Shown here: one piece after another, positions 1-58,166 of the stretch
Layout: the number at the start of each line of letters is the position of its first letter
Position numbering within the stretch: position 1 is the first letter of the stretch
NCBI GenBank assembly: GCA_028697555.1
Contig: JAQVEX010000007.1
Coordinates: forward strand, 1-58,166
Origin: Lentimicrobiaceae bacterium
GTDB lineage: Bacteria; Bacteroidota; Bacteroidia; Bacteroidales; UBA4417
Direction of reading: 5' to 3'
Length of the DNA: 58,166 nt
Program-made: the position numbers and the translations under genes
The notes under the pieces: model-generated
The model's database searches: none
Seen by the model: the letters and a program-made list of their open reading frames with translations, nothing else
Told to the model about the DNA's origin: nothing

Positions 1-3000
1 CAGTCCAATTAGAAGGAATTGTTGTTCCGTCGAAGTTTTCAGTAAATGCATTACCAGGAGTTGGTCCACTGCCACCAGGAGCTTCCCACATTAACTTAGC
101 AGACAGAAGAATTTCGTTAGAATAATCTTCAGCAGTAAGATTAATAGGAGGTTCAAGGAATCTGCTAGTGAATGTATAGGTAGCTTGTTCAGAATAACCC
201 GAGCAATACACACCTGCAACACCTGCAACGTATGTTTGTCCGTATACTACGTGTGCCGGAGGAATATCATATTCAAGTTGATCGTTAGGTAGTTGAGGAC
301 CTTCAATAGTATTATCTAAGAAGAATTGATAACCTTGGTTTTCAACACCGCCTGATTCAACCAATACATCGTCTATAGCCCAACCTGATGACCATTGTCC
401 GCCGTCATCAAAGTGGAAGCGTATCATAACATTGTCGTATCCTGTAGCACCCGAGAATGCTGATAAGTCAAGTTCAACTTTAGTCCAAGCCGAAACAGGA
501 GTAGCACTGTAAATAGCAGTAAAGTTAGCACCACCGTCGGTACTCATTTTAACAGTTCCTGAAGCACTGTATGCGCCGGTAAAGAAGTGTTCGAAAGTTA
601 ATACATAGCTAGGACCTGATGTTAGGTCTATAACCGGAGTATCTAAGTAGTCTTCCGAGCTATCACCGTTGTTAAGGTCGTCGTTAGAAATAGCATAAGT
701 TGTGTGCGGCGGTACATCAAAGTAGTCGCTAGAACCATCGTCAGTAGCATACCAACCACAAGTAGCGTTCAAAGTATGTTCTGTCCAACCTGCTGGTGGG
801 AATATAGGTCCTTCGAAGTCTTCATCAACAAGCGCAGCTTTACTTTCTTCCCAAGTAGCGTGAAGTGTTAGCTCATCAACAAATAGGTTTTTCGGAGCCC
901 ATCTTCTATCTTCAAGTATGATAGTGTGTGTAGCGTTTCCGTTAACATCTATTGTAGCATAGTAGGTGTAATACCCTGTGTATGAGATAGTAACATCGTA
1001 TCTACCTTTAATTAGGTTATCAAATACAACCGAACCACCAGTAGGTATAGTTTGTGTAGCACTCATGTACGGATACTCTTGTCCTTCAACAGTAACAATA
1101 GCACCTTCAGCAGGAACAAAACCGCAAATTAGTTGTACGTTAAATGTAATGTCGGCAAATAGTTTATGAGGTACAACGTTGGTGTATGTACATTCTGAAA
1201 GGTCACCGCTTGGGTAAGCAGCTTTTACGCAGTATGCATACCAACCAGCCGGTAAAGCAGCCCAAGTAGAGCCACCGTCGGTGTATGTAGTACCTGAAAT
1301 ATTTGTAACTTCAGCACCTGAAGCAGGAGCAACACCTTGCCAAGCAACAGTAGGATCAGCAACGCTGAGTCTTTGTAGTCTGTAGCTTGATACAGCATCG
1401 CTTACGCTGAAATCGTTAGCCGGTTTAACAGTAGCGGCAACATTTTGTACTCCAGATGTAGCTTGAGTAGGATACAATGAAATTTGTCCGTCCACTTTTT
1501 GTGGATGTACAGTTTGGTTGCTAAGAACAGCACCTCTTGTTAAAGGACCGTTAACTATAGCTTGAATCATAAAGTCTTGGTAAGGACTAAGTACCCAGCT
1601 TCCACCATTAGTTTCGTTAATTGAGTAGCTCTTGAAAGCTTTAGGAAGCGTTTCGTCTACACCCAAAGGTACGCAGTTAGGAGCAGCAGTCATTTGACGC
1701 ATTCCAAGGTAGAAGTCACCCTCAGTAATGGTAGCATCTAGACCGCCAACAGTAACCCAACCGAAGTTATCTGCAGTAGCCATAGCCACGCCAAGTTCAG
1801 TACCGGGCATTCCGTTAGCACCGTCGGCAGCGTAAACAATCACGTCGAAAGGTTGACCGATAATGTTTCCGTTAACTGGGAAGCTACCGTCTCCAACGTA
1901 GAAACGACCACCAACTATAGTAGCAGGATAACCTCTTGGGGTAAATTTCACAGCGTTAACGTTACCAGCTTCAGCCCAAGCCGTGTAGTTTTCAGCAGTA
2001 CCGTCGTCATATCCTAGTTGGTAAGGACCGTGAGGTACACACCATTCAACAAGAGCTCTGGTATCTTCAGGGTTAACTTCAGCGCTAGCACAGTTAGGAG
2101 CGTTAGCAAGTTCTTTCAAGCTAACGTTAAGAGTTGTAGTAACGTTTTCTGTAATATTGAATGCTCTTGTTTCTTGTTGATATCCTAACAAGTCGTACGT
2201 AGCTGTGTGAGGACCTGCAGCAAGAAGCATGCTGTAATTTCCGTTTTGGTCGGTGTAAGTGGTAGTACCGCTAACAGTAACAGCAACGTTTTGTAGAGGT
2301 TGGTTAGAACCAAATTCGGTAACTGTACCTTCAAGCGTTCCGGGAGTAATAACAGTCATTATAGCCGGAATATTAACGCTTGGGTTATTAACGTCGTTGG
2401 TTACGAGTGTAATAGCATCGTTGTACACACCTGGTGCAGAATAGATGCCGGTAGCACCAAACCAAACATCAACGGTTTGATTTCCTTCTGAAGGAACAGT
2501 TCCTTGTTTTGGCTGAACGTCAGTAATGAAAGATAAATCTCCAACAAGTAGTGAATAATCTTCCACTTCACCATACGAATATGTGCCGCATGGGTTTATA
2601 CTACTGCTGTAGCGTAATCTGATACGCATCATAACATATCCGTCTTCTATTGTAGCCGGGATAGTAATGTTAGCAGTTCCAGGGTTATAACCACTAATAG
2701 TTTGCCCTTCCGATGCTTCGAAAACTCCGTTTCTGTTCCAGTCGAAGTGAACGTCAATTCTGTCGGAACTCCAAGCATTTCCATTGTGTACTGTTAGAGG
2801 ATAAGTTTGTCCTTGTTGAACTTGAGCAACCAAATGTGTATAATCTGCATATTGTGTACAAGCCGAGCTGTTATCTATACCTGCGAATACTACTCTTGAG
2901 ATATATTCGTCGCAGCCACCTTTCGCAGCACAATAGCTTGAAGCTGGGATACCTGCAGCGACACCGTAGCTAATATTGTATGCCAAAGTTCCTAATCCGG

Positions 3001-4939
3001 TATTTCCTAAATTCAATCTAACAGGACCAATAGGTCTATTTTCTCCTGAGAACAATGTGTCTTTAAGAGTTGTAGGAGCGTATACCAATTCAGGTGATGA
3101 CCATTCAACTTCAGCACAAGCTGGAGCTGTAGCACCTTCGGCATAAACAGCGCTTACGCAGTACTCGTAGATACCATAGTCTGGTAATATGTCCCCGTTC
3201 CATACGTTACCTGATGTAGCAACGTGAACTTGTACGCCGTTTCTGCTAATTGAATAGAATTGGAAACCGCTACCTGCTTCAGGGCGGTGGCTCCACGATA
3301 CTATGGTAGCCCCAGTAAGCTGATCTGTAATGGCAGCTGTCGTCCAGCTAACAGGAGTCAATGGTGTACCCATAACTATCATGCTAACAGGAACATTAAT
3401 GGTTTTGTTAACCGAAGTAAATGTAATAACAGCCGATTCTGATTGTCCTGCTTCGTAGTCTGTAGCATTGAAGTTAACAGGAATGTTGCGGTTGTTACCC
3501 GGAGCAACAGTTCCGTTAAGTACAGGAACATCTAACCAGTCATGGTTAGCTGAACTCCATCCGCCAACAGTAGCAGTCCATTCCAAAGCACCTGTTCCTG
3601 AGTTATCAATATTCAATTGACCTGTAAATACTTCGTTAGGATTAAGTACTTGGTTGTATGGGTTTGGAGTAATAGCCATATCCGGCTGTTGTAGTGTTAT
3701 ACTAATGCTGGTAAGAGTATTAGATGCTATTACTACGTTTTGTACCGTTGTAATAGTATATCCTGTAGCTTCAGCACCAACAGTATATGAACCTGTAGGT
3801 AAGGTGTTAAGACCAAAGTTAAATTTACCGTCAGCACCTGTAGTTTGTGGTAATACGCCGGCTACTGCAGGTGTGAAATATACTGTTGCTCCTTCTACAG
3901 GAGTAACGCCGTCAACATCGTAAACAGTACCTGCAAGAGAACCGTAGGTTGCTGTGGTAAACGACCAAATAGGGTTACTAACTGCAGCACCGTAAGGGTT
4001 AGAAGGTACTATTTGCCAGAAATACTGTGTACCGGTATTTAAACCTGTTAAATTGAACCATCTATTAGTTGTAATAGTACCATTATGTAAGTTGGTTGGA
4101 GGATTATCTGTTCCAACATAAACACGGTATTGTGTAGGGAATCCGCCGTTCATATCAACATCCCATTGTAGTTGGGTATCGACATGTACTCCTGTTGCTA
4201 AGTTTTCAGGATATTCCATAATAACCGGCAATGGAGGAATAGGTGGAGTTTTAATAAATTGATATGTTAGCCCGTCTGTGGGAGCATTTGAAGAGTTAAA
4301 GGGTATTGTGTTAGAATAAGATGTCCCAGGTTGAGAAGCAACCCAAGAGACACGTCTGTTGTTGTAATCGTTTCTAGTTGTACCTCTTAAACCTACTTGC
4401 GCGCCATTGGTACCTGTATAGCCTGTTGAACAGTCGCCGTACACAAATTCAGCTATATTCGATGTTTCGTACAAGCGAATTTGGAAGTTTAGGTTATCGC
4501 CAGTGTATGAGGAACCCCATCTTTTGACATTCTTCCATTGAGCAACAAATACTCTGTTAGGTGCGGTTCCGATGGTTTCGTATCTTACTTCAGACCCCAT
4601 CGATGATAATCCTTGAAGGTCTCTACCAAATCCTGAAATAATGAAAGCTCCGGTAGTTGTGCTTGATATAGGAGAGTACGATGAATTATATGATTCAGAT
4701 ACAAATCCATCAAGACTGAGGTAAACTTGTGTAAGGGTTACACCGTTAAACTCAAATGAGAAGCCCAATGGGACTTGCTCACGCTTACCGTCCCAGTTTC
4801 CGGTAGCAAACACAGTACCACCTGTAATTTCGGTGTACGTTCCGTTGCTCTGGGTGAATATGTAGTCATCTGACACACCTGCTTTTGCAGTCCATGAGAA
4901 CGCTAGAAGAACAAACAATAATGTTAAAATTTTTTTCAT
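1..4939 (-). CDS. Giant secreted multidomain adhesin-like protein (3' end outside window)
   Basis: The reading frame is open from an ATG at 4939 to base 1, giving 1646 codons with the C-terminus missing. It begins with a signal peptide (MKKILTLLFVLLAF, cleavage probably after AKA near residue 20). Domains seen in order are: an N-terminal region of about 210 residues, a fibronectin-III-like domain (~240-330), a carboxypeptidase-regulatory-like beta-sandwich (~330-410), a BACON/Ig-like segment (~430-520), a GEVED domain ending in GEVEDYSLL (~700-797), a second regulatory-like sandwich (~868-945), a third (~1274-1320), and a cleaved-adhesin/MAM-like domain starting DEDFEGP (~1365-1530). A second ENFDGT start of the same kind sits at the window edge. 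This is typical of Bacteroidetes surface proteins exported by T9SS. The sorting domain would lie outside the window, so that route is inferred. A catalytic domain further on cannot be excluded. Confidence 0.9.
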   Translation of the reverse strand, partial: MKKILTLLFVLLAFSWTAKAGVSDDYIFTQSNGTYTEITGGTVFATGNWDGKREQVPLGFSFEFNGVTLTQVYLSLDGFVSESYNSSYSPISSTTTGAFIISGFGRDLQGLSSMGSEVRYETIGTAPNRVFVAQWKNVKRWGSSYTGDNLNFQIRLYETSNIAEFVYGDCSTGYTGTNGAQVGLRGTTRNDYNNRRVSWVASQPGTSYSNTIPFNSSNAPTDGLTYQFIKTPPIPPLPVIMEYPENLATGVHVDTQLQWDVDMNGGFPTQYRVYVGTDNPPTNLHNGTITTNRWFNLTGLNTGTQYFWQIVPSNPYGAAVSNPIWSFTTATYGSLAGTVYDVDGVTPVEGATVYFTPAVAGVLPQTTGADGKFNFGLNTLPTGSYTVGAEATGYTITTVQNVVIASNTLTSISITLQQPDMAITPNPYNQVLNPNEVFTGQLNIDNSGTGALEWTATVGGWSSANHDWLDVPVLNGTVAPGNNRNIPVNFNATDYEAGQSESAVITFTSVNKTINVPVSMIVMGTPLTPVSWTTAAITDQLTGATIVSWSHRPEAGSGFQFYSISRNGVQVHVATSGNVWNGDILPDYGIYEYCVSAVYAEGATAPACAEVEWSSPELVYAPTTLKDTLFSGENRPIGPVRLNLGNTGLGTLAYNISYGVAAGIPASSYCAAKGGCDEYISRVVFAGIDNSSACTQYADYTHLVAQVQQGQTYPLTVHNGNAWSSDRIDVHFDWNRNGVFEASEGQTISGYNPGTANITIPATIEDGYVMMRIRLRYSSSINPCGTYSYGEVEDYSLLVGDLSFITDVQPKQGTVPSEGNQTVDVWFGATGIYSAPGVYNDAITLVTNDVNNPSVNIPAIMTVITPGTLEGTVTEFGSNQPLQNVAVTVSGTTTYTDQNGNYSMLLAAGPHTATYDLLGYQQETRAFNITENVTTTLNVSLKELANAPNCASAEVNPEDTRALVEWCVPHGPYQLGYDDGTAENYTAWAEAGNVNAVKFTPRGYPATIVGGRFYVGDGSFPVNGNIIGQPFDVIVYAADGANGMPGTELGVAMATADNFGWVTVGGLDATITEGDFYLGMRQMTAAPNCVPLGVDETLPKAFKSYSINETNGGSWVLSPYQDFMIQAIVNGPLTRGAVLSNQTVHPQKVDGQISLYPTQATSGVQNVAATVKPANDFSVSDAVSSYRLQRLSVADPTVAWQGVAPASGAEVTNISGTTYTDGGSTWAALPAGWYAYCVKAAYPSGDLSECTYTNVVPHKLFADITFNVQLICGFVPAEGAIVTVEGQEYPYMSATQTIPTGGSVVFDNLIKGRYDVTISYTGYYTYYATIDVNGNATHTIILEDRRWAPKNLFVDELTLHATWEESKAALVDEDFEGPIFPPAGWTEHTLNATCGWYATDDGSSDYFDVPPHTTYAISNDDLNNGDSSEDYLDTPVIDLTSGPSYVLTFEHFFTGAYSASGTVKMSTDGGANFTAIYSATPVSAWTKVELDLSAFSGATGYDNVMIRFHFDDGGQWSSGWAIDDVLVESGGVENQGYQFFLDNTIEGPQLPNDQLEYDIPPAHVVYGQTYVAGVAGVYCSGYSEQATYTFTSRFLEPPINLTAEDYSNEILLSAKLMWEAPGGSGPTPGNAFTENFDGTTIPSNWT

Positions 4940-5136
4940 TGTGTGTAAGTTTTTGTTAATAATTTATTTAATTTACGTATTGGCATTAATTTTTGTCCTG
5001 GCGCCAATGCCGCACATTTTATTTGTTATACGTTGTTGGAGGAAGGCGCTCTTCTTTTTTTCTGTTTTTTGTTTTTAGGTTTTTTTGTTAATAATTAATT
5101 TAATAGAACGTTTTATATTTAATATTTAATAGTTTT

Positions 5137-5144
5137 CAAATTTA
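5137..5144 (-). promoter_or_regulatory. Candidate -7 box (TAAATTTG) of the adhesin gene
   Basis: The minus strand reads TAAATTTG, matching the Bacteroidetes -7 consensus TAnnTTTG. It lies about 200 bp upstream of the adhesin start and just downstream of a terminator-like hairpin, a sensible order for an independent unit. No clear -33 TTTG was found at the right distance. Confidence 0.35.
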
Positions 5145-5152
5145 ATAATAAT

Positions 5153-5205
5153 AAAAAAACCAACCCATAAAGCTTACTTTAAAAGCTTGTAAGTTGGTTT
5201 ATATT
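5153..5205 (-). terminator. Hairpin terminator between C69 peptidase and adhesin
   Basis: Arms AAACCAAC (5157-5164) and GTTGGTTT (5193-5200) pair. Inside them AAGCTT (5170-5175) pairs with AAGCTT (5183-5188). On the minus strand the stem is followed by seven Ts (5153-5159), as for a rho-independent terminator of transcripts coming from the 5793-8482 operon. The plus side is also T-rich, so it could act both ways. Confidence 0.5.
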
Positions 5206-5673
5206 TTTTGTTTTATATTTAATGATACTACGCCTAACGGAACAAGAAAGCTGGAAAAATTATGGCATAATATAGATAAGCCAGTTTGGTTGAATCCATG
5301 TGCAAAACTAAAGTTGCATCCAATGGTTCTTGCCATAAAACTATATCCAATAAGTCTAGTCATAATATCAAATATAAAACACCTTCTATAATTAAGACAC
5401 TTTAAAGTCAAAATACCCCTACAAGTGTCTTAAAAATTTTTTGTTTTTTTATTAACTTCGCTTATAACCAAATGAAACAGAAGGCGTTACAAAATGTTAA
5501 ATTTTAAAAAATAATGTACCCTATTTTCGTTTTTAGCTATAAACAATACAATTGTTTTAAAAAAAACACCACAAAGATAAACATATTATATAAATAAAAA
5601 AATTTTTCATTGTTTTTCATAACTGTGATTATCATAATATTAAGATACTAAAACTTTATAACGAACTTATTAA

Positions 5674-5790
5674 TGGGTGGTGAGTGGTGAGTGGTGAGTG
5701 ATGAGTGGGTTAGTCTTGAGTTTTGAGTCTATAGTTTGGAAACTCATAACTCAAAACTCAGAAATTCGTACCACCGACCACTCATCACCC
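5674..5790. repeat. Heptad-word array 1 (GTGAGTG and GAGTTTT families)
   Basis: Period-7 words GTGAGTG, GTGAGTG, GTGAGTG, ATGAGTG run into GAGTTTT, GAGTCTA, TAGTTTG, then into the reverse complements GAAACTC, ATAACTC, AAAACTC. GAGTTTTGAGT pairs with ACTCAAAACTC to give an 11-bp hairpin. The array ends directly against the stop codon of the C69 peptidase. Confidence 0.85.
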
Positions 5791-5792
5791 AG

Positions 5793-7376
5793 TTAAAATC
5801 CATTTCCAAATCTGCTCCAGAATCTGTATTCCATTTCTTTCCATCGTTGTGCAGTGGCGGCGGCAAAGTCGGAACTGTAGTTGTTTAGCAAGGTTTGAGC
5901 TTCTTTAAGTTTGTCGTTTTTCAGTAGTTCTTCTACTTTTTTCTCTAATTCCGGTGTTTCAAACAGGGCTTTTTCTTCATATTCTAAGATGTTTTTATTC
6001 ATAACATCTTTTGTAAGTCCCCAAGCAACTGTAGCTAATCTGTTGGCTCTACGATAGTTCCAAATGGCTGCATTTTCGTCGTAAACTCTATAACCGCACA
6101 CATCAAATCCGGCTGGCAATTTAGTTGCTCCCATATAGATAGGTATTCTGGGACTTTGTCCCGGATTATCGAAAGAAAACCAGCTAACAGCACCTATTTC
6201 ATCGGGTAGCCAATCGCGGAGTTGCATTATATGCGAGTACGAACACCACGATACGGAAACCGTACGCTGAAAGTCTATAGTATTGGGTGCAATTTGGTTT
6301 ATCAAACTGCGTTCGTAGTGCATTACCCACGGGTTTGCAACGGGATTTATTATGGTATCGTAGGTGGTGATAGAATCGGTTTTAACTGTTTTGATGTAGA
6401 TTTGATTCTTGGTCATGTCGTATTCGGTTCCTTCATAGGTAGAGCGATAAAATTCGCTAAGTTGTTGAATTGTAACTTTCTTTTCGGGTTTAACCGAAAA
6501 AGGCAGTTCGTCCATATCCATACTTAAATTTAGCGAAGGAGCGAGTTGGCTCAGCACCCAGTATTCTCTAATTTTGAAAGGTTTATCTGTATTGCCGTAT
6601 GCTTTCCAAAATTTAAAAGGTTCTTTTCCGTCCCACAAACCAAATTCTTTCGCAACAGATTTAACATTCTTGCTAGCCATAAAGTAGTCGGGATTATTAA
6701 AATCTACTTCGCCAATACGTGAAATATTAGCCGAAATACCCACGTGGTCGTCAGGGATACGCTGTGCAGCCCATACTCCACCGATTTTATCGGGACCTTC
6801 GCCCAAAATTTCCATTTGCCAAACTTCATTTTTGTCGGCAATTGTGAGGCATTCGCCTTTATCGGCGTAGCCGTATTTTTCAATCATTTCGCCTATTGTT
6901 CTGATAGCATCTCTGGCATTGTCGCATCTTTGAAGTGCAACTTTTTGCAGTTCTTCTATCATAAACATCGCATTTTTATTAACCAAAGTATCGGGTCCCG
7001 AAAAAGTTGTTTCGCCTATAGCAAGTTGTTTTTCGTTCATGCTAGGATAGGCGGTGTTAAAATACTTGTACGTATGTTTAACCTGAGGTATATAGCCGGC
7101 AACGGTTCTAGTCGATTGGTCTTTAAAACTTCTAGTATGCATGTTACCTTTATATATAGCTTGCATTGCCGTATCGGGATGATCGGCGGCGGGCTCCATG
7201 TTTAGCCAAGAACGATAGTAACTATCGCAAGAATGGCAAGTGATGACCGAACCATCGAAAGAAGCCTTTTTGCCAACCATTATGCTGGTACAACTTTCGT
7301 TTTGCGGTATTATTTGTGCCGATAAACTAAAACTGATTAATAAAAAAATAGCTGCAATTATGTGGTTGTGTTTCAT
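5793..7376 (-). CDS. C69 family dipeptidase, secreted
   Basis: The 527-residue protein has a signal peptide (residues 1-21, ending SLSAQ), followed by ESCTSIMVGKKAS. The cysteine there (Cys29) fits the N-terminal nucleophile that family C69 (PepD-type, Ntn-hydrolase fold) exposes after processing. Further conserved blocks such as GVSWFSFDNPG-like text near residue 390 and the overall length agree with the family. It probably cleaves dipeptides in the periplasm. It is the last gene of an operon, 24 bp behind the DUF3127 gene. A repeat array touches its stop codon. Confidence 0.88.
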   Translation of the reverse strand: MKHNHIIAAIFLLISFSLSAQIIPQNESCTSIMVGKKASFDGSVITCHSCDSYYRSWLNMEPAADHPDTAMQAIYKGNMHTRSFKDQSTRTVAGYIPQVKHTYKYFNTAYPSMNEKQLAIGETTFSGPDTLVNKNAMFMIEELQKVALQRCDNARDAIRTIGEMIEKYGYADKGECLTIADKNEVWQMEILGEGPDKIGGVWAAQRIPDDHVGISANISRIGEVDFNNPDYFMASKNVKSVAKEFGLWDGKEPFKFWKAYGNTDKPFKIREYWVLSQLAPSLNLSMDMDELPFSVKPEKKVTIQQLSEFYRSTYEGTEYDMTKNQIYIKTVKTDSITTYDTIINPVANPWVMHYERSLINQIAPNTIDFQRTVSVSWCSYSHIMQLRDWLPDEIGAVSWFSFDNPGQSPRIPIYMGATKLPAGFDVCGYRVYDENAAIWNYRRANRLATVAWGLTKDVMNKNILEYEEKALFETPELEKKVEELLKNDKLKEAQTLLNNYSSDFAAATAQRWKEMEYRFWSRFGNGF

Positions 7377-7400
7377 TGTTTGATTTTTTTAATTCAAAAA

Positions 7401-7784
7401 TTAGAATGGTAGGTCGTCTTCTTCAATAAATTCCTGTTCCGGTTCTATGCTTGTAGGTTGCGATGCCGGGTCGGTGGGAATTTGCGATTGCATTTCACTT
7501 GCAGTCGGCGTGTTTTGAACCTTATCGACGCGCCATGCACGGCAATCGGTGTACCAGCGTTCGTTGTATTCGCGACTTTCTATATCGAAAAATACTTTTA
7601 CATTTTCGTTTTCATTTAACGGCGATTGGTCAATTCTATCTCCCCACATTGAGAAACATATTTTCTTTGGGTATTGACTTTCAAGGTTTGTTTCGACAAC
7701 AAATTCTTGTTTTTTCCAAGGTCCGTTTTTGCCTTCGCCTGTAAGTAATGGTAGTATTTTTACTATTCTTCCTGTAATTTCCAT
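7401..7784 (-). CDS. DUF3127 domain protein
   Basis: The 127-residue soluble protein starts MEITGRIVKILPLLTGEGK and contains GPWKKQEFVVET, both hallmarks of DUF3127, a small OB-fold-like family widespread in Bacteroidetes. The C-terminal ~30 residues are rich in P, T, Q and E and end EEDDLPF. This acidic tail resembles the protein-interaction tip of single-stranded-DNA-binding proteins. A nucleic-acid role is an inference from the fold and tail; no function is established. It lies 14 bp behind psd and 24 bp ahead of the dipeptidase, hence one operon. Confidence 0.82.
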   Translation of the reverse strand: MEITGRIVKILPLLTGEGKNGPWKKQEFVVETNLESQYPKKICFSMWGDRIDQSPLNENENVKVFFDIESREYNERWYTDCRAWRVDKVQNTPTASEMQSQIPTDPASQPTSIEPEQEFIEEDDLPF

Positions 7785-7798
7785 TTTGTTAATTTTTA

Positions 7799-8482
7799 TT
7801 AGATGTTAATTATTATTTGATTTCTATTTATAACGGCAATAGGAGTAATGCCGGCTTTTACTTTTTGTTTAAGATGTACTTTTAGTGAAGTGTTTTCGGG
7901 TAAAAACAAATCGACTCTGCTACCGAATTTGATAAATCCAATTTGTTCGCCTTGTTTGACTTCGGTATTTATTTCAGAATAATTTACAATTCGTCTGGCA
8001 ACAGCACCGGCTATTTGTTTTACAAGTATTTCGCCTGCGGCGGGACTTTTAACAACAACCGAATGATGTTCATTAAGTTGAGACGATTTAGGATATCTTG
8101 CAATAATGTATTTTCCCTTATGATATTTTGAATAAACAATTTTTCCGCTTACGGGGTACAGATTGGCGTGTACATCGTAAATGGACATAAAAATTGATAT
8201 TTGTAGTCGAGTGTCGTTGAAAAATTCTTTTTCAAAAACTTTTTCAATCGCGACTATTGTCCCATCAGCTGGACTCATTATAAGATTATCGTCGTGTACT
8301 AAAATTCTATTCGGGATTCGAAAGAATCTGATTATTAAAAATTCTGTTATTACCAAAAAAGCAATAATTAAGATTTTCGATAGAGCCGACAAAAAAGGAG
8401 CATAAAGTGTGGCTATTACAAGTATTATGGTAATAGCACACGAAATTAATATTATGTTTTTCCCTTCTTTGTGTATTCTCAT
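7799..8482 (-). CDS. psd: Phosphatidylserine decarboxylase
   Basis: The 227-residue enzyme makes phosphatidylethanolamine from phosphatidylserine. It is the short type. Two N-terminal membrane segments (about 9-55) are followed by SPADGTI (70-76), DVHANLYPVSG with His105, and the processing site GS at 187-188 (KFGSRVD), where self-cleavage would create the pyruvoyl group. It heads an operon with DUF3127 and a C69 dipeptidase. The phospholipid gene cdsA lies upstream on the same strand, beyond a 477-bp gap. Confidence 0.93.
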   Translation of the reverse strand: MRIHKEGKNIILISCAITIILVIATLYAPFLSALSKILIIAFLVITEFLIIRFFRIPNRILVHDDNLIMSPADGTIVAIEKVFEKEFFNDTRLQISIFMSIYDVHANLYPVSGKIVYSKYHKGKYIIARYPKSSQLNEHHSVVVKSPAAGEILVKQIAGAVARRIVNYSEINTEVKQGEQIGFIKFGSRVDLFLPENTSLKVHLKQKVKAGITPIAVINRNQIIINI

Positions 8483-8959
8483 TTCTGTCGAAAAAATTAA
8501 AAATGCACAAACAAAATTACAAAAATTGTGATTATTTCAAAGGCTAATTTTTGTTATTAGCTGTTTGATCTTCAAAATAGGTGCTGTAGCACGTACAAAT
8601 ATCACCATTGAAATGTGTTTTAATAAAATGAGTTAAATTTACTTCTACTGTGATTGTCGTGCCACAAAAAAGAGTAAAACTTTCTTTATAAAGGTATCAC
8701 TTTTGACAATTAAGTCGACTTTTTTTAGATATAAATTTTTGCAAAAATGGTTTAATGGTTCGGTGCTACGCACCTGACTTAAGATTTTTATTATTTTGTT
8801 ACAAATGGGACGCCGTTATACGGCTTTTGTAAGTTGCTTTTAGCTTTTAGCTCTTGGCTATTAGCTATACTTAGCCAACAGCTAACAGCCAATAGCCAAT
8901 GGCTAAAAACTAAAGACATTTTTCTTTTAAAAAAAGCGCTACTTTTGGATTAAGCCTAA
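8483..8959. other. 477-bp intergenic region with several hairpins, no gene seen
   Basis: No coding frame is supported. Short perfect inverted repeats are spaced through it: GTGCT/AGCAC around 8580, GGTGC/GCACC around 8762, and GCCGT/ACGGC around 8812. A heptad-word array follows at 8836-8915. The block with GGGACGCCGTTATACGGC resembles a type of intergenic repeat I recall from other Bacteroidetes, which I cannot verify here. Confidence 0.55.
8836..8915. repeat. Heptad-word array 2 (TTAGCTA/TAGCCAA family)
   Basis: Period-7 words GCTTTTA, GCTTTTA, GCTCTTG, GCTATTA switch after GCTATAC to the complementary set TTAGCCA, ACAGCTA, ACAGCCA, ATAGCCA, ATGGCTA. The halves can pair as a long imperfect hairpin. 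It ends about 45 bp from the cdsA stop codon. Confidence 0.82.
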
Positions 8960-9787
8960 TCAGTAATAAAGTACAAAAAACAGATAGCAGAAAACGAAAG
9001 GCATAGACATAATCATCGAGTCGAAACGGTCGAGTACACCGCCGTGTCCTGGTAGGAGTTTGCCGGAGTCTTTAACGTTTACACTTCTTTTAAATAATGA
9101 TTCCAAAAAATCGCCCATAACGGCAGTAATTGAAATTATTACTGATAATATTACCCACTGACAAGTGTTTAAAATACTGAAGTATTTGGATAATATGAGA
9201 GCCGTAATTATAGCAAAAAACGCACCACCAAGGCAACCTTCCCAGGTTTTTAGAGGCGATATTTCTACATCGACTTTATTTTTGCCGAATATCGAGCCGA
9301 TAATGTAAGCGCCGGAATCGTAAACCCATATAATAAAAAAGTAACCTAATATTAGAATTCTTTTTTCAAATACGGTTTCGCCGTTGTCTGTAAATAAAAA
9401 CAAACTCAAAGCCAATGGTATTGCGGTGTATATTATGCTAAACAATGCCGTAGATACATTTAGTATAGGATCTGTTTTTTTACGAAACAATTCTATTAAA
9501 ATGGCTGAAAAAGCTATAACAACTAATAATACTAATGCAGAATGCGAAAGTATTTTAAAAGCAACTAAGGCAATGAGTAGGTAGGTAATGCTTCCGAGTG
9601 TTAAAGATGATACAAGGCTGAAGTTAGGGTCTTTTACTTTTATGAGTTTTGAAAGTTCATATATCGCCGCAATCAAAACAAAGTACATAACTATGGCGTA
9701 GTATATTCTGCCTAACATTATGGAACCAACCATAATAACTACGAAGCATATAGCTGTAATTGTGCGTATTAAAAAATTCTTACTCAC
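8960..9787 (-). CDS. cdsA: Phosphatidate cytidylyltransferase
   Basis: The 275-residue integral membrane enzyme makes CDP-diacylglycerol from phosphatidate and CTP. About eight hydrophobic segments are seen. The signature region carries VYDSGAYIIGSIFGK, SPLKTWEG and LPGHGGVLDRFDS, the last with the family's catalytic GGxxDRxDS. The start is a GTG at 9787 overlapping the last 8 bases of the DUF2007 gene; no nearby ATG competes. It is the last gene of the rsfS-ftsH operon. Confidence 0.94.
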   Translation of the reverse strand: MSKNFLIRTITAICFVVIMVGSIMLGRIYYAIVMYFVLIAAIYELSKLIKVKDPNFSLVSSLTLGSITYLLIALVAFKILSHSALVLLVVIAFSAILIELFRKKTDPILNVSTALFSIIYTAIPLALSLFLFTDNGETVFEKRILILGYFFIIWVYDSGAYIIGSIFGKNKVDVEISPLKTWEGCLGGAFFAIITALILSKYFSILNTCQWVILSVIISITAVMGDFLESLFKRSVNVKDSGKLLPGHGGVLDRFDSMIMSMPFVFCYLFFVLYY

Positions 9788-9989
9788 TAAAATCGGGTAT
9801 TAAAGATTTTGCTTTTTCTTCAAATTCAGGCTGCACGTACAGTTCAATTTCACCAAATAGGTATGCCGAGTCCATTTTGTTAATATCGACACAGATAATA
9901 CCATTTTCATCCAAAATGTTTTTAATAATTTCTACTTCAACAATTTGGTTTGTGCAATATATCATTTTCCAGTCGTTTACATCGGTCAT
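9780..9989 (-). CDS. DUF2007 family small protein
   Basis: The 69-residue protein contains VYCTNQIVEVEIIKN-type text followed by LDENGI and ending in LYVQPEFEEKAKSLI. This is the pattern of DUF2007, a small ACT-like fold annotated as a putative signal-transducing protein. Its function is unknown. It lies 11 bp behind the LUD gene and overlaps cdsA by 8 bp, so translation is probably coupled. Confidence 0.82.
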   Translation of the reverse strand: MTDVNDWKMIYCTNQIVEVEIIKNILDENGIICVDINKMDSAYLFGEIELYVQPEFEEKAKSLIPDFSE

Positions 9990-10000
9990 ATGCTATTATT

Positions 10001-10636
10001 TTAATGATTTGCTTCAACAAGTATTAAAAACAGATTGTTAGGAGCAACCCCTTGATTTATAAACGTGTTACCTGTAGGATTTATAGAGCCTGTTCCGGTT
10101 ATAATTGTTAGTTGCGAATTGTCGAAACTTTTGTTTTGAGAAATTTCGGAAAACATTTGTGTCAGACTTTCGGCAAGCTGATTTGTATATGCCACAACCA
10201 CCAACGTATCGGGAATGGAAAATATTTTTGTTCCGTATTCTGATGATAGAACAATGCTTCCGGTTTGCGAGAGCAGGTATTTGCAATTTGTAATAGCGAC
10301 AAAACTACTATCGATTATTGAGTCGTCGTCGGTGTAGGTTGCCGAAATGCTGTTTAAAATGAACTGTATAGCCGGATGTTTGCATATCATTTTATCCCAA
10401 TTACATTCTTTAATAAGTCCTGCAAGAGCGGCTGTAAGTTCAACTTCCGACTCGCAATAAATAAAAACTCCTCCTAAGCTGTTGAATACTTCGGCAAAGT
10501 TAACGTCAATTATTTCGTGGCTCTTAGTATATACAGGAGTATCAATATCGAAGTGTTTAAACGGGTTGTCCGTCTTGTGTAGTAGCGCTTCTCTAATTTT
10601 TTTCAGAACTTTTTCTCTTGATGTACTTTCTTCCAT
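10001..10636 (-). CDS. LUD-domain protein (LutC/YkgG-like)
   Basis: The 211-residue protein has the LutC/DUF162 layout: an N-terminal helix with SREKVLKKIREAL, a central domain, and C-terminal blocks ALVITN-like, QTGSIVL, IITGTGS and VAPNNLFLILVE. In other bacteria LutC is part of the LutABC lactate-oxidation complex, but no LutA or LutB is nearby. In this Bacteroidetes context next to ftsH its real role is unknown. It sits 18 bp behind ftsH and 11 bp ahead of the DUF2007 gene. Confidence 0.85.
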   Translation of the reverse strand: MEESTSREKVLKKIREALLHKTDNPFKHFDIDTPVYTKSHEIIDVNFAEVFNSLGGVFIYCESEVELTAALAGLIKECNWDKMICKHPAIQFILNSISATYTDDDSIIDSSFVAITNCKYLLSQTGSIVLSSEYGTKIFSIPDTLVVVAYTNQLAESLTQMFSEISQNKSFDNSQLTIITGTGSINPTGNTFINQGVAPNNLFLILVEANH

Positions 10637-10654
10637 ATTGATTATTTTAGAAAA

Positions 10655-12727
10655 TTAGCTGTCGATGTTATTTGTATCGGATACATCTACTTTGGAAACA
10701 TCTTCAGAAGAATTTTGTTCCTTTTCGGAGATGTTATCGTCATCTTTTGCAACTGTGTCTTCAACTTTTGAATTTTCTTGTTCTTCTACTACTTCTGCTT
10801 CCTGTACTATATCTTCATCTTCATCAAAAGGTCTTTTTCCAAAAATTTCTTCCAAGTCGTCTCTGAAAATTACTTCTTTTTCCAAGAGTTTATTAGCGAG
10901 CATATCCAACTTTTCTCTGTTATCTGCTAAAATTTGTTTAGCTCTTTGATATGCTTCTTCAACCAATTTACTGATTTCTTGGTCGATGATTTTAGCGGTT
11001 TCTTCACTAAATGGTTTGTTAAAGCTATACTCTTGTTGCCCAGACGAGTCGTAGAAGCTCAAGTTGCCGATTTTTTCATTTAAACCGAAGTAAGCCACCA
11101 TAGCGTATGCTTGTTTGGTAACTTTCTCAAGGTCGTTAAGTGCACCCGTAGAAATTTCGCCAAATACCACTTCTTCGGCAGCTCTACCGCCAAGGGTAGC
11201 GGTAATTTCGTCGTACATTTGGTTGTAAGTTGTAAGCTGTCGTTCTTCGGGCAAGTACCAAGCTGCACCCAAAGCTTTTCCACGAGGTACAATGGTAACT
11301 TTAATGAGCGGATGAGCGTGTTCGCAAAGCCAGCTAACCGTAGCGTGTCCCGATTCGTGATATGCAATAACTCTTTTTTCCTTAGGCGAAATAATTTTAC
11401 TTCTTTTTTCAAGTCCGCCCACAATTCTATCGACTGCGTCAAGGAAGTCTTGCTTGCCTACGAAGTCTTTATTGGCTCTAGCGGCAATAAGAGCTGCTTC
11501 GTTGCACACATTTGCAATATCGGCACCTGAAAAGCCAGGGGTTTGTTTAGCCAAAAAGTTAATATCGACTGTATCGTCGGTTTTAATGCCTTTTGTATGA
11601 ACTTTAAAAATAGCTTTTCTTTCTTCAAGTTCGGGCAGTTCAATGTAGATTTGTCTGTCGAATCGTCCGGCACGTAGCAATGCCCTGTCTAGTACGTCGG
11701 CGCGGTTTGTGGCGGCAAGTATAATAACGCCTGTGTTGGTTTGAAAGCCGTCCATTTCGGTCAGCAATTGGTTCAGGGTGCTTTCTCTTTCATCGTTAGC
11801 TCCTGTCAACGAACTTCTGCCTCTGGCTCTGCCAACGGCATCAATCTCATCTATAAAAATGATGCTAGGAGCTTTTTCTTTTGCTTGTTTAAATAGGTCT
11901 CTAACCCTTGATGCACCGACTCCTACAAACATTTCAACAAAGTCGGAACCCGAAAGCGAAAAGAAAGGCACTTGTGCTTCGCCGGCAACTGCTTTGGCTA
12001 ACAAAGTCTTTCCCGTGCCCGGAGGTCCAACTAACAACGCACCTTTGGGTATTTTACCACCCAATCGTGTATATTTTTTCGGATTTTTCAGAAAATCCAC
12101 AATTTCCATAACTTCTATTTTTGCCTCTTCTAAGCCCGCAACATCGTTGAAGTTGATTTTTACACTTGTATCTTTATCAAATAGTTGAGCCTTTGATTTG
12201 CCGACGTTGAATATTGCACCTCCTCCGCCTCCGGCACCTCTGCTCATGTATCGCATAATAACTATCCATAGCACAATAATTATAACAAAGGGTAAAACAA
12301 TTGGAAGGAAGTCGCTGCCCCAACTCTTACGTGTTACGGCTATGGGATATATTACGGTTTCAAAACCTTCTTGTGCTTCTCTTACGTCTTTTTCAAAGTT
12401 TTCTACAGATGCAATTTGAATTTTGTACTGCGGGTTGCTTGTACTGTATTTCTTTTGCTTGCCATCTTCGCTGTATCTGCTTTTAGAAATACTATCTTTT
12501 TTTATAAATATTTCGGCGTATTCTTTGTTTACAAGAATTATTTTTTCAACATCCTTATCCTCGATAATACTTTTAAGTTCACCCCAACCAATATTTTCGG
12601 GGGCGTTGCCACCGGTATTTGTAAAAAAGAACGACAGAAAAACTGCAATCAGTACAAGGTATATCCAGTTTAAACTGAAATTGAATTTCTTTTTATTATT
12701 AGGTTTAAATTTATTGTCTTTTTTCAT
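10655..12727 (-). CDS. ftsH: ATP-dependent zinc metalloprotease FtsH
   Basis: The 690-residue membrane AAA+ protease degrades membrane and regulatory proteins. Transmembrane segments lie at about 21-37 and 140-158 around a periplasmic domain. The cytosolic part has Walker A GPPGTGKT (234-241), Walker B IIFIDEID (289-296), the second region of homology ending GRFDRQ, and the zinc site HESGH (457-461). The C-terminal ~60 residues are a low-complexity acidic tail rich in D, E, S and V, common in Bacteroidetes FtsH. It follows rsfS by 25 bp. Confidence 0.97.
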
Positions 12728-12752
12728 ATAGTAAGATGTATTAGTTTAAGTA

Positions 12753-13106
12753 TTAATGTTGTTTTTGGGGAACATCAGCCCAAAGTTTTTCAATTTGATA
12801 GTATTGGCGTGAGCTTGGTTGAAAAACATGTACAACAACATCAAAGTAGTCGATTAGCACCCATTCCTTATTATCAAGACCTTCGGTATGAATGGCGTTT
12901 TCGTTTAAAAGTTTTTTAGCATTAATTTTAATTTCATCAACAATAGCATCAACTTGTGCTTTTGAATTTGCCGAGCAAATAACAAAGTATTTTGCAACTG
13001 AATTAGGTGTCTTTGAAAAATCTATGCTAACAATGTCGTCACCTTTTTTATTCTCAATACTTTGCACAATGTTGGTTAGTAATAATTCTGTTTTATCTTT
13101 ATTCAT
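12753..13106 (-). CDS. rsfS: Ribosome silencing factor RsfS
   Basis: The 117-residue protein binds ribosomal protein uL14 and blocks subunit joining when nutrients are scarce. The sequence shows the family pattern: IVSIDFSK, YFVICSANSKAQVDAI, GLDNKEWVLIDYFDVVVHVFQPSSRQYYQIEKLW. The ATG at 13106 is chosen; an in-frame TTG two codons upstream is less likely. It is the first gene of the operon with ftsH. A -7 box lies 36 bp upstream. Confidence 0.95.
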   Translation of the reverse strand: MNKDKTELLLTNIVQSIENKKGDDIVSIDFSKTPNSVAKYFVICSANSKAQVDAIVDEIKINAKKLLNENAIHTEGLDNKEWVLIDYFDVVVHVFQPSSRQYYQIEKLWADVPQKQH

Positions 13107-13141
13107 TAACAATAATTAAGTTTTACATTTTTATTCGAGTA

Positions 13142-13149
13142 CAAAGGTA
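13142..13149 (-). promoter_or_regulatory. -7 box (TACCTTTG) of the rsfS-ftsH-cdsA operon
   Basis: The minus strand reads TACCTTTG, an exact match to TAnnTTTG, 36 bp upstream of the rsfS start. It is the only such box in the rsfS-birA intergenic space facing this way. Confidence 0.6.
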
Positions 13150-13259
13150 GTATTTAATTCAGAACTATAAAATATTGGTTTTTTATTATTTTTATTTAAC
13201 AATTATTTATTAATCATTTATTTGTGAGAAAGGACGAAACTTTAAATGCAAATACTGAT

Positions 13260-13267
13260 TACTTTTG
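13260..13267 (+). promoter_or_regulatory. -7 box (TACTTTTG) of birA
   Basis: TACTTTTG lies 13 bp before the ATG at 13281. With the transcription start some 5 bases after the box, the leader would be under 10 bases. This also argues against the longer GTG-started reading from 13224. Confidence 0.55.
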
Positions 13268-13280
13268 TAAAAAAATATTT

Positions 13281-14027
13281 ATGTCTGATTTTGATTACAA
13301 TATAATAAGGTACGATACAATTGATTCCACAAATAATGAAGCCTGTCGTTTGATTGAGAGCGGAGGTATTGAAAAAACTACTGTTTTGATTTCCGATTTT
13401 CAAACGTCGGGAAAAGGTGCAGGAAGCAACAAGTGGGAAAGTGAAGAAGGTAAAAATTTAACGTTTACAGTTATTTTAAAACCCGATATTGCCATAGAAA
13501 AGCAGTTTTACATGAATAAGCTTCTTTCTGTTGCTTTGTGCGATTTCATTTCGGATAACGTTGAAGACGAAATAGTTACAATAAAGTGGCCCAACGATAT
13601 TTATGTTGGCAACAATAAGATTATAGGCATTTTGATAAAAAACTATATTTCCGACAACAAAATAAAATACTCGGTGTGGGGTGTTGGAATAAATATAAAT
13701 CAGGAAGTTTTTTTGAGCGATGCTCCAAACCCTATTTCGCTTAAGCAGATCACTCATAAAACCTACGACCTGAACGTGATGTTGCAGGAAGTTATGAAAC
13801 ATATTTTAAGCAATTATTCGCTTTTGTTTGCAGATAGATATGTTTACATAAACAACTTGTATCACGAAAACTTATACAAAACAAACTGTTTGCAAAAATT
13901 TAAAATTCAGGGGTCTGAGGTTATTGCCAGAGTAATGCGTGTAAACGAGTACGGACAATTGGAAATAGAATACGGCAGCAAGCTGCATCAATTTGATTTT
14001 AAAGAGATTGAGTGGGTTGTGGGTTAG
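13281..14027 (+). CDS. birA: Biotin-[acetyl-CoA-carboxylase] ligase
   Basis: The 248-residue enzyme attaches biotin to carboxyl-carrier proteins. It has YDTIDSTNNEA at the N-terminus, the biotinyl-AMP loop TSGKGAGSNKW, the KWPNDIYV motif and GVGININ. There is no N-terminal helix-turn-helix, so it is the non-regulatory single-domain type. The start is the ATG at 13281. A GTG at 13224 would add 19 residues with no family match and would overlap the -7 box. The last codons (WVVG and stop) are written in the heptad words of the following array. Confidence 0.93.
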   Translation: MSDFDYNIIRYDTIDSTNNEACRLIESGGIEKTTVLISDFQTSGKGAGSNKWESEEGKNLTFTVILKPDIAIEKQFYMNKLLSVALCDFISDNVEDEIVTIKWPNDIYVGNNKIIGILIKNYISDNKIKYSVWGVGININQEVFLSDAPNPISLKQITHKTYDLNVMLQEVMKHILSNYSLLFADRYVYINNLYHENLYKTNCLQKFKIQGSEVIARVMRVNEYGQLEIEYGSKLHQFDFKEIEWVVG

Positions 14028-14078
14028 TGTTGCGTGTTGCGTGGTGGTGATGAGAGATGAGTGATGAGAGATGAGTGA
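14011..14078. repeat. Heptad-word array 3 (GTGGGTT, GTTGCGT, ATGAGAG families)
   Basis: Words of 7 nt run without a break in register: GTGGGTT, GTGGGTT, AGTGTTG, CGTGTTG, CGTGGTG, GTGATGA, GAGATGA, GTGATGA. The first words form the last codons and stop of birA. The array runs into the first copy of the 214-bp repeat. Confidence 0.82.
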
Positions 14079-14284
14079 CGACATTTTCGGTCATTGAGTG
14101 CCGATATTGAGCGAAGCGAGATATCGGTGTATCGAAATGCCGAAAATAGTGGATTGATATTAGTGTCATTATTAATAGCCTGTCTTTAAAGGCACAGCAA
14201 TTAAATCTAATAATTTAGTCTAAGTGGTGAAAATGTTGGGACTTTTAGTCTTCGCCGCTCGCTTTGCAAAAGCGAGCGAGCATC
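14071..14284. repeat. 214-bp structured intergenic repeat, copy 1
   Basis: It is aligned gap-free with copy 2 at an offset of 299 bp, with about six substitutions in 214 (~97%). Its parts are: outer inverted repeat ATTTTCGG/CCGAAAAT, inner stem CCGATAT/ATATCGG around GAGCGAAGCG, a weaker hairpin around TCTTTAAAGG, and a terminal hairpin CGCTCGCTTT gca AAAGCGAGCG. Open frames in it are not conserved protein-like. Confidence 0.88.
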
Positions 14285-14378
14285 GGTTAGTGTTGCGTGT
14301 TGTATGGTTACGAGTTGCGTGGTTCGTGTTACGTGGTGGGTGATGGCTTGTCCCGAGTATTCGGGAGTGATGAGTGAC
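14285..14378. repeat. Heptad-word array 4 (GTTGCGT/GGTTACG family)
   Basis: Period-7 words GGTTAGT, GTTGCGT, GTTGTAT, GGTTACG, AGTTGCG, TGGTTCG, TGTTACG, TGGTGGG are followed by a CCCGA/TCGGG palindrome. It separates the two copies of the 214-bp repeat. Confidence 0.78.
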
Positions 14379-14583
14379 GACATTTTCGGTCATTGAGTGC
14401 CGATATTGAGCGAAGCGAGATATCGTTGTATCGAAATGCCGAAAATAGTGGATTGATAGGAGTGTCATTATTAATAGCCTGTCTTTAGAGGCACAGCAGT
14501 TAAATCTAATAATTTAGTCTAAGTGGTGAAAATGTTGGGACTTTTAGTCTTCGCCGCTCGCTTTGCAAAAGCGAGCGAGCGTC
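14370..14583. repeat. 214-bp structured intergenic repeat, copy 2
   Basis: Same length and organisation as copy 1. Differences include a G-to-T at the edge of the inner stem and two changes next to the TTTAAAG loop. The terminal CGCTCGCTTT/AAAGCGAGCG hairpin is perfectly kept. Confidence 0.88.
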
Positions 14584-14590
14584 GATGAGA

Positions 14591-14624
14591 TTCCCGACTC
14601 ATAACTAGCCCCCGCAACTCGTAA
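14591..14624. repeat. Short heptad-word array 5
   Basis: TCCCGACTC, ATAACTA, GCCCCCG, CAACTCG: reverse-complement words of the GAGT and GTTGCG families ending 1-2 bp before the terminator hairpin. Confidence 0.55.
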
Positions 14625-14625
14625 C

Positions 14626-14658
14626 AAAAAAAAGACTGCTTTTGGCAGTCTTTTTTTT
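14626..14658. terminator. Bidirectional terminator between birA and POT transporter
   Basis: GACTGC (14634-14639) and GCAGTC (14645-14650) pair around a 5-nt loop, with eight As before and eight Ts after. This is a textbook rho-independent hairpin readable from both strands, placed between convergent genes. Confidence 0.88.
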
Positions 14659-14676
14659 ATGATGAAACTTATTGCA

Positions 14677-16200
14677 TTACTTAGCAACTCGTTCTAACCA
14701 TTTGAGCATTACTAACATTGTAGTCATAGAGATTAGACATGCTACAACGAAAATCATCCATGTTGCCCATACCGGAATGCTATTGTAGAAAATAACACCG
14801 ATAAATAGAAGTTGATTTCCTAAAGCAGTAGCACTTAGCCATCCGCCTTGCATAATTCCTTGATATTTTGGAGGAGCAACTTTCGAAACGAAAGCAATGC
14901 CCAAAGGAGAAATAAACAGTTCGGCAACGGTTAAAACAAAATAAGTAATAATCAACAAGAATGGCGAAACACGTTCAGCTTCGGTTAGTCCGCCCTTTGC
15001 AATTCTTTCTGCAGCATCCGGCAATCCTATTGAACCTATTGTCATTATTCCAAATGCTAAAGCGGCAATTCCCATACCTATTGCAATTTTCTTAGGAGTA
15101 GATACTTCCCATCCTCTATTACGCATCCAACCGAATAGCCCGATGATTATAGGAGTAAGCGTAACAACAAAAATAGGATTAAATGCTTGGAACACTTCCG
15201 CCCCTTGTAAGGTAGTAAAGCCTAAGTTGATATTTATCATTTTTGTGTAGTCGCTGGCAAATAGTGTAAGTGTTTGTCCGTTTTGGTGGAACGAGAACCA
15301 GAAGAAAATAACAACGCCAAAAACAGCAAATAGAGCGTACATACGTTGTCTGATTTCTTTTACATCCATTTCAACTACGTTAGCATCTTGTTTTGTATCA
15401 GCAGATTTTAGTGAAGGATCTGGTAATTTCTTTTTGTTTGATACAAAAATTGCTAGAGAAATTAACATTGCAAATATTGCAATACCAAAAGAGTAGTGGT
15501 AGCCTTCCATAAAAACATTTAAATACTGGTTGGCAAAGACAGTTAAGTCGCCCGTTTTATCTCCTACTTGTACAGCCAATTCCGACAAACGCATTTGTGC
15601 GTCCGGTGCAATAGTGCCATTTAAATATTGGTTACAAAGTGCGGGTAAGTCAGCATCGAATTTAAATCCGTTGAATTGCACCCACCAGTTTCTTAAACCA
15701 ACTGCCATGATAGGAGCAAACATAGCACCCAAGTTGATAAACATGTAGAAGATTTGGAAACCTGTCTCACGTTTTTCGGCGTACTGAGGATTGTCGTAAA
15801 GCTGACCCACAACTGCTTGCAAGTTTCCTTTAAACAAACCGTTACCAAAAGCAATGGCAAACAGTCCGAAACAAGTATAAGCAAGAATTAAGGGGAAGTT
15901 TTTTACAGGCGTTTCAGTAGGAATTGCAATGAGGATATATCCAATCGTCATTAGCAACAAACCTGCCATAATTGTGTTTTTGTACTTTTTCGTTTTATCT
16001 GCGATTAATCCGCCAACTAATGCTAAGATGTAGATTAAAGCGTAGAAAACCGAATAAATAATAGCTCCTTCAGAGCCGGAAAATCCGAACTTATTGTTCA
16101 GAAACAGTAGCAAAATAGCCATCATTACGTAGAATCCAAAGCGTTCTCCCATGTTGGCTAAAGCTGCTGGAATTAGTCCTTTTGGTTGTCCTTTAAACAT
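14677..16200 (-). CDS. POT family proton-dependent oligopeptide transporter
   Basis: The 507-residue inner-membrane protein of the MFS superfamily has about 12-14 membrane segments. PTR2/POT family signatures are visible: GERFGFYVMMAILLLF near the N-terminus, LFKGNLQAVVGQLYD, and ETGFQIFYMFINLGAMFAPI. The N-terminal ERFGFY corresponds to the ExxERFxYY proton-coupling motif in reduced form. It probably imports di- and tripeptides, which suits a peptide-using organism. It is monocistronic, with its own -7 box upstream and a hairpin terminator downstream. Confidence 0.92.
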   Translation of the reverse strand: MFKGQPKGLIPAALANMGERFGFYVMMAILLLFLNNKFGFSGSEGAIIYSVFYALIYILALVGGLIADKTKKYKNTIMAGLLLMTIGYILIAIPTETPVKNFPLILAYTCFGLFAIAFGNGLFKGNLQAVVGQLYDNPQYAEKRETGFQIFYMFINLGAMFAPIMAVGLRNWWVQFNGFKFDADLPALCNQYLNGTIAPDAQMRLSELAVQVGDKTGDLTVFANQYLNVFMEGYHYSFGIAIFAMLISLAIFVSNKKKLPDPSLKSADTKQDANVVEMDVKEIRQRMYALFAVFGVVIFFWFSFHQNGQTLTLFASDYTKMININLGFTTLQGAEVFQAFNPIFVVTLTPIIIGLFGWMRNRGWEVSTPKKIAIGMGIAALAFGIMTIGSIGLPDAAERIAKGGLTEAERVSPFLLIITYFVLTVAELFISPLGIAFVSKVAPPKYQGIMQGGWLSATALGNQLLFIGVIFYNSIPVWATWMIFVVACLISMTTMLVMLKWLERVAK

Positions 16201-16246
16201 ATGAATTAAATTTAATTAGTAAATGATTGATTTCTTTTTTATCGGG

Positions 16247-16254
16247 CAAAGATA
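16247..16254 (-). promoter_or_regulatory. -7 box (TATCTTTG) of the POT transporter
   Basis: The minus strand reads TATCTTTG, an exact consensus match, 46 bp upstream of the start codon in the short gap after the HhH-barrel gene. Confidence 0.55.
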
Positions 16255-16282
16255 ACACAAATTTGATTGGTAGCGCAAAAGA

Positions 16283-18391
16283 TTAAAATTTTAATCGTAA
16301 TACAGCTTTAAAATCCGATTTGTTATTACCTTGAATTTCGGATAAGTCAGAACTTATTGTATGCCTGTCGTTGTAATGAGTTATAGCATATCTGAGCATG
16401 ACGGTTACGTTGCGGTTTAGGTCTGTTCTGAACATAGCGTAAAATCTGCTGCCATTGCCGTAAAATGAGGGTATTGAAAACGAATACGGAACATCGTTTT
16501 CGTAGGTATAAATTCTGGTGTCGTAAGAATCGGTATCAAATAAAACGTAACGCATATCTAAACGCCAATTTTTATTTGCAGGTTTTATTTGTATTCCCTG
16601 ATAAATCAGATGTCCAACTTCTTTACCCTTAGTTACCGAGTTTCGGTTTATAAATTCAAAACGATTTTGGACTTTCAGCCACGAAAGTAGTTGATAGTTG
16701 AACTGAATACGGTAATAGTCGCGGGAGATGGTGCCTATTTTGTTTAGTTTAAATTCGCTGCTGATGAAATTTTGTGGATTTATCATTTTTCTGTAGCTTC
16801 CGATAATTTCTCCACGTCTGGAAAACTCGTAAGTCAGCTGTGTAGCATATTCACTTCCTTTTGAAGGAGCATCAACGCGGTATTTCAGCCATTTGTACTC
16901 AAACATATCGGCGTAGGCACTAATTGTAACCTTATTTAGCGGAGTAGTTATAACTCCCAAGTACAAGCCGCTTTCGTTGGTGTTGTTGCCATTTTCGCCG
17001 AAGGCATTGCTTTTGGGATTAAAGTAATTTTTTTGGTAGTTTCGGAACACAGCCGACAGAGATATTTTTGGGTCGGGCGAAAACGAAGCACCTTGCAGAA
17101 AAGCCGTTCCTGCATCTAATTGATATGCAAATTCACCGTAGAGCGTAAGTTTTTTATATATCGTGCTATAATCAACGCCAAAGTATGTATTGTTTTCCAA
17201 CGATGGATAAAACTTTTTGTACAAAGCGGTGTTTTCAACAAAAGGCATGTTGTAGCTTAGGTTTAGTGCAGAGGCTCCAATATTCAAAGAATTAAATCTG
17301 TAAGTAACTCTTCCGCCTATGGCTTGCTCTTTTACAGAGTTTTTCTTGTTTATTTCGCCCAAAGTCCTGTGATATCCGGTTTCTTGAATAGACGAAATTC
17401 TTTGTTCTATATCTGCTAAGGAATCGGAAGTGATTATGCCTGCATCTTTTGGAGTATTACCATAAAAAACCGTAAACTCAAAATTCCCAAAACCCAATGT
17501 TGTTGCAGCACCACGCATAAATGTATATTCATTTGACGAGCTGTGCGGTTTTATTGGGTCGCCGTACCTGCGAGAAACCAAGCTGCCGTTCATTTTGCCC
17601 ATAGTAAAACCATTCCACATAACTAAGCCCTGTCCCAATTGCACTCTGTAATCGCCAATGGCAAGTTGTTTCACAAAGCCAACATCTTTAAGCATAAAAT
17701 GGAGTGAATAAAAGTCGAAGCCTTTTTTCAGAGTATCGTACTTGTGGAAGAGCGGTTCGCCCGCATCTTTTTCGGCAACAAAGCCGAAACGCAAATAGTT
17801 TTTGTAGTTGTATTGAGCCCTTATCAGAAGAGCATCGGGACTGCCTAAATAATATCTGTTTGGGTTTAAGGCAAATGTTGAATCGTTGAATTGTCGGTAG
17901 CCCTTTTGTTCTTGCAAAACACGTTGATAACGCATCAATATATTGGTTTTGCCGTATTTAAAAGCCCTTTTCAGACTAAATTTTTCGGGGACATATTCGG
18001 AAAGTGTAACGTAAGGACTGATTAGCATTATAAAATCATCGCTAAACCCTTCGATAGTTATAAGTTCAAAAAGTGAAGTGATATCGCCGTAATTTTGCTT
18101 GTATTCCTGTAAGTTTTTAATCTGCTGTTCGTTGAGCAGCGGTAGTCGGCGAAGTTCGCTTTCGTCTTTGGCGTTGAGGTTTACGGGATTATATTTTAAA
18201 TATTCGATATCCGTAACAAATTCGCTGAGGTCAACTTCGCTATCCAAACGTTCAATAATATTTTCCATTTGTTGTTCAATAGCGTCGTTTATAGGTGCCG
18301 ACTGAATTGTGTCGATTTCTTGCGAAAAAACCTTAGTTCCTGCCAACAGCAAAACAAACATCAATGAGAACAAGGGTATTATATTTTTCAT
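16283..18391 (-). CDS. Helix-hairpin-helix (ComEA-like) protein with predicted outer-membrane beta-barrel
   Basis: The protein has 702 residues from the ATG at 18391, which gives a clean signal peptide (MKNIIPLFSLMFVLLLAG...FSQ). An ATG at 18421 and a TTG at 18445 are alternatives. After an acidic linker comes a ~65-residue segment with two HhH-type motifs (NLNAKDESELRRLP, LQEYKQNYGDITSLFEL, ending SPYVTLSE), laid out like ComEA but with the glycine hairpins degenerate. The remaining ~550 residues alternate aromatic and polar positions and end in KAVLRLKF, a typical outer-membrane strand. The pairing with the upstream PorV-like gene (overlapping or 43 bp apart, depending on the start) suggests one unit. 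DNA binding is inferred from the motif only. Confidence 0.82.
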   Translation of the reverse strand: MKNIIPLFSLMFVLLLAGTKVFSQEIDTIQSAPINDAIEQQMENIIERLDSEVDLSEFVTDIEYLKYNPVNLNAKDESELRRLPLLNEQQIKNLQEYKQNYGDITSLFELITIEGFSDDFIMLISPYVTLSEYVPEKFSLKRAFKYGKTNILMRYQRVLQEQKGYRQFNDSTFALNPNRYYLGSPDALLIRAQYNYKNYLRFGFVAEKDAGEPLFHKYDTLKKGFDFYSLHFMLKDVGFVKQLAIGDYRVQLGQGLVMWNGFTMGKMNGSLVSRRYGDPIKPHSSSNEYTFMRGAATTLGFGNFEFTVFYGNTPKDAGIITSDSLADIEQRISSIQETGYHRTLGEINKKNSVKEQAIGGRVTYRFNSLNIGASALNLSYNMPFVENTALYKKFYPSLENNTYFGVDYSTIYKKLTLYGEFAYQLDAGTAFLQGASFSPDPKISLSAVFRNYQKNYFNPKSNAFGENGNNTNESGLYLGVITTPLNKVTISAYADMFEYKWLKYRVDAPSKGSEYATQLTYEFSRRGEIIGSYRKMINPQNFISSEFKLNKIGTISRDYYRIQFNYQLLSWLKVQNRFEFINRNSVTKGKEVGHLIYQGIQIKPANKNWRLDMRYVLFDTDSYDTRIYTYENDVPYSFSIPSFYGNGSRFYAMFRTDLNRNVTVMLRYAITHYNDRHTISSDLSEIQGNNKSDFKAVLRLKF

Positions 18392-18434
18392 ACGTCTTAA
18401 ATATTTTTGATGTAAGGACATACTAAAAGCTTTT

Positions 18435-19253
18435 TCATTTACCAAACTTATATTGTAACGAAATTTGAGGCGAATATCCTAATATTTGATGAACATTAGA
18501 GGAAAGGTCGATAAAGAAATTGCTTAGCTGAAGTCCAACGCCGAACGTGTACCTGTACGGTTGAGTTGCAATGCCTATTCTTGCAAAAGCGAAATCTACA
18601 AACTTGTATTCCAATCCAGACCTAAACTCCATGTTTCTGTCTGATTGCTTAAATGCTTCGGCAGCGATAACGAGTTTGTCGTTGAATATGTAAGACAAAC
18701 CGGCGTTAATGGTAGAAGGAATCCTTTCGTCGTTGTAGTCGCTTAGTTTAGCTTGAATAGGATTGAAAGTGTGAGCTCCGAAAATTATATTTTCGGTAAT
18801 TTTAGCCATAATTCCTATTTCGAAGGTTACGTTTGTCTTTTTTCCGTAGTTTTCGGGAAGAGAGGTGTTGAGCACGTCAATTTGTACGCCCGCTGCAATA
18901 TTTTTTCCAAGCATCATGGAGTAGGCAATTCCGCCCATAGCAGTGTTGTAATTGGCGTCGCCGCTATACGATGCCGAAACTCCAAAAGAGCCGTATTGAG
19001 TTTTGAGTGCAAAAGCTGCTTGCTGAAATCCCATTTCTTTAAGCAAAAATCTGTTTTCGTAATACAGACCAACGCCGCTTTGGTTGTAAAAGGCAAGTCC
19101 TGCCTGGTTATTGGTTACACTCCAAAAATCGGTTGATGTTACCGAAGTGTAGCCCATAGACGCCTGCCTGCCACCCGACGTGTATTTGTAGTTGTCGGCT
19201 CGAACGTTTATTATTAACAGCAATAATATCAATGTGTACAGAACGTTTTTCAT
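18435..19253 (-). CDS. PorV/PorQ-like outer-membrane barrel protein
   Basis: The 272-residue protein has a signal peptide (first ~19 residues, ending VRA). The mature start is GGRQASMGYTSVTSTDFWSVTNNQAGLAF, the pattern of the FadL-like PorV/PorQ/UPF0164 group found in Bacteroidetes. The rest alternates as beta strands and ends LQYKFGK. PorV and PorQ act as T9SS shuttle or surface proteins, but whether this paralogue does is unknown. It precedes the HhH-barrel gene on the same strand and may be coupled to it. Confidence 0.72.
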   Translation of the reverse strand: MKNVLYTLILLLLIINVRADNYKYTSGGRQASMGYTSVTSTDFWSVTNNQAGLAFYNQSGVGLYYENRFLLKEMGFQQAAFALKTQYGSFGVSASYSGDANYNTAMGGIAYSMMLGKNIAAGVQIDVLNTSLPENYGKKTNVTFEIGIMAKITENIIFGAHTFNPIQAKLSDYNDERIPSTINAGLSYIFNDKLVIAAEAFKQSDRNMEFRSGLEYKFVDFAFARIGIATQPYRYTFGVGLQLSNFFIDLSSNVHQILGYSPQISLQYKFGK

Positions 19254-19682
19254 ATCTAAATTTTACAATTTATAATCTGCTATTTTGCAAAGTAAACCAA
19301 TTTTACTTGATTATTTGAGGTCATAAAATTACTTATTTTTCTTAAAGCCGTACTTTTTTGATGTATTATTTTTACGTTAAGAGATTTTTCAGGATGAAAA
19401 ATTAAGAGATTTCTTTTTGCATATAGTTGTCTATTGTTCGTTATAATGGATAATTATCATCAGCAGCCAAATCTAGCTATTCTTAATAAATCAGTTTTAC
19501 AATAATAGTTTTGACAACTAAAATAGGTATATACTGTGCGTAGAATAACAATGATATTCTTCGCAAAATTTGCGTAGAATAAATGGTTTATTTCTGCATC
19601 AACTGATTTTTTCAGGATAAAAAATCCTATTTCCCCATATTTAGTACATTTGTAACGAACTTGTTTTGTGCAGATTATTTTT
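19254..19682. other. 429-bp divergent intergenic region, no gene seen
   Basis: It separates the PorV-like gene (-) from the serine hydrolase (+). It holds an imperfect 10-bp hairpin (TGCG-t-AGAAT at 19537-19546 with ATTCT-t-CGCA at 19556-19565), a second copy of TGCGTAGAAT at 19571-19580, and a -7 box at 19645-19652. The hairpin plus direct repeat could be a regulator site; nothing shows which. Confidence 0.45.
19645..19652 (+). promoter_or_regulatory. -7 box (TACATTTG) of the serine hydrolase operon
   Basis: TACATTTG matches TAnnTTTG, 30 bp before the ATG at 19683. Its position favours 19683 as the start of translation. Confidence 0.55.
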
Positions 19683-20840
19683 ATGAAAAAAATTAAAAAA
19701 GTATTCTTTACAATATTTATTTTCGGAATAAGTATCAGCTTTTTTATTGCTTGCAGTGAAGACAGAGACTACAAGTGCGAAGATTACGACAATCTCCCGA
19801 CTACAGATTTTGTATCGTACGAAAAAGCTGCTTCCATCAGCGATATTGTGTGCAATTTCATAAACAAAAACGATGTTCCTTGCGTTCAAATTTCAATTGT
19901 CGATAGTTTAGGCGAAATTTGGACAAAATCCTTTGGAAATACCGATATCGACAGAGCCGTTGAGCTTAGCAATGCCAATACTTTCAGAGTAGCAAGCATA
20001 ACAAAAAGTATTGTGGCTACTGTAATTTTTAAATTAAGCGAGGAGGGAAAACTTAATTTGAACGATAAAATTTCAAAATATTTTGATGTTTTGGAAAGAT
20101 TTGATGATATAAACATCTACAACTTGCTGAACCATAGCAGCGGATTAAGGGAATTATATACTTACCCGAATTTGTTATTTGTGTCGGCATCAAATCCTGC
20201 GAAAATCTGGAATCCGTACGAACTAGCCGATATGGTTTTAAATTCCATTACGATGTTTGACGTTAACGCAAAGCACGAATATTGTAACTCCAATTATTTA
20301 TTGCTTGGCATAATAGCCGAAAAGGCGAGCAATAAAAGGTTTGATGAGCTTTTGAGCGAAATGCTGTCGGAACACAATATTAATAACACATTTTTTGCAC
20401 CTATTCAAACAAGTAACACATTAATTTGCGGTTACGACAGACAGTTTTTCTTCGATAGAGAAAAATACACTCACTTTCCCGAATACACATCCCTTGCTTC
20501 TGCGGCTTATTGTTCGGGAAATATAGTTTCAAACAGCGGCGATATTGCAAAATTTTTTCATTTATTGTTCAACAATAAAATTCTGAGCGAACAATCGCTT
20601 GATATTATGAAAACTTGTTATTCTGCTGATTCTGACAACGAACATATTTCGTCTTTTTGTAACGGGGTTATTTCGTTTGAATTTGACGATGATGATTATT
20701 TCGGTCACGACGGAAATATTGTAGGATTTGAAAGTATTGTGCTTTATTCGCCCAAAGACAAGTTTACACTAACAATATTGATTAATAAATCCGACAAATT
20801 AATTGAGGAAATAACCGAACAGATTCTTGATGTTTTATGA
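19683..20840 (+). CDS. Serine hydrolase lipoprotein (class C beta-lactamase fold)
   Basis: The protein has 385 residues from the ATG at 19683, which puts the lipoprotein signal in place (MKKIKKVFF...SFFIAC, Cys as lipobox). An ATG 15 bp upstream gives five extra residues. The penicillin-binding/beta-lactamase fold motifs are present: SITK (SxxK), YCN in HEYCNSNYLLLG (YxN), and HDG in FGHDGNIVGFES (in place of KTG). This combination is usual for esterases, D-aminopeptidases and ClpP-unrelated serine hydrolases rather than resistance enzymes. It overlaps the next gene by ATGA, so the three genes to 22302 are translationally coupled. Confidence 0.88.
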   Translation: MKKIKKVFFTIFIFGISISFFIACSEDRDYKCEDYDNLPTTDFVSYEKAASISDIVCNFINKNDVPCVQISIVDSLGEIWTKSFGNTDIDRAVELSNANTFRVASITKSIVATVIFKLSEEGKLNLNDKISKYFDVLERFDDINIYNLLNHSSGLRELYTYPNLLFVSASNPAKIWNPYELADMVLNSITMFDVNAKHEYCNSNYLLLGIIAEKASNKRFDELLSEMLSEHNINNTFFAPIQTSNTLICGYDRQFFFDREKYTHFPEYTSLASAAYCSGNIVSNSGDIAKFFHLLFNNKILSEQSLDIMKTCYSADSDNEHISSFCNGVISFEFDDDDYFGHDGNIVGFESIVLYSPKDKFTLTILINKSDKLIEEITEQILDVL

Positions 20841-21379
20841 AACAAAATTGCAGAGCATTTATATTAACGTTAGTTTTATTGTGGGTTAGCATTGTTTCGT
20901 ACTCGCAAGATGAAAACTATTTGCATACTGTATATGTTTCGTTGCCTACTCAATATCCCTACACTATTGTCAGCTACGAAGCAAATGTTTTAAACGTCAA
21001 GAAATTTACTTTTAAGCCGCGTGCCGGCATTGGCACAAGTGTATTACGACCTTCGAGAGGAAAAGATTTTAACCTGAACACTTCGTTGGTAGCACTTTTT
21101 GGAAATTCAAAACACAAGTTAGAGTTTGGCATGGGTTTGATACATAATTTTTATTCAAACTACAATTATGATTTACGCGAAGATAAATTGAAATACAAGC
21201 CCTATATATATTACCAATTGGGCTATAGACTGATTTTAAACGATAAATTTATGTTCAAATTCTGTTATTACCCGATAACAGGCATGAGTTTTAATAAATT
21301 TACAAGTTTTCGGTATTTAGATTTAGGCATTGGTTATAATTTTGGCGTCTCAAAAATTACAAAAAGAAATAATCAATGA
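20837..21379 (+). CDS. Small predicted outer-membrane beta-barrel protein
   Basis: I do not recognise this 180-residue family. It has a signal peptide (first ~24 residues ending SYSQ), then alternating beta strands (FTFKPRAGIGTSV, HKLEFGMGLIHNFY, KPYIYYQLGYRLI, FRYLDLGIGYNFG). This fits a small 8-strand barrel of the outer-membrane-protein-A-like type. Both ends overlap neighbours by ATGA (with the serine hydrolase and with the EamA gene), pointing to fixed co-expression. The last residues are basic and not barrel-like. Confidence 0.7.
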   Translation: MKQNCRAFILTLVLLWVSIVSYSQDENYLHTVYVSLPTQYPYTIVSYEANVLNVKKFTFKPRAGIGTSVLRPSRGKDFNLNTSLVALFGNSKHKLEFGMGLIHNFYSNYNYDLREDKLKYKPYIYYQLGYRLILNDKFMFKFCYYPITGMSFNKFTSFRYLDLGIGYNFGVSKITKRNNQ

Positions 21380-22302
21380 AATCGCAGACAAAGGGAATAT
21401 TGTCGGTTTGTGTAACGGCTTTGCTATGGGGATTTTTGGCTATTGTAGTCGAGGTTGCACTTCGTTTTATAGATGCACAAACAATGGTATGGTTTAGATT
21501 TGCTTTTGCAGCCACAGTTTTGTTGCTGTATTTTGTTTTTCGCAAGCCAAACGATTTAAAAAACATACTCAAAAAGTTTCCGCCGGCTCTATTGTTGGCA
21601 GGTATTTGTTTGGGATTTAACTATTACGGTTATGCCAAAGGTTTGGACTATACGTCGCCATCAACAACACAGGTATTTATCCAGATGGGACCTATTATGT
21701 TGGCAATTGTAGGAGTTGTTTTTTATAAGGAGAAGTTTAATACAAAACAGTTGGTAGGGATAATTATAGCCTTTTGCGGGCTCGTGCTTTTTTATTTCAA
21801 TCAATTGAAAGTAATGGTTGACGAAAGCTTTAACTTAGGCTTTTTGTTAATCGTTTTTGCGGCAGTTTCGTGGGTGGTTTACGCAATAAATCAGAAAAAA
21901 TTGGTAAAACAGTACAATACTCAGTTGTTGAATCTTTTTATATATCTGATTCCGGCTTTGTTTTACATACCTGTAGCCAATTTCTCAGTATTTGGCAACC
22001 TAAACATAAATCAGTGGCTTATAATGATTTTTTTGGGAGCTAATACTTTGTTGGCTTACGGCTTTTTGGCTGTGGCTTTAAAGCATATAGAAGCGTATAA
22101 AGTCAGCATCATTATTACGCTTAACCCTATTATTACCGTTGTAGTAATGAGTATTTTATACCGAATGCAAGTAAGCTGGATACAAGGCGAACAACTTGAA
22201 CCGCTTTCGGCATTAGGAGCTATATTGCTTTTGGGCGGAGCGGTAATGTCTATATATTATTCGAGATTGAATTTTAAAGACAAAAAATTACCCAAACATT
22301 AA
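21376..22302 (+). CDS. EamA/DMT family transporter
   Basis: The 308-residue inner-membrane protein has ten hydrophobic segments in two EamA halves. Typical blocks are TALLWGFLAIVVEVALRFI, WFRFAFAATVL, YTSPSTTQVFIQMGPIMLAIVGVVFYKEK and, in the second half, NTLLAYGFLAVALKHIEAYKVSIIITLNPIITVV. Such transporters export metabolites or amino acids; the substrate cannot be read from sequence. It is the third gene of the ATGA-coupled trio. Confidence 0.9.
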   Translation: MKSQTKGILSVCVTALLWGFLAIVVEVALRFIDAQTMVWFRFAFAATVLLLYFVFRKPNDLKNILKKFPPALLLAGICLGFNYYGYAKGLDYTSPSTTQVFIQMGPIMLAIVGVVFYKEKFNTKQLVGIIIAFCGLVLFYFNQLKVMVDESFNLGFLLIVFAAVSWVVYAINQKKLVKQYNTQLLNLFIYLIPALFYIPVANFSVFGNLNINQWLIMIFLGANTLLAYGFLAVALKHIEAYKVSIIITLNPIITVVVMSILYRMQVSWIQGEQLEPLSALGAILLLGGAVMSIYYSRLNFKDKKLPKH

Positions 22303-22332
22303 TTTTGGAGACGTGATGTGCGTTTGTAAGTG

Positions 22333-25300
22333 TTATGAATACTGATAATGCATTTCCTTTTGAGCGTTTTTAATCATAAAGTGCAGTCTGTTGAAAATGT
22401 TTGCTTCGCTCATACCGCTGTCGAAATCTAAAAACAGCAAGTTCATATTAGGATACACTTCTTTGGTTCTTTTTTCAATTCCTTTTGAGATAACGTGATT
22501 TGCAATGCATCCAAACGGTTGTAAGCTAACGACATTATTTATACCGTTGTGAGCAAATTCGGCAAACTCGGCGGGTATTTGCCAACCTTCGCCAAACTGA
22601 GCGTTAAGGTTTATTATATCCGATGCCATTTTAGCGTCGTCGTGAATATTGGTTATGGGAACGTAGTAGGGATAGTCGTGCAAGTTTTTTTCCATCTTGT
22701 GGATAACCTTATATATCAGTTTCAAGGCAAAATCGGAAGCAAATTTTGGGATTTGTCTGTTCATAACATTTCCTTCAATTCTTGCTTCTTTGTTTGCAAA
22801 AGAAGAGATAAAGAATTTGACAATAGGAGGCAAAACCGGCTCAACACCTTGTTCCATAAGCCAATTTACAACATTTTTGTGTCCGAAGTTGTTGTACTTG
22901 ACGTAAATTTCGCCTACAACGCCAATTCGGGGAATATCTGCGAAGCTGTTAACTGAAGCAAATTCATTTTTTGCATCAACTACCAACTTGTAAAAAATCT
23001 TGTCATTGTTGTCTCTCAATGCATCGGCACCTAATTCGATATATTTATTTTTTATTTTTTCCGATGCACCTTTAACTGTTTCGCGAGGAACGGTAGAGTA
23101 GTAAAACTGAGACAGACAGTCGGCGTAAACCAAGCAAGTTAAGATGCTTTTTATACCCTTAAACCAATTGATTTTAAATCCGGGTTGCTCGTTCAATCCT
23201 GCGGTAAACGAAACCGTAACTATTGGTATATCGCCGTGTCCGGAGGCAATCATTGCTTTTTTAATCAGAGCTACGTAATTGGTTGCACGGCATTGTCCAC
23301 CTGTTTGAGTAATACCCAAAGCGATTTCATCTCGCTTGTACTTGCCTGTATCAAGGGCTTTTATAAGGTCGCCTACAACCAAAGTTGCCGGATAGCAAAT
23401 CTCGTTGTTGGAATATCTTAGTCCGTACTTGACCGTATTTATGTCGCTTGGAGGCAAGTTTTCCAACTTATAGCCCATCATTTCGAAAGCCGAAGGTATA
23501 AACGGAGAATAAAAATCGCCGAACCAAGGTGCTAATATTGTACGTTGTCGGTCTTTTTTAGTAAACGGAGGCGTTTGTATTTGAATTTTCTTTGGCTTGA
23601 TTTCAGAAGTGTTTTTAAATCTCAAACTCTCAATCAGAGAACGGAATCGGAGTTTTACAGAGCCAACATTATTGATATCGTCAACTTTAATAACGGTTGC
23701 ATTTTTACCGCCACGTCTTAATATATCGTTTACTTCGTCCAATATAAATGCGTCGGGACCGCAGCCAAACGAAGTTATTTGCACGTAATGAACCAAGTTG
23801 CTTTTTTCATTTGCAACCCACAATGCCGATTTAAAAATTCTGTTGGTGTACGCCCATTGCATAACGCTTTGCACTTTTTTGGCGTCGGTTTCAAGGTTTC
23901 TGACTATATTTTCGGTAATAACATCAACGCCAAAATCAGAAATAAGGTCGGATATTTTGTGCTGAATTAACGGGTCTATGTGGTAAGGTCTGGCGGCAAG
24001 CAAAATAACTATTCTGTTTTCTTCAACGGCTTTGTTATAAATTTCGTTTGCTCTATTGCATAATGTGCGTTCGTAGCGCTCTTGCTCGGCTATTGCCTTA
24101 TCGAAAGCAGCATTGAAATTTTTCAAATCAACGTCGGGTAAAATTTGTTTCAAGTACTGCTTGCAAGACTTCTTCATCAAATTTTTATTGTTGAAGTTAA
24201 ATGTAGGAGCATCGACAGGGATATTATAATTTTTTTCGGGGTCTATGGAACTTATAATAACATCGGAATAACCCGTTACAATAGGACAGTTGTAGCTGTT
24301 GTTAGTCGATTCATCTTCCTTTTTCTCGTAAACAACGTAAGGAAAAAATATTCTGTCAACTTTTTTCTCTATCAAGTCGTAAACATGTCCGTGTACTAAT
24401 TTTGCAGGAAAACAAATATTGTCAGCCATAACGGTTGCTATGCCTTTTTCGTACAGATCCATTGTTGATTTATCTGACAAAACAATGTTTATATCAAAAC
24501 TATTGAAAAAGCTGTTCCAAAAAGGATAATTCTCGTAAATGCCTAAACCTCTGAATATTCCCAAATTTAATTTTCCCGAAGTCTTAACCTCGCGGTTGAA
24601 AAGCAAGTCGTATTTTTCGGCGTGCATGTTGATACCTTTTTTCCGTCTCTCACCTTGATTTGTGAATATTTTTTCACACTTATTGCCCGAATAATACTTG
24701 TTGCCGTTTTCGAATACGAATTGCGTAACCAAACAGTTGTTTTCGCAGCCCTTACAGTTTAATTTCTTTTCGCTCTTAATAATCGGCTTAACAAATTGCG
24801 ACAACTTGCGTTCGGTATTTTTACCCGATTGGTGCATTTTTTTTGCGTACAAGGCAGCTCCGTAAGCTCCCATGTGTTCGGGTTGGTCGGTAACCATTAC
24901 CTCTTTGTTTAGCTCAATTTCCAAAGCCCTTAAAACCGACAAGTTTCTGAAAGTGCCGCCCTGCACCATAATATGGTCGCCAAGTTCTTTCTTGTCTTTT
25001 ATTTTAAGAACTTTGTTCAAACAGTTTTTGATGACCGAATAACCCAATCCTGCTGAAATGTCGGCTACGTCTGCACCTTCGCGCTGCGATTGCTTGACTT
25101 TGGAGTTCATAAACACAGTGCAACGTGTTCCCAAATCGCATGGCGATTTAGATTGAAGAGCTATTTCAGAAAAACTTTTCACATCGTAATTGAGCGAGTT
25201 GGCAAATGTTTCTATAAACGAGCCGCAACCCGACGAGCATGCCTCATTTATTTCCAACCTTTTAATAATTTCGTTTTGTATAAATGTGGCTTTCATATCC

Positions 25301-26592
25301 TGACCGCCGATATCAAGAATAAACGAGACATCTTTTTGAAAATGGCAGGCAGCCAAGTAGTGAGCAATGGTTTCGACCATTCCGTGGTCAAGTTGGTATG
25401 CGGTTTTTATTAAATCTTCGCCGTAGCCTGTGGCACAAGTTCCAATAACGTTAAGGTCTTTGTTGTGTTTCTTAGCTTCCGACATCAATAAATTCAAGCC
25501 CTCGGTAAAAGTGTTTAAGGATGTACCTTTATTTTTCGAGTAGTATTTAAAAAATACATTATCGTCTTCGTCGATTGCTACAATTTTTGTCGTAGTTGAG
25601 CCGCTATCAACGCCTATGTAGCAGTTGTCGGTTTTTAAATTGCTAATTTCGATAGTTGGTATTTTGTATTTTTCTTTAGATTTTTTCCAATCATTAAATT
25701 CCGCCTCGCTCTCGAATAGCGGTCTGAGATTAGATTTAGCAGCTGTAATATTCGATACGGGATTTTTGATAATATCAATAAATTCCTTCAAGGTTTTTAC
25801 CTCCGACTTTTCTTCGGCTAATATAGCAGCACCCCAAGCCGGTATAACTTCCGAATGCTCCGAAATAGTAACATCGGAGTCGCTGAAATTTATTTCGTTT
25901 ATAAATGCCTTACGTAGTTCGGGAATAAAAGTCAAAGGACCTCCGCACAAAAACACCTTAGGTTTGGGTTTGTAACCTCTTGCAAGAGCCGTTATAACTT
26001 GCATACTGACAGCTTTAAAAACCGATGCGGCAATATCTTCTCTGCACACATTTCTGGCAAGCAAGTTTTGTACGTCTGTCTTTGAAAACACACCACAGCG
26101 AGAAGCTATTGGATAAGTATTTTTTGCATTTTCAGCTAAACTGTTAAATTCATCAATACTGACGTTCAGCAAAGATGCCATTTGGTCGATGAAAGAGCCG
26201 GTGCCGCCTGCACAACTTCCGTTCATTCTCATGTCCGGCGATTTCCCTTTACTAAAAAATATCATCTTCGAGTCTTCGCCGCCAATATCAACAAATACGG
26301 AAGTATCAGGGTACATGTCTTCAATAAGTTCGCACGAAGCAACAACCTCTTGAATAAAACTAAGATTAGACCTTTCGGCTATTCCCATTCCGGCAGAGCC
26401 GGTAATTGCCATACGCACTTTAATATTGCCGAATTTAACGATTATTTCGTCAAAAATATTAATCAAACTGCCCAATACATCAGCGTAGTGCCTGCCGTAA
26501 GTCTTATATACTATGTTTTTATTACTATCGGTAAGTACAACTTTTATGGTAGTTGAACCCGCATCTAATCCTATGTTTAAAATTTCACCCAC
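22333..26592 (-). CDS. 2-hydroxyacyl-CoA dehydratase fused to two activase domains
   Basis: The 1419-residue protein starts at a GTG (26592). Residues ~1-260 form an activase of the BadF/BcrA/HgdC ATPase type (IGLDAGSTTIKVVL, NGSCAGGTGSFID, RCGVFSKTDVQNL). Residues ~325-590 form a second (YIGVDSGSTTTKIVAID, DIGGQDMKATFI, CSSGCGSFIE). A cysteine cluster (KGCENNC, NKCE, ~615-650) and a DUF2229/HgdB-like part follow to the C-terminus. Known activases use a [4Fe-4S] cluster and ATP to drive electrons into oxygen-sensitive dehydratases. This long fusion is widespread in anaerobes, but its substrate is unproven. It lies downstream of the B12 cassette but is separated from it by a hairpin. Confidence 0.9.
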   Translation of the reverse strand: MGEILNIGLDAGSTTIKVVLTDSNKNIVYKTYGRHYADVLGSLINIFDEIIVKFGNIKVRMAITGSAGMGIAERSNLSFIQEVVASCELIEDMYPDTSVFVDIGGEDSKMIFFSKGKSPDMRMNGSCAGGTGSFIDQMASLLNVSIDEFNSLAENAKNTYPIASRCGVFSKTDVQNLLARNVCREDIAASVFKAVSMQVITALARGYKPKPKVFLCGGPLTFIPELRKAFINEINFSDSDVTISEHSEVIPAWGAAILAEEKSEVKTLKEFIDIIKNPVSNITAAKSNLRPLFESEAEFNDWKKSKEKYKIPTIEISNLKTDNCYIGVDSGSTTTKIVAIDEDDNVFFKYYSKNKGTSLNTFTEGLNLLMSEAKKHNKDLNVIGTCATGYGEDLIKTAYQLDHGMVETIAHYLAACHFQKDVSFILDIGGQDMKATFIQNEIIKRLEINEACSSGCGSFIETFANSLNYDVKSFSEIALQSKSPCDLGTRCTVFMNSKVKQSQREGADVADISAGLGYSVIKNCLNKVLKIKDKKELGDHIMVQGGTFRNLSVLRALEIELNKEVMVTDQPEHMGAYGAALYAKKMHQSGKNTERKLSQFVKPIIKSEKKLNCKGCENNCLVTQFVFENGNKYYSGNKCEKIFTNQGERRKKGINMHAEKYDLLFNREVKTSGKLNLGIFRGLGIYENYPFWNSFFNSFDINIVLSDKSTMDLYEKGIATVMADNICFPAKLVHGHVYDLIEKKVDRIFFPYVVYEKKEDESTNNSYNCPIVTGYSDVIISSIDPEKNYNIPVDAPTFNFNNKNLMKKSCKQYLKQILPDVDLKNFNAAFDKAIAEQERYERTLCNRANEIYNKAVEENRIVILLAARPYHIDPLIQHKISDLISDFGVDVITENIVRNLETDAKKVQSVMQWAYTNRIFKSALWVANEKSNLVHYVQITSFGCGPDAFILDEVNDILRRGGKNATVIKVDDINNVGSVKLRFRSLIESLRFKNTSEIKPKKIQIQTPPFTKKDRQRTILAPWFGDFYSPFIPSAFEMMGYKLENLPPSDINTVKYGLRYSNNEICYPATLVVGDLIKALDTGKYKRDEIALGITQTGGQCRATNYVALIKKAMIASGHGDIPIVTVSFTAGLNEQPGFKINWFKGIKSILTCLVYADCLSQFYYSTVPRETVKGASEKIKNKYIELGADALRDNNDKIFYKLVVDAKNEFASVNSFADIPRIGVVGEIYVKYNNFGHKNVVNWLMEQGVEPVLPPIVKFFISSFANKEARIEGNVMNRQIPKFASDFALKLIYKVIHKMEKNLHDYPYYVPITNIHDDAKMASDIINLNAQFGEGWQIPAEFAEFAHNGINNVVSLQPFGCIANHVISKGIEKRTKEVYPNMNLLFLDFDSGMSEANIFNRLHFMIKNAQKEMHYQYS

Positions 26593-26638
26593 TCAAATTC
26601 TAATTTACTTTTTTAGCTTTCCTAGTCCATGCCAATTC

Positions 26639-26665
26639 TGACAATGGTGTTTTACACCACTGTCA
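26639..26665 (-). terminator. Hairpin between B12 cassette and CoA dehydratase gene
   Basis: TGACA-a-TGGTG (26639-26649) pairs with CACCA-c-TGTCA (26655-26665) around a 5-nt loop: 10 bp with one internal mismatch. No T-tract follows on the minus strand, so it may be a weak terminator or an operator-like palindrome for the gene starting at 26592. Confidence 0.45.
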
Positions 26666-26705
26666 AAATTAGTATAATTACACAAAGTGTGGGTAGAATT
26701 TAATA

Positions 26706-27794
26706 TTAATTTTTCATAAACACCATTTTCGACGGGTTAAGTCCGGCTGGGAAATTAAATTTTTGTTTGCCGTCTTTGTCGAAGCAATAAACAAAGCCGG
26801 TATTTGTGAAATCATTGGCGTCGGATATGTAAACGTCGCCGGTTTCCTTGTCGATAGCTATGCCGTATAGCGTTTTAATTTTGGTGTTATCGCTTATAAA
26901 GTTGTTAGAAACAAGCCGTTCGGTTCTGACATTAAAAGTAATAACGTTGCCTTTACCTGTATTAAAGTCGTAGCTGTACGCATAAGCTATATCGTTGTCG
27001 TCATTAATGCACATGTTTAAAATCGAAATATCGGAAAAAGTGTGTGTACGTTCGAGAGTAGCCGAATTAATGATATGCAATTGGTAAGGAATATTTCCGT
27101 AGTTGCCTCTTGTTACTACGTACAAGTCGCCATACTTATCGGGTACAATAATATATGGATTTATAGCAACAGTAATTTTTTTAACTTCCTGATAGTTTTG
27201 CAGGTTAATGACCGAAACCGTACTGTCGTATTTTGGGTGGTTCAATCCGCCAGAGTTGGCAACAAATAGGTAGTCGTTTACAGCAACTAATCCATCGGGA
27301 TTAGCTCCAACTTTGATGTATTGTTCTACTTGCAAAGTTAGGGTATCAATAACGGCAACATTTCCGTCGAAGCAACTTACAAATGCTTTGTCTTTGTAAC
27401 AACAAACATATCGTGGTTGGCGTGGCTTAGTATCGTCGAACATTGGTATTTGTCTGAGACTTACGCCTGTTTTCGCGTCCATAATTTCAACCAAACTTGA
27501 TGTTGTAACAGCAATGTATATTTTGCCTCCGTGCAGTTTCATATCGTTGCCGGTATCGCCGAGACCTCGTGAGTTTTTTTCGGCAAAATAATCGGTTACT
27601 GCGGTAGAATCGTCGTAGTTGAAGTACGTAATTGTAGAATTATTCATATTAAATAAGCCCTCGTTCAGCACTAATAACACTTTTTTCCCTTCGGTGATAG
27701 GATTGTCATCGGGGTTAGTGGGTTCCTGAACGCAGGAATAATATGTAAATGTCATTAAAGACAGTAAAACGATTTTTAAAAGATGTTTTTTCAT
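26706..27794 (-). CDS. BtuG-like surface beta-propeller lipoprotein (YncE/DUF5074-like)
   Basis: The protein has 362 residues from the ATG at 27794, chosen because it gives a lipoprotein signal (MKKHLLKIVLLS...YYSC, lipobox Cys about residue 21). A longer frame to 27866 overlaps the receptor gene and adds nothing recognisable. The mature part is a seven-bladed-propeller-type repeat protein (YVCCYKDKAFVSCFDGNVAVIDT, VGANPDGLVAVNDYLFVANSGG, IAIDKETGDVYISDA). In Bacteroides, such lipoproteins next to BtuB are the cobalamin-binding BtuG proteins. The riboswitch upstream supports that role here. Direct B12 binding is inferred. Confidence 0.82.
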   Translation of the reverse strand: MKKHLLKIVLLSLMTFTYYSCVQEPTNPDDNPITEGKKVLLVLNEGLFNMNNSTITYFNYDDSTAVTDYFAEKNSRGLGDTGNDMKLHGGKIYIAVTTSSLVEIMDAKTGVSLRQIPMFDDTKPRQPRYVCCYKDKAFVSCFDGNVAVIDTLTLQVEQYIKVGANPDGLVAVNDYLFVANSGGLNHPKYDSTVSVINLQNYQEVKKITVAINPYIIVPDKYGDLYVVTRGNYGNIPYQLHIINSATLERTHTFSDISILNMCINDDNDIAYAYSYDFNTGKGNVITFNVRTERLVSNNFISDNTKIKTLYGIAIDKETGDVYISDANDFTNTGFVYCFDKDGKQKFNFPAGLNPSKMVFMKN

Positions 27795-27811
27795 ATTTGT
27801 AAATTTTAAGT

Positions 27812-29791
27812 TTAAATGTCTATTCCAATTGTTAGGTAAAACGCTCTCCCGGGCATTGGGTAGCATTTCACAATTTCGTATTGCTTGTTGGTTATATTGC
27901 TGATTTCAAATTTAAAGTTTGCCGAAAACGAATTAAAATCGTGTTTATATAAAAACGACAAATCGTGTTGCCACCACGAAGGAAGCATGTTTGCGTAAAT
28001 ATTTTGGTTTAAAATATATCTGTGTCCGTTAAATATCGACGAGAAAGACAAGTACATATTTTTGTATCCGATTATGGTGTTGGCAGAAAATATTTGAAAC
28101 GGCACGTACGGTATTTGATGCTTGTACGTTGGAGATTCCGGTGTGATGTCTATAGATTTTTGGTACGTGTAATTTAAGTGTTCGGAAATTGAAAAACTTC
28201 CAAATTTAACGTCTTCGGCTTTAAGTTGTAATTCCAAGCCCCTAATGTCAACAATACCAATATTTTGCATACTCCATTCAAACAGATTTTGCGTAGGAAC
28301 AGCCACAATTTTATCGGTAACTTTATTATAAAAGAAGTCGGTTTTGACTGAAATGTAAGCCGGAGCGTCGATATATGCAGTAACACCCAAGTTGAACTGG
28401 TCGGCAATTTCGGGTCTTAATTCGGTATTGCCTATCAAGTGATAGTATAAATCGTTGAAAGTAGGCATGCGGAAGTTTTTCTTGTACATGGCTCTGGCTT
28501 TAACGTTTGGCTTATTCGACAAGCTGTAGCCCAACGATACGGCGGGAGTCAGTTTGTTTCTGTCGGGAGCCGGTTCGCCAATTTTGGTGGTTTCTCTAAC
28601 AAAAGTACCGACCAATTGTGCGTTGGCGTTAAATCTGTTTTTGTTAAAGTCTATCATGCCGAAAAGCAAACCTGTATATCTCGTGGGAGTCGCATGTTGA
28701 TACTGATTAGCTTTTAAAGTATTTATAAAAAAATCGCCTGCGGCTGATAAATTTAAGGAGTTGAAAATCCTGTAAGAAATCGCCTGCGAAACGTAGTATT
28801 CATTCTGCTTGTAATAATTTTCCAAAAAGCCCTCTTCGTTCAAGTAGTTGCCATCGGTGTATCGCAAATAATTATCAGCCCATTTTAAAATAGTTTTCGA
28901 GTTAAATCTATTGTTTCCGGTGGTTTTGTGAGTTACGCTTGCTGTTATATCTTGGTTTACCATACGTTGTTTTGAAAAAACATTGTACAATATAACCGCT
29001 CCGGGCAAACCTCTATCGGAGTAAAAATATGATATGTACGATGATAACTCGTTATTGTCGTTTATCTTGTATATAGTTTTGGTGTTGACCGAAATTGAGT
29101 TTACATCGGTGTTTTGCCTTTTTAAAAGGGTGTCTTTTTGTACGTTTTTTAGCTTAAATAAGAAGTCGCCTTTTGTGTGCATATAGTTTGCGTATGCAGA
29201 AAAGCTTAGTTTTTCCGAGAACTTTTGTTGCCAAGCTATGTTAGGATTAATAGTAGAAAAAGACCCCGATTTTAAACCGAATGAGATTTTGGTATCTTTT
29301 TTCGAAAAATCGGGGTTTTCAGTATGAATAGTAATAACATTAGCCGATGTATAAGCTCTGGCAGGTTGGCAGAATCTCTCGTTAAATCCAACTTGCAAAG
29401 ACACCTCTTCGGCGTTGGTAAGGTTAATTTTCCCAAGATCTATTTGTCCTGTGGAAGTTTCGGAAATTTGCACCCCATCAACGATAACGCCTGTGTGTTG
29501 CGAGCCAAGACTTCTAATCATGACAGTTTTAAGTCCGCCAACACCGCCATAATCTTTCAAAACCACACCCGAAAACATTTTCACGGCATCGGCAACGGTA
29601 TTACCTGTTATGCTTTTGAGTTCAATTTGGCTCATGCTTTGTAGCGGATGAATAGCTACGTCGGCACGTTTCACGTGTTTGGCTTTTACCTCAACACCCG
29701 AAAGATTTATGGTATCCGAAATTGTGTTCTGCGAAAAAGCTATCAATGCCTTTACGCAAAGCATAACAAGTAATACGTTTTTTTTGAACAT
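27812..29791 (-). CDS. btuB: TonB-dependent receptor, BtuB-like (cobalamin)
   Basis: The 659-residue outer-membrane receptor has a signal peptide ending AFSQ, a TonB-box/linker region (SGVEVKAKHVKRADV), a plug domain (VADAVKMFSGVVLKDYGGVGGLKTVMIRSLGSQ... GVIVDGVQIS) and a 22-strand-type barrel ending FYLTIGIDI. The plug pattern is that of vitamin/haem receptors rather than SusC, as there is no N-terminal carboxypeptidase-like domain. It sits second in a cassette behind a cobalamin riboswitch and 6 bp after the DUF4465 gene, and it precedes a BtuG-like lipoprotein. B12 as substrate is inferred from this context. Confidence 0.88.
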   Translation of the reverse strand: MFKKNVLLVMLCVKALIAFSQNTISDTINLSGVEVKAKHVKRADVAIHPLQSMSQIELKSITGNTVADAVKMFSGVVLKDYGGVGGLKTVMIRSLGSQHTGVIVDGVQISETSTGQIDLGKINLTNAEEVSLQVGFNERFCQPARAYTSANVITIHTENPDFSKKDTKISFGLKSGSFSTINPNIAWQQKFSEKLSFSAYANYMHTKGDFLFKLKNVQKDTLLKRQNTDVNSISVNTKTIYKINDNNELSSYISYFYSDRGLPGAVILYNVFSKQRMVNQDITASVTHKTTGNNRFNSKTILKWADNYLRYTDGNYLNEEGFLENYYKQNEYYVSQAISYRIFNSLNLSAAGDFFINTLKANQYQHATPTRYTGLLFGMIDFNKNRFNANAQLVGTFVRETTKIGEPAPDRNKLTPAVSLGYSLSNKPNVKARAMYKKNFRMPTFNDLYYHLIGNTELRPEIADQFNLGVTAYIDAPAYISVKTDFFYNKVTDKIVAVPTQNLFEWSMQNIGIVDIRGLELQLKAEDVKFGSFSISEHLNYTYQKSIDITPESPTYKHQIPYVPFQIFSANTIIGYKNMYLSFSSIFNGHRYILNQNIYANMLPSWWQHDLSFLYKHDFNSFSANFKFEISNITNKQYEIVKCYPMPGRAFYLTIGIDI

Positions 29792-29797
29792 ATAAAA

Positions 29798-31519
29798 TTA
29801 TCGTTTTATAACTTTAACATGTTTTGCAAAATTATCTTTTTCGGCTACAACTATGTACGTACCTGTTTTAAGGTCTGACATATTTATTTCCGATACTTCT
29901 TCGTAGGATTTGAAGCTCTTGATAACTCTACCGTTAAGGTCTATTAATTTAATATTGCTATTTTCAGGAGCAACTACAAAAATGCGGTCGGTAGTTGGGT
30001 TAGGGTACGCTTCAACATTGATATGCGACAATAAATTTTTACCGTCCGATTGTGGGTCTTTAACATCGGTAACAACTAAATTATCCATACAGAAGTATGC
30101 GGGCGTGTTCATTCCGAAAGCTCCCACATCAGTGGAGGATAATATAAAGTTCAAACTTTTAACGTATCCTAAATCGTATAAATCTAACCATCTCCAATTA
30201 TCAACTATATAGTCATCTTCGTTATTTTCAAATCTGTAATCGGCAAGATAAAAATTGATGGTATCGGTGTTTTCGTTATCGGCATTTATGCCCCAAACCG
30301 AAAGTTTGAACCAGTCGGGGTCATTTCCTGTTTCGCCACCAAATTTTTTGGAATATGAATCGCCATCTCTCATGGAAAGGTAAGCATAAGTAGCATTTGT
30401 AACGTACATGCCTGAAACTTTGCCGATTTTGTTATTGTTAAAGGAAACAACAGAAGGAATAGGAGCGTATCCGTTAGCCCAATCGCTGGCAACGTGCGAA
30501 ATAGCGTAATTTGTTCCTTGTTCCGGAGTTGCATCCATTCCACCGGCGGTAATTGCACTAAATTGATTAAGATGTCCGGCTGTTGAATCGTCTCTCATAT
30601 TAGAGTACGCAAATCCACTCCAACTGCCGTATGAAGCTTCATATTCGTTTTTGTAATAAAAAAGTTCGGCATCGGTAAATCCGCCGCTATTATCGGAGCC
30701 GTTCCAGAATGAGTCGTGTTCAAGGTTTAGGTTGTTGAAATTAGACACCACAAAAGGTTTTGTGCCAATATTTATAGCACCCACAGCATCTAAATCAAAA
30801 CCGCCGGATGCAAAGTTAGTAGGATAAGGGTCGTTAATGATATTGCCTTGCGAGTCGTAGCTACAATATTGAGGGTCAATGCTTCCGACGACGTCGATTA
30901 ATCTAATAAAACGAATATTGTTCAGGTCAATACCGGTGCTATCTTTAAGGTCTTCAAGGTCGAATGGAGTTCCATAACCTTGTCTGTATTTACCTGCAAG
31001 GTTGTGAATATTGGTAGGGTCAATAGTCCCGAAACCGTCTATTTGCGTGTCGGTTTGTGTAAGCGAGACCGAAGGAAATCTGACAAAGCGTTTTCCGTCG
31101 GAGCTTACTTCAACAAAAGCTAATTCAAGGAAACCGTCGCTAAAACCGTTTTCAAAAACTGCAAAGTCGTATCCTTCGCCGTTTACAATTGGCACGTCGA
31201 AAGTTAGCAACGCCACGCCGGCATCACCGAAACTAACCACATCCATTGAGTTGCCTTCGGCAATTCCCAACGCTTTTGAAGGATAGCCGAAAGAGGCTTT
31301 GTTGGTGCTATCCGGTCCCAATACCGTGGGGTCGGAAATCATAATATAGCCTCTGGTAAGTTCTATGCCTGTAGCCCAAGCCTTAAAACAAGGATCGGTG
31401 CAGCTAATGGCTGTGCTGCCTGGTTGTCCGGCTGCAGGAGGGAAAGGACCCTGAGCTTTTAATATGTTTGTTTGAAATACTAATAATAGTACTGATAAGA
31501 AAAGTAAAGTTTTTTTCAT
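29798..31519 (-). CDS. DUF4465 T9SS surface protein of the B12 cassette (BtuH-like candidate)
   Basis: The 573-residue protein has a signal peptide (ending ILKAQ). An N-terminal domain (~40-245) carries FDVPIVNGEGYDFAVFENGF and ends NFASGGFDLDAVGAINI. A DUF4465 domain (~260-490) carries FWNGSDNSGGFTD, WSGFAYSNMRD and NFYLADYRF. The C-terminal T9SS type A sorting domain begins EAYPNPTTDRIFV and ends HVKVIKR. DUF4465-type proteins occur beside B12 receptors in Bacteroidetes, and from memory the cobalamin-binding BtuH proteins are of this kind. Here surface delivery is by T9SS rather than a lipid anchor. It is the first gene after the riboswitch. Confidence 0.85.
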   Translation of the reverse strand: MKKTLLFLSVLLLVFQTNILKAQGPFPPAAGQPGSTAISCTDPCFKAWATGIELTRGYIMISDPTVLGPDSTNKASFGYPSKALGIAEGNSMDVVSFGDAGVALLTFDVPIVNGEGYDFAVFENGFSDGFLELAFVEVSSDGKRFVRFPSVSLTQTDTQIDGFGTIDPTNIHNLAGKYRQGYGTPFDLEDLKDSTGIDLNNIRFIRLIDVVGSIDPQYCSYDSQGNIINDPYPTNFASGGFDLDAVGAINIGTKPFVVSNFNNLNLEHDSFWNGSDNSGGFTDAELFYYKNEYEASYGSWSGFAYSNMRDDSTAGHLNQFSAITAGGMDATPEQGTNYAISHVASDWANGYAPIPSVVSFNNNKIGKVSGMYVTNATYAYLSMRDGDSYSKKFGGETGNDPDWFKLSVWGINADNENTDTINFYLADYRFENNEDDYIVDNWRWLDLYDLGYVKSLNFILSSTDVGAFGMNTPAYFCMDNLVVTDVKDPQSDGKNLLSHINVEAYPNPTTDRIFVVAPENSNIKLIDLNGRVIKSFKSYEEVSEINMSDLKTGTYIVVAEKDNFAKHVKVIKR

Positions 31520-31651
31520 AGTGCGATATATTTGAGATTAAACAATTTTCCACAAGTTGCTAATAGCAATTAATAATAAATACTTCTTCGGAAAATCTGA
31601 CTGCAAATATATCTCCTAACACAGCTTTTCACCCGAAGCTATTTAGTATTT

Positions 31652-31824
31652 CTGATAAGCAGGCAGGTCTTCTGACTCGTTCTCTTTCTGCTTTCCTTCC
31701 CATTTTTTATTAAAACAGTGGTTATTTAAGCAGAATTTTGATAGCGGAACTCACAGCTACGGGGATAGTTTCGGATTTTCACCGAATTCCCTTTTAATCT
31801 ACAGTGTAGAACCATTTTATCGAT
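31652..31824 (-). promoter_or_regulatory. Cobalamin (adenosylcobalamin-type) riboswitch
   Basis: Read on the minus strand, the element shows conserved AAAAGGGAA, GGTGAAAATCC, ACTATCCCCGTAGCTGTGA, and the 3' B12 box GTCAGAAGACCTGCC (complement of 31662-31676). GATAA near 31820 can pair with TTATC near 31655 as closing stem P1. It lies 133 bp upstream of the DUF4465 gene and should shut off the uptake cassette when cobalamin is plentiful. Confidence 0.95.
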
Positions 31825-31825
31825 G

Positions 31826-31855
31826 CAAATATACAATAATTATATTAATTGCAAA
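31826..31855 (-). promoter_or_regulatory. Promoter of the B12 uptake cassette (-33 TTTG, -7 TATATTTG)
   Basis: On the minus strand TTTG (31852-31855) is followed 18 bases later by TATATTTG (31826-31833). Both Bacteroidetes promoter elements match exactly. Transcription would begin near 31821, right at the first base pairs of the riboswitch. Confidence 0.7.
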
Positions 31856-31936
31856 TGTTTGATAAAATATTTGTTAACATGTTGTTAAGCAGATTGTTAT
31901 AGCTAAACAAATCGTTTTTGTTAGTAGAAAATTCTG

Positions 31937-33013
31937 TTATTTGTTTTTAACTTCCGATGTCTTTTTTTCGGGGAAAAGTAACGAAAGTGCTATGCTAATT
32001 CCAATAATGCCCAGAATGACATACAGCGAGTGTATGGTTTCAAATCCTATTTCGCTCAACCAGTTGTGGAAAAGCATTTTTAGTCCTATAAAGACTAATA
32101 GGAACGATAGTCCGTGCTTTAGGAACCTGAACATTGTAATTACGTTCGACAATACAAAGAACAAGGAGCGTAATCCTAAAATTGCAAATATGTTGGAAAA
32201 GAAAACTATATACGGGTCTTGTGTTATGGAAAAAATAGCCGGAACAGAGTCGATAGCAAAAATAACATCGCTAAACTCAATAACCAAAAGCACTAAGAAT
32301 AAAGGTGTAAAGTATATTCGGTGGTTATCGTGTTTGTTTCGGAACCAAAAGTGCTGGCTAAAATAAACAGGATAAATTCTGAAGTATTTTGAAGCAAATT
32401 TAACGACAGGATGTTTTTTGGTATCAATTTTTTGTTCTTTGTTTCTGTCCAAAAACATCTTAATACCGGTAAATACTAAGAAAGCTCCAAATATAAGCAG
32501 TATCCATTCAAAACGTTGTATAAGAGCCGAGCTAAGGAAAATAAATATAAATCGAAGTATAACGGCTCCTATAATTCCCCACATTAAAACTAATTTGTAG
32601 TATTTTTTGGGAGTTCCGAACGAAATGAAAATCATTATCATAACAAATACGTTATCGACAGATAACATATATTCGACAAGGTAACCTGTAATATATTCCA
32701 AACCAAGGTTTTTCCTATATATTTTTATTGCAGTATCGAAGTCGGCATCGACCGGTATAACAATATTGTGTCGGTATTGTTTAACTTTTTCTTGTATGTC
32801 GGCAACGGTTTCCAATCCGTGAATTTTATCTCCGAAAAACAAAAGTAGAACGTAAAAACCCATCGCTAAACTAACCCACACTATTGTCCAGGTAAGAGCT
32901 TCTTTAAATTTTATTTCGTGGCTGTGGCGGTCGAATATACCTAAATCAATAGCCAACATAGCAGCAATAAAAACTATGAATAAGCTAAAGAAAATTGCTT
33001 CTGATGAAATCAT
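31937..33013 (-). CDS. TerC family integral membrane protein (Alx-like)
   Basis: The protein has 358 residues from the ATG at 33013. It has about 8-9 membrane segments with the TerC signatures LAIDLGIFDRHSHEIKFKEALTWT, LEYITGYLVEYMLSVDNVFVMIMIF and SDVIFAIDSVPAIFSITQDPYIVFFSNIFAILGLRSLFF. TerC/Alx proteins are linked to manganese handling and metal-loading of secreted proteins. A longer open frame to 33172 runs through a heptad array (ATHHSPLTTHHSS) and across the promoter, so it is rejected. The strong -7 box 18 bp upstream supports the start used. Confidence 0.93.
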   Translation of the reverse strand: MISSEAIFFSLFIVFIAAMLAIDLGIFDRHSHEIKFKEALTWTIVWVSLAMGFYVLLLFFGDKIHGLETVADIQEKVKQYRHNIVIPVDADFDTAIKIYRKNLGLEYITGYLVEYMLSVDNVFVMIMIFISFGTPKKYYKLVLMWGIIGAVILRFIFIFLSSALIQRFEWILLIFGAFLVFTGIKMFLDRNKEQKIDTKKHPVVKFASKYFRIYPVYFSQHFWFRNKHDNHRIYFTPLFLVLLVIEFSDVIFAIDSVPAIFSITQDPYIVFFSNIFAILGLRSLFFVLSNVITMFRFLKHGLSFLLVFIGLKMLFHNWLSEIGFETIHSLYVILGIIGISIALSLLFPEKKTSEVKNK

Positions 33014-33031
33014 GTTTTGCTTAATTTTCTG

Positions 33032-33039
33032 CAAAAGTA
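33032..33039 (-). promoter_or_regulatory. -7 box (TACTTTTG) of the TerC gene
   Basis: The minus strand reads TACTTTTG, 18 bases before the ATG at 33013. It fixes the start of the gene and shows that the upstream repeat array is not part of the coding sequence. Confidence 0.6.
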
Positions 33040-33102
33040 ATTTATTTCTAAAAAAACTGCATTTATTTGGTAAAATATCATTGTTTTTTGCTTTGGCTTT
33101 TT

Positions 33103-33142
33103 GTGATGAGTGATGAGTGGTGAGTGGTGAGTGGTGGGTTGC
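33103..33142. repeat. Heptad-word array 6 (GTGATGA/GTGAGTG family)
   Basis: GTGATGA, GTGATGA, GTGGTGA, GTGGTGA, GTGGTGG in unbroken period 7. It runs into the third, diverged copy of the structured repeat. This is one of only two arrays lying between divergent 5' ends. Confidence 0.75.
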
Positions 33143-33275
33143 AATATTTTCGCTCACTGAGCTAGTGCCCACCGAGCGTAGCCGAGGTGTCGAAGTGCCG
33201 AAAATGAAGGGTTGAGTAGTGTATTTTTATCAATTGCCGTGCCTTTAAAGACACGGCAATTGAAGCTAATGGAAT
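33143..33275. repeat. Structured intergenic repeat, diverged copy 3
   Basis: It aligns with the first ~150 bp of the 214-bp repeat: ATTTTCG...CTGAG...GTGTCGAAGTGCCGAAAAT, then a hairpin around CCTTTAAAGA. The inner stem differs in sequence (CACC/GGTG instead of CCGATAT/ATATCGG) but is still paired. The second hairpin is perfect here (CAATTGCCGTG with CACGGCAATTG, 11 bp). Confidence 0.75.
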
Positions 33276-33277
33276 TC

Positions 33278-33312
33278 GGAACTCAAAACTCCACTGCAAC
33301 CCGCACCAACCA
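33278..33312. repeat. Short heptad-word array 7
   Basis: GGAACTC, AAAACTC, CACTGCA, ACCCGCA, CCAACC: reverse-complement words of three families in one 7-nt register, following the diverged repeat copy. Confidence 0.6.
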
Positions 33313-33460
33313 AAAAAACAGCAATCAAGACAAATTGACAGCCAATTTTCGCTACACATTGACATTTTGTCGCAATTTTCAATGTTTTTCGCTTTGGAAT
33401 ATCTTTTGAGTATATGGTAGTTGATAACAAAATTTAAAAACAATTTAAAACAATATTACT

Positions 33461-33916
33461 ATGAATACAATTAGATTTGGATTACGTCCGTTTTTTAACG
33501 AAGCTTTAAACGATTTTTTTGAAACCAGAACCATCGACACAGCAAATGTTTATAAACCTGCTGCCAATATCAGCGAAGATGATAAGAAATATGTGATTGA
33601 ATTGGCTATACCAGGTTTTACTAAAGAAGAAATTCAGATTAGCTACGAAAAAGGAAATTTGGTAGTGCAAGCATGTAAAGAGGAAAAAGTTTCTGATGCA
33701 GATGACAAGAAGAAAGACAAACAAAAGGAAAATGCCGAAAGAGTTTATTCTTGCAACGAGTTTGCATACAAAATGAAATACGAGAGAGCTTTTATGTTAC
33801 CCGAAATTGTTAACGAAGAAAAAATTTCCGCAAAATACAACAACGGAATTTTAGAGTTAACCTTACCGAAACACGAAGTAAAAGCTTTAGAAGCTAAGCA
33901 AATAGCGATTGAATAG
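33461..33916 (+). CDS. Hsp20/alpha-crystallin small heat-shock protein
   Basis: The 151-residue ATP-independent chaperone holds unfolding proteins. The alpha-crystallin domain covers about residues 30-145, with PAANISEDDKKYVIELAIPGFTKEEI at its start and the conserved KYNNGILELTLPK near the end. The charged insert DADDKKKDKQKEN lies in the middle loop. There is no I-x-I tail motif in the usual form; IAIE at the very end may stand in for it. The gene is alone. The stop codon is followed at once by a heptad array. Confidence 0.93.
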   Translation: MNTIRFGLRPFFNEALNDFFETRTIDTANVYKPAANISEDDKKYVIELAIPGFTKEEIQISYEKGNLVVQACKEEKVSDADDKKKDKQKENAERVYSCNEFAYKMKYERAFMLPEIVNEEKISAKYNNGILELTLPKHEVKALEAKQIAIE

Positions 33917-34072
33917 AGTGGTTGGTTTGAGGGAAGTTTTGAGTTCTGAGTTTCGAGTATAGAGTTCCAGACTCCAAACTCCTGACTCGGAACTCATAAC
34001 TAACTCCACCAATCACCGACCACCATTCACTATTCACCATTCACCAATTGTTCATTGCTAATTGTTAACTGC
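33917..34072. repeat. Heptad-word array 8 (GAGTTTC, ACTCATA, CACCATT, CAATTAG families)
   Basis: Starting right at the hsp20 stop codon, words GAGTTCT, GAGTTTC, GAGTATA, GAGTTCC change into ACTCCAA, ACTCCTG, ACTCGGA, ACTCATA, then CACTATT, CACCATT, CACCAAT, and finally TGTTCAT, TGCTAAT, TGTTAAC. The last words supply the stop codon and last codons of the DUF6580 gene on the other strand. Confidence 0.85.
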
Positions 34073-34627
34073 TCTCAATGCTGGGAAACGATTTTGCAAC
34101 AATTCAAAAATACCGAACATTGCTGAGGTATAGACTAAATCACCTAAAATTGTGTTTTTAAAGAATGGAATACCGGCAATGTAGCAAGTTTGAAGTCCTA
34201 CAAAATTATGTGGGTACATACCCGACGATAACCAAACGCCAAAATTGGAGACTACAAAAAATATAATCGATGCCGAAAGTGCTGAAATTAAAACGTTGCT
34301 TACCTTAATTTTCTTTAAGGTAAAAGTGCCTACAAGCACAATAAGGATAAATGCTGCGTAAGTAAAAAACGAGCCACTGTAGAACCAAACAAAGTGGTCG
34401 AAGTAGCTTGCATATATTATGTTATTTATTAGCAAATCGCTTATCCACATTGAAACAACGGGAATAATATATGCTAAATATCTTTTTGAAAAGTACGCAG
34501 CACCCATTAACGCCATTCCACCAATTGGAGCGAAGTTGGCTGGATGAGGTATTAAACGACTGATAGCAGCTGCTAAAATTATTAGCGTTACAACGCCAAA
34601 CCGAAGATTTATTTTTTGTGTTGACAT
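34058..34627 (-). CDS. DUF6580 family integral membrane protein
   Basis: The 189-residue protein has five or six membrane segments. Family-typical text is RLIPHPANFAPIGGMALMGAAYF at the N-terminus, SNFGVWLSSGMYPHN in the middle, and GIPFFKNTILGDLVYTSAMFG near the C-terminus. Its size and layout resemble ECF-type substrate-binding S components, so a vitamin or cofactor transporter is possible, but no substrate is known. It lies about 2.5 kb from the B12 cassette without a visible link. The final AVNN and stop are encoded by heptad words (CAATTAG on the coding strand). Confidence 0.85.
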   Translation of the reverse strand: MSTQKINLRFGVVTLIILAAAISRLIPHPANFAPIGGMALMGAAYFSKRYLAYIIPVVSMWISDLLINNIIYASYFDHFVWFYSGSFFTYAAFILIVLVGTFTLKKIKVSNVLISALSASIIFFVVSNFGVWLSSGMYPHNFVGLQTCYIAGIPFFKNTILGDLVYTSAMFGIFELLQNRFPALRAVNN

Positions 34628-34695
34628 ATGTGTAGTTTTTTTAATTATTAATTATTGCCAGTTTGCAAATGTAATCTTTTTTGGAAATAAAAAGT

Positions 34696-34857
34696 TGTTA
34701 GTGGTTGGTGATTAGTAATTGGTGGTCAGTGGTAGGTGGTTAGTGATTGAGGGAAGTTTCGAGTTCTGAGTTTCGAGTGTTGAGTTCTGAATTTCAGACT
34801 CCTGACTCGGAACTCATAACTCAGAACTATCCCCGCAACCCGTACCCCGCAACACGT
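34696..34857. repeat. Heptad-word array 9 (GTTAGTG, GAGTTTC, ACTCATA, CCGCAAC families)
   Basis: About 23 words in one register: GTTAGTG, GTTGGTG, ATTAGTA, ATTGGTG; then AGTTTCG, AGTTCTG, AGTTTCG, AGTGTTG; then ACTCCTG, ACTCGGA, ACTCATA, ACTCAGA; then CCGCAAC, CCGTACC, CCGCAAC. The GAGT and ACTC halves can pair. It ends exactly at the fucosidase stop codon. Confidence 0.87.
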
Positions 34858-36678
34858 CTATTCCCCAACCCTAAGCGTCCATGCGTAAAATGAAGGTATT
34901 TCCGATATATTTATAGAGCTTAAATCAACGGTTGTAACGCCATTTTTACTAGTCCATGGTAATTCTTTATCGCAACCGAGCATCTTTATTTTAGTTCCGG
35001 GTTTTAAATTACCTACACTAATGTTGATAAGGTTGTTATTCGGGTATCGTAGAAGTATTGCGTATTTGGCATTATCAGTTTGAGTGTAGCAAACCGTCGT
35101 CATTTCGGAAGTGTATTTTGCTTTAAATCCGTTAGCAGATTTAATATTATTTTCTGTAAAAACAGCCGAATTAGGTATAATGCACTTTGGCGTAGATTTC
35201 GACTCCCAATACACGTGAGCTTCGGCTTCGTGAGTGTTTTCGGTAAACATAGCCGTAAGTTTAACCAATTTGTCTTTTTGTAATAACACGCTACTTTTTT
35301 GCAGTTCGTTTTTGTACGACTCGGTGTCTTTTTCAAGTTTGCCTAATTTTTCGGAGTCGTAAATGCAAACATCATCAATATAAAGTTTTATAAAGTCGTC
35401 GGCTATGGCTGAAAAGTTATAGGTTTCGCTGTGTTCGGGTTTAATATAACCAACCCATTCGGCATTAAATCTGTCTTCTTCTATAGGTTTTCCGGGCGAA
35501 CTTCTTTTCCAGTAGAAATCAATTTCGGGGTCAATTCTGTTTAGCTCAACGTTTTCGACTTCGATATTTTTTATATCCGAAGGATACGATGCATATATCG
35601 CTTCGCCGTTGATGTTAAGCCACTCGCCAAGTTGCAGAAGTCTTTCCTGCTGAAGTAACGGAATTTGTCCGTCGGCAGCGGGACCAACATTTATAGTAAT
35701 GCCACCACCCAGAGCCACTGCTTTTGCTAAAAAGTGAATAAGGTCGGTTGTGGTCATGTAGTCTTCAAGGGGTTCGTTGCGGTTAAGTCCGAAACTCCTT
35801 CCCAAGCCTCTGACTTCCGTCCACGGCACTTCGCTATTGAGCAATCCGGCGCTGTATTCCGGAGTTTTGTAGCCAATATTTTTTGGAGCATTATTTCCCC
35901 AACGGTCGTTAACAACGGCATCTTCGCCGACAAGGTTGTAATACCAAGTAATAAGCTCATCCGATTTCCAATCGCTGAAGTTATGATCCCAATCGCCATC
36001 GCTAAAAATAAGTGAAGGCTTGTAGGTAGAAACAAGCTCTTTAAACTGTGGTATCATGTACGTTTCGACGTAGTTGTGCACTTTTTCGGGTGGGTCGCTT
36101 ACCCAACGATAAATTTGGTTATTCCACTCAGGCAAAGAGTAGTACAAGCCCATTTTAAGTCCGTTGCCTCTGACGGCTGTAGTAACTTCGCCTACAATAT
36201 CTCGCTTTAATCCTACTTCAACAGAGTTCCAATTGGGAGCATATTTACTTTGCCACATACAAAATCCGTCGTGGTGTTTTGAAACCAAAATCACGTACTT
36301 GGCTCCGGCTTTTTTAAAGAGAGTAGCCCATTCGTTGGCATCAAAAAGTTCGCCTTTAAGGTACGGAGCGTAGTTTTTATAATCCCAATTTTCGCCGTAA
36401 TATTTATCTTCAAAGTTTTTGTTAAACTTGCTACCCCTTATACTTCCTAGCAAATACCATTCGGCGTATTTATCTCTCCCTGCATACGACGGGACGGAAT
36501 AAACTCCCCAATGAATAAAAATTCCGACTTTGGCATCGGTGAACCATTTAGGGTAGCCGTGTTCTCTTATGTTTTTTATATTTTCGTCGAAAGACGGCTT
36601 AGTTTCCTGACAGTAGGCTGTTGAGTTCAGAATAAAAATTCCAAAAAATAATAAAGCAGCGATTTTAAAAGTTTTCAT
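34858..36678 (-). CDS. Alpha-L-fucosidase (GH29) with PA14-like domain
   Basis: The 606-residue secreted protein has a signal peptide ending STAYCQ. The GH29 domain covers ~30-360, with KVGIFIHWGVYSVPSY, VSKHHDGFCMWQSKY and LIFSDGDWDHN; Asp227 there is the likely nucleophile. Then comes a PA14-like beta-sandwich (~385-510: WVGYIKPEHSETYNFSAIADDFIKLYIDD) and a short C-terminal beta domain. It removes fucose from glycans; the PA14 part probably binds sugar. No T9SS sorting domain is present, so it is likely periplasmic. It has its own divergent promoter with the SDR gene. Confidence 0.92.
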   Translation of the reverse strand: MKTFKIAALLFFGIFILNSTAYCQETKPSFDENIKNIREHGYPKWFTDAKVGIFIHWGVYSVPSYAGRDKYAEWYLLGSIRGSKFNKNFEDKYYGENWDYKNYAPYLKGELFDANEWATLFKKAGAKYVILVSKHHDGFCMWQSKYAPNWNSVEVGLKRDIVGEVTTAVRGNGLKMGLYYSLPEWNNQIYRWVSDPPEKVHNYVETYMIPQFKELVSTYKPSLIFSDGDWDHNFSDWKSDELITWYYNLVGEDAVVNDRWGNNAPKNIGYKTPEYSAGLLNSEVPWTEVRGLGRSFGLNRNEPLEDYMTTTDLIHFLAKAVALGGGITINVGPAADGQIPLLQQERLLQLGEWLNINGEAIYASYPSDIKNIEVENVELNRIDPEIDFYWKRSSPGKPIEEDRFNAEWVGYIKPEHSETYNFSAIADDFIKLYIDDVCIYDSEKLGKLEKDTESYKNELQKSSVLLQKDKLVKLTAMFTENTHEAEAHVYWESKSTPKCIIPNSAVFTENNIKSANGFKAKYTSEMTTVCYTQTDNAKYAILLRYPNNNLINISVGNLKPGTKIKMLGCDKELPWTSKNGVTTVDLSSINISEIPSFYAWTLRVGE

Positions 36679-36737
36679 GTGTCTGTATTTTTGTTGAATT
36701 AACTATGGCTTTTACATTGCATAGCTAAATTATTGTA

Positions 36738-36745
36738 CAAAGGTA
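36738..36745 (-). promoter_or_regulatory. -7 box (TACCTTTG) of the fucosidase gene
   Basis: The minus strand reads TACCTTTG, 59 bases before the fucosidase ATG. It is back-to-back with the plus-strand box at 36772. Confidence 0.55.
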
Positions 36746-36771
36746 ACAACTTTTTATATTGTAAATAAATG

Positions 36772-36779
36772 TATCTTTG
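36772..36779 (+). promoter_or_regulatory. -7 box (TATCTTTG) of the SDR gene
   Basis: TATCTTTG lies 14 bases upstream of the ATG at 36794, implying a leader of about 10 bases. Confidence 0.6.
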
Positions 36780-36793
36780 AACAAAAAATAACG

Positions 36794-37819
36794 ATGATGA
36801 AAAATAGCGGAAAAATACTTGTAACCGGAGGCAGCGGATTGTTAGGTTCTAACGTTGTTCGCAAACTTATTGTCAATGGCTTTGATGTGGTTGTGCTGAT
36901 GCGTTCGGGTAACATTGAAAAAGAAAAATCATTTTTCTTCGGATGTTTCAAAGATGTTACCGATGAGCATTTGGCACGTATTGAATATGCCGAAGGCGAT
37001 GTTAGCGATTATTTTTCGGTATATAATGCTTTGCAAGGTGTTGAGACTGTTATTCACTGTGCCGGAAAAATTTCTTTTGCCAAATCCGACTTCGACGAAA
37101 TGTACAGAACAAATGTTTTGGGAGTAACCAATGTTGTTAATGCTTGTTTGGAAAAAGGAGTGAAAAAGCTGATACATGTCAGCAGTATAGCGGTTTACAG
37201 TACTGATGAAACCAACAAAGAATGTTTAATTACCGAAGAAACGGAGTTTAAAACTGCGAGCAAGAAACACACTTATGCGGTAACTAAGATGCTTGGCGAG
37301 CGTGAAGTATGGAGAGGTATTGCCGAAGGCTTAAATTCGGTAATATTCAATCCGGGAGTAATTACCGGAGCAGGTTGCGGTCCTAAAGCTGTAAATAGTA
37401 TGTTCCCAAATGTAGAAAAATTATTAGGTTTTTATTCAAAAGGTTCTACCGGTTATGTTGATGTTGAAGATGTTGCCGATGCCATTTATTGGGCTTTGAG
37501 TGAAGATGTGAACAACGATAATTTTATTTTGGTCGCCGAAAATATCACAGTAAAAGAACTTCTTACAAGCTTTGCCGATATTTTAAAAATTAAAAAACGA
37601 AAAGTTTACGTAAGCAAATTTGTTTTGTACTTATCGAGCTATATTGAGAGCTTTGTGAGTAAATTGCTGAATAAAAAACCGTTAATGCCTAAAAACTTTG
37701 TAAAATCCCTTACCGAAGGAACCGCTTTTTCGTCGGAAAAATATTTAAAAGCCAGCGGTAAAAGTTTTAAGAGCATAAGTCAGAGTATTGATGAGACTTT
37801 TGTTGCGATTAGCCGTTAG
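36794..37819 (+). CDS. NAD-dependent epimerase/dehydratase (extended SDR)
   Basis: The 341-residue protein has the Rossmann motif KILVTGGSGLLGSNVVRKL (TGxxGxxG), VIHCAGKISF, HVSSIAVYS and the catalytic YAVTK (YxxxK) before MLGERE. The C-terminal substrate region resembles dihydroflavonol reductase and 3-beta-HSD-like members more than sugar epimerases, so the substrate is open. Two adjacent ATGs are possible starts. The last codons (ISR and stop) fall inside a heptad array. Confidence 0.88.
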   Translation: MMKNSGKILVTGGSGLLGSNVVRKLIVNGFDVVVLMRSGNIEKEKSFFFGCFKDVTDEHLARIEYAEGDVSDYFSVYNALQGVETVIHCAGKISFAKSDFDEMYRTNVLGVTNVVNACLEKGVKKLIHVSSIAVYSTDETNKECLITEETEFKTASKKHTYAVTKMLGEREVWRGIAEGLNSVIFNPGVITGAGCGPKAVNSMFPNVEKLLGFYSKGSTGYVDVEDVADAIYWALSEDVNNDNFILVAENITVKELLTSFADILKIKKRKVYVSKFVLYLSSYIESFVSKLLNKKPLMPKNFVKSLTEGTAFSSEKYLKASGKSFKSISQSIDETFVAISR

Positions 37820-37886
37820 CTATTGGCTTTTAGCCATTGGCTAATGAAGCTGATTGCCAACAGCCAACAGCTAAGAGCCAAACGCC
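37807..37886. repeat. Heptad-word array 10 (TTAGCCA/GCCAACA family)
   Basis: GATTAGC, CGTTAGC, TATTGGC, TTTTAGC, CATTGGC, then after TAATGAA the complementary words GCCAACA, GCCAACA, GCTAAGA, GCCAAAC. The first words encode the C-terminal residues and TAG of the SDR gene. Confidence 0.85.
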
Positions 37887-37935
37887 ATTCATCAATCACA
37901 AATCGAAAAATTTTCCCCAATCGTATTTTTTATAT

Positions 37936-37943
37936 TACTTTTG
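37936..37943 (+). promoter_or_regulatory. -7 box (TACTTTTG) of the small membrane protein gene
   Basis: TACTTTTG lies 11 bases before the ATG at 37955. It is preceded by the repeat array, so the array is upstream of the transcript. Confidence 0.6.
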
Positions 37944-37954
37944 TAAAAAAAGTC

Positions 37955-38131
37955 ATGAAATATATAAGGCAGTTAATTATACCTATATTTATTTTCTTGT
38001 TTGCTTTGGTTATGTACTTTATATACATGAAGCAAGACGAGGACAATATGATGTTGATAATACTTGGCGTATCAGCCTTGTATTTATTAGTTAGGTTTTT
38101 ATTAGTACAAAGGAATTTGCGTAAAAAGTAG
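37955..38131 (+). CDS. Small two-pass membrane protein (58 aa), unknown
   Basis: The reading starts at the ATG at 37955: MKYIRQLIIPIFIFLFALVM, a loop KQDEDNM, then a second hydrophobic stretch LIILGVSALYLLVRFLLV and a basic tail QRNLRKK. I know no family for it. A longer frame from 37823 would translate the repeat array and is rejected. An exact -7 box 11 bp upstream and the clean hydrophobic pattern support a real gene. It ends 2 bp before the stop of the convergent RNase H gene. Confidence 0.68.
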   Translation: MKYIRQLIIPIFIFLFALVMYFIYMKQDEDNMMLIILGVSALYLLVRFLLVQRNLRKK

Positions 38132-38133
38132 CG

Positions 38134-38766
38134 TTATTTTCGTCCGTAGTCAGCAGGAATTTCGCCCCAAAGCTCGGTTTCCCATTTTATTATAGGGTTT
38201 TCGACTTCGTTATTGTGTAGCCATTCTATAGCTAAATCAGCTTTTTCGAAGAGTTCTTTATTTAGTTCGGTTCTTTCTAATTTGGTATTTATTTTCTTCT
38301 TTTTCACCCACGACATCGCAGTCCTTGAGTCGCTGTAAAGCGGGAAATCCAACTTGTTTTTCTTTAGCCATGTAAGTCCGGTAACAATAGCCAAAAACTC
38401 GCCCATATTAACTGTTCCCTGTTGAAAAGGACCTCTTCTAAATATTTCGATATTTTCGGGTATTAAAACTCCCCTGTATTCCACAGGACCAATAGCACTT
38501 GAGCAGGCAGCATCAACGCAAAGAGCTTTATTGTTTTTATTGCCAAGTACTTTTTGTATTATATCTGCCGAAGGCTTACCTTTTTTACCGTAGTAATTTT
38601 CGTAGCCTTCGCTGTAAGCTTTCTCAGCTTCTTGTAGTGTAACAAAGCCCATATATTTTGCATCGGCGAAGCCCTTGATGTGTTTTTGGCATTCGTCCCA
38701 CGAACTATATATGCCCGGTTTTATACCTTCCCAAACTACGTAGTAATTATTCTTTTTTTTAGCCAT
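38134..38766 (-). CDS. rnhA: Ribonuclease H with viroplasmin domain
   Basis: The 210-residue protein cuts RNA in RNA-DNA hybrids. The N-terminal ~55 residues form a caulimovirus-VI/viroplasmin-type domain that binds hybrids (KNNYYVVWEGIKPGIYSSWDECQKHIKGF). The RNase H domain has acidic active-site positions in CVDAACS, NMGEFLAI and YSDSRTA. It is the last gene of the operon pfp-cysS-rnhA, 15 bp behind cysS. Confidence 0.9.
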   Translation of the reverse strand: MAKKKNNYYVVWEGIKPGIYSSWDECQKHIKGFADAKYMGFVTLQEAEKAYSEGYENYYGKKGKPSADIIQKVLGNKNNKALCVDAACSSAIGPVEYRGVLIPENIEIFRRGPFQQGTVNMGEFLAIVTGLTWLKKNKLDFPLYSDSRTAMSWVKKKKINTKLERTELNKELFEKADLAIEWLHNNEVENPIIKWETELWGEIPADYGRK

Positions 38767-38781
38767 TTTGTATTGTGGTTT

Positions 38782-40251
38782 CTATGCTTTATCCCACGTA
38801 GTACCTTCTTTGGAGTCTTTTATAGAAATGCCTATTTTCTGGAGTTCATCTCTTATTTCGTCACTCAAAGTCCAATTTTTATCTTTTCTGGCTTGCTCTC
38901 TAATGCTGATAATAATATCCATGAGGTCGTTTGTAAGTTTAGGACTTTCGGCTTCTTGCACGGTTTCAAGTCCCAAAATGTCAAAAACCAAGGAGTTGAG
39001 CAATTTTTTCAGTTCGCTGAGGTCGTTTGCCGATATGGTTTCGTTGCCTGTATTTATATTGTTTATCAGTTTACAAGTATCGAAAATATTTGCAATTAGA
39101 ATTGGTGTGTTAAGGTCGTCGTCTAATGCTGCAAACAACTTGCTTTTTAGTTCGTTAAAATCAAACGATGACTTTTCTGAAGCTTGTAATTGCTCAAGAA
39201 TTTTAAGAGTATCCATTAATCGGGCAAGTCCTTTTTCGGCGGCAAGCAGAGCTTCGTTGCTAAAATCGAGGGTGCTTCTGTAATGTGCTTGCAGGATAAA
39301 GAAACGTATTGTCATAGGCGAATACTCTTTGTGCAGTAGTTCATGCGAACCGCTAAACATTTCGTTAAGCGTAATGAAATTGCCCAAAGATTTACCCATT
39401 TTTTGCCCGTTGATGGTGATTAAGTTGTTGTGCACCCAAAATTTAGCCGGACTGCAACCGTTAGCGGCTATACTTTGAGCTATTTCGCTTTCGTGGTGAG
39501 GGAATAGCAAGTCTAAACCGCCACCGTGAATATCAAATTCTTCGCCTAAATATTTTGCACTCATAGCCGAGCATTCTAAGTGCCAGCCCGGGAATCCGTC
39601 GCTCCATTCCGATTTCCATCGCATTATATGTTCGGGATTAGCTTTTTTCCACAATGCAAAGTCGAAGCTGTTACGTTTTTCGTCCTGACCTTGCAAGTCG
39701 CGGGTATTGGAAATAAGGTCTTCTAATCTTCTGCCCGACAGTACGCCGTAGTTATGTTTGGTGTTATATTTTTCTACGTCGAAGTAAACAGAGCCGTTAC
39801 TTTTGTACGCCATTCCATTTTCCAATATTTTTTCAATCAATTCGATTTGTTCGGGTATATGTCCCGAAGCTCTCGGCTCGATGCTTGGTTTGAGTACATT
39901 TAGCTTGTGCATAGCTTCATGGTAGCTATCGGTGTAGAATTGAGCAATTTCCATGGGTTCCAACTGTTCCAAGCGAGCTTTTTTGCCGATTTTATCTTCG
40001 CCGTCGTCCATGTCGTTTTCAAGGTGTCCGACATCGGTAATGTTTCTAACGTATCTGACCTTATAACCTTTATATTTTAAATATCTGAATAAAATATCGA
40101 AGGTAATTGCCGGACGAGCGTGTCCTAAGTGCGGTTCGCCGTAGACGGTAGGACCACAAACGTACATGCCCACATGAGGCGGATTTATAGGTGTGAATAT
40201 TTGTTTTTTTCGTGTAAGCGTGTTGTATAAAACCAAATCTGTATTTTCCAT
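38782..40251 (-). CDS. cysS: Cysteinyl-tRNA synthetase
   Basis: The 489-residue class I synthetase charges tRNA-Cys. The first zinc ligand lies in [19 protein letters not shown], where HLGH is the HIGH motif. Further zinc-site text is [15 protein letters not shown] and [17 protein letters not shown] is the KMSKS motif with G in place of S. The C-terminal DALR-type helical domain ends near TTWDKA. It sits 27 bp behind pfp and 15 bp ahead of rnhA. Confidence 0.97.
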
Positions 40252-40278
40252 GTAAAAATTGTTTTTATGAGGTAAAAC

Positions 40279-41493
40279 TTACCAATTCAAGATGTTTGAA
40301 ATCAAGTAATGTTCCGGATTTTTCAAAAATTTTGAAGCTTTTTTCAAATCCTTTTTTTCTAAATAATGCTGTGCTTTAAAAACCATTTGAAAGCGTTGGC
40401 TTTCGATGTTAACCGAGCGTGGAAGTATTTTTCCGTTTTTATCTTCAAGGTCTTTTAAAAATATAGGTGCAATGTCGCCCAATGCGTTGCTTGTAACAAT
40501 ACATGCATTATGACCTTGGTCGAATAGGGTTTTAACTCCCAAACCTAAGAGACTACAATACAACAAATCGGCTGCAGTAGGCGAGGCACACCTGATTTCG
40601 TAACCTATTTCAACGGGACGACTTTTTACGACTAAGTCTAACTGTTTGAGTTTAACTTGCAGTAAAATATTATATATATGCGCCTTGCTGACCGCTCCTA
40701 ATTCGGGGTGTCCGTGTTCGTCGTAGGTAAATTGTATTCCCGATGATTCCAAATCGCTTTCGTCTAACAAATTAAAAATACCTTCGCTAATTATGGCTAC
40801 ACCATAATTGATGTTTAAAATTTTTCGTTTAACTATAGATGAAACTATGAGGTCGGTAATCTTGTCTAATGTTAGTTGGGTTTTGTTAAACATTTCGGGG
40901 ATAATGATAAGCGGGTAATGGCAGGCTGCACCAATGCCAAAAGCTAAGTGTCCGGCTTCTCTACCCATTGCCGAAACAACAAACCAGTTGCCCGACGAGC
41001 GTGCATCTTCGTAAACGGTTGTTCCAATTCTAACGCCTTCTGCTTTGGCGCTGGCATATCCGAAAGTCGACTGTCCTTCGGGTAAGGGAAGGTCGTTGTC
41101 TATAGTTTTAGGAACGTGTATGTTAAGAACATTTAAGTCGTTTTTTAACAAAAACTTTGAAATTCTATTTGCTGTGGAGGCTGTATCGTCGCCGCCAATA
41201 GTTACCAAAAGTTTTATATTGTTTTCGACAAAAAAGTCGGTTTTAAATTCTATGTCCGAAGGTTTGTAGCGGCTCATAACAAGTACCGATCCACCCAAAT
41301 TGATTATACGGTCGGCGTACGAAAAGTCAATATCAATGGTTTCGGCTTTGCCGTTGAACAAGTTTTTGTAGCCTTCGTGTAAGCCAATAACTCTGTAACC
41401 GTCGCGTAAAAACACTTTAGAAATTGTACTTATTACGGTGTTAATTCCGGGAGCTGGTCCACCGCCGGCTAGTATTAAAATTGATTTCTTCAT
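40279..41493 (-). CDS. pfp: 6-phosphofructokinase, pyrophosphate-dependent type
   Basis: The 404-residue enzyme phosphorylates fructose 6-phosphate. Residues that separate the donors are visible: GGDDT at 100-104 (second Asp blocks ATP; ATP enzymes have GGDGS) and PKTIDND at 128-134 (Lys in place of Gly of PGTIDND). Both point to PPi as phosphoryl donor, making the step reversible. The N-terminal GGGPAPGIN is the family phosphate loop. It heads the operon with cysS and rnhA. A -7 box lies 39 bp upstream. Confidence 0.92.
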   Translation of the reverse strand: MKKSILILAGGGPAPGINTVISTISKVFLRDGYRVIGLHEGYKNLFNGKAETIDIDFSYADRIINLGGSVLVMSRYKPSDIEFKTDFFVENNIKLLVTIGGDDTASTANRISKFLLKNDLNVLNIHVPKTIDNDLPLPEGQSTFGYASAKAEGVRIGTTVYEDARSSGNWFVVSAMGREAGHLAFGIGAACHYPLIIIPEMFNKTQLTLDKITDLIVSSIVKRKILNINYGVAIISEGIFNLLDESDLESSGIQFTYDEHGHPELGAVSKAHIYNILLQVKLKQLDLVVKSRPVEIGYEIRCASPTAADLLYCSLLGLGVKTLFDQGHNACIVTSNALGDIAPIFLKDLEDKNGKILPRSVNIESQRFQMVFKAQHYLEKKDLKKASKFLKNPEHYLISNILNW

Positions 41494-41532
41494 AGTTTAT
41501 ACTTATGCTTTGCGTAAATGTATTTATCGCTG

Positions 41533-41540
41533 CAAAAATA
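41533..41540 (-). promoter_or_regulatory. -7 box (TATTTTTG) of pfp-cysS-rnhA
   Basis: The minus strand reads TATTTTTG, 39 bases before the pfp ATG. Confidence 0.5.
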
Positions 41541-41575
41541 ATAAAAATATGTGCAACTCTTAAACAATTAATAAA

Positions 41576-41676
41576 GTTGCGTGGTGCGGGTTGCGTGTTA
41601 CGTGGTGGCTTTTAGCCATTAGCTCTTGGCTATTAGCCAAAGTTAGCCAACGGCTAAGAGCCAAAAGCTAATAGCT
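41576..41676. repeat. Heptad-word array 11 (GTTGCGT and TTAGCCA families)
   Basis: GTTGCGT, GGTGCGG, GTTGCGT, GTTACGT, GGTGGCT change into TTTAGCC, ATTAGCT, CTTGGCT, ATTAGCC, then into the complement GTTAGCC, AACGGCT, AAGAGCC, AAAAGCT, AATAGCT. Left and right parts of the GGCTA words can pair. It lies between divergent pfp and the radical SAM gene. Confidence 0.84.
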
Positions 41677-41733
41677 TAATGATACGAATAACATGAAATA
41701 TGACGAAAAATGAGCAATTTTCAGTCAAAATAT

Positions 41734-41741
41734 TATTTTTG
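41734..41741 (+). promoter_or_regulatory. -7 box (TATTTTTG) of the radical SAM gene
   Basis: TATTTTTG ends only 4 bases before the ATG at 41746, so the transcript would start at or next to the start codon (leaderless). The longer frame from 41710 would overlap the box. Confidence 0.5.
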
Positions 41742-41745
41742 TTCT

Positions 41746-42675
41746 ATGAGTAAAACCGAAAGATATTACAGCTTTACCAAATTTTTGAGAGAAAGATTTG
41801 GAGCCAGAGTTCAGAAATTGGCTATAGATGCCGGTTTTACCTGTCCCAATCGTGATGGGAGTAAATCGTATGGAGGTTGTACTTATTGCAATAATTCGGC
41901 TTTTAATCCTTCGTATTGCACACCCGAAAAATCAATTGCTCAGCAAATAGAGGAAGGGATTGAGTTTCATAAAAGAAGATACAGGCGAGCCGTAGGGTAT
42001 TTGGCTTATTTTCAGGCTTTTTCCAATACATACGCACCTCTAAACGAGTTGAAACAAAAATATGCTCAGGCATTGCAAAACGAGCAGGTTTTAGGTATTG
42101 TTATCGGCACACGCCCCGATTGTGTTGATGATGAAAAGTTGGACTACTTATCGGAGTTGAACAAAACACATTTCGTATCAATTGAATACGGCATAGAATC
42201 GTGTTACAATCAGACATTAGAAAAAATAAACAGATGCCATAGTTTTGAAGATACGCAGTTGGCAATAGTAAAAACTGCCGAAAGAGGTATTCATGTTGGA
42301 GGTCATATTATTTTTGGCTTGCCGGGCGAAACTGAAGAGATGATGATGCAAGAAGCGGAAATTTTGTCGCAATTACCTTTAAATTCAATAAAATTTCATC
42401 AGTTACAAATTTTTAAAAATACGCCGATGGCTCAAATGTTTAAGGATAATCCTTCGGAATTTAAGTTGTTTGAGCTGCAGCAATATATTAGTTTTATAGT
42501 CGGTTTTTGCGAGAAATTACGACCCGATATTGCCATAGAGCGTTTTAGTAGCGAGGCTCCGCCATCGTTTTTGGTTAATTCTCCGTGGAGCAACCTACGC
42601 ACCGACCAGATTTTAAACTTGATAAAGAAGGAGTTTGTTGTTCGGGATACTTACCAAGGGGTTTACTTCAATTAG
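41746..42675 (+). CDS. Radical SAM protein, TIGR01212/YhcC family
   Basis: The protein has 309 residues from the ATG at 41746. The radical SAM cysteines are in CPNRDGSKSYGGCTYCNN (C-x-C spacing of the YhcC type, CxxxxxxxxxxCxxC). Further family text is GTRPDCVDDEKLDYL, YGIESC, GRGIHVGGHIIFGLPGE-like and LPLNSIKFHQLQ. Members bind a [4Fe-4S] cluster and S-adenosylmethionine, but the substrate is unknown. The final FN and TAG are written in the heptad word CAATTAG of the following array. Confidence 0.9.
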   Translation: MSKTERYYSFTKFLRERFGARVQKLAIDAGFTCPNRDGSKSYGGCTYCNNSAFNPSYCTPEKSIAQQIEEGIEFHKRRYRRAVGYLAYFQAFSNTYAPLNELKQKYAQALQNEQVLGIVIGTRPDCVDDEKLDYLSELNKTHFVSIEYGIESCYNQTLEKINRCHSFEDTQLAIVKTAERGIHVGGHIIFGLPGETEEMMMQEAEILSQLPLNSIKFHQLQIFKNTPMAQMFKDNPSEFKLFELQQYISFIVGFCEKLRPDIAIERFSSEAPPSFLVNSPWSNLRTDQILNLIKKEFVVRDTYQGVYFN

Positions 42676-42853
42676 CAATTAACAATTAACAATGAGTTCT
42701 GAAGTTTCGGGATTACGTGGTGCGGGTTACGTGGTACGTGTTGCGTGTTGCGTATATTTCTTAGAACTTCTAACTTCGGTTTTCCGACTTCAGTCTTCCG
42801 ACTTCACCAGCCAACAGCTAACAGCTAACGGCTAAAAGCCAACAGCCAACGGC
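42669..42853. repeat. Heptad-word array 12 (CAATTAA, GTTGCGT, AACTTCT, ACAGCTA families)
   Basis: CAATTAG, CAATTAA, CAATTAA, CAATGAG; then GGTGCGG, GTTACGT, GGTACGT, GTTGCGT; then AACTTCT, AACTTCG, GACTTCA, GACTTCA; then ACAGCTA, ACAGCTA, ACGGCTA, AAAGCCA, ACAGCCA, ACGGCAC. Four word families follow each other in nearly one register. The first word carries the stop codon of the radical SAM gene. Confidence 0.86.
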
Positions 42854-42891
42854 ACGTGAACGTAAGCGAATTTACCACAATTAGTTCTACA

Positions 42892-43584
42892 TCAATTTTC
42901 ACTAATAAAAAGTCTATAACCTATACCGTGAACACTTTCAATTTTAATATTTTCGTCTTCAACAAGCAATTTTCTGAGTTTAGATATAAACACATCTAAT
43001 CTGCGGCTGGAAAAGAAAGTGTCGTTTTCCCAAACGTATTCTTGTATATCTTCACGTTTGCATATTTGATTTATATTTAAACAAAGATATTCAAGCACTT
43101 TGGCTTCGCGGTGTGTAAGTTTATTTTTGCTATCGGCGTAGCTGAGTACGCGAGCAGAAGGACAAAAAGAATATTCGCCGATTATAAATTCATTTTTGGA
43201 TTGTTTAGGGCTGCTTATATTGCTTCGTTTCAAAAATATTTTAATTTTCAGAACGAGTTCGTCAATACTGTACGGCTTAGTAATGTAGTCGTCGGCACCT
43301 ATTGTCAATCCTTTAAGCTTGCTGTCTAAGGTTGTTTTAGCCGACAAAAATATAATCGGTACCGATTTATTTTTCTTTCTGATGATAGATGCTATCTCGT
43401 ACCCGTCGATGTCGGGTAGCATGATATCGAGAATGACTATGTCGTACTCGTTTTGCTTTATATTTTTTATAGCCGAATTGCCGTCGGCGCAGTGAGTAAC
43501 GTCAAAGCCTTGGTTTCTCAATTGGTCTGATGTCAGAAAAGCCAAACTATGGTCGTCTTCTACGTATAATATTTTTTTTGTCAT
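42892..43584 (-). CDS. OmpR/PhoB-type response regulator (RprY-like)
   Basis: The 230-residue protein has a receiver domain with the acidic pocket YVEDD, the phospho-acceptor Asp in VILDIMLPDIDGYE, SAK and the final K in DYITKPYS. The C-terminal winged helix includes LTHREAKVLEYLCLN and RRLDVFISKLRKLL...VHGIGYRL. It overlaps the kinase gene by 38 bp, so the pair is translationally coupled. The arrangement and sequence style recall the Bacteroides RprX-RprY pair; the regulon is not evident here. Confidence 0.92.
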   Translation of the reverse strand: MTKKILYVEDDHSLAFLTSDQLRNQGFDVTHCADGNSAIKNIKQNEYDIVILDIMLPDIDGYEIASIIRKKNKSVPIIFLSAKTTLDSKLKGLTIGADDYITKPYSIDELVLKIKIFLKRSNISSPKQSKNEFIIGEYSFCPSARVLSYADSKNKLTHREAKVLEYLCLNINQICKREDIQEYVWENDTFFSSRRLDVFISKLRKLLVEDENIKIESVHGIGYRLFISEN

Positions 43585-44845
43585 TTTTTAGGTAAATTTC
43601 TATTGTAAAACAAGTTCCCTCGTGGAGTTTACTGTCGAGTTTTATTTTCCAGCCATGTGCTGCACACATTGTTTTAACGTAAAACAAGCCCAATCCGTAA
43701 CCTTTAACTTTATCGGTTTTGCTTGGGATACGGAAAAACTTATCGAAGATTAATTTCTTGTATTCTTCCGGAATGCCTTCGCCGTTGTCGGTAATTTTAA
43801 TTTCAACTTTTTTGTCGGTACGTGCACAAGAAATCTCAACAATTGCATTTTCGCCCGAATATTTTGCAGCGTTGTCTATCAGATTATAAAAAATATTTTT
43901 GGCATGAACTAAATCGGCTCTTATTGGCGGAATATTTTCGCATAAATTAAGTTTAATATCAACAGTGTAAACAGCTTGAATGGTTTCTGAAAGTTCTCTT
44001 AGTATTCTATTTATGTTAACTTTTTGCAGATTAAGTTGTATGTTTTTTTTATCGATAGTAGCTATTTGCAGTATTTTGTTGACCTGTTCGCTAAGTCTGC
44101 TGGCTTCTTGCTTTATTATATTAGTGTATGTTGAAACTTTTTCGGTCGACATTTTTGAATACTTATTATGGTCGGATAAAACATCAGAAGCTATTAAAAC
44201 AGCCGAAATAGGAGTTTTAAATTCGTGTGTCATGTTGTTGATGAAGTCTTTTTGTAGTTCCGACATTTTTTTTTGTTTTAAAATAACCCATAGGGAATAT
44301 AAGAAAAACCAAATAGCCGTAAGAATTACAACTAACAGAAAAAACCACAGGTACATATTTGAAAATACGTAGTTTTTATGTTTTGGGAAGTAAACACCGA
44401 AGTACAACTCGTAGTCATCGTACAGTGGCATTATGTAGCTTTTTTTACTGATTTTTTTTGTACCGTCGGCATCAAAATAGGCTCCGTATTCCATGGTTTT
44501 GGTTACGCAGTTGTATATAGCGTACTCGTAGTCGGAATTAACGTTGTTTTTCGAAAATTCTATTTTCAGAAGTTGTTCAATTATGCTTTTGTCGATATTG
44601 CTATTCAAATCAATAACATAGTAGTTTGAATTTACTTTATGCACAGGATTATGCGTAGTAGGTTGCGAGTTGTTGATTTTATATATCTGATTGGCAACAT
44701 TCTGTAAAGAAACCGTAACTTTATCAACAAATTGATGTTCTTGATTTCTCCACTCTTTGCTAATAAAAAGGGCTTGCATTACTATTACACCTACTATAAA
44801 AACAGCACCTAAGGTTATTATTATTCGTATTTTTTTGTTTTTCAT
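43547..44845 (-). CDS. Sensor histidine kinase (RprX-like)
   Basis: The 432-residue inner-membrane kinase has membrane segments at about 8-28 and 165-190, enclosing a ~135-residue periplasmic sensor region without a named domain. The H-box MTHEFKTPISAVLIAS carries the phospho-His. The ATPase part has NLIDNAAKYSG (N box), DNGEGIPEE (G1), and GYGLGLFYVK (G2). It is transcribed ahead of its regulator with a 38-bp overlap. A near-consensus box TATCTTTA on the minus strand (44902-44909) with CAAA 16 bp upstream could be the promoter. Confidence 0.92.
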   Translation of the reverse strand: MKNKKIRIIITLGAVFIVGVIVMQALFISKEWRNQEHQFVDKVTVSLQNVANQIYKINNSQPTTHNPVHKVNSNYYVIDLNSNIDKSIIEQLLKIEFSKNNVNSDYEYAIYNCVTKTMEYGAYFDADGTKKISKKSYIMPLYDDYELYFGVYFPKHKNYVFSNMYLWFFLLVVILTAIWFFLYSLWVILKQKKMSELQKDFINNMTHEFKTPISAVLIASDVLSDHNKYSKMSTEKVSTYTNIIKQEASRLSEQVNKILQIATIDKKNIQLNLQKVNINRILRELSETIQAVYTVDIKLNLCENIPPIRADLVHAKNIFYNLIDNAAKYSGENAIVEISCARTDKKVEIKITDNGEGIPEEYKKLIFDKFFRIPSKTDKVKGYGLGLFYVKTMCAAHGWKIKLDSKLHEGTCFTIEIYLKNDKKNIIRRRRP

Positions 44846-45242
44846 ATTTCATTGCTGCTTTGGTGAGAAATTATTTTCGTTTCTCGATAATTGCAAGAGC
44901 ATAAAGATAAATAATTTACATAAATCAAAAATTTCTCAATCGTAGAATTTAAAAAAAGAGCTTTAATTATTTAAATATCAAGGATATGAAAGGATAAAAG
45001 GTTATTTATAAAAAATGTTCCATATGAATCAATCAATAAAAAATAAAAAAATAATAAGTGGTAATTTTTCGCTCAATCTCAATAGTATCAGTAGAAACCG
45101 AAAGGTAATAATTAAATTACAAGCTCTCGCTTTACAAAATTTTACAAAATAATTTGAGTATTTGTGCGTTTTGCACGAATTTTGCAACAAAATGTATAAT
45201 AAAATATATAAATTAACACAGAATATTAAAAGATACCATACA
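44846..45242. other. 397-bp divergent intergenic region, no gene seen
   Basis: It lies between the kinase (-) and DUF1573 gene (+). It contains a possible kinase promoter (minus-strand TATCTTTA at 44902-44909), a tandem TTTACAAAAT pair (45131-45150), and two adjacent small hairpins, GTGC/GCAC (45164-45176) and ATTTTG/CAAAAT (45179-45193), upstream of DUF1573. No consensus -7 box was found for the plus-strand gene. Confidence 0.45.
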
Positions 45243-45671
45243 ATGAAAAAATTTATCTTAACATCGTTAATCATATTATTTGTAGTAAGTTATTCATTTG
45301 CTCAAGAGGTTAGACCCGGAGTTGGAACTTCGGCACAAGTTGAAAACGTAAATTTACCTATAGCCGAATACAATACTCTAACTTATGATTATGGCAATAT
45401 CGAGCAAGGTACACCCAAAGAGGCAACCTTCGTTTTGACAAATAAAGGCAGAGAGCCGCTTATAATTACAAGTGCACGAGCCAGTTGCGGATGTACCAAC
45501 TTAAAATACTCACGCGAACCCATTTTGTCGGGCAAAGAAACTGTAATTTCGGTTACCTACAACGCCGCAGCTATGGGCAATTTCCTCAAAACCGTAACAG
45601 TAACAACAAATGCCGATGATAAACCTGTAGTTTTGAAAATTAAAGGACAGGTTGTTGCGAAGAAAGAATAG
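45243..45671 (+). CDS. Secreted DUF1573 protein
   Basis: The protein has 142 residues from the ATG at 45243, which gives a clean signal peptide (MKKFILTSLIILFVVSYSFAQ). An upstream in-frame ATG at 45162 would add residues with no signal. The mature part is an immunoglobulin-like DUF1573 domain: YDYGNIEQGTPKEATFVLTN, then PLIITSARASCGCTNLKY with the conserved CGCT. DUF1573 proteins are common in Bacteroidetes surface and envelope contexts; the function is unknown. A heptad array starts right after the stop codon. Confidence 0.87.
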   Translation: MKKFILTSLIILFVVSYSFAQEVRPGVGTSAQVENVNLPIAEYNTLTYDYGNIEQGTPKEATFVLTNKGREPLIITSARASCGCTNLKYSREPILSGKETVISVTYNAAAMGNFLKTVTVTTNADDKPVVLKIKGQVVAKKE

Positions 45672-45913
45672 TTCGGGGTGCGTGTTGCGTGTTGCGTGGT
45701 TCGGGGCAATTAGCAATTAATAATTAACAATTAGCAATTAATTTTTGGCTTTTAGCAAGGTCTAGCCCCGAAGTTTCGAGACTAACAGCTAACAACAAAA
45801 GGCACTTCTGATTTCTAACTTCTAATTTTATTCAGCTAAAGGCGACTTCTGATTTCTAACTTCTAACTTCTAATTTTATTCAGCCAACGGCTAACAGCCA
45901 ATAGCTAAAGGCT
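45672..45913. repeat. Heptad-word array 13 (GTTGCGT, CAATTAG, AACTTCT, TAGCCAA families)
   Basis: Words of four families: GTTGCGT, GTTGCGT; CAATTAG, CAATTAA, CAATTAG, CAATTAA; AACTTCT and GATTTCT repeated in two near-copies (about 45800-45830 and 45845-45880, each ending TAATTTTATTCAGC); then CCAACGG, CTAACAG, CCAATAG, CTAAAGG. It fills the whole space between convergent DUF1573 and queD, touching one stop codon and 3 bp from the other. Confidence 0.85.
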
Positions 45914-45914
45914 A

Positions 45915-46364
45915 TCAAAGATTATCCTCCGCCCACCATTCAGCATACGAGGTAGCGGTTTCGCTCAGTTTTAGATGATGAAGTTTTACGTTATCGGGTA
46001 ATTTTTGAGAAATAATTTTTGTAAAATCTATCAAAAGGTTTTCGCTTGTGGGTTGATACGGGACGTAAATTACTTTAAATTCTTCCGTTGATATTTGTAA
46101 TGAAGTATCGTTTTTATAATCGTGTGATAAAACTAATGCATGATTGAATTTATCGACAATAGCTGTGTTTACTATTCGCTTTAGGTCGGAAAAATCTATA
46201 ACCATTCCGTATTTCGGATTATTTTTGTCGGATATGGGAGTTCCAATAACGGTAACTTCTAATTTATACGAGTGCCCGTGAATGTTTTTACACAAACCGT
46301 CGTAGCCTTTTAGTGCGTGCGCTGTTTCAAAGCTGAAAATTTTTGTTACTCTGATTTTGTCCAT
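45915..46364 (-). CDS. queD: 6-carboxytetrahydropterin synthase (QueD family)
   Basis: The 149-residue enzyme acts in the queuosine/7-deazaguanine pathway. The zinc ligands His16, His29 and His31 (FETAHAL and NIHGHSY) and the catalytic Cys25 (GLCKN) have the C-x3-H-x-H spacing of QueD. The C-terminal E in LKLSETATSYAEW fits the substrate-binding glutamate. It is the last gene of an operon behind endonuclease I (17 bp) and the MntP-like gene. No other queuosine gene lies in the window. Confidence 0.92.
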   Translation of the reverse strand: MDKIRVTKIFSFETAHALKGYDGLCKNIHGHSYKLEVTVIGTPISDKNNPKYGMVIDFSDLKRIVNTAIVDKFNHALVLSHDYKNDTSLQISTEEFKVIYVPYQPTSENLLIDFTKIISQKLPDNVKLHHLKLSETATSYAEWWAEDNL

Positions 46365-46381
46365 ATTTTATTATTTAATGC

Positions 46382-47467
46382 CTACAAAGATGAGGTTCTG
46401 ATAATTTTTGTTTGGTAAATTGAACCCTTAACCTTATCGATTAGTTGTATCAAATACACGCCTTCGGGAATTGAACTCAAGTTGATACTACCTTTGTTTA
46501 ATTCAAAATCAACATTAAAAGACATTTTCTTTCCATCTACCGAAAACAAAAATATCTCAATATTATCTCCTTTTATATTTATATCGAAAGGCAGATTTAT
46601 GTTCACTACGTCGCAAGTTGGGTTTGGGTAAACGGTAAGGCTGTTTATTCTTGCATAATATTTACCGAAGCCTAAATCTTCTCTCCAAATCATTTCAACA
46701 AATTCGGGGTGGTCGATAAAGGGATTTCTGTTGCCTTGTATAGCGTAAACGGCATTATTTCTATCGATTTCTTTTTGCGAAACCGGATCGTCTTTTGCCC
46801 AATCTCTCATCATTTGCAGTGCCCAAGGTTTTAGCTGAGAACCGTTTACCATAGGACTCCCGCTCCAGCCGCCATCTTCCTTATAGTATCTGGTAGCCAT
46901 GTAAAAGTAGGTTCTTGCCAAATCGCCTTTGTACTCGTCTATAGGTTCAAACACCGTACCGTTGTAGCCATTTATACAGCTGTTACCAACTTTGGAACCG
47001 TTGGTCGATGTCCACGTTGCACTGCTGACTTCGCCGTAAGGATAATTACTTCTTCTACCGTTTACGTAGCCATCGGTAGGGTATAGGTGAAACAAATCGG
47101 TGTACATTGGATAACCTTCGTTGAACCAACTTTTAGGGAACGAGTGCTCGCGGTTGTAACAATCGCCTTCGCCGGAATAATTGCCGCATTGGTCGTTACC
47201 GAAAGTGTATTCATATTGCGGAGTGCCGTTGGGTCTGTCGGAATACATATCCCAAACCTTACCGTTTACCTTTTTGTCGGTAGTTCTAAAATGTGTCCAT
47301 AGCGATTGATACGATTGCACTTCATGATTTTTGATAATATCGTGAAGAGCTTGTTGCAGTTGCACTCCGTACTTTCCCATAGCATTATTGTAGTATCCTG
47401 CAGGAGCCTGAGCAAATGAAACAAAGCCGGCAATTATGAGTGCAATCAGTAATAAATTTGTTTTCAT
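46382..47467 (-). CDS. Secreted endonuclease I (EndA/NucM family) with T9SS sorting domain
   Basis: The 361-residue protein has a signal peptide (ending SFAQA). The EndA/NucM domain covers ~25-265, with the catalytic stretch CYNREHSFPKSWFN (His as general base) and the following TDLFHLYPTDGYVNGRRSNYPYGE with a metal-binding Asn/Asp region. The C-terminal sorting domain starts TVYPNPTCDVVNINLP and ends KIIRTSSL. It is exported and attached or released by T9SS, where it would degrade external DNA, perhaps as a source of nucleotides or phosphate. It is the middle gene of a three-gene operon. Confidence 0.92.
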   Translation of the reverse strand: MKTNLLLIALIIAGFVSFAQAPAGYYNNAMGKYGVQLQQALHDIIKNHEVQSYQSLWTHFRTTDKKVNGKVWDMYSDRPNGTPQYEYTFGNDQCGNYSGEGDCYNREHSFPKSWFNEGYPMYTDLFHLYPTDGYVNGRRSNYPYGEVSSATWTSTNGSKVGNSCINGYNGTVFEPIDEYKGDLARTYFYMATRYYKEDGGWSGSPMVNGSQLKPWALQMMRDWAKDDPVSQKEIDRNNAVYAIQGNRNPFIDHPEFVEMIWREDLGFGKYYARINSLTVYPNPTCDVVNINLPFDINIKGDNIEIFLFSVDGKKMSFNVDFELNKGSINLSSIPEGVYLIQLIDKVKGSIYQTKIIRTSSL

Positions 47468-47481
47468 AATATATTAAGCGT

Positions 47482-48039
47482 TTATAAAAAGAAAATAACA
47501 GTTTGTACAATAGCCAAGATTATAAGTATGAGTCCGGCAATAGGACCAAAGCGAAGTTTGCTTGCAATTTCGGGTAACCTATTACCAATTAGAAAAAACA
47601 ATATTATGCCCACAGTTAAAACACTTCCGAGGATAATGGCGGTTTTGTATATATTAAAAATTAAAACCCCAACTGCAATGGCAATTACAAAAGTAGTAAT
47701 CCCGTCGAAAGCAGCCAATAGTGCGGTAGTCTTGGCTTTTGAAAAATCGTATTTAGGCAAACCTTTAGATGTATTTATTGACGAAATAAACATTTTTAGT
47801 CCGAAAATAATCGTAATCACCAAAAATGTTATGATATTAAAAACTTCGTTTGTTCCGCTAAGTCTGTTTCCAATATTAATTCCCAACAACAGTAAAATCC
47901 ATTGAATTAATATGTACAATACCAATGCTTTGCCAATTGCCCCAAAAGATTTTTTCATATGACTTCCTGCAATTGCAAGGCTATGTCCGAAGTAGAGAAC
48001 TAACGCTAAAGCCACTAAAACAATACTAAAATTATTCAT
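47482..48039 (-). CDS. MntP-like six-pass membrane protein, divergent
   Basis: The 185-residue protein has six hydrophobic segments in two similar halves, the length and layout of the manganese exporter MntP. Similar blocks are GINIGNRLSG and IFGLKMFISSI in the first half, and LLAAFDGITTFVIAIAVGVLIFNI, FLIGNRLPEIASKLRFGPIAGLILI in the second. The Asp of the second half (AAFDG) is kept. The first-half Asp (SMDA in E. coli) is replaced by YFGHSLA. Manganese export is therefore uncertain. It is the first gene of the operon with endonuclease I and queD. Confidence 0.6.
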   Translation of the reverse strand: MNNFSIVLVALALVLYFGHSLAIAGSHMKKSFGAIGKALVLYILIQWILLLLGINIGNRLSGTNEVFNIITFLVITIIFGLKMFISSINTSKGLPKYDFSKAKTTALLAAFDGITTFVIAIAVGVLIFNIYKTAIILGSVLTVGIILFFLIGNRLPEIASKLRFGPIAGLILIILAIVQTVIFFL

Positions 48040-48080
48040 TATTTTTACGTTTTACCAATTGACTACTGTACCGCGAGTAA

Positions 48081-48129
48081 TAAAAACATCTCAATCGGAG
48101 TGGAAATATTATACATTCCGACTGAGATG
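48081..48129 (-). terminator. Rho-independent terminator after tryptophanase gene
   Basis: CATCTCA-a-TCGGA (48087-48099) pairs with TCCGA-c-TGAGATG (48117-48129), 12 bp with one mismatch. On the minus strand it is followed by five Ts (48082-48086). It lies 44 bp past the tnaA stop. Confidence 0.85.
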
Positions 48130-48172
48130 CTACTTGTTTATGCTGTTCGACATTATTAAAAAATGTTCTATT

Positions 48173-49552
48173 TTAAATTTTTTCCAATTTAATGGTAAAG
48201 TGTCTCAAAACAGGAGCTTCGTAAGTTATAGCGTATCCTGTTTTAATGCTGTTTCTGCGTTCAAACACGTTAGCCATAGCTACAGCAACGTAGTTTAGAT
48301 GGTCGTTGGTGTATGTACGGCGTGGTATCGCAAGTCGTAGAAGTTCAAGCTCGGGATATCTATTTTCGCGAGTAACAGGGTCTCTATCGGCGAGAAGCGC
48401 TCCAATTTCAACAGCCCTAACTCCTGCTTCTATATACAGTTCTATACCTAGAGTTTGAGCTTTAAATTGCTCTTTCGGAACTTGAGTTAATATTTTGCTG
48501 GCATCGACGAAAATAGCGTGTCCGCCGTATGGAAGTTGAACCGGAACACCAAAGTCGGTGAGGCGTTTACCAAGCAAGCCTACTTGTTTAATTCTGGAAT
48601 CTAAGTATTCAAATTCGGTTCCTTCGTACAAGCCTTGAGCAATGGCGTTTAGGTCTCTACCGGCAAGTCCGCCGTAGGTAATATAACCTTCGTTCAAAAT
48701 ACTGAATACCGATACTTTTTGGAACAAATCCGGATCGCGCATAGCAACAAAACCACCAATATTAACTATAGCGTCTTTTTTGCTACTCATGGTCATGGCG
48801 TCGCAGTAAGAGTACATTTCTTTAACAATTTCTCTAATGGATTTGTTTTGCTGACCTTCTTCTCTCATTTTAATGAAGTAAGCATTTTCGGCAAAGCGAG
48901 CCGAGTCGTAAAAAACTGGTACACCATATTTTGTAGCCAAAGCTTTTACTTCTTTCAGGTTTTTAAGCGAAACAGGTTGTCCGCCCGACGAGTTACAAGT
49001 AACTGTCATAACAATAAACGGTATGCGCTGTTTATCGCTTTTCTTTTTCAAAACATCTTCCAATTTATTTAAATCGACGTTACCTTTAAAAGGGTGAGTG
49101 TTGGTTGTGTCGAAAGCTTCGTCGATGGTGCAATCGACGGCAAAAGCTTTTCTAAACTCAATATGTCCTTTTGTGGTATCAAAGTGTGAGTTTCCGGGAA
49201 TAAGGTCGTTTTCTTTTACTAGCGTACTAAAAAGAATATTTTCGGCAGCTCTTCCTTGGTGTGTAGGAATAAAATGATCGAAACCTAAAATATCTTTAAT
49301 TGCATTTTTCAGGTTGAAATACGATGATGCACCGGCATAGCTTTCGTCGCCCAACATCATGGCACTCCATTGCTTGTCGCTCATAGCACCCGTGCCCGAA
49401 TCGGTAAGCAAGTCGATGTAAACTTGTTCGCTGCTTAGGGCAAACAAATTGTAATGAGCATCTTTTATCCATTTTTCGCGTTGTTCGCGTGTGCTGGGAT
49501 GTATGGCTTCAACCATTTTTATTCTATAAGGTTCTGTGAAAGGTAATTGCAT
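48173..49552 (-). CDS. tnaA: Tryptophanase
   Basis: The 459-residue PLP enzyme turns tryptophan into indole, pyruvate and ammonia. The PLP lysine lies in MSSKKDAIVNIGG. It is distinguished from tyrosine phenol-lyase by residues recalled from the two families: Asp in HFDTTKGH (Thr in TPL), Ile in RAVEIGALL (Arg in TPL), and His in VLRHFTIKLEKI (Phe in TPL). All match tryptophanase. The gene stands alone with a -7 box 54 bp upstream and a clear terminator. No tnaC-like leader peptide with Trp was noticed. Confidence 0.93.
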   Translation of the reverse strand: MQLPFTEPYRIKMVEAIHPSTREQREKWIKDAHYNLFALSSEQVYIDLLTDSGTGAMSDKQWSAMMLGDESYAGASSYFNLKNAIKDILGFDHFIPTHQGRAAENILFSTLVKENDLIPGNSHFDTTKGHIEFRKAFAVDCTIDEAFDTTNTHPFKGNVDLNKLEDVLKKKSDKQRIPFIVMTVTCNSSGGQPVSLKNLKEVKALATKYGVPVFYDSARFAENAYFIKMREEGQQNKSIREIVKEMYSYCDAMTMSSKKDAIVNIGGFVAMRDPDLFQKVSVFSILNEGYITYGGLAGRDLNAIAQGLYEGTEFEYLDSRIKQVGLLGKRLTDFGVPVQLPYGGHAIFVDASKILTQVPKEQFKAQTLGIELYIEAGVRAVEIGALLADRDPVTRENRYPELELLRLAIPRRTYTNDHLNYVAVAMANVFERRNSIKTGYAITYEAPVLRHFTIKLEKI

Positions 49553-49606
49553 AATATATTATTTTTAAAAAATTATTATTGTAAATGTTGTTTTATTATT
49601 CAGTCG

Positions 49607-49614
49607 CAAAGGTA
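49607..49614 (-). promoter_or_regulatory. -7 box (TACCTTTG) of tnaA
   Basis: The minus strand reads TACCTTTG, 54 bases before the tnaA start, back-to-back with the promoter of the T9SS protein genes. Confidence 0.6.
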
Positions 49615-49689
49615 AACATAATTAAATTAAAACAACTAACTAAAAGTTTATTTTTTTATGCAACACTTGACTTTTGTTCTAAGCTGCTG

Positions 49690-49697
49690 TATCTTTG
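49690..49697 (+). promoter_or_regulatory. -7 box (TATCTTTG) of the T9SS propeller gene pair
   Basis: TATCTTTG lies 64 bases upstream of the ATG at 49762. A TTTTG is 13 bases further up, closer than the usual -33 spacing. Confidence 0.55.
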
Positions 49698-49761
49698 CAA
49701 GATAATAATTAAGTCGGAAACCGCAAAATTATTCTACAGAAACCTTTAAAACAATACGATT

Positions 49762-52092
49762 ATGAAAAAATTAATTTTTAGATTTTTATTAATCTTGGCT
49801 ACATTTTTATTGTATGCCGAATACTCATCTAAAGCTCATGCTTCAAATATTTTTACCGAAGTAGAAAACCCTTTCGGATTTGAAGGCGAATGGACACATC
49901 TCAACGGACCTTATGGAATATCACCGAGAGAAATAGTTGTTGATAGCAATAATAATTTGTACATGATTGGAGGTCGTGGATTACGTAAATCAGTTAATAA
50001 TGGTGAAAGCTGGACTTTAATTAACGGAGATGTGTTTGGTAATTCATTGACACTTGTAGATGACCATACAATGTTGATTGGAGACTGGGGAGGTGCTTTT
50101 CGTTCTACAGACTGCGGAAATACTTGGGATACAATTCTTAATATCAATATTAATTATTGGATTACAGATGTTAAGTCTTTCGGAAATGATATGATATTTG
50201 CGTCTTTAGTTAATTTTTTTGGAGCTGGAGGAGTATATAAGTCGGTTGATGGTGGTGAAAATTGGCGGCTTATCAGTTTTGAATCGGTGTTTTGCTTGGA
50301 AATTGACCAGAATGGTACGTTGTATGCAGGAACTTCAGATAATTTGTACAAATCTGATGACTTTGGTGAAACATGGACACCTTTGCTCAATGATTATGCA
50401 AGTATAGCAGCAATATCAACTGACAACAACGGAAGTGTTATTGCCGTTTCCAATAATGATTATGGGGCAAGTAGGATGTACATTTCAAAAGATTATGGTG
50501 AAACTTGGAGACGTGGCGAATTGATAAAAAAATACATGTATGTAATTCACGATTTTGAAGGAAATGTTTTAGCTGCCACTCAGCATGGCGAACTATTTAA
50601 ATTTGATGCTAATTGCGAGAATTGGACTCTTGAGTTAAAAATATCCACACCACTTCTTTGCATAGCCGAAAATAGCAATCACGACTTATTTGTCGGTGCT
50701 GGCAATAGCTTTGGTATATATAGGAGATTGTATAATAACTCTAGTTGGGAAATTGTTAATGACAGCTTGCCATATCTTGAAATTAGAACAATAGGTCAAT
50801 TTAGTACGGGAGAGATAATTGTTGGAACAAATGGCGGAGCTAGAATAAGCGAAGATGAAGGAGAAAGCTGGCATCAATTCAGTGAAAAATTAGGCAGAAA
50901 AAATATTGTTTCAATGACCATAACTCCCGACGATTACGTGTTTGTGGGAACGTCGGCTACAGGAGGCGGAGGTATTTACAAAAGACATGTTTACGATACT
51001 GCTTGGACTGTAAGCCATCCTCCATACGACTTAGTTTATGCGTTAGCAAATGACAGTCAGGGGGTCTTGTACGCAGGTGCACAATCGAGTGTTAAGAGAT
51101 CACTAGATAATGGTGTTACATGGGAAAACGCCAGTAATGGCATGGCTGGCTGGCATGCGTTTGACTTTGAGTGTGACAATAATGGCAATGTTTATGCTGC
51201 AACTAGTAGTGGTATATATATATCAGAAAATCATGGTGAATTGTGGAGTATATTTGGTTTGCAAAATAAAAATGTTTTACTAATCAAAATTATTGACAAT
51301 TATTTTTATGCTGCCGGCGAAGGAGGAGTGTATCGTAAAGCTTTAGACAGTAATAAATGGATTTCGATAAACAACGGTCTAACTGAATTTCATGTTTTAG
51401 ACATAGAAATTGACGATAAACAAACTCTTTATATGGCAACAATGGGATGTAAAGTATATTATTCCGATGACTATGGTGATAATTGGCAGGAGGCACAACC
51501 TGATATAGCTTGTAATGTTCAAGCCATTAAGTTTTTAAATAATTCAGTTTTTTTTGGGTCTAATTTTGATGGTATTTTTAAACTTTGCAGAAATCTTGAT
51601 AAGTTTAATGTATTTGCCTACGTAAAGCCACCAAATACAGGAACTGTGAGCGGAACAGGTTGCTACAATAAGGGCGAAACTGTTGTTTTATCGGCTCAAG
51701 CAAACGAAGGCTACATTTTTTCCAATTGGACGGAAAACGGTCAAATTGTTTCAACTCAAGAAAATTATACTTTTACTATAAATGAAAACAGATATTTGCA
51801 CGCCAACTTCAAGCCCGCTACCGGAATAGATAATTCTTTACTAATCTCAGCAGATGTTTATCCAAATCCTTTTAATGATAAGATTAGTATAAAAATAAAC
51901 GAAGTTAATCCTCAAAATGTTGAAATTCAACTTATAAATAGTTTAGGACAAACAGTTTATAGTAAAAACCACAAAGTTGCAGATAACGAGATTATTGTAA
52001 ACACTCAATCGCTGCCTGCAGGAATTTACATTTGCCGAGTGTTGTCAAATAATAAACCAATTTCATCAAATAAAATTATAAAAACGAAATAA
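49762..52092 (+). CDS. T9SS-exported beta-propeller (BNR/YCF48-like) protein
   Basis: The 776-residue protein has a signal peptide (first ~27 residues ending KAHA). About ten BNR/YCF48-type repeats follow (~40-620), each with a YKSxDxGxTW-like core such as GVYKSVDGGENWR, NLYKSDDFGETWT and VKRSLDNGVTWEN. Next is an InlB-B-repeat-like segment (~625-690: TGTVSGTGCYNKGETVVLSAQANEGYIFSNW, shortened here to its key words). The T9SS type A domain starts VYPNPFNDKISI. The ligand or enzyme role is unknown. The last ~235 bp are nearly identical to those of the next gene, 45 bp downstream. Confidence 0.88.
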   Translation: MKKLIFRFLLILATFLLYAEYSSKAHASNIFTEVENPFGFEGEWTHLNGPYGISPREIVVDSNNNLYMIGGRGLRKSVNNGESWTLINGDVFGNSLTLVDDHTMLIGDWGGAFRSTDCGNTWDTILNININYWITDVKSFGNDMIFASLVNFFGAGGVYKSVDGGENWRLISFESVFCLEIDQNGTLYAGTSDNLYKSDDFGETWTPLLNDYASIAAISTDNNGSVIAVSNNDYGASRMYISKDYGETWRRGELIKKYMYVIHDFEGNVLAATQHGELFKFDANCENWTLELKISTPLLCIAENSNHDLFVGAGNSFGIYRRLYNNSSWEIVNDSLPYLEIRTIGQFSTGEIIVGTNGGARISEDEGESWHQFSEKLGRKNIVSMTITPDDYVFVGTSATGGGGIYKRHVYDTAWTVSHPPYDLVYALANDSQGVLYAGAQSSVKRSLDNGVTWENASNGMAGWHAFDFECDNNGNVYAATSSGIYISENHGELWSIFGLQNKNVLLIKIIDNYFYAAGEGGVYRKALDSNKWISINNGLTEFHVLDIEIDDKQTLYMATMGCKVYYSDDYGDNWQEAQPDIACNVQAIKFLNNSVFFGSNFDGIFKLCRNLDKFNVFAYVKPPNTGTVSGTGCYNKGETVVLSAQANEGYIFSNWTENGQIVSTQENYTFTINENRYLHANFKPATGIDNSLLISADVYPNPFNDKISIKINEVNPQNVEIQLINSLGQTVYSKNHKVADNEIIVNTQSLPAGIYICRVLSNNKPISSNKIIKTK

Positions 52093-52137
52093 GCATAAAA
52101 ATTCACCTTGTTAGTAACCCTTTAAAACCACACAATT

Positions 52138-53442
52138 ATGAAAAAATTACTACTCCTATTAGCTTTTGCATTAATTTGCATAAGTGCAAAAGCCCAAACA
52201 ATAACGTGGGAAAAGATAAATCTTCCTTATAAGACATGTGTGTACGACATGGTTGTGAACAATAAGGGAGATATATTTATTGTTGCTAAATCGGAAAATT
52301 CTCATGCAGATACTGCTGTAATCCTTCGTTCTACTGACAATGCGACAACTTGGCATGAAGTGTCAAGAATTTGGAATTCTTCAGTGATAAGCATGACCAT
52401 AAATAATAGGCAAGAAGTTTTTTTGTCCAACGGAGGACTTTGGAAATCAGACTCAACCGGTACTATTTGGAACAAATTTGTGGTAGGCGGCATTGATAAT
52501 CTTTCGTATTCTAAAATTAAATGTTTGGGAAGCGATTCGCTACTTGTTCTTGGAGTAACATTAGGAGAAGGCGGTAATAATGATATATTACTAAAGACAC
52601 CTGATTTAGGCTTATCTGTTGACACACTGTATTATGAGCCTCATTGTGCTATGACAATAACAACAGGTGTTGAATTTTATCCACCAAATGATATATTTAT
52701 TGCCATAACTGATTTTCCCATGATGGGAATGTGTGGTGGTGTTTTCCGTACTCAAAATGATGGATTAAGCTGGACTGAAATAGGTTTAAGTGATCAGCAA
52801 ATTTCCGGTGTTACCATGACAGAACAAGGTAACTTATTTATCTCTTCGTGGCAATCGCTCACACCCAATACCAGCACATCAGGTGTATTTATTCTCTACA
52901 GCGGGACTGATACTTTTGTACAATGCTTTGACTACGCTTTCATAACCGATGTAGCGGTTAACTCAAGCAGTTATATTTTCGCATCATTTAATACTTACCA
53001 TGGTACTTTTCCTATATACCTATCAACAGACAACGGTAGTACATTTGCACCTTGTTCTGACGAAATGGATGGCATTTTTAGGTTATATTGCGATAAATTT
53101 GATTACGTATATGCTTTCCCCGAACGTAGCGAAAATTTCATTTACAGAACCGCTAGTCCGACAACGAATAACGACGAGAAAATGCTAAACGCATGTAAAC
53201 CAAACGTATATCCAAACCCTTTTAATGATAAGATTAGTATAAAAATAAACGAAGTTAATCCTCAAAATATTGAAATTCAACTTATAAATAGTTTAGGACA
53301 AATAGTTTATAGTAAAAACCACGAAGTTACGGATAACGAGATTATTGTAAACACCCAATCGCTTCCTGCAGGAATTTACATTTGCCGAGTTTTGTCAAAT
53401 AATAAACCAATTTCATCAAATAAAATCATAAAAACGAAATAA
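52138..53442 (+). CDS. T9SS-exported beta-propeller protein, shorter relative of the preceding gene
   Basis: The 434-residue protein has a signal peptide (MKKLLLLLAFALICISAKAQ). Sialidase/YCF48-like repeats (~25-350) include LRSTDNATTWHEV, GLWKSDSTGTIWNKF, VFRTQNDGLSWTEI and YLSTDNGSTFAP. The T9SS sorting domain starts VYPNPFNDKISIK. There is no InlB-like segment. The propeller part is only loosely similar to the 49762 gene, whereas the sorting domain and even the bases after the stop codon are almost identical. Both genes probably share the promoter at 49690. Confidence 0.87.
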   Translation: MKKLLLLLAFALICISAKAQTITWEKINLPYKTCVYDMVVNNKGDIFIVAKSENSHADTAVILRSTDNATTWHEVSRIWNSSVISMTINNRQEVFLSNGGLWKSDSTGTIWNKFVVGGIDNLSYSKIKCLGSDSLLVLGVTLGEGGNNDILLKTPDLGLSVDTLYYEPHCAMTITTGVEFYPPNDIFIAITDFPMMGMCGGVFRTQNDGLSWTEIGLSDQQISGVTMTEQGNLFISSWQSLTPNTSTSGVFILYSGTDTFVQCFDYAFITDVAVNSSSYIFASFNTYHGTFPIYLSTDNGSTFAPCSDEMDGIFRLYCDKFDYVYAFPERSENFIYRTASPTTNNDEKMLNACKPNVYPNPFNDKISIKINEVNPQNIEIQLINSLGQIVYSKNHEVTDNEIIVNTQSLPAGIYICRVLSNNKPISSNKIIKTK

Positions 53443-53568
53443 GCGTAAAACACAAAACTTATTTCATACACACTCAAAAAAAACTACAGCACTAAAATGT
53501 GTTATATTTTGAGGTATTATTACCTTTGTACAATTATAAAAAAGACGAAATGAATATGGCAGAGATAA
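53443..53568. other. Intergenic part before the pbp2 leader array, no gene seen
   Basis: It holds the -7 box at 53521-53528. A 23-codon frame (ATG at 53551) begins in this stretch and reads through the first words of the repeat array. Nothing else supports it as a gene. Confidence 0.45.
53521..53528 (+). promoter_or_regulatory. -7 box (TACCTTTG) upstream of pbp2-rodA-galE
   Basis: TACCTTTG is an exact consensus match. The next supported start codon downstream is that of pbp2 at 53771, giving a leader of about 235 bases made almost wholly of a repeat array. Confidence 0.55.
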
Positions 53569-53768
53569 GGGTTACGTGTTGTCCCGAAATTTCGGGATGT
53601 TGCGAGGCGAACGGTGGATAGTGAATGGTGATGGATGAATAGTGTACGGTGCAAAACACCAAGCACAGACCACCAACAACCAACCACTGTAGCCCACCAA
53701 TCACCAACCACCAATCACTGACCACTATGCCAATTGTTCATTGTTCATTGCTAATTGCTAATTGCCAA
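53569..53768. repeat. Heptad-word array 14, forming the pbp2 leader
   Basis: It begins GTTACGT and GTTGTCC, contains the palindrome CCCGAAATTTCGGG (about 53582-53595), then AGTGAAT, GGTGATG-type words, then the complementary CCACCAA, CAACCAA, TCACCAA, CCACCAA, TCACTGA, and ends GTTCATT, GTTCATT, GCTAATT, GCTAATT, GCCAAAT. The pbp2 ATG follows at once. The GGTG and CACC parts can pair over a long distance. Confidence 0.84.
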
Positions 53769-53770
53769 AT

Positions 53771-55585
53771 ATGACACAAGATAAATTCTCCGACCGAAAG
53801 AATCATATTATTGCTGCGGTAGTAATAATAGGGGTTCTTTATGTGGCTCGGTTATTTTACTTGCAAGTTATTGATACAAGTTATAAGGTATCGGCAAATC
53901 GCAATGTTTTGAGGTACGAAACTCAATATCCGCAACGTGGCTTAATCTACGACCGCAATGGGAATTTGCTTGTTTACAACGAAATTGTTTACGATCTGAT
54001 GGTAATTCCGGTTCAAGTCGAAGACCCCGATACAACAGAGTTGTGTTTGGTATTAGGAATAGATAAAACCGGCTTTGAACAAAGAATATTGAATGCCAAA
54101 AAGTATTCGAGCATGCTTCCTTCTGTTTTCGAAAAACAAATTTCAAAGGAGACTTTTGCCTACATCGAAGAAAAACTTTATAAGTACAAGGGTTTTTTCA
54201 TTCAGCCACGTACTTTACGGAAGTACCCCAAAGCGGTAGGAGCTCACTTGCTCGGATACGTGGGCGAGGTAACCCATAGCGATATTGACAAAGACTCGTA
54301 CTACAAACAAGGAGACTATATCGGTGTTAGCGGATTAGAAAACACTTACGAGGTTGAATTGCGAGGCATAAAAGGACTTAAAATTAAAATGGTTGATGTG
54401 CACAATCGTTACGTGGGCATGTTTGAAGACGGCAAATACGATACTCCTGCAATAGGCGGGTCAAATTTGTACACAGGCATTGATATTGAGCTTCAAGAGT
54501 ACGGCGAAAGGCTTATGCGAAACAAGTTAGGAAGTATTGTCGCTATTGAACCGCAAACGGGTGCTATTTTGTGTTTTGTGTCAAGTCCTACGTACGACCC
54601 AAACCTTTTAGTAGGTAGAGTTAGAGGTAAAAACTTTAAAGAGCTGAGTACCAACAAATACAAACCTTTGTTAAATAGAGTAACTCAGGGACAATACCCG
54701 CCCGGGTCAACGTTTAAAATGGCAAACTCGTCGGTGGCATTGCAGCTAAACGTTATCAATTCCAATACCATGTTCAGTTGTCAGGGTGTTGCTTCGTCCC
54801 CAATACGTTGTACACACTCGCATGCAACGCCTTTAAATATTTATACTGCAATTCAGCAGTCGTGTAATCCGTTTCAGTATCAGGCATTTAGGGCTGTTTT
54901 GAACAATAAAGATTATAAAACCGTAAAAGAGCGTTACGATGTTTGGCGATTTCATATTATGAGTTTGGGATTTGGCAAAGCTTTTAATACGGATATTGCC
55001 TACGAAAAAAGCGGAAATGTTCCTACTTCGGATTATTTCGATAAAATGTACGGTAAAGACCGTTGGAACTCTCTAACAATAAGGTCTTTGTCTATTGGTC
55101 AGGGAGAAATATTGGCTACTCCTTTGCAGTTGGTAAATTATGCCGCAATAGTTGCAAACAACGGCTTTTACTATCCACCGCACATTGTTGAAGCGGTTGG
55201 CAACAGATATAATAAAACTCGGTTTACATCGCAAAAAACATATACAAGCATATCGGCAGATAATACCATGACAATGAAAGAGTGTATGACTGAGGTATTT
55301 GAAGCAGGTACAGCGCGAGCTTATGCAACAAGCAAATTTACTCAAGCCGGCAAAACCGGTACAGCCGATAATCCCCACGGAAAACCGCATTCTACATTTA
55401 TCGCTTTTGCTCCGGTAGAAGAACCGAAAATAGCAATATGTGTTGTTGTGGAAAATTCGGGCTATGGCTCAACTTGGGCGGCTCCTATAGCTTCGCTTAT
55501 GATGGAAAAGTATATTACAAAAGAAATTTCGCGTCCTGAAATTGAGGAACGTATGTTAAACTCTAATCTTATAGGTAATGATTAA
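53771..55585 (+). CDS. mrdA: Penicillin-binding protein 2 (peptidoglycan transpeptidase)
   Basis: The protein has 604 residues from the ATG at 53771; a TTG three codons earlier is part of the repeat array. One N-terminal membrane anchor (~12-30) is followed by a dimerisation domain starting PQRGLIYDRNGNLLVYN. The transpeptidase has SxxK at STFK (Ser313), SxN at SCN in QQSCNPF, and KTG in AGKTGTADNPHG. It crosslinks lateral-wall peptidoglycan together with RodA, whose gene overlaps it by 8 bp. Confidence 0.95.
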   Translation: MTQDKFSDRKNHIIAAVVIIGVLYVARLFYLQVIDTSYKVSANRNVLRYETQYPQRGLIYDRNGNLLVYNEIVYDLMVIPVQVEDPDTTELCLVLGIDKTGFEQRILNAKKYSSMLPSVFEKQISKETFAYIEEKLYKYKGFFIQPRTLRKYPKAVGAHLLGYVGEVTHSDIDKDSYYKQGDYIGVSGLENTYEVELRGIKGLKIKMVDVHNRYVGMFEDGKYDTPAIGGSNLYTGIDIELQEYGERLMRNKLGSIVAIEPQTGAILCFVSSPTYDPNLLVGRVRGKNFKELSTNKYKPLLNRVTQGQYPPGSTFKMANSSVALQLNVINSNTMFSCQGVASSPIRCTHSHATPLNIYTAIQQSCNPFQYQAFRAVLNNKDYKTVKERYDVWRFHIMSLGFGKAFNTDIAYEKSGNVPTSDYFDKMYGKDRWNSLTIRSLSIGQGEILATPLQLVNYAAIVANNGFYYPPHIVEAVGNRYNKTRFTSQKTYTSISADNTMTMKECMTEVFEAGTARAYATSKFTQAGKTGTADNPHGKPHSTFIAFAPVEEPKIAICVVVENSGYGSTWAAPIASLMMEKYITKEISRPEIEERMLNSNLIGND

Positions 55586-56840
55586 GGACAGAAGCATAAT
55601 AAAGCAAATAGATAAAACCATAGTGTACCTGTACTTGGCTTTGGTATTAATAGGATGGTTTAATATTTATGCTTCTGCGTATAATTCCGACCATTTCAGC
55701 ATTTTTGATATATCGCAAGTATACGGCAAACAGCTGTTATGGATAGGCGGAGCTATAGTAATTGCATTTGTGATTTTACTATTAGACCATAAAGTTTTCA
55801 ACTCTTTTGCCATTCTCATTTACGCACTGAGTATATTGATGCTGATATTGGTATTATTGACGGGAAAAACCATTTCGGGATCAAAATCGTGGTTTCAAAT
55901 TGGGAGTTTTGCGTTACAGCCGTCGGAATTGTCGAAATTTTGTACCAATCTGGCTTTAGCTCACCTATTATCATCGCCAAATTTCAGCGTAAAAAACACA
56001 AAGCACAAACTTTTGGCGTTATTTATAATTCTGTTGCCCACAGCATTTATTTTATTGCAAAACGATACAGGTTCGGCTCTTGTTTACAGTGCATTTATTA
56101 TTGTTTTGTACCGAAAGGGACTTCCAAGTCGTTATATAATAATGGGTTTGGTAGCTATTTTTCTTAGCATCATGGCATTGCTTTTCGACCAATATATTAT
56201 AATAGCAGCAATTGCAGCTATAACTTTAATACTGTTTTTGTTTGTTTTCAAACTAAAAAGAAATACCATTCTACCGTTATTGGCAGCGTTTATAGTTTCT
56301 GCGGGAATTGTTTTAAGCGTCGATTTTGTATTCGATAATGTTTTGGAACCGCATCAGAAAACACGTATAAATGTGTTGCTTGGCAAAGAATTGGATCTTT
56401 ACGGTGCCGGATACAACGTCAATCAATCAAAAATAGCAATAGGTTCGGGCGGATTTTTTGGGAAAGGCTTTTTGAAAGGAACTCAAACAAAATTCGACTT
56501 TGTTCCCGAGCAAAGCACCGACTTCATTTTTTGCACTATAGGCGAGGAATGGGGCTTTGTAGGGTCGATAATTGTGCTGGCGATGTTTTTGGGCTTAATT
56601 ATCAGAATAATACAAGTTGCCGAAAGACAGAGGTCTGAATTTAGTCTGCTGTACGGTTATGGCGTTGCAGCCATACTTTTATTTCACGTTGCTATAAATA
56701 TTGGCATGACTTTAGGATTGCTGCCCGTAATAGGAATACCCTTACCTTTTTTTAGTTACGGAGGCTCTTCTCTTTGGTCGTTTACTATATTATTATTTAT
56801 TTTTGCAAAATTAGATTCAAGTAGATTAAAATTATTTTAA
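55578..56840 (+). CDS. rodA: Rod-shape-determining peptidoglycan polymerase RodA (SEDS)
   Basis: The 420-residue inner-membrane glycosyltransferase of the SEDS family has about ten membrane segments. Family blocks include GSKSWFQIGSFALQPSELSK near residue 100, QNDTGSALVY, FVPEQSTDFIFCTIGEEWGFVG and a C-terminal IPLPFFSYGGSSLW. It works with PBP2. It overlaps pbp2 by 8 bp and is followed by galE after 4 bp, so the three are co-transcribed. Confidence 0.95.
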   Translation: MIKDRSIIKQIDKTIVYLYLALVLIGWFNIYASAYNSDHFSIFDISQVYGKQLLWIGGAIVIAFVILLLDHKVFNSFAILIYALSILMLILVLLTGKTISGSKSWFQIGSFALQPSELSKFCTNLALAHLLSSPNFSVKNTKHKLLALFIILLPTAFILLQNDTGSALVYSAFIIVLYRKGLPSRYIIMGLVAIFLSIMALLFDQYIIIAAIAAITLILFLFVFKLKRNTILPLLAAFIVSAGIVLSVDFVFDNVLEPHQKTRINVLLGKELDLYGAGYNVNQSKIAIGSGGFFGKGFLKGTQTKFDFVPEQSTDFIFCTIGEEWGFVGSIIVLAMFLGLIIRIIQVAERQRSEFSLLYGYGVAAILLFHVAINIGMTLGLLPVIGIPLPFFSYGGSSLWSFTILLFIFAKLDSSRLKLF

Positions 56841-56844
56841 ACAT

Positions 56845-57885
56845 ATGAAAGTAAACACAAATAAACCAAAAATTTTAGTTACCGGTGGAATGGGATACAT
56901 TGGTTCGCATACTGTTGTTAAATTAGCAGAAAACGATTTTTATCCGATTATTATTGACAATTTATCCAATTCGTCGGAAAAAGTGTTGGGAAATATTGCA
57001 AAAATTCTTGGCTATACGCCACCGTTTGTCAAATTAGACCTTTGCGACCAAAATAAAGTTGCCGAATTTTTCGACAACAACAAAGATATAAAAGGAGTAA
57101 TACATTTTGCTGCTCTTAAAGCAGTTGGAGAATCGATGGAAATACCTATAAAATATTATCAGAATAATATTATTTCCTTGCTAAATGTGTTGGAGAACAT
57201 GAAAACCCACAATATCGAAAATATTGTGTTCAGTTCGTCATGCACGGTTTACGGTCAGCCAGATAAATTACCTGTTACTGAAAGTAGTCCTATAAAAGAA
57301 GCTGTTTCGGCTTACGGAAATACAAAGCAGATGTCGGAAGATATTTTAAAATTCACCTGCGATGCTCATAATATAAAATGTATTTCTCTCAGATACTTCA
57401 ATCCTATTGGAGCACATGAGTCGGCGTTAATCGGCGAGTTGCCTATAGGCGTGCCAAACAACCTAATGCCTTTTATTACTCAAACTGCTGCAGGCATCAG
57501 AGAGCAACTCAAAGTATTCGGCGGCGATTACAACACTCCCGACGGAACTGCTATAAGGGATTACATACATGTTGTAGATTTGGCACAAGCTCACGTTTCG
57601 GCGGTAAATCGTATGCTTAATAATCAAACCAAAAGCAAATTGGAGTTTTTCAATGTAGGTACGGGCAATGGCTACTCAGTGTTAGAAGTTATTAATTCGT
57701 TTGAAAGAGTTAGCAATAAAAAACTCAACTACGTTATTACCGAACGCAGAAGCGGTGATATTGAAAAAGTTTGGGCAGATACCAACAAAGCCAATAAAGA
57801 ATTGGGTTGGAAAGCAGAATTGTCCTTAGACGAAATGACTTTGTCGGCTTGGAATTGGCAGTTGGCGTTAGGAAAAAATAAATAA
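56845..57885 (+). CDS. galE: UDP-glucose 4-epimerase
   Basis: The 346-residue extended SDR enzyme interconverts UDP-glucose and UDP-galactose. Visible are ILVTGGMGYIGSHTVVKL (TGxxGxxG), VIHFAALKAVGES, SSSCTVYG and the catalytic YGNTK (YxxxK), then RYFNPIGAHESALIGE and GTAIRDYIHVVDLA, all GalE-specific. It supplies sugar nucleotides for surface glycans. It is the third gene of the pbp2-rodA-galE unit. The tRNA promoter follows 37 bp after its stop. Confidence 0.96.
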   Translation: MKVNTNKPKILVTGGMGYIGSHTVVKLAENDFYPIIIDNLSNSSEKVLGNIAKILGYTPPFVKLDLCDQNKVAEFFDNNKDIKGVIHFAALKAVGESMEIPIKYYQNNIISLLNVLENMKTHNIENIVFSSSCTVYGQPDKLPVTESSPIKEAVSAYGNTKQMSEDILKFTCDAHNIKCISLRYFNPIGAHESALIGELPIGVPNNLMPFITQTAAGIREQLKVFGGDYNTPDGTAIRDYIHVVDLAQAHVSAVNRMLNNQTKSKLEFFNVGTGNGYSVLEVINSFERVSNKKLNYVITERRSGDIEKVWADTNKANKELGWKAELSLDEMTLSAWNWQLALGKNK

Positions 57886-57922
57886 TTTTAATGGAAAAAA
57901 CGTTTAGTTTTAATATAAAACT

Positions 57923-57930
57923 TACCTTTG
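57923..57930 (+). promoter_or_regulatory. -7 box (TACCTTTG) of the tRNA pair
   Basis: TACCTTTG ends 10 bases before the first base of tRNA-Pro, an ideal position for a short 5' leader. Confidence 0.65.
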
Positions 57931-57940
57931 CAAACTTCAT

Positions 57941-58017
57941 CGGGATGTAGCGCAGTCTGGTAGCGTGCTTCGTTCGGGACGAAGAGGTCGCTGGTTCGAG
58001 TCCAGTCATCCCGACCA
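57941..58017 (+). tRNA. tRNA-Pro (anticodon CGG), CCA encoded
   Basis: The acceptor stem CGGGATG/CATCCCG, D arm GCGC...GCGT, anticodon stem CTTCG/CGAAG with loop TTCGGGA (anticodon CGG, codon CCG), and T arm with loop TTCGAGT are all present. It is followed by A and a genome-encoded CCA. Confidence 0.95.
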
Positions 58018-58032
58018 ATCAAAGGCAATTAA

Positions 58033-58105
58033 GCCACTTTAGCTCAGTTGGTAGAGCAGTGCATTCGTAATGCACCGGTCGAGGGTTCGAGTCCCTTGAG
58101 TGGCT
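58033..58105 (+). tRNA. tRNA-Thr (anticodon CGT), no encoded CCA
   Basis: The acceptor stem GCCACTT pairs with GAGTGGC (last pair T-G). D arm GCTC/GAGC, anticodon stem GTGCA/TGCAC with loop TTCGTAA (anticodon CGT, codon ACG) and T arm GAGGG/CCCTT with loop TTCGAGT complete the cloverleaf. The discriminator is T, and CTA follows, so CCA must be added after transcription. It lies 15 bp after tRNA-Pro and is probably co-transcribed. Confidence 0.95.
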
Positions 58106-58120
58106 CTATTTTCAAGAACA

Positions 58121-58166
58121 ATGCTGTACGTAGTCCCAACCCCAATAGGAAATTTAAGCGACATAA
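58121..58166 (+). CDS. rsmI: RsmI, 16S rRNA (cytidine-1402 2'-O)-methyltransferase, 5' end only
   Basis: Fifteen codons are visible from the ATG at 58121: MLYVVPTPIGNLSDI, then the window ends. This matches the conserved N-terminus of RsmI (LYVVPTPIGNLxDI), the S-adenosylmethionine-binding start of the tetrapyrrole-methylase fold. No other family I know has this opening. It lies 15 bp after tRNA-Thr. Confidence 0.88.
   Translation, partial: MLYVVPTPIGNLSDI

Follow-up and report, generated by a model that had tools for sequence, protein, structure and literature searches.

The question raised by this locus is what kind of element a near-identical pair of structured repeats represents, and what could have brought it between two genes. 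The window, by which we mean the whole 58,166-nucleotide stretch of DNA that was analyzed, is contig 7 (G000:C7) of a 2.33-Mb Bacteroidota genome in 88 contigs, and the pair is preceded by a biotin-ligase gene (13224-14027, +) and followed by a POT transporter gene (14677-16200, -). The initial annotation described two gapless 214-bp copies with about six differences; the match extends to 225 bp (14066-14290 against 14365-14589, offset 299 bp) with 96% identity, no gaps and nine mismatches, six of which fall inside those 214 bp. Since a segment of 18 bp, into which the biotin-ligase gene end extends, is repeated at the left border of the second copy (Table 1), the pair is a local tandem duplication, and this common gene end rules out two independent insertions. 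A third, diverged copy lies at 33143-33275 between a TerC-family gene and an Hsp20 gene; the ATTTTCG/CGAAAAT frame, the CACC/GGTG inner stem and the perfect second hairpin earlier ascribed to it are all present, and it is without the third hairpin (module C).

Three mutually unrelated palindromes, modules A, B and C, are joined in the repeat as a mosaic, and each is dispersed between the genes of its own genome. Module A is a 65-bp palindrome, module B is a hairpin centred on CTTTAAAG (as a type, a TTTA loop with a free stem), and module C is the hairpin CGCTCGCTTT-GCA-AAAGCGAGCG. A BLASTN search of the 225-bp query against its own genome returned 66 places at E<=10, the top one outside the window at 3.7e-37, and the majority of these places span just query positions 8-87, 95-147 or 182-222. 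The order A, B, C is repeated with other spacers on contigs 27 and 1, and single modules occur elsewhere. The first reading of the locus had missed the three separable modules, the border repeat and the dozens of copies on other contigs, so that the family is far from limited to the three copies then seen. At E<=1e-3 the same query found matches in none of 15 congeneric genomes and in one of 44 other relatives; the pattern TTCGGTCAYTGAGTGCCG has 19 matches in its own genome, none with a reversed-pattern control and none in 394 other genomes of the class, and a BLASTN search for module B in relatives gave one match (genome G035, E 8e-4) with no clear hairpin.

Table 1. Positions in the window of the repeat modules and of the borders of the tandem duplication
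Feature	Position	Strand	Evidence
18-bp left border of tandem duplication (biotin-ligase gene end and word array)	14022..14039	+	sequence reading
Module A, copy 1: outer stem ATTTTCGG/CCGAAAAT, middle CATT-GA/GA-AATG, inner CCGATAT/ATATCGG, tandem-GA core TGAGCGAAGCGAG	14083..14147	+	DNA fold z -3.81 (14081-14148)
Module B, copy 1: CTTTAAAG-centred hairpin, decayed	14170..14205	+	own DNA fold weak, z -0.67
Module C, copy 1: CGCTCGCTTT-GCA-AAAGCGAGCG	14256..14278	+	DNA fold z -3.80 (14251-14283)
18-bp left border, second copy	14285..14302	+	sequence reading
Module A, copy 2	14382..14446	+	pair alignment
Module B, copy 2	14469..14504	+	pair alignment
Module C, copy 2	14555..14577	+	pair alignment
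Module A, third copy, two-level nest: CACTGAG[CTAGTGCC CACCGAG[CGTAGC]CGAGGTG]TCGAAGTG	33146..33205	+	
Module B, third copy, arms perfect	33230..33263	+	

Intergenic DNA also carries degenerate arrays with a 7-bp period (GATGAGT, AACTCGT, GGCTATT, CAATTAG and others), found in the window at 8833-8908, 14022-14080, 14285-14380, 33100-33140, 41605-41690 and 42669-42710 and in locus L067 at 1736-1802 and 2910-2955. Forward words are often placed to the left of a module, with reverse-complement words to its right. According to part of a paper on TAACTGA repeats (PMC4679880), further heptamer assemblages are known in Bacteroidetes intergenic regions. The window contains in addition a 75-bp intergenic direct repeat of 7-bp words (88%; 33927-34001 and 34747-34821), a 250-bp direct repeat (94% identity; 51851-52100 and 53201-53450) and an ordinary cobalamin riboswitch (107.8 bits; 31645-31831, minus strand).

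Selection on structure, first suggested by paired changes between copies, is borne out by stems that pair and covary beyond shuffled controls in the A hairpins, the A frame and module B. Among 33 distinct A hairpins (33 of 34 sequences, one 24-mer containing N being left out), 88.3% of cells are paired against 59.9% after shuffling, and the covariation score is 0.685 against 0.200, a value reached by none of 500 shuffles; when the partner is shifted by 1-3 columns, at most 52% remain paired. Within the A frame, 235 of 260 cells are Watson-Crick against a shuffle mean of 191 and maximum of 223 (0 of 10,000), a test on 24 of 25 rows, 20 of them distinct, for which C44:6815 was left out (the expression bridged two units) and the middle stem was unused for the choice of rows. 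Module B is 88.6% paired against 82.8% shuffled (0 of 500).

Each module type has an enzyme gene in its own genome with hairpins of the same type adjoining, and the pairing is seen in other genomes too. A search for Y1 transposases and RAYTs in the genome returned four genes, and the REP-associated transposase gene whose search had been proposed at the outset was found on contig 25, where an ORF of up to 207 aa is a RAYT (NF047646, 100.5 bits, cut-off 80) with C-type hairpins on both flanks. Its motifs NHIH, WQ and YIHQNP match those given for TnpA-REP subclass 2.6, a Bacteroidetes group that is described, in part of PMC6006769, as flanked by "atypical secondary structures" without GTAG. No GTAG or GTGG foot was seen at the base of the C hairpins examined; because that part of PMC6006769 describes the subclass without one, the missing foot does not exclude subclass 2.6. 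Module C thus resembles REP/BIME/REPIN sequences with a subclass 2.6 RAYT in being made of dispersed hairpins without a GTAG foot that also flank a RAYT with the subclass motifs, while its GCA/TGC loop and its exchangeable stem are results of the present analysis, which was compared with passages of the text of PMC6006769. Hairpins were counted as near when within 300 bp of the gene, and as far in stretches 4-8 times longer. At 80 named RAYT loci, GCA/TGC-loop hairpins number 25 near (47.9 kb) against 21 far (391.6 kb), are present at 21 loci only, and fall to 3 near when pairing is strict, the figure of 25 allowing G-T pairs. On contig 31, a RAYT-like gene of 194 aa (L110 1137-2034) carries AAACCTAACAGGTTT-TTG-AAACCTGTTAGGTTT palindromes on both flanks, and these palindromes also build units on contig 81.

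The partner of module B adjoins the same RAYT: an IS200-like TnpA gene (NF033573, 63.9 bits, cut-off 55) is flanked by B-type hairpins, another of which closes the far side of the RAYT/IS200-like cluster. TTTA/TAAA-loop hairpins at 29 IS200-like loci number 28 near (17.3 kb) against 2 far (65.5 kb), with flanking hairpins at only 16 of the 29. Six of seven control loops give 0-1 near these genes; the remaining one, TTCA/TGAA, gives 11 near and 2 far and may belong to the same system as the TTTA loop. Module B is like the subterminal hairpins of IS200/IS605 in flanking an IS200-like TnpA gene, as TTTA-loop hairpins flank its homologues, and unlike them in that gene-less solo copies are scattered and stems vary between genomes. 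Elsewhere in the genome, on contig 45 (L065 1138-2140), several GGTGCGTTAGCACC / GGTGCGTAGCACC hairpins stand on both sides of an IS200-like transposase gene.

The initial annotation was right on structure and on a REP/BIME-like nature, which holds in kind for B and C with their flanked enzyme genes, and wrong in supposing a single element with a single enzyme. Three palindromes make up the mosaic, and module A goes not with a Y1 transposase but with a GIY-YIG nuclease. The first lead was a Flavobacteriaceae locus with a GIY-YIG ORF near three copies of the GAGCGAAGCGAG-type core, which led to a search for GIY-YIG genes and to five matches in the genome under study. One of these, on contig 40, encodes a protein of 108 aa (PF01541, 63.5 bits, cut-off 22.6), and its gene is bracketed by A-type palindromes together with a 44-nt direct repeat (98%) on the two sides. 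Residues Y7, Y17, G19, R27, H31 and E64, which we take to have catalytic roles, are invariant in eight aligned proteins. The protein matches the small GIY-YIG proteins of UPF0213 over the GIY-YIG domain (1zg2 and 1ywl, E 1.7e-14 and 8.3e-11), and homologues at E<=1e-15 are found in 96 of 395 class genomes.

We took as a close set the best 29 GIY-YIG loci outside the genome itself (E about 1e-36 or better). A tandem-GA helix with an arm of at least 4 lies within 300 bp of the gene at all 29 loci, and tandem-GA hairpins with an arm of at least 6 lie at 24 of them, 73 near (17.2 kb) against 16 far (62.2 kb); the core motif alone as selector recovers 28 of the 29. No other mismatch dinucleotide pair occurs more than three times near these genes, GA/GA and its reverse complement excepted. 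With the same detector a single tandem-GA hairpin was found near the 29 IS200-like loci and two near the 80 RAYT loci, counts on which neither a RAYT nor an IS200-like gene is accepted as the partner of module A. The near counts of each hairpin type at the other enzyme families are 0-2 throughout, hairpins of types B and C were not found near the close GIY-YIG genes, and none of the Y1/RAYT loci of the genome under study is flanked by A. An association general to small GIY-YIG genes is likewise rejected: near 30 divergent, more weakly matching GIY-YIG genes, even in palindrome-rich genomes, only two tandem-GA hairpins occur, neither of the YTGAG...CGAAR type, so that within the UPF0213-like homologues the palindromes belong to the close subfamily of the 29 best loci only.

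The A hairpin has the form X-YTGAG...CGAAR-X' around a tandem G.A core, in which stems such as GTGCCT/AGGCAC, TACCCT/AGGGTA and GTGATT/AATCAC interchange and GAG...CGA is constant. At 139 core-motif sites (28 of the 29 loci), stem positions 1-4 are Watson-Crick in 136, 131, 123 and 112 cases, and at nearly all sites a pyrimidine precedes GA and a purine follows it on both strands. In DNA, Py-GA-Pu is the context in which sheared tandem G.A pairs are stable. Hairpins occur in both orientations at 24 of the 29 loci. Module A resembles the GTAG- and CGTC-tagged repeats of PMC3733652, short dispersed bacterial palindromes found partly in Bacteroidetes, and differs from them, as far as they are described in part of that paper, in its YTGAG...CGAAR tandem-GA core, its nests and its GIY-YIG gene partner; the CGTC-tagged repeats have, according to the same part, no dedicated transposase. 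A GIY-YIG enzyme as the partner of palindromic repeats was not found described in a titles-level screening of the open-licence PMC literature.

Several further GIY-YIG loci deserve mention in their own right. In two genomes of one genus, a syntenic GIY-YIG locus (L274 1-300 and L275 1324-1480, 95%) differs in its numbers of tandem-GA hairpins, which shows turnover of the hairpin array, not its cause. On a Sphingomonas plasmid (L331 1777-1798, one of five plasmid loci examined), the tandem-GA hairpin GCCCTGAGCGAAGTCGAAGGGC is embedded in the 3' end of a GIY-YIG gene situated between nrdR and an RNA methyltransferase gene. The genome under study has a second small GIY-YIG gene on contig 10 (L266 1203-1860, near 16612-16827 of the contig; 100 aa) amid tRNA-Asn-like repeats with GTCCCGCAACTGCGGGAT in place of the anticodon arm, the real tRNA-Asn lying at 1203-1277, and at locus L173 a GIY-YIG ORF reaches up to a tRNA-Ser gene.

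A hairpins are also found within one another. In the genome under study, what the frame CAYTGAG[...]TCGAARTG encloses varies between a plain loop, the mini-hairpin TGCC-GAA-GGCGTA and another GA hairpin, and one copy on contig 40 has three nesting levels; 13 of 81 distinct GA helices enclose another, some long-loop helices among the 81 being due to chance. On contig 81, two units 201 bp apart are identical over 122 bp of left flank and 81 bp of right flank but have inner parts that differ (49 against 34 nt), and window copies 1 and 3 differ likewise, with the same frame and another inner hairpin. Both cases fit a putative insertion or exchange at the hairpin apex. Nested hairpins with exchangeable insides would be a mode of growth that we have not seen described for REPs.

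The GAGCGAAGCG-type core had been described as common in Bacteroidetes, and TGAGCGNAGYCGAA, which stands for one loop type of the YTGAG...CGAAR palindromes, is indeed present in 203 of 395 sampled class genomes. At least five palindromes occur in 51 of the 96 genomes with the GIY-YIG gene and in 59 of the 299 without it (Fisher p 1.3e-9, with no phylogenetic correction), in a presence/absence test that covers 202 of the 203 TGAGCGNAGYCGAA-positive genomes. Among 28 high-copy genomes outside the E<=1e-15 list, 19 have weaker GIY-YIG matches and nine have none at E<=1e-6, including G099 (195 matches) and G076 (136); a weak GIY-YIG match is present in 11 of 28 zero-copy genomes. Palindrome-rich genomes that have no such gene imply that the gene is often lost after amplification, that another enzyme is at work, or that the gene is a guest among the palindromes.

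On the ground of what is directly established, namely the modules, their dispersal, the covariation of their stems and the association of module with enzyme here and in other genomes, we infer that the hairpins are mobilised by their partner enzymes. Three REP-like palindromes would have gathered 3' of the biotin-ligase gene, in a single intergenic spot, and the stack would then have been duplicated in tandem along with the last bases of that gene. Module C may be copied as a single-stranded hairpin by the subclass-2.6 RAYT and module B, in the same form, by the IS200-like Y1 transposase, and module A may be propagated via the small GIY-YIG endonuclease. The latter would read the tandem-GA hairpin, with Py-GA-Pu in either strand, by its shape and core, not by its stem sequence, and the apex of an A hairpin could itself be a target, so that nests would form as new A hairpins arise within older ones. 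A GIY-YIG gene with hairpins of both orientations next to it would be the counterpart of a REPtron/REPIN arrangement with a non-HUH enzyme. We regard this model as a whole, a stack of three palindromes with HUH-enzyme copying of B and C and GIY-YIG propagation of A, as probable. More tentatively, and with somewhat less than even chances, a GIY-YIG subfamily that propagates sheared-G.A hairpins with preferential insertion at the apex may constitute a second, HUH-independent REP/REPIN system and the source of YTGAG...CGAAR palindromes in Bacteroidota, perhaps also in Alphaproteobacteria, an extension made because the Sphingomonas plasmid gene end holds GCCCTGAGCGAAGTCGAAGGGC.

Three other readings have to be set against this model. 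The GIY-YIG gene could be a guest, a homing-type nuclease landing in abundant tandem-GA palindromes that were spread otherwise, by a lost transposase or by replication slippage and recombination. GIY-YIG domains occur in homing endonucleases, the contig 40 protein has a weak match to TIGR01453 (E 0.0076, far below cut-off), and palindrome-rich genomes exist without such a gene. A guest, however, would leave two halves of a split palindrome, whereas the flanking hairpins are complete, as a rule several to a locus and of both orientations, and the association is confined to one close subfamily; we consider this reading unlikely, though deserving of some weight. Much less can be said for a single mobile element (MITE) in which the whole 214-bp unit was moved entire by one transposase. 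Although the A-B-C order is common to both window copies and, in varied form, to contigs 27 and 1, most genomic places match one module only, on which one composite MITE is rejected; spacers vary among copies, and the tandem pair includes the biotin-ligase gene end and is hence a local duplication, so that we give this reading hardly any credence.

It is also improbable, though not to quite the same degree, that the palindromes are kept for a role in RNA or transcription, as 3'-end hairpins that end or protect messages, with the enzyme link being secondary. Their gene contexts lean in that direction, 11 of 22 being convergent and one divergent (a weak test on mechanical ORFs, inside which 6 of the 22 fell), where gaps of at least 60 bp in the examined blocks comprise 23 convergent, 16 divergent and 31 tandem cases, and copy 1 folds strongly as RNA (z -4.16; weak in the third copy, z -2.13). 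The fold is also strong as DNA, however, a terminator-like hairpin with T-runs stands apart from the repeats at 14626-14658, and the sheared-GA cores and the flanking of enzyme genes would be left without explanation. An Rfam search gave no match at the repeats, on which a known structured RNA is rejected, and the early suggestion that the repeat may be an RNA has gained no positive support.

The YTGAG...CGAAR palindromes are very common in Bacteroidota, and a titles-level screening of the open-licence PMC literature brought up no paper naming the enzyme behind them. If the GIY-YIG endonuclease does propagate module A, REP-like partnerships would have arisen twice, on enzyme folds that are unrelated, and a 108-residue protein together with a 24-nt hairpin would allow a direct test of where a large class of bacterial palindromes comes from.
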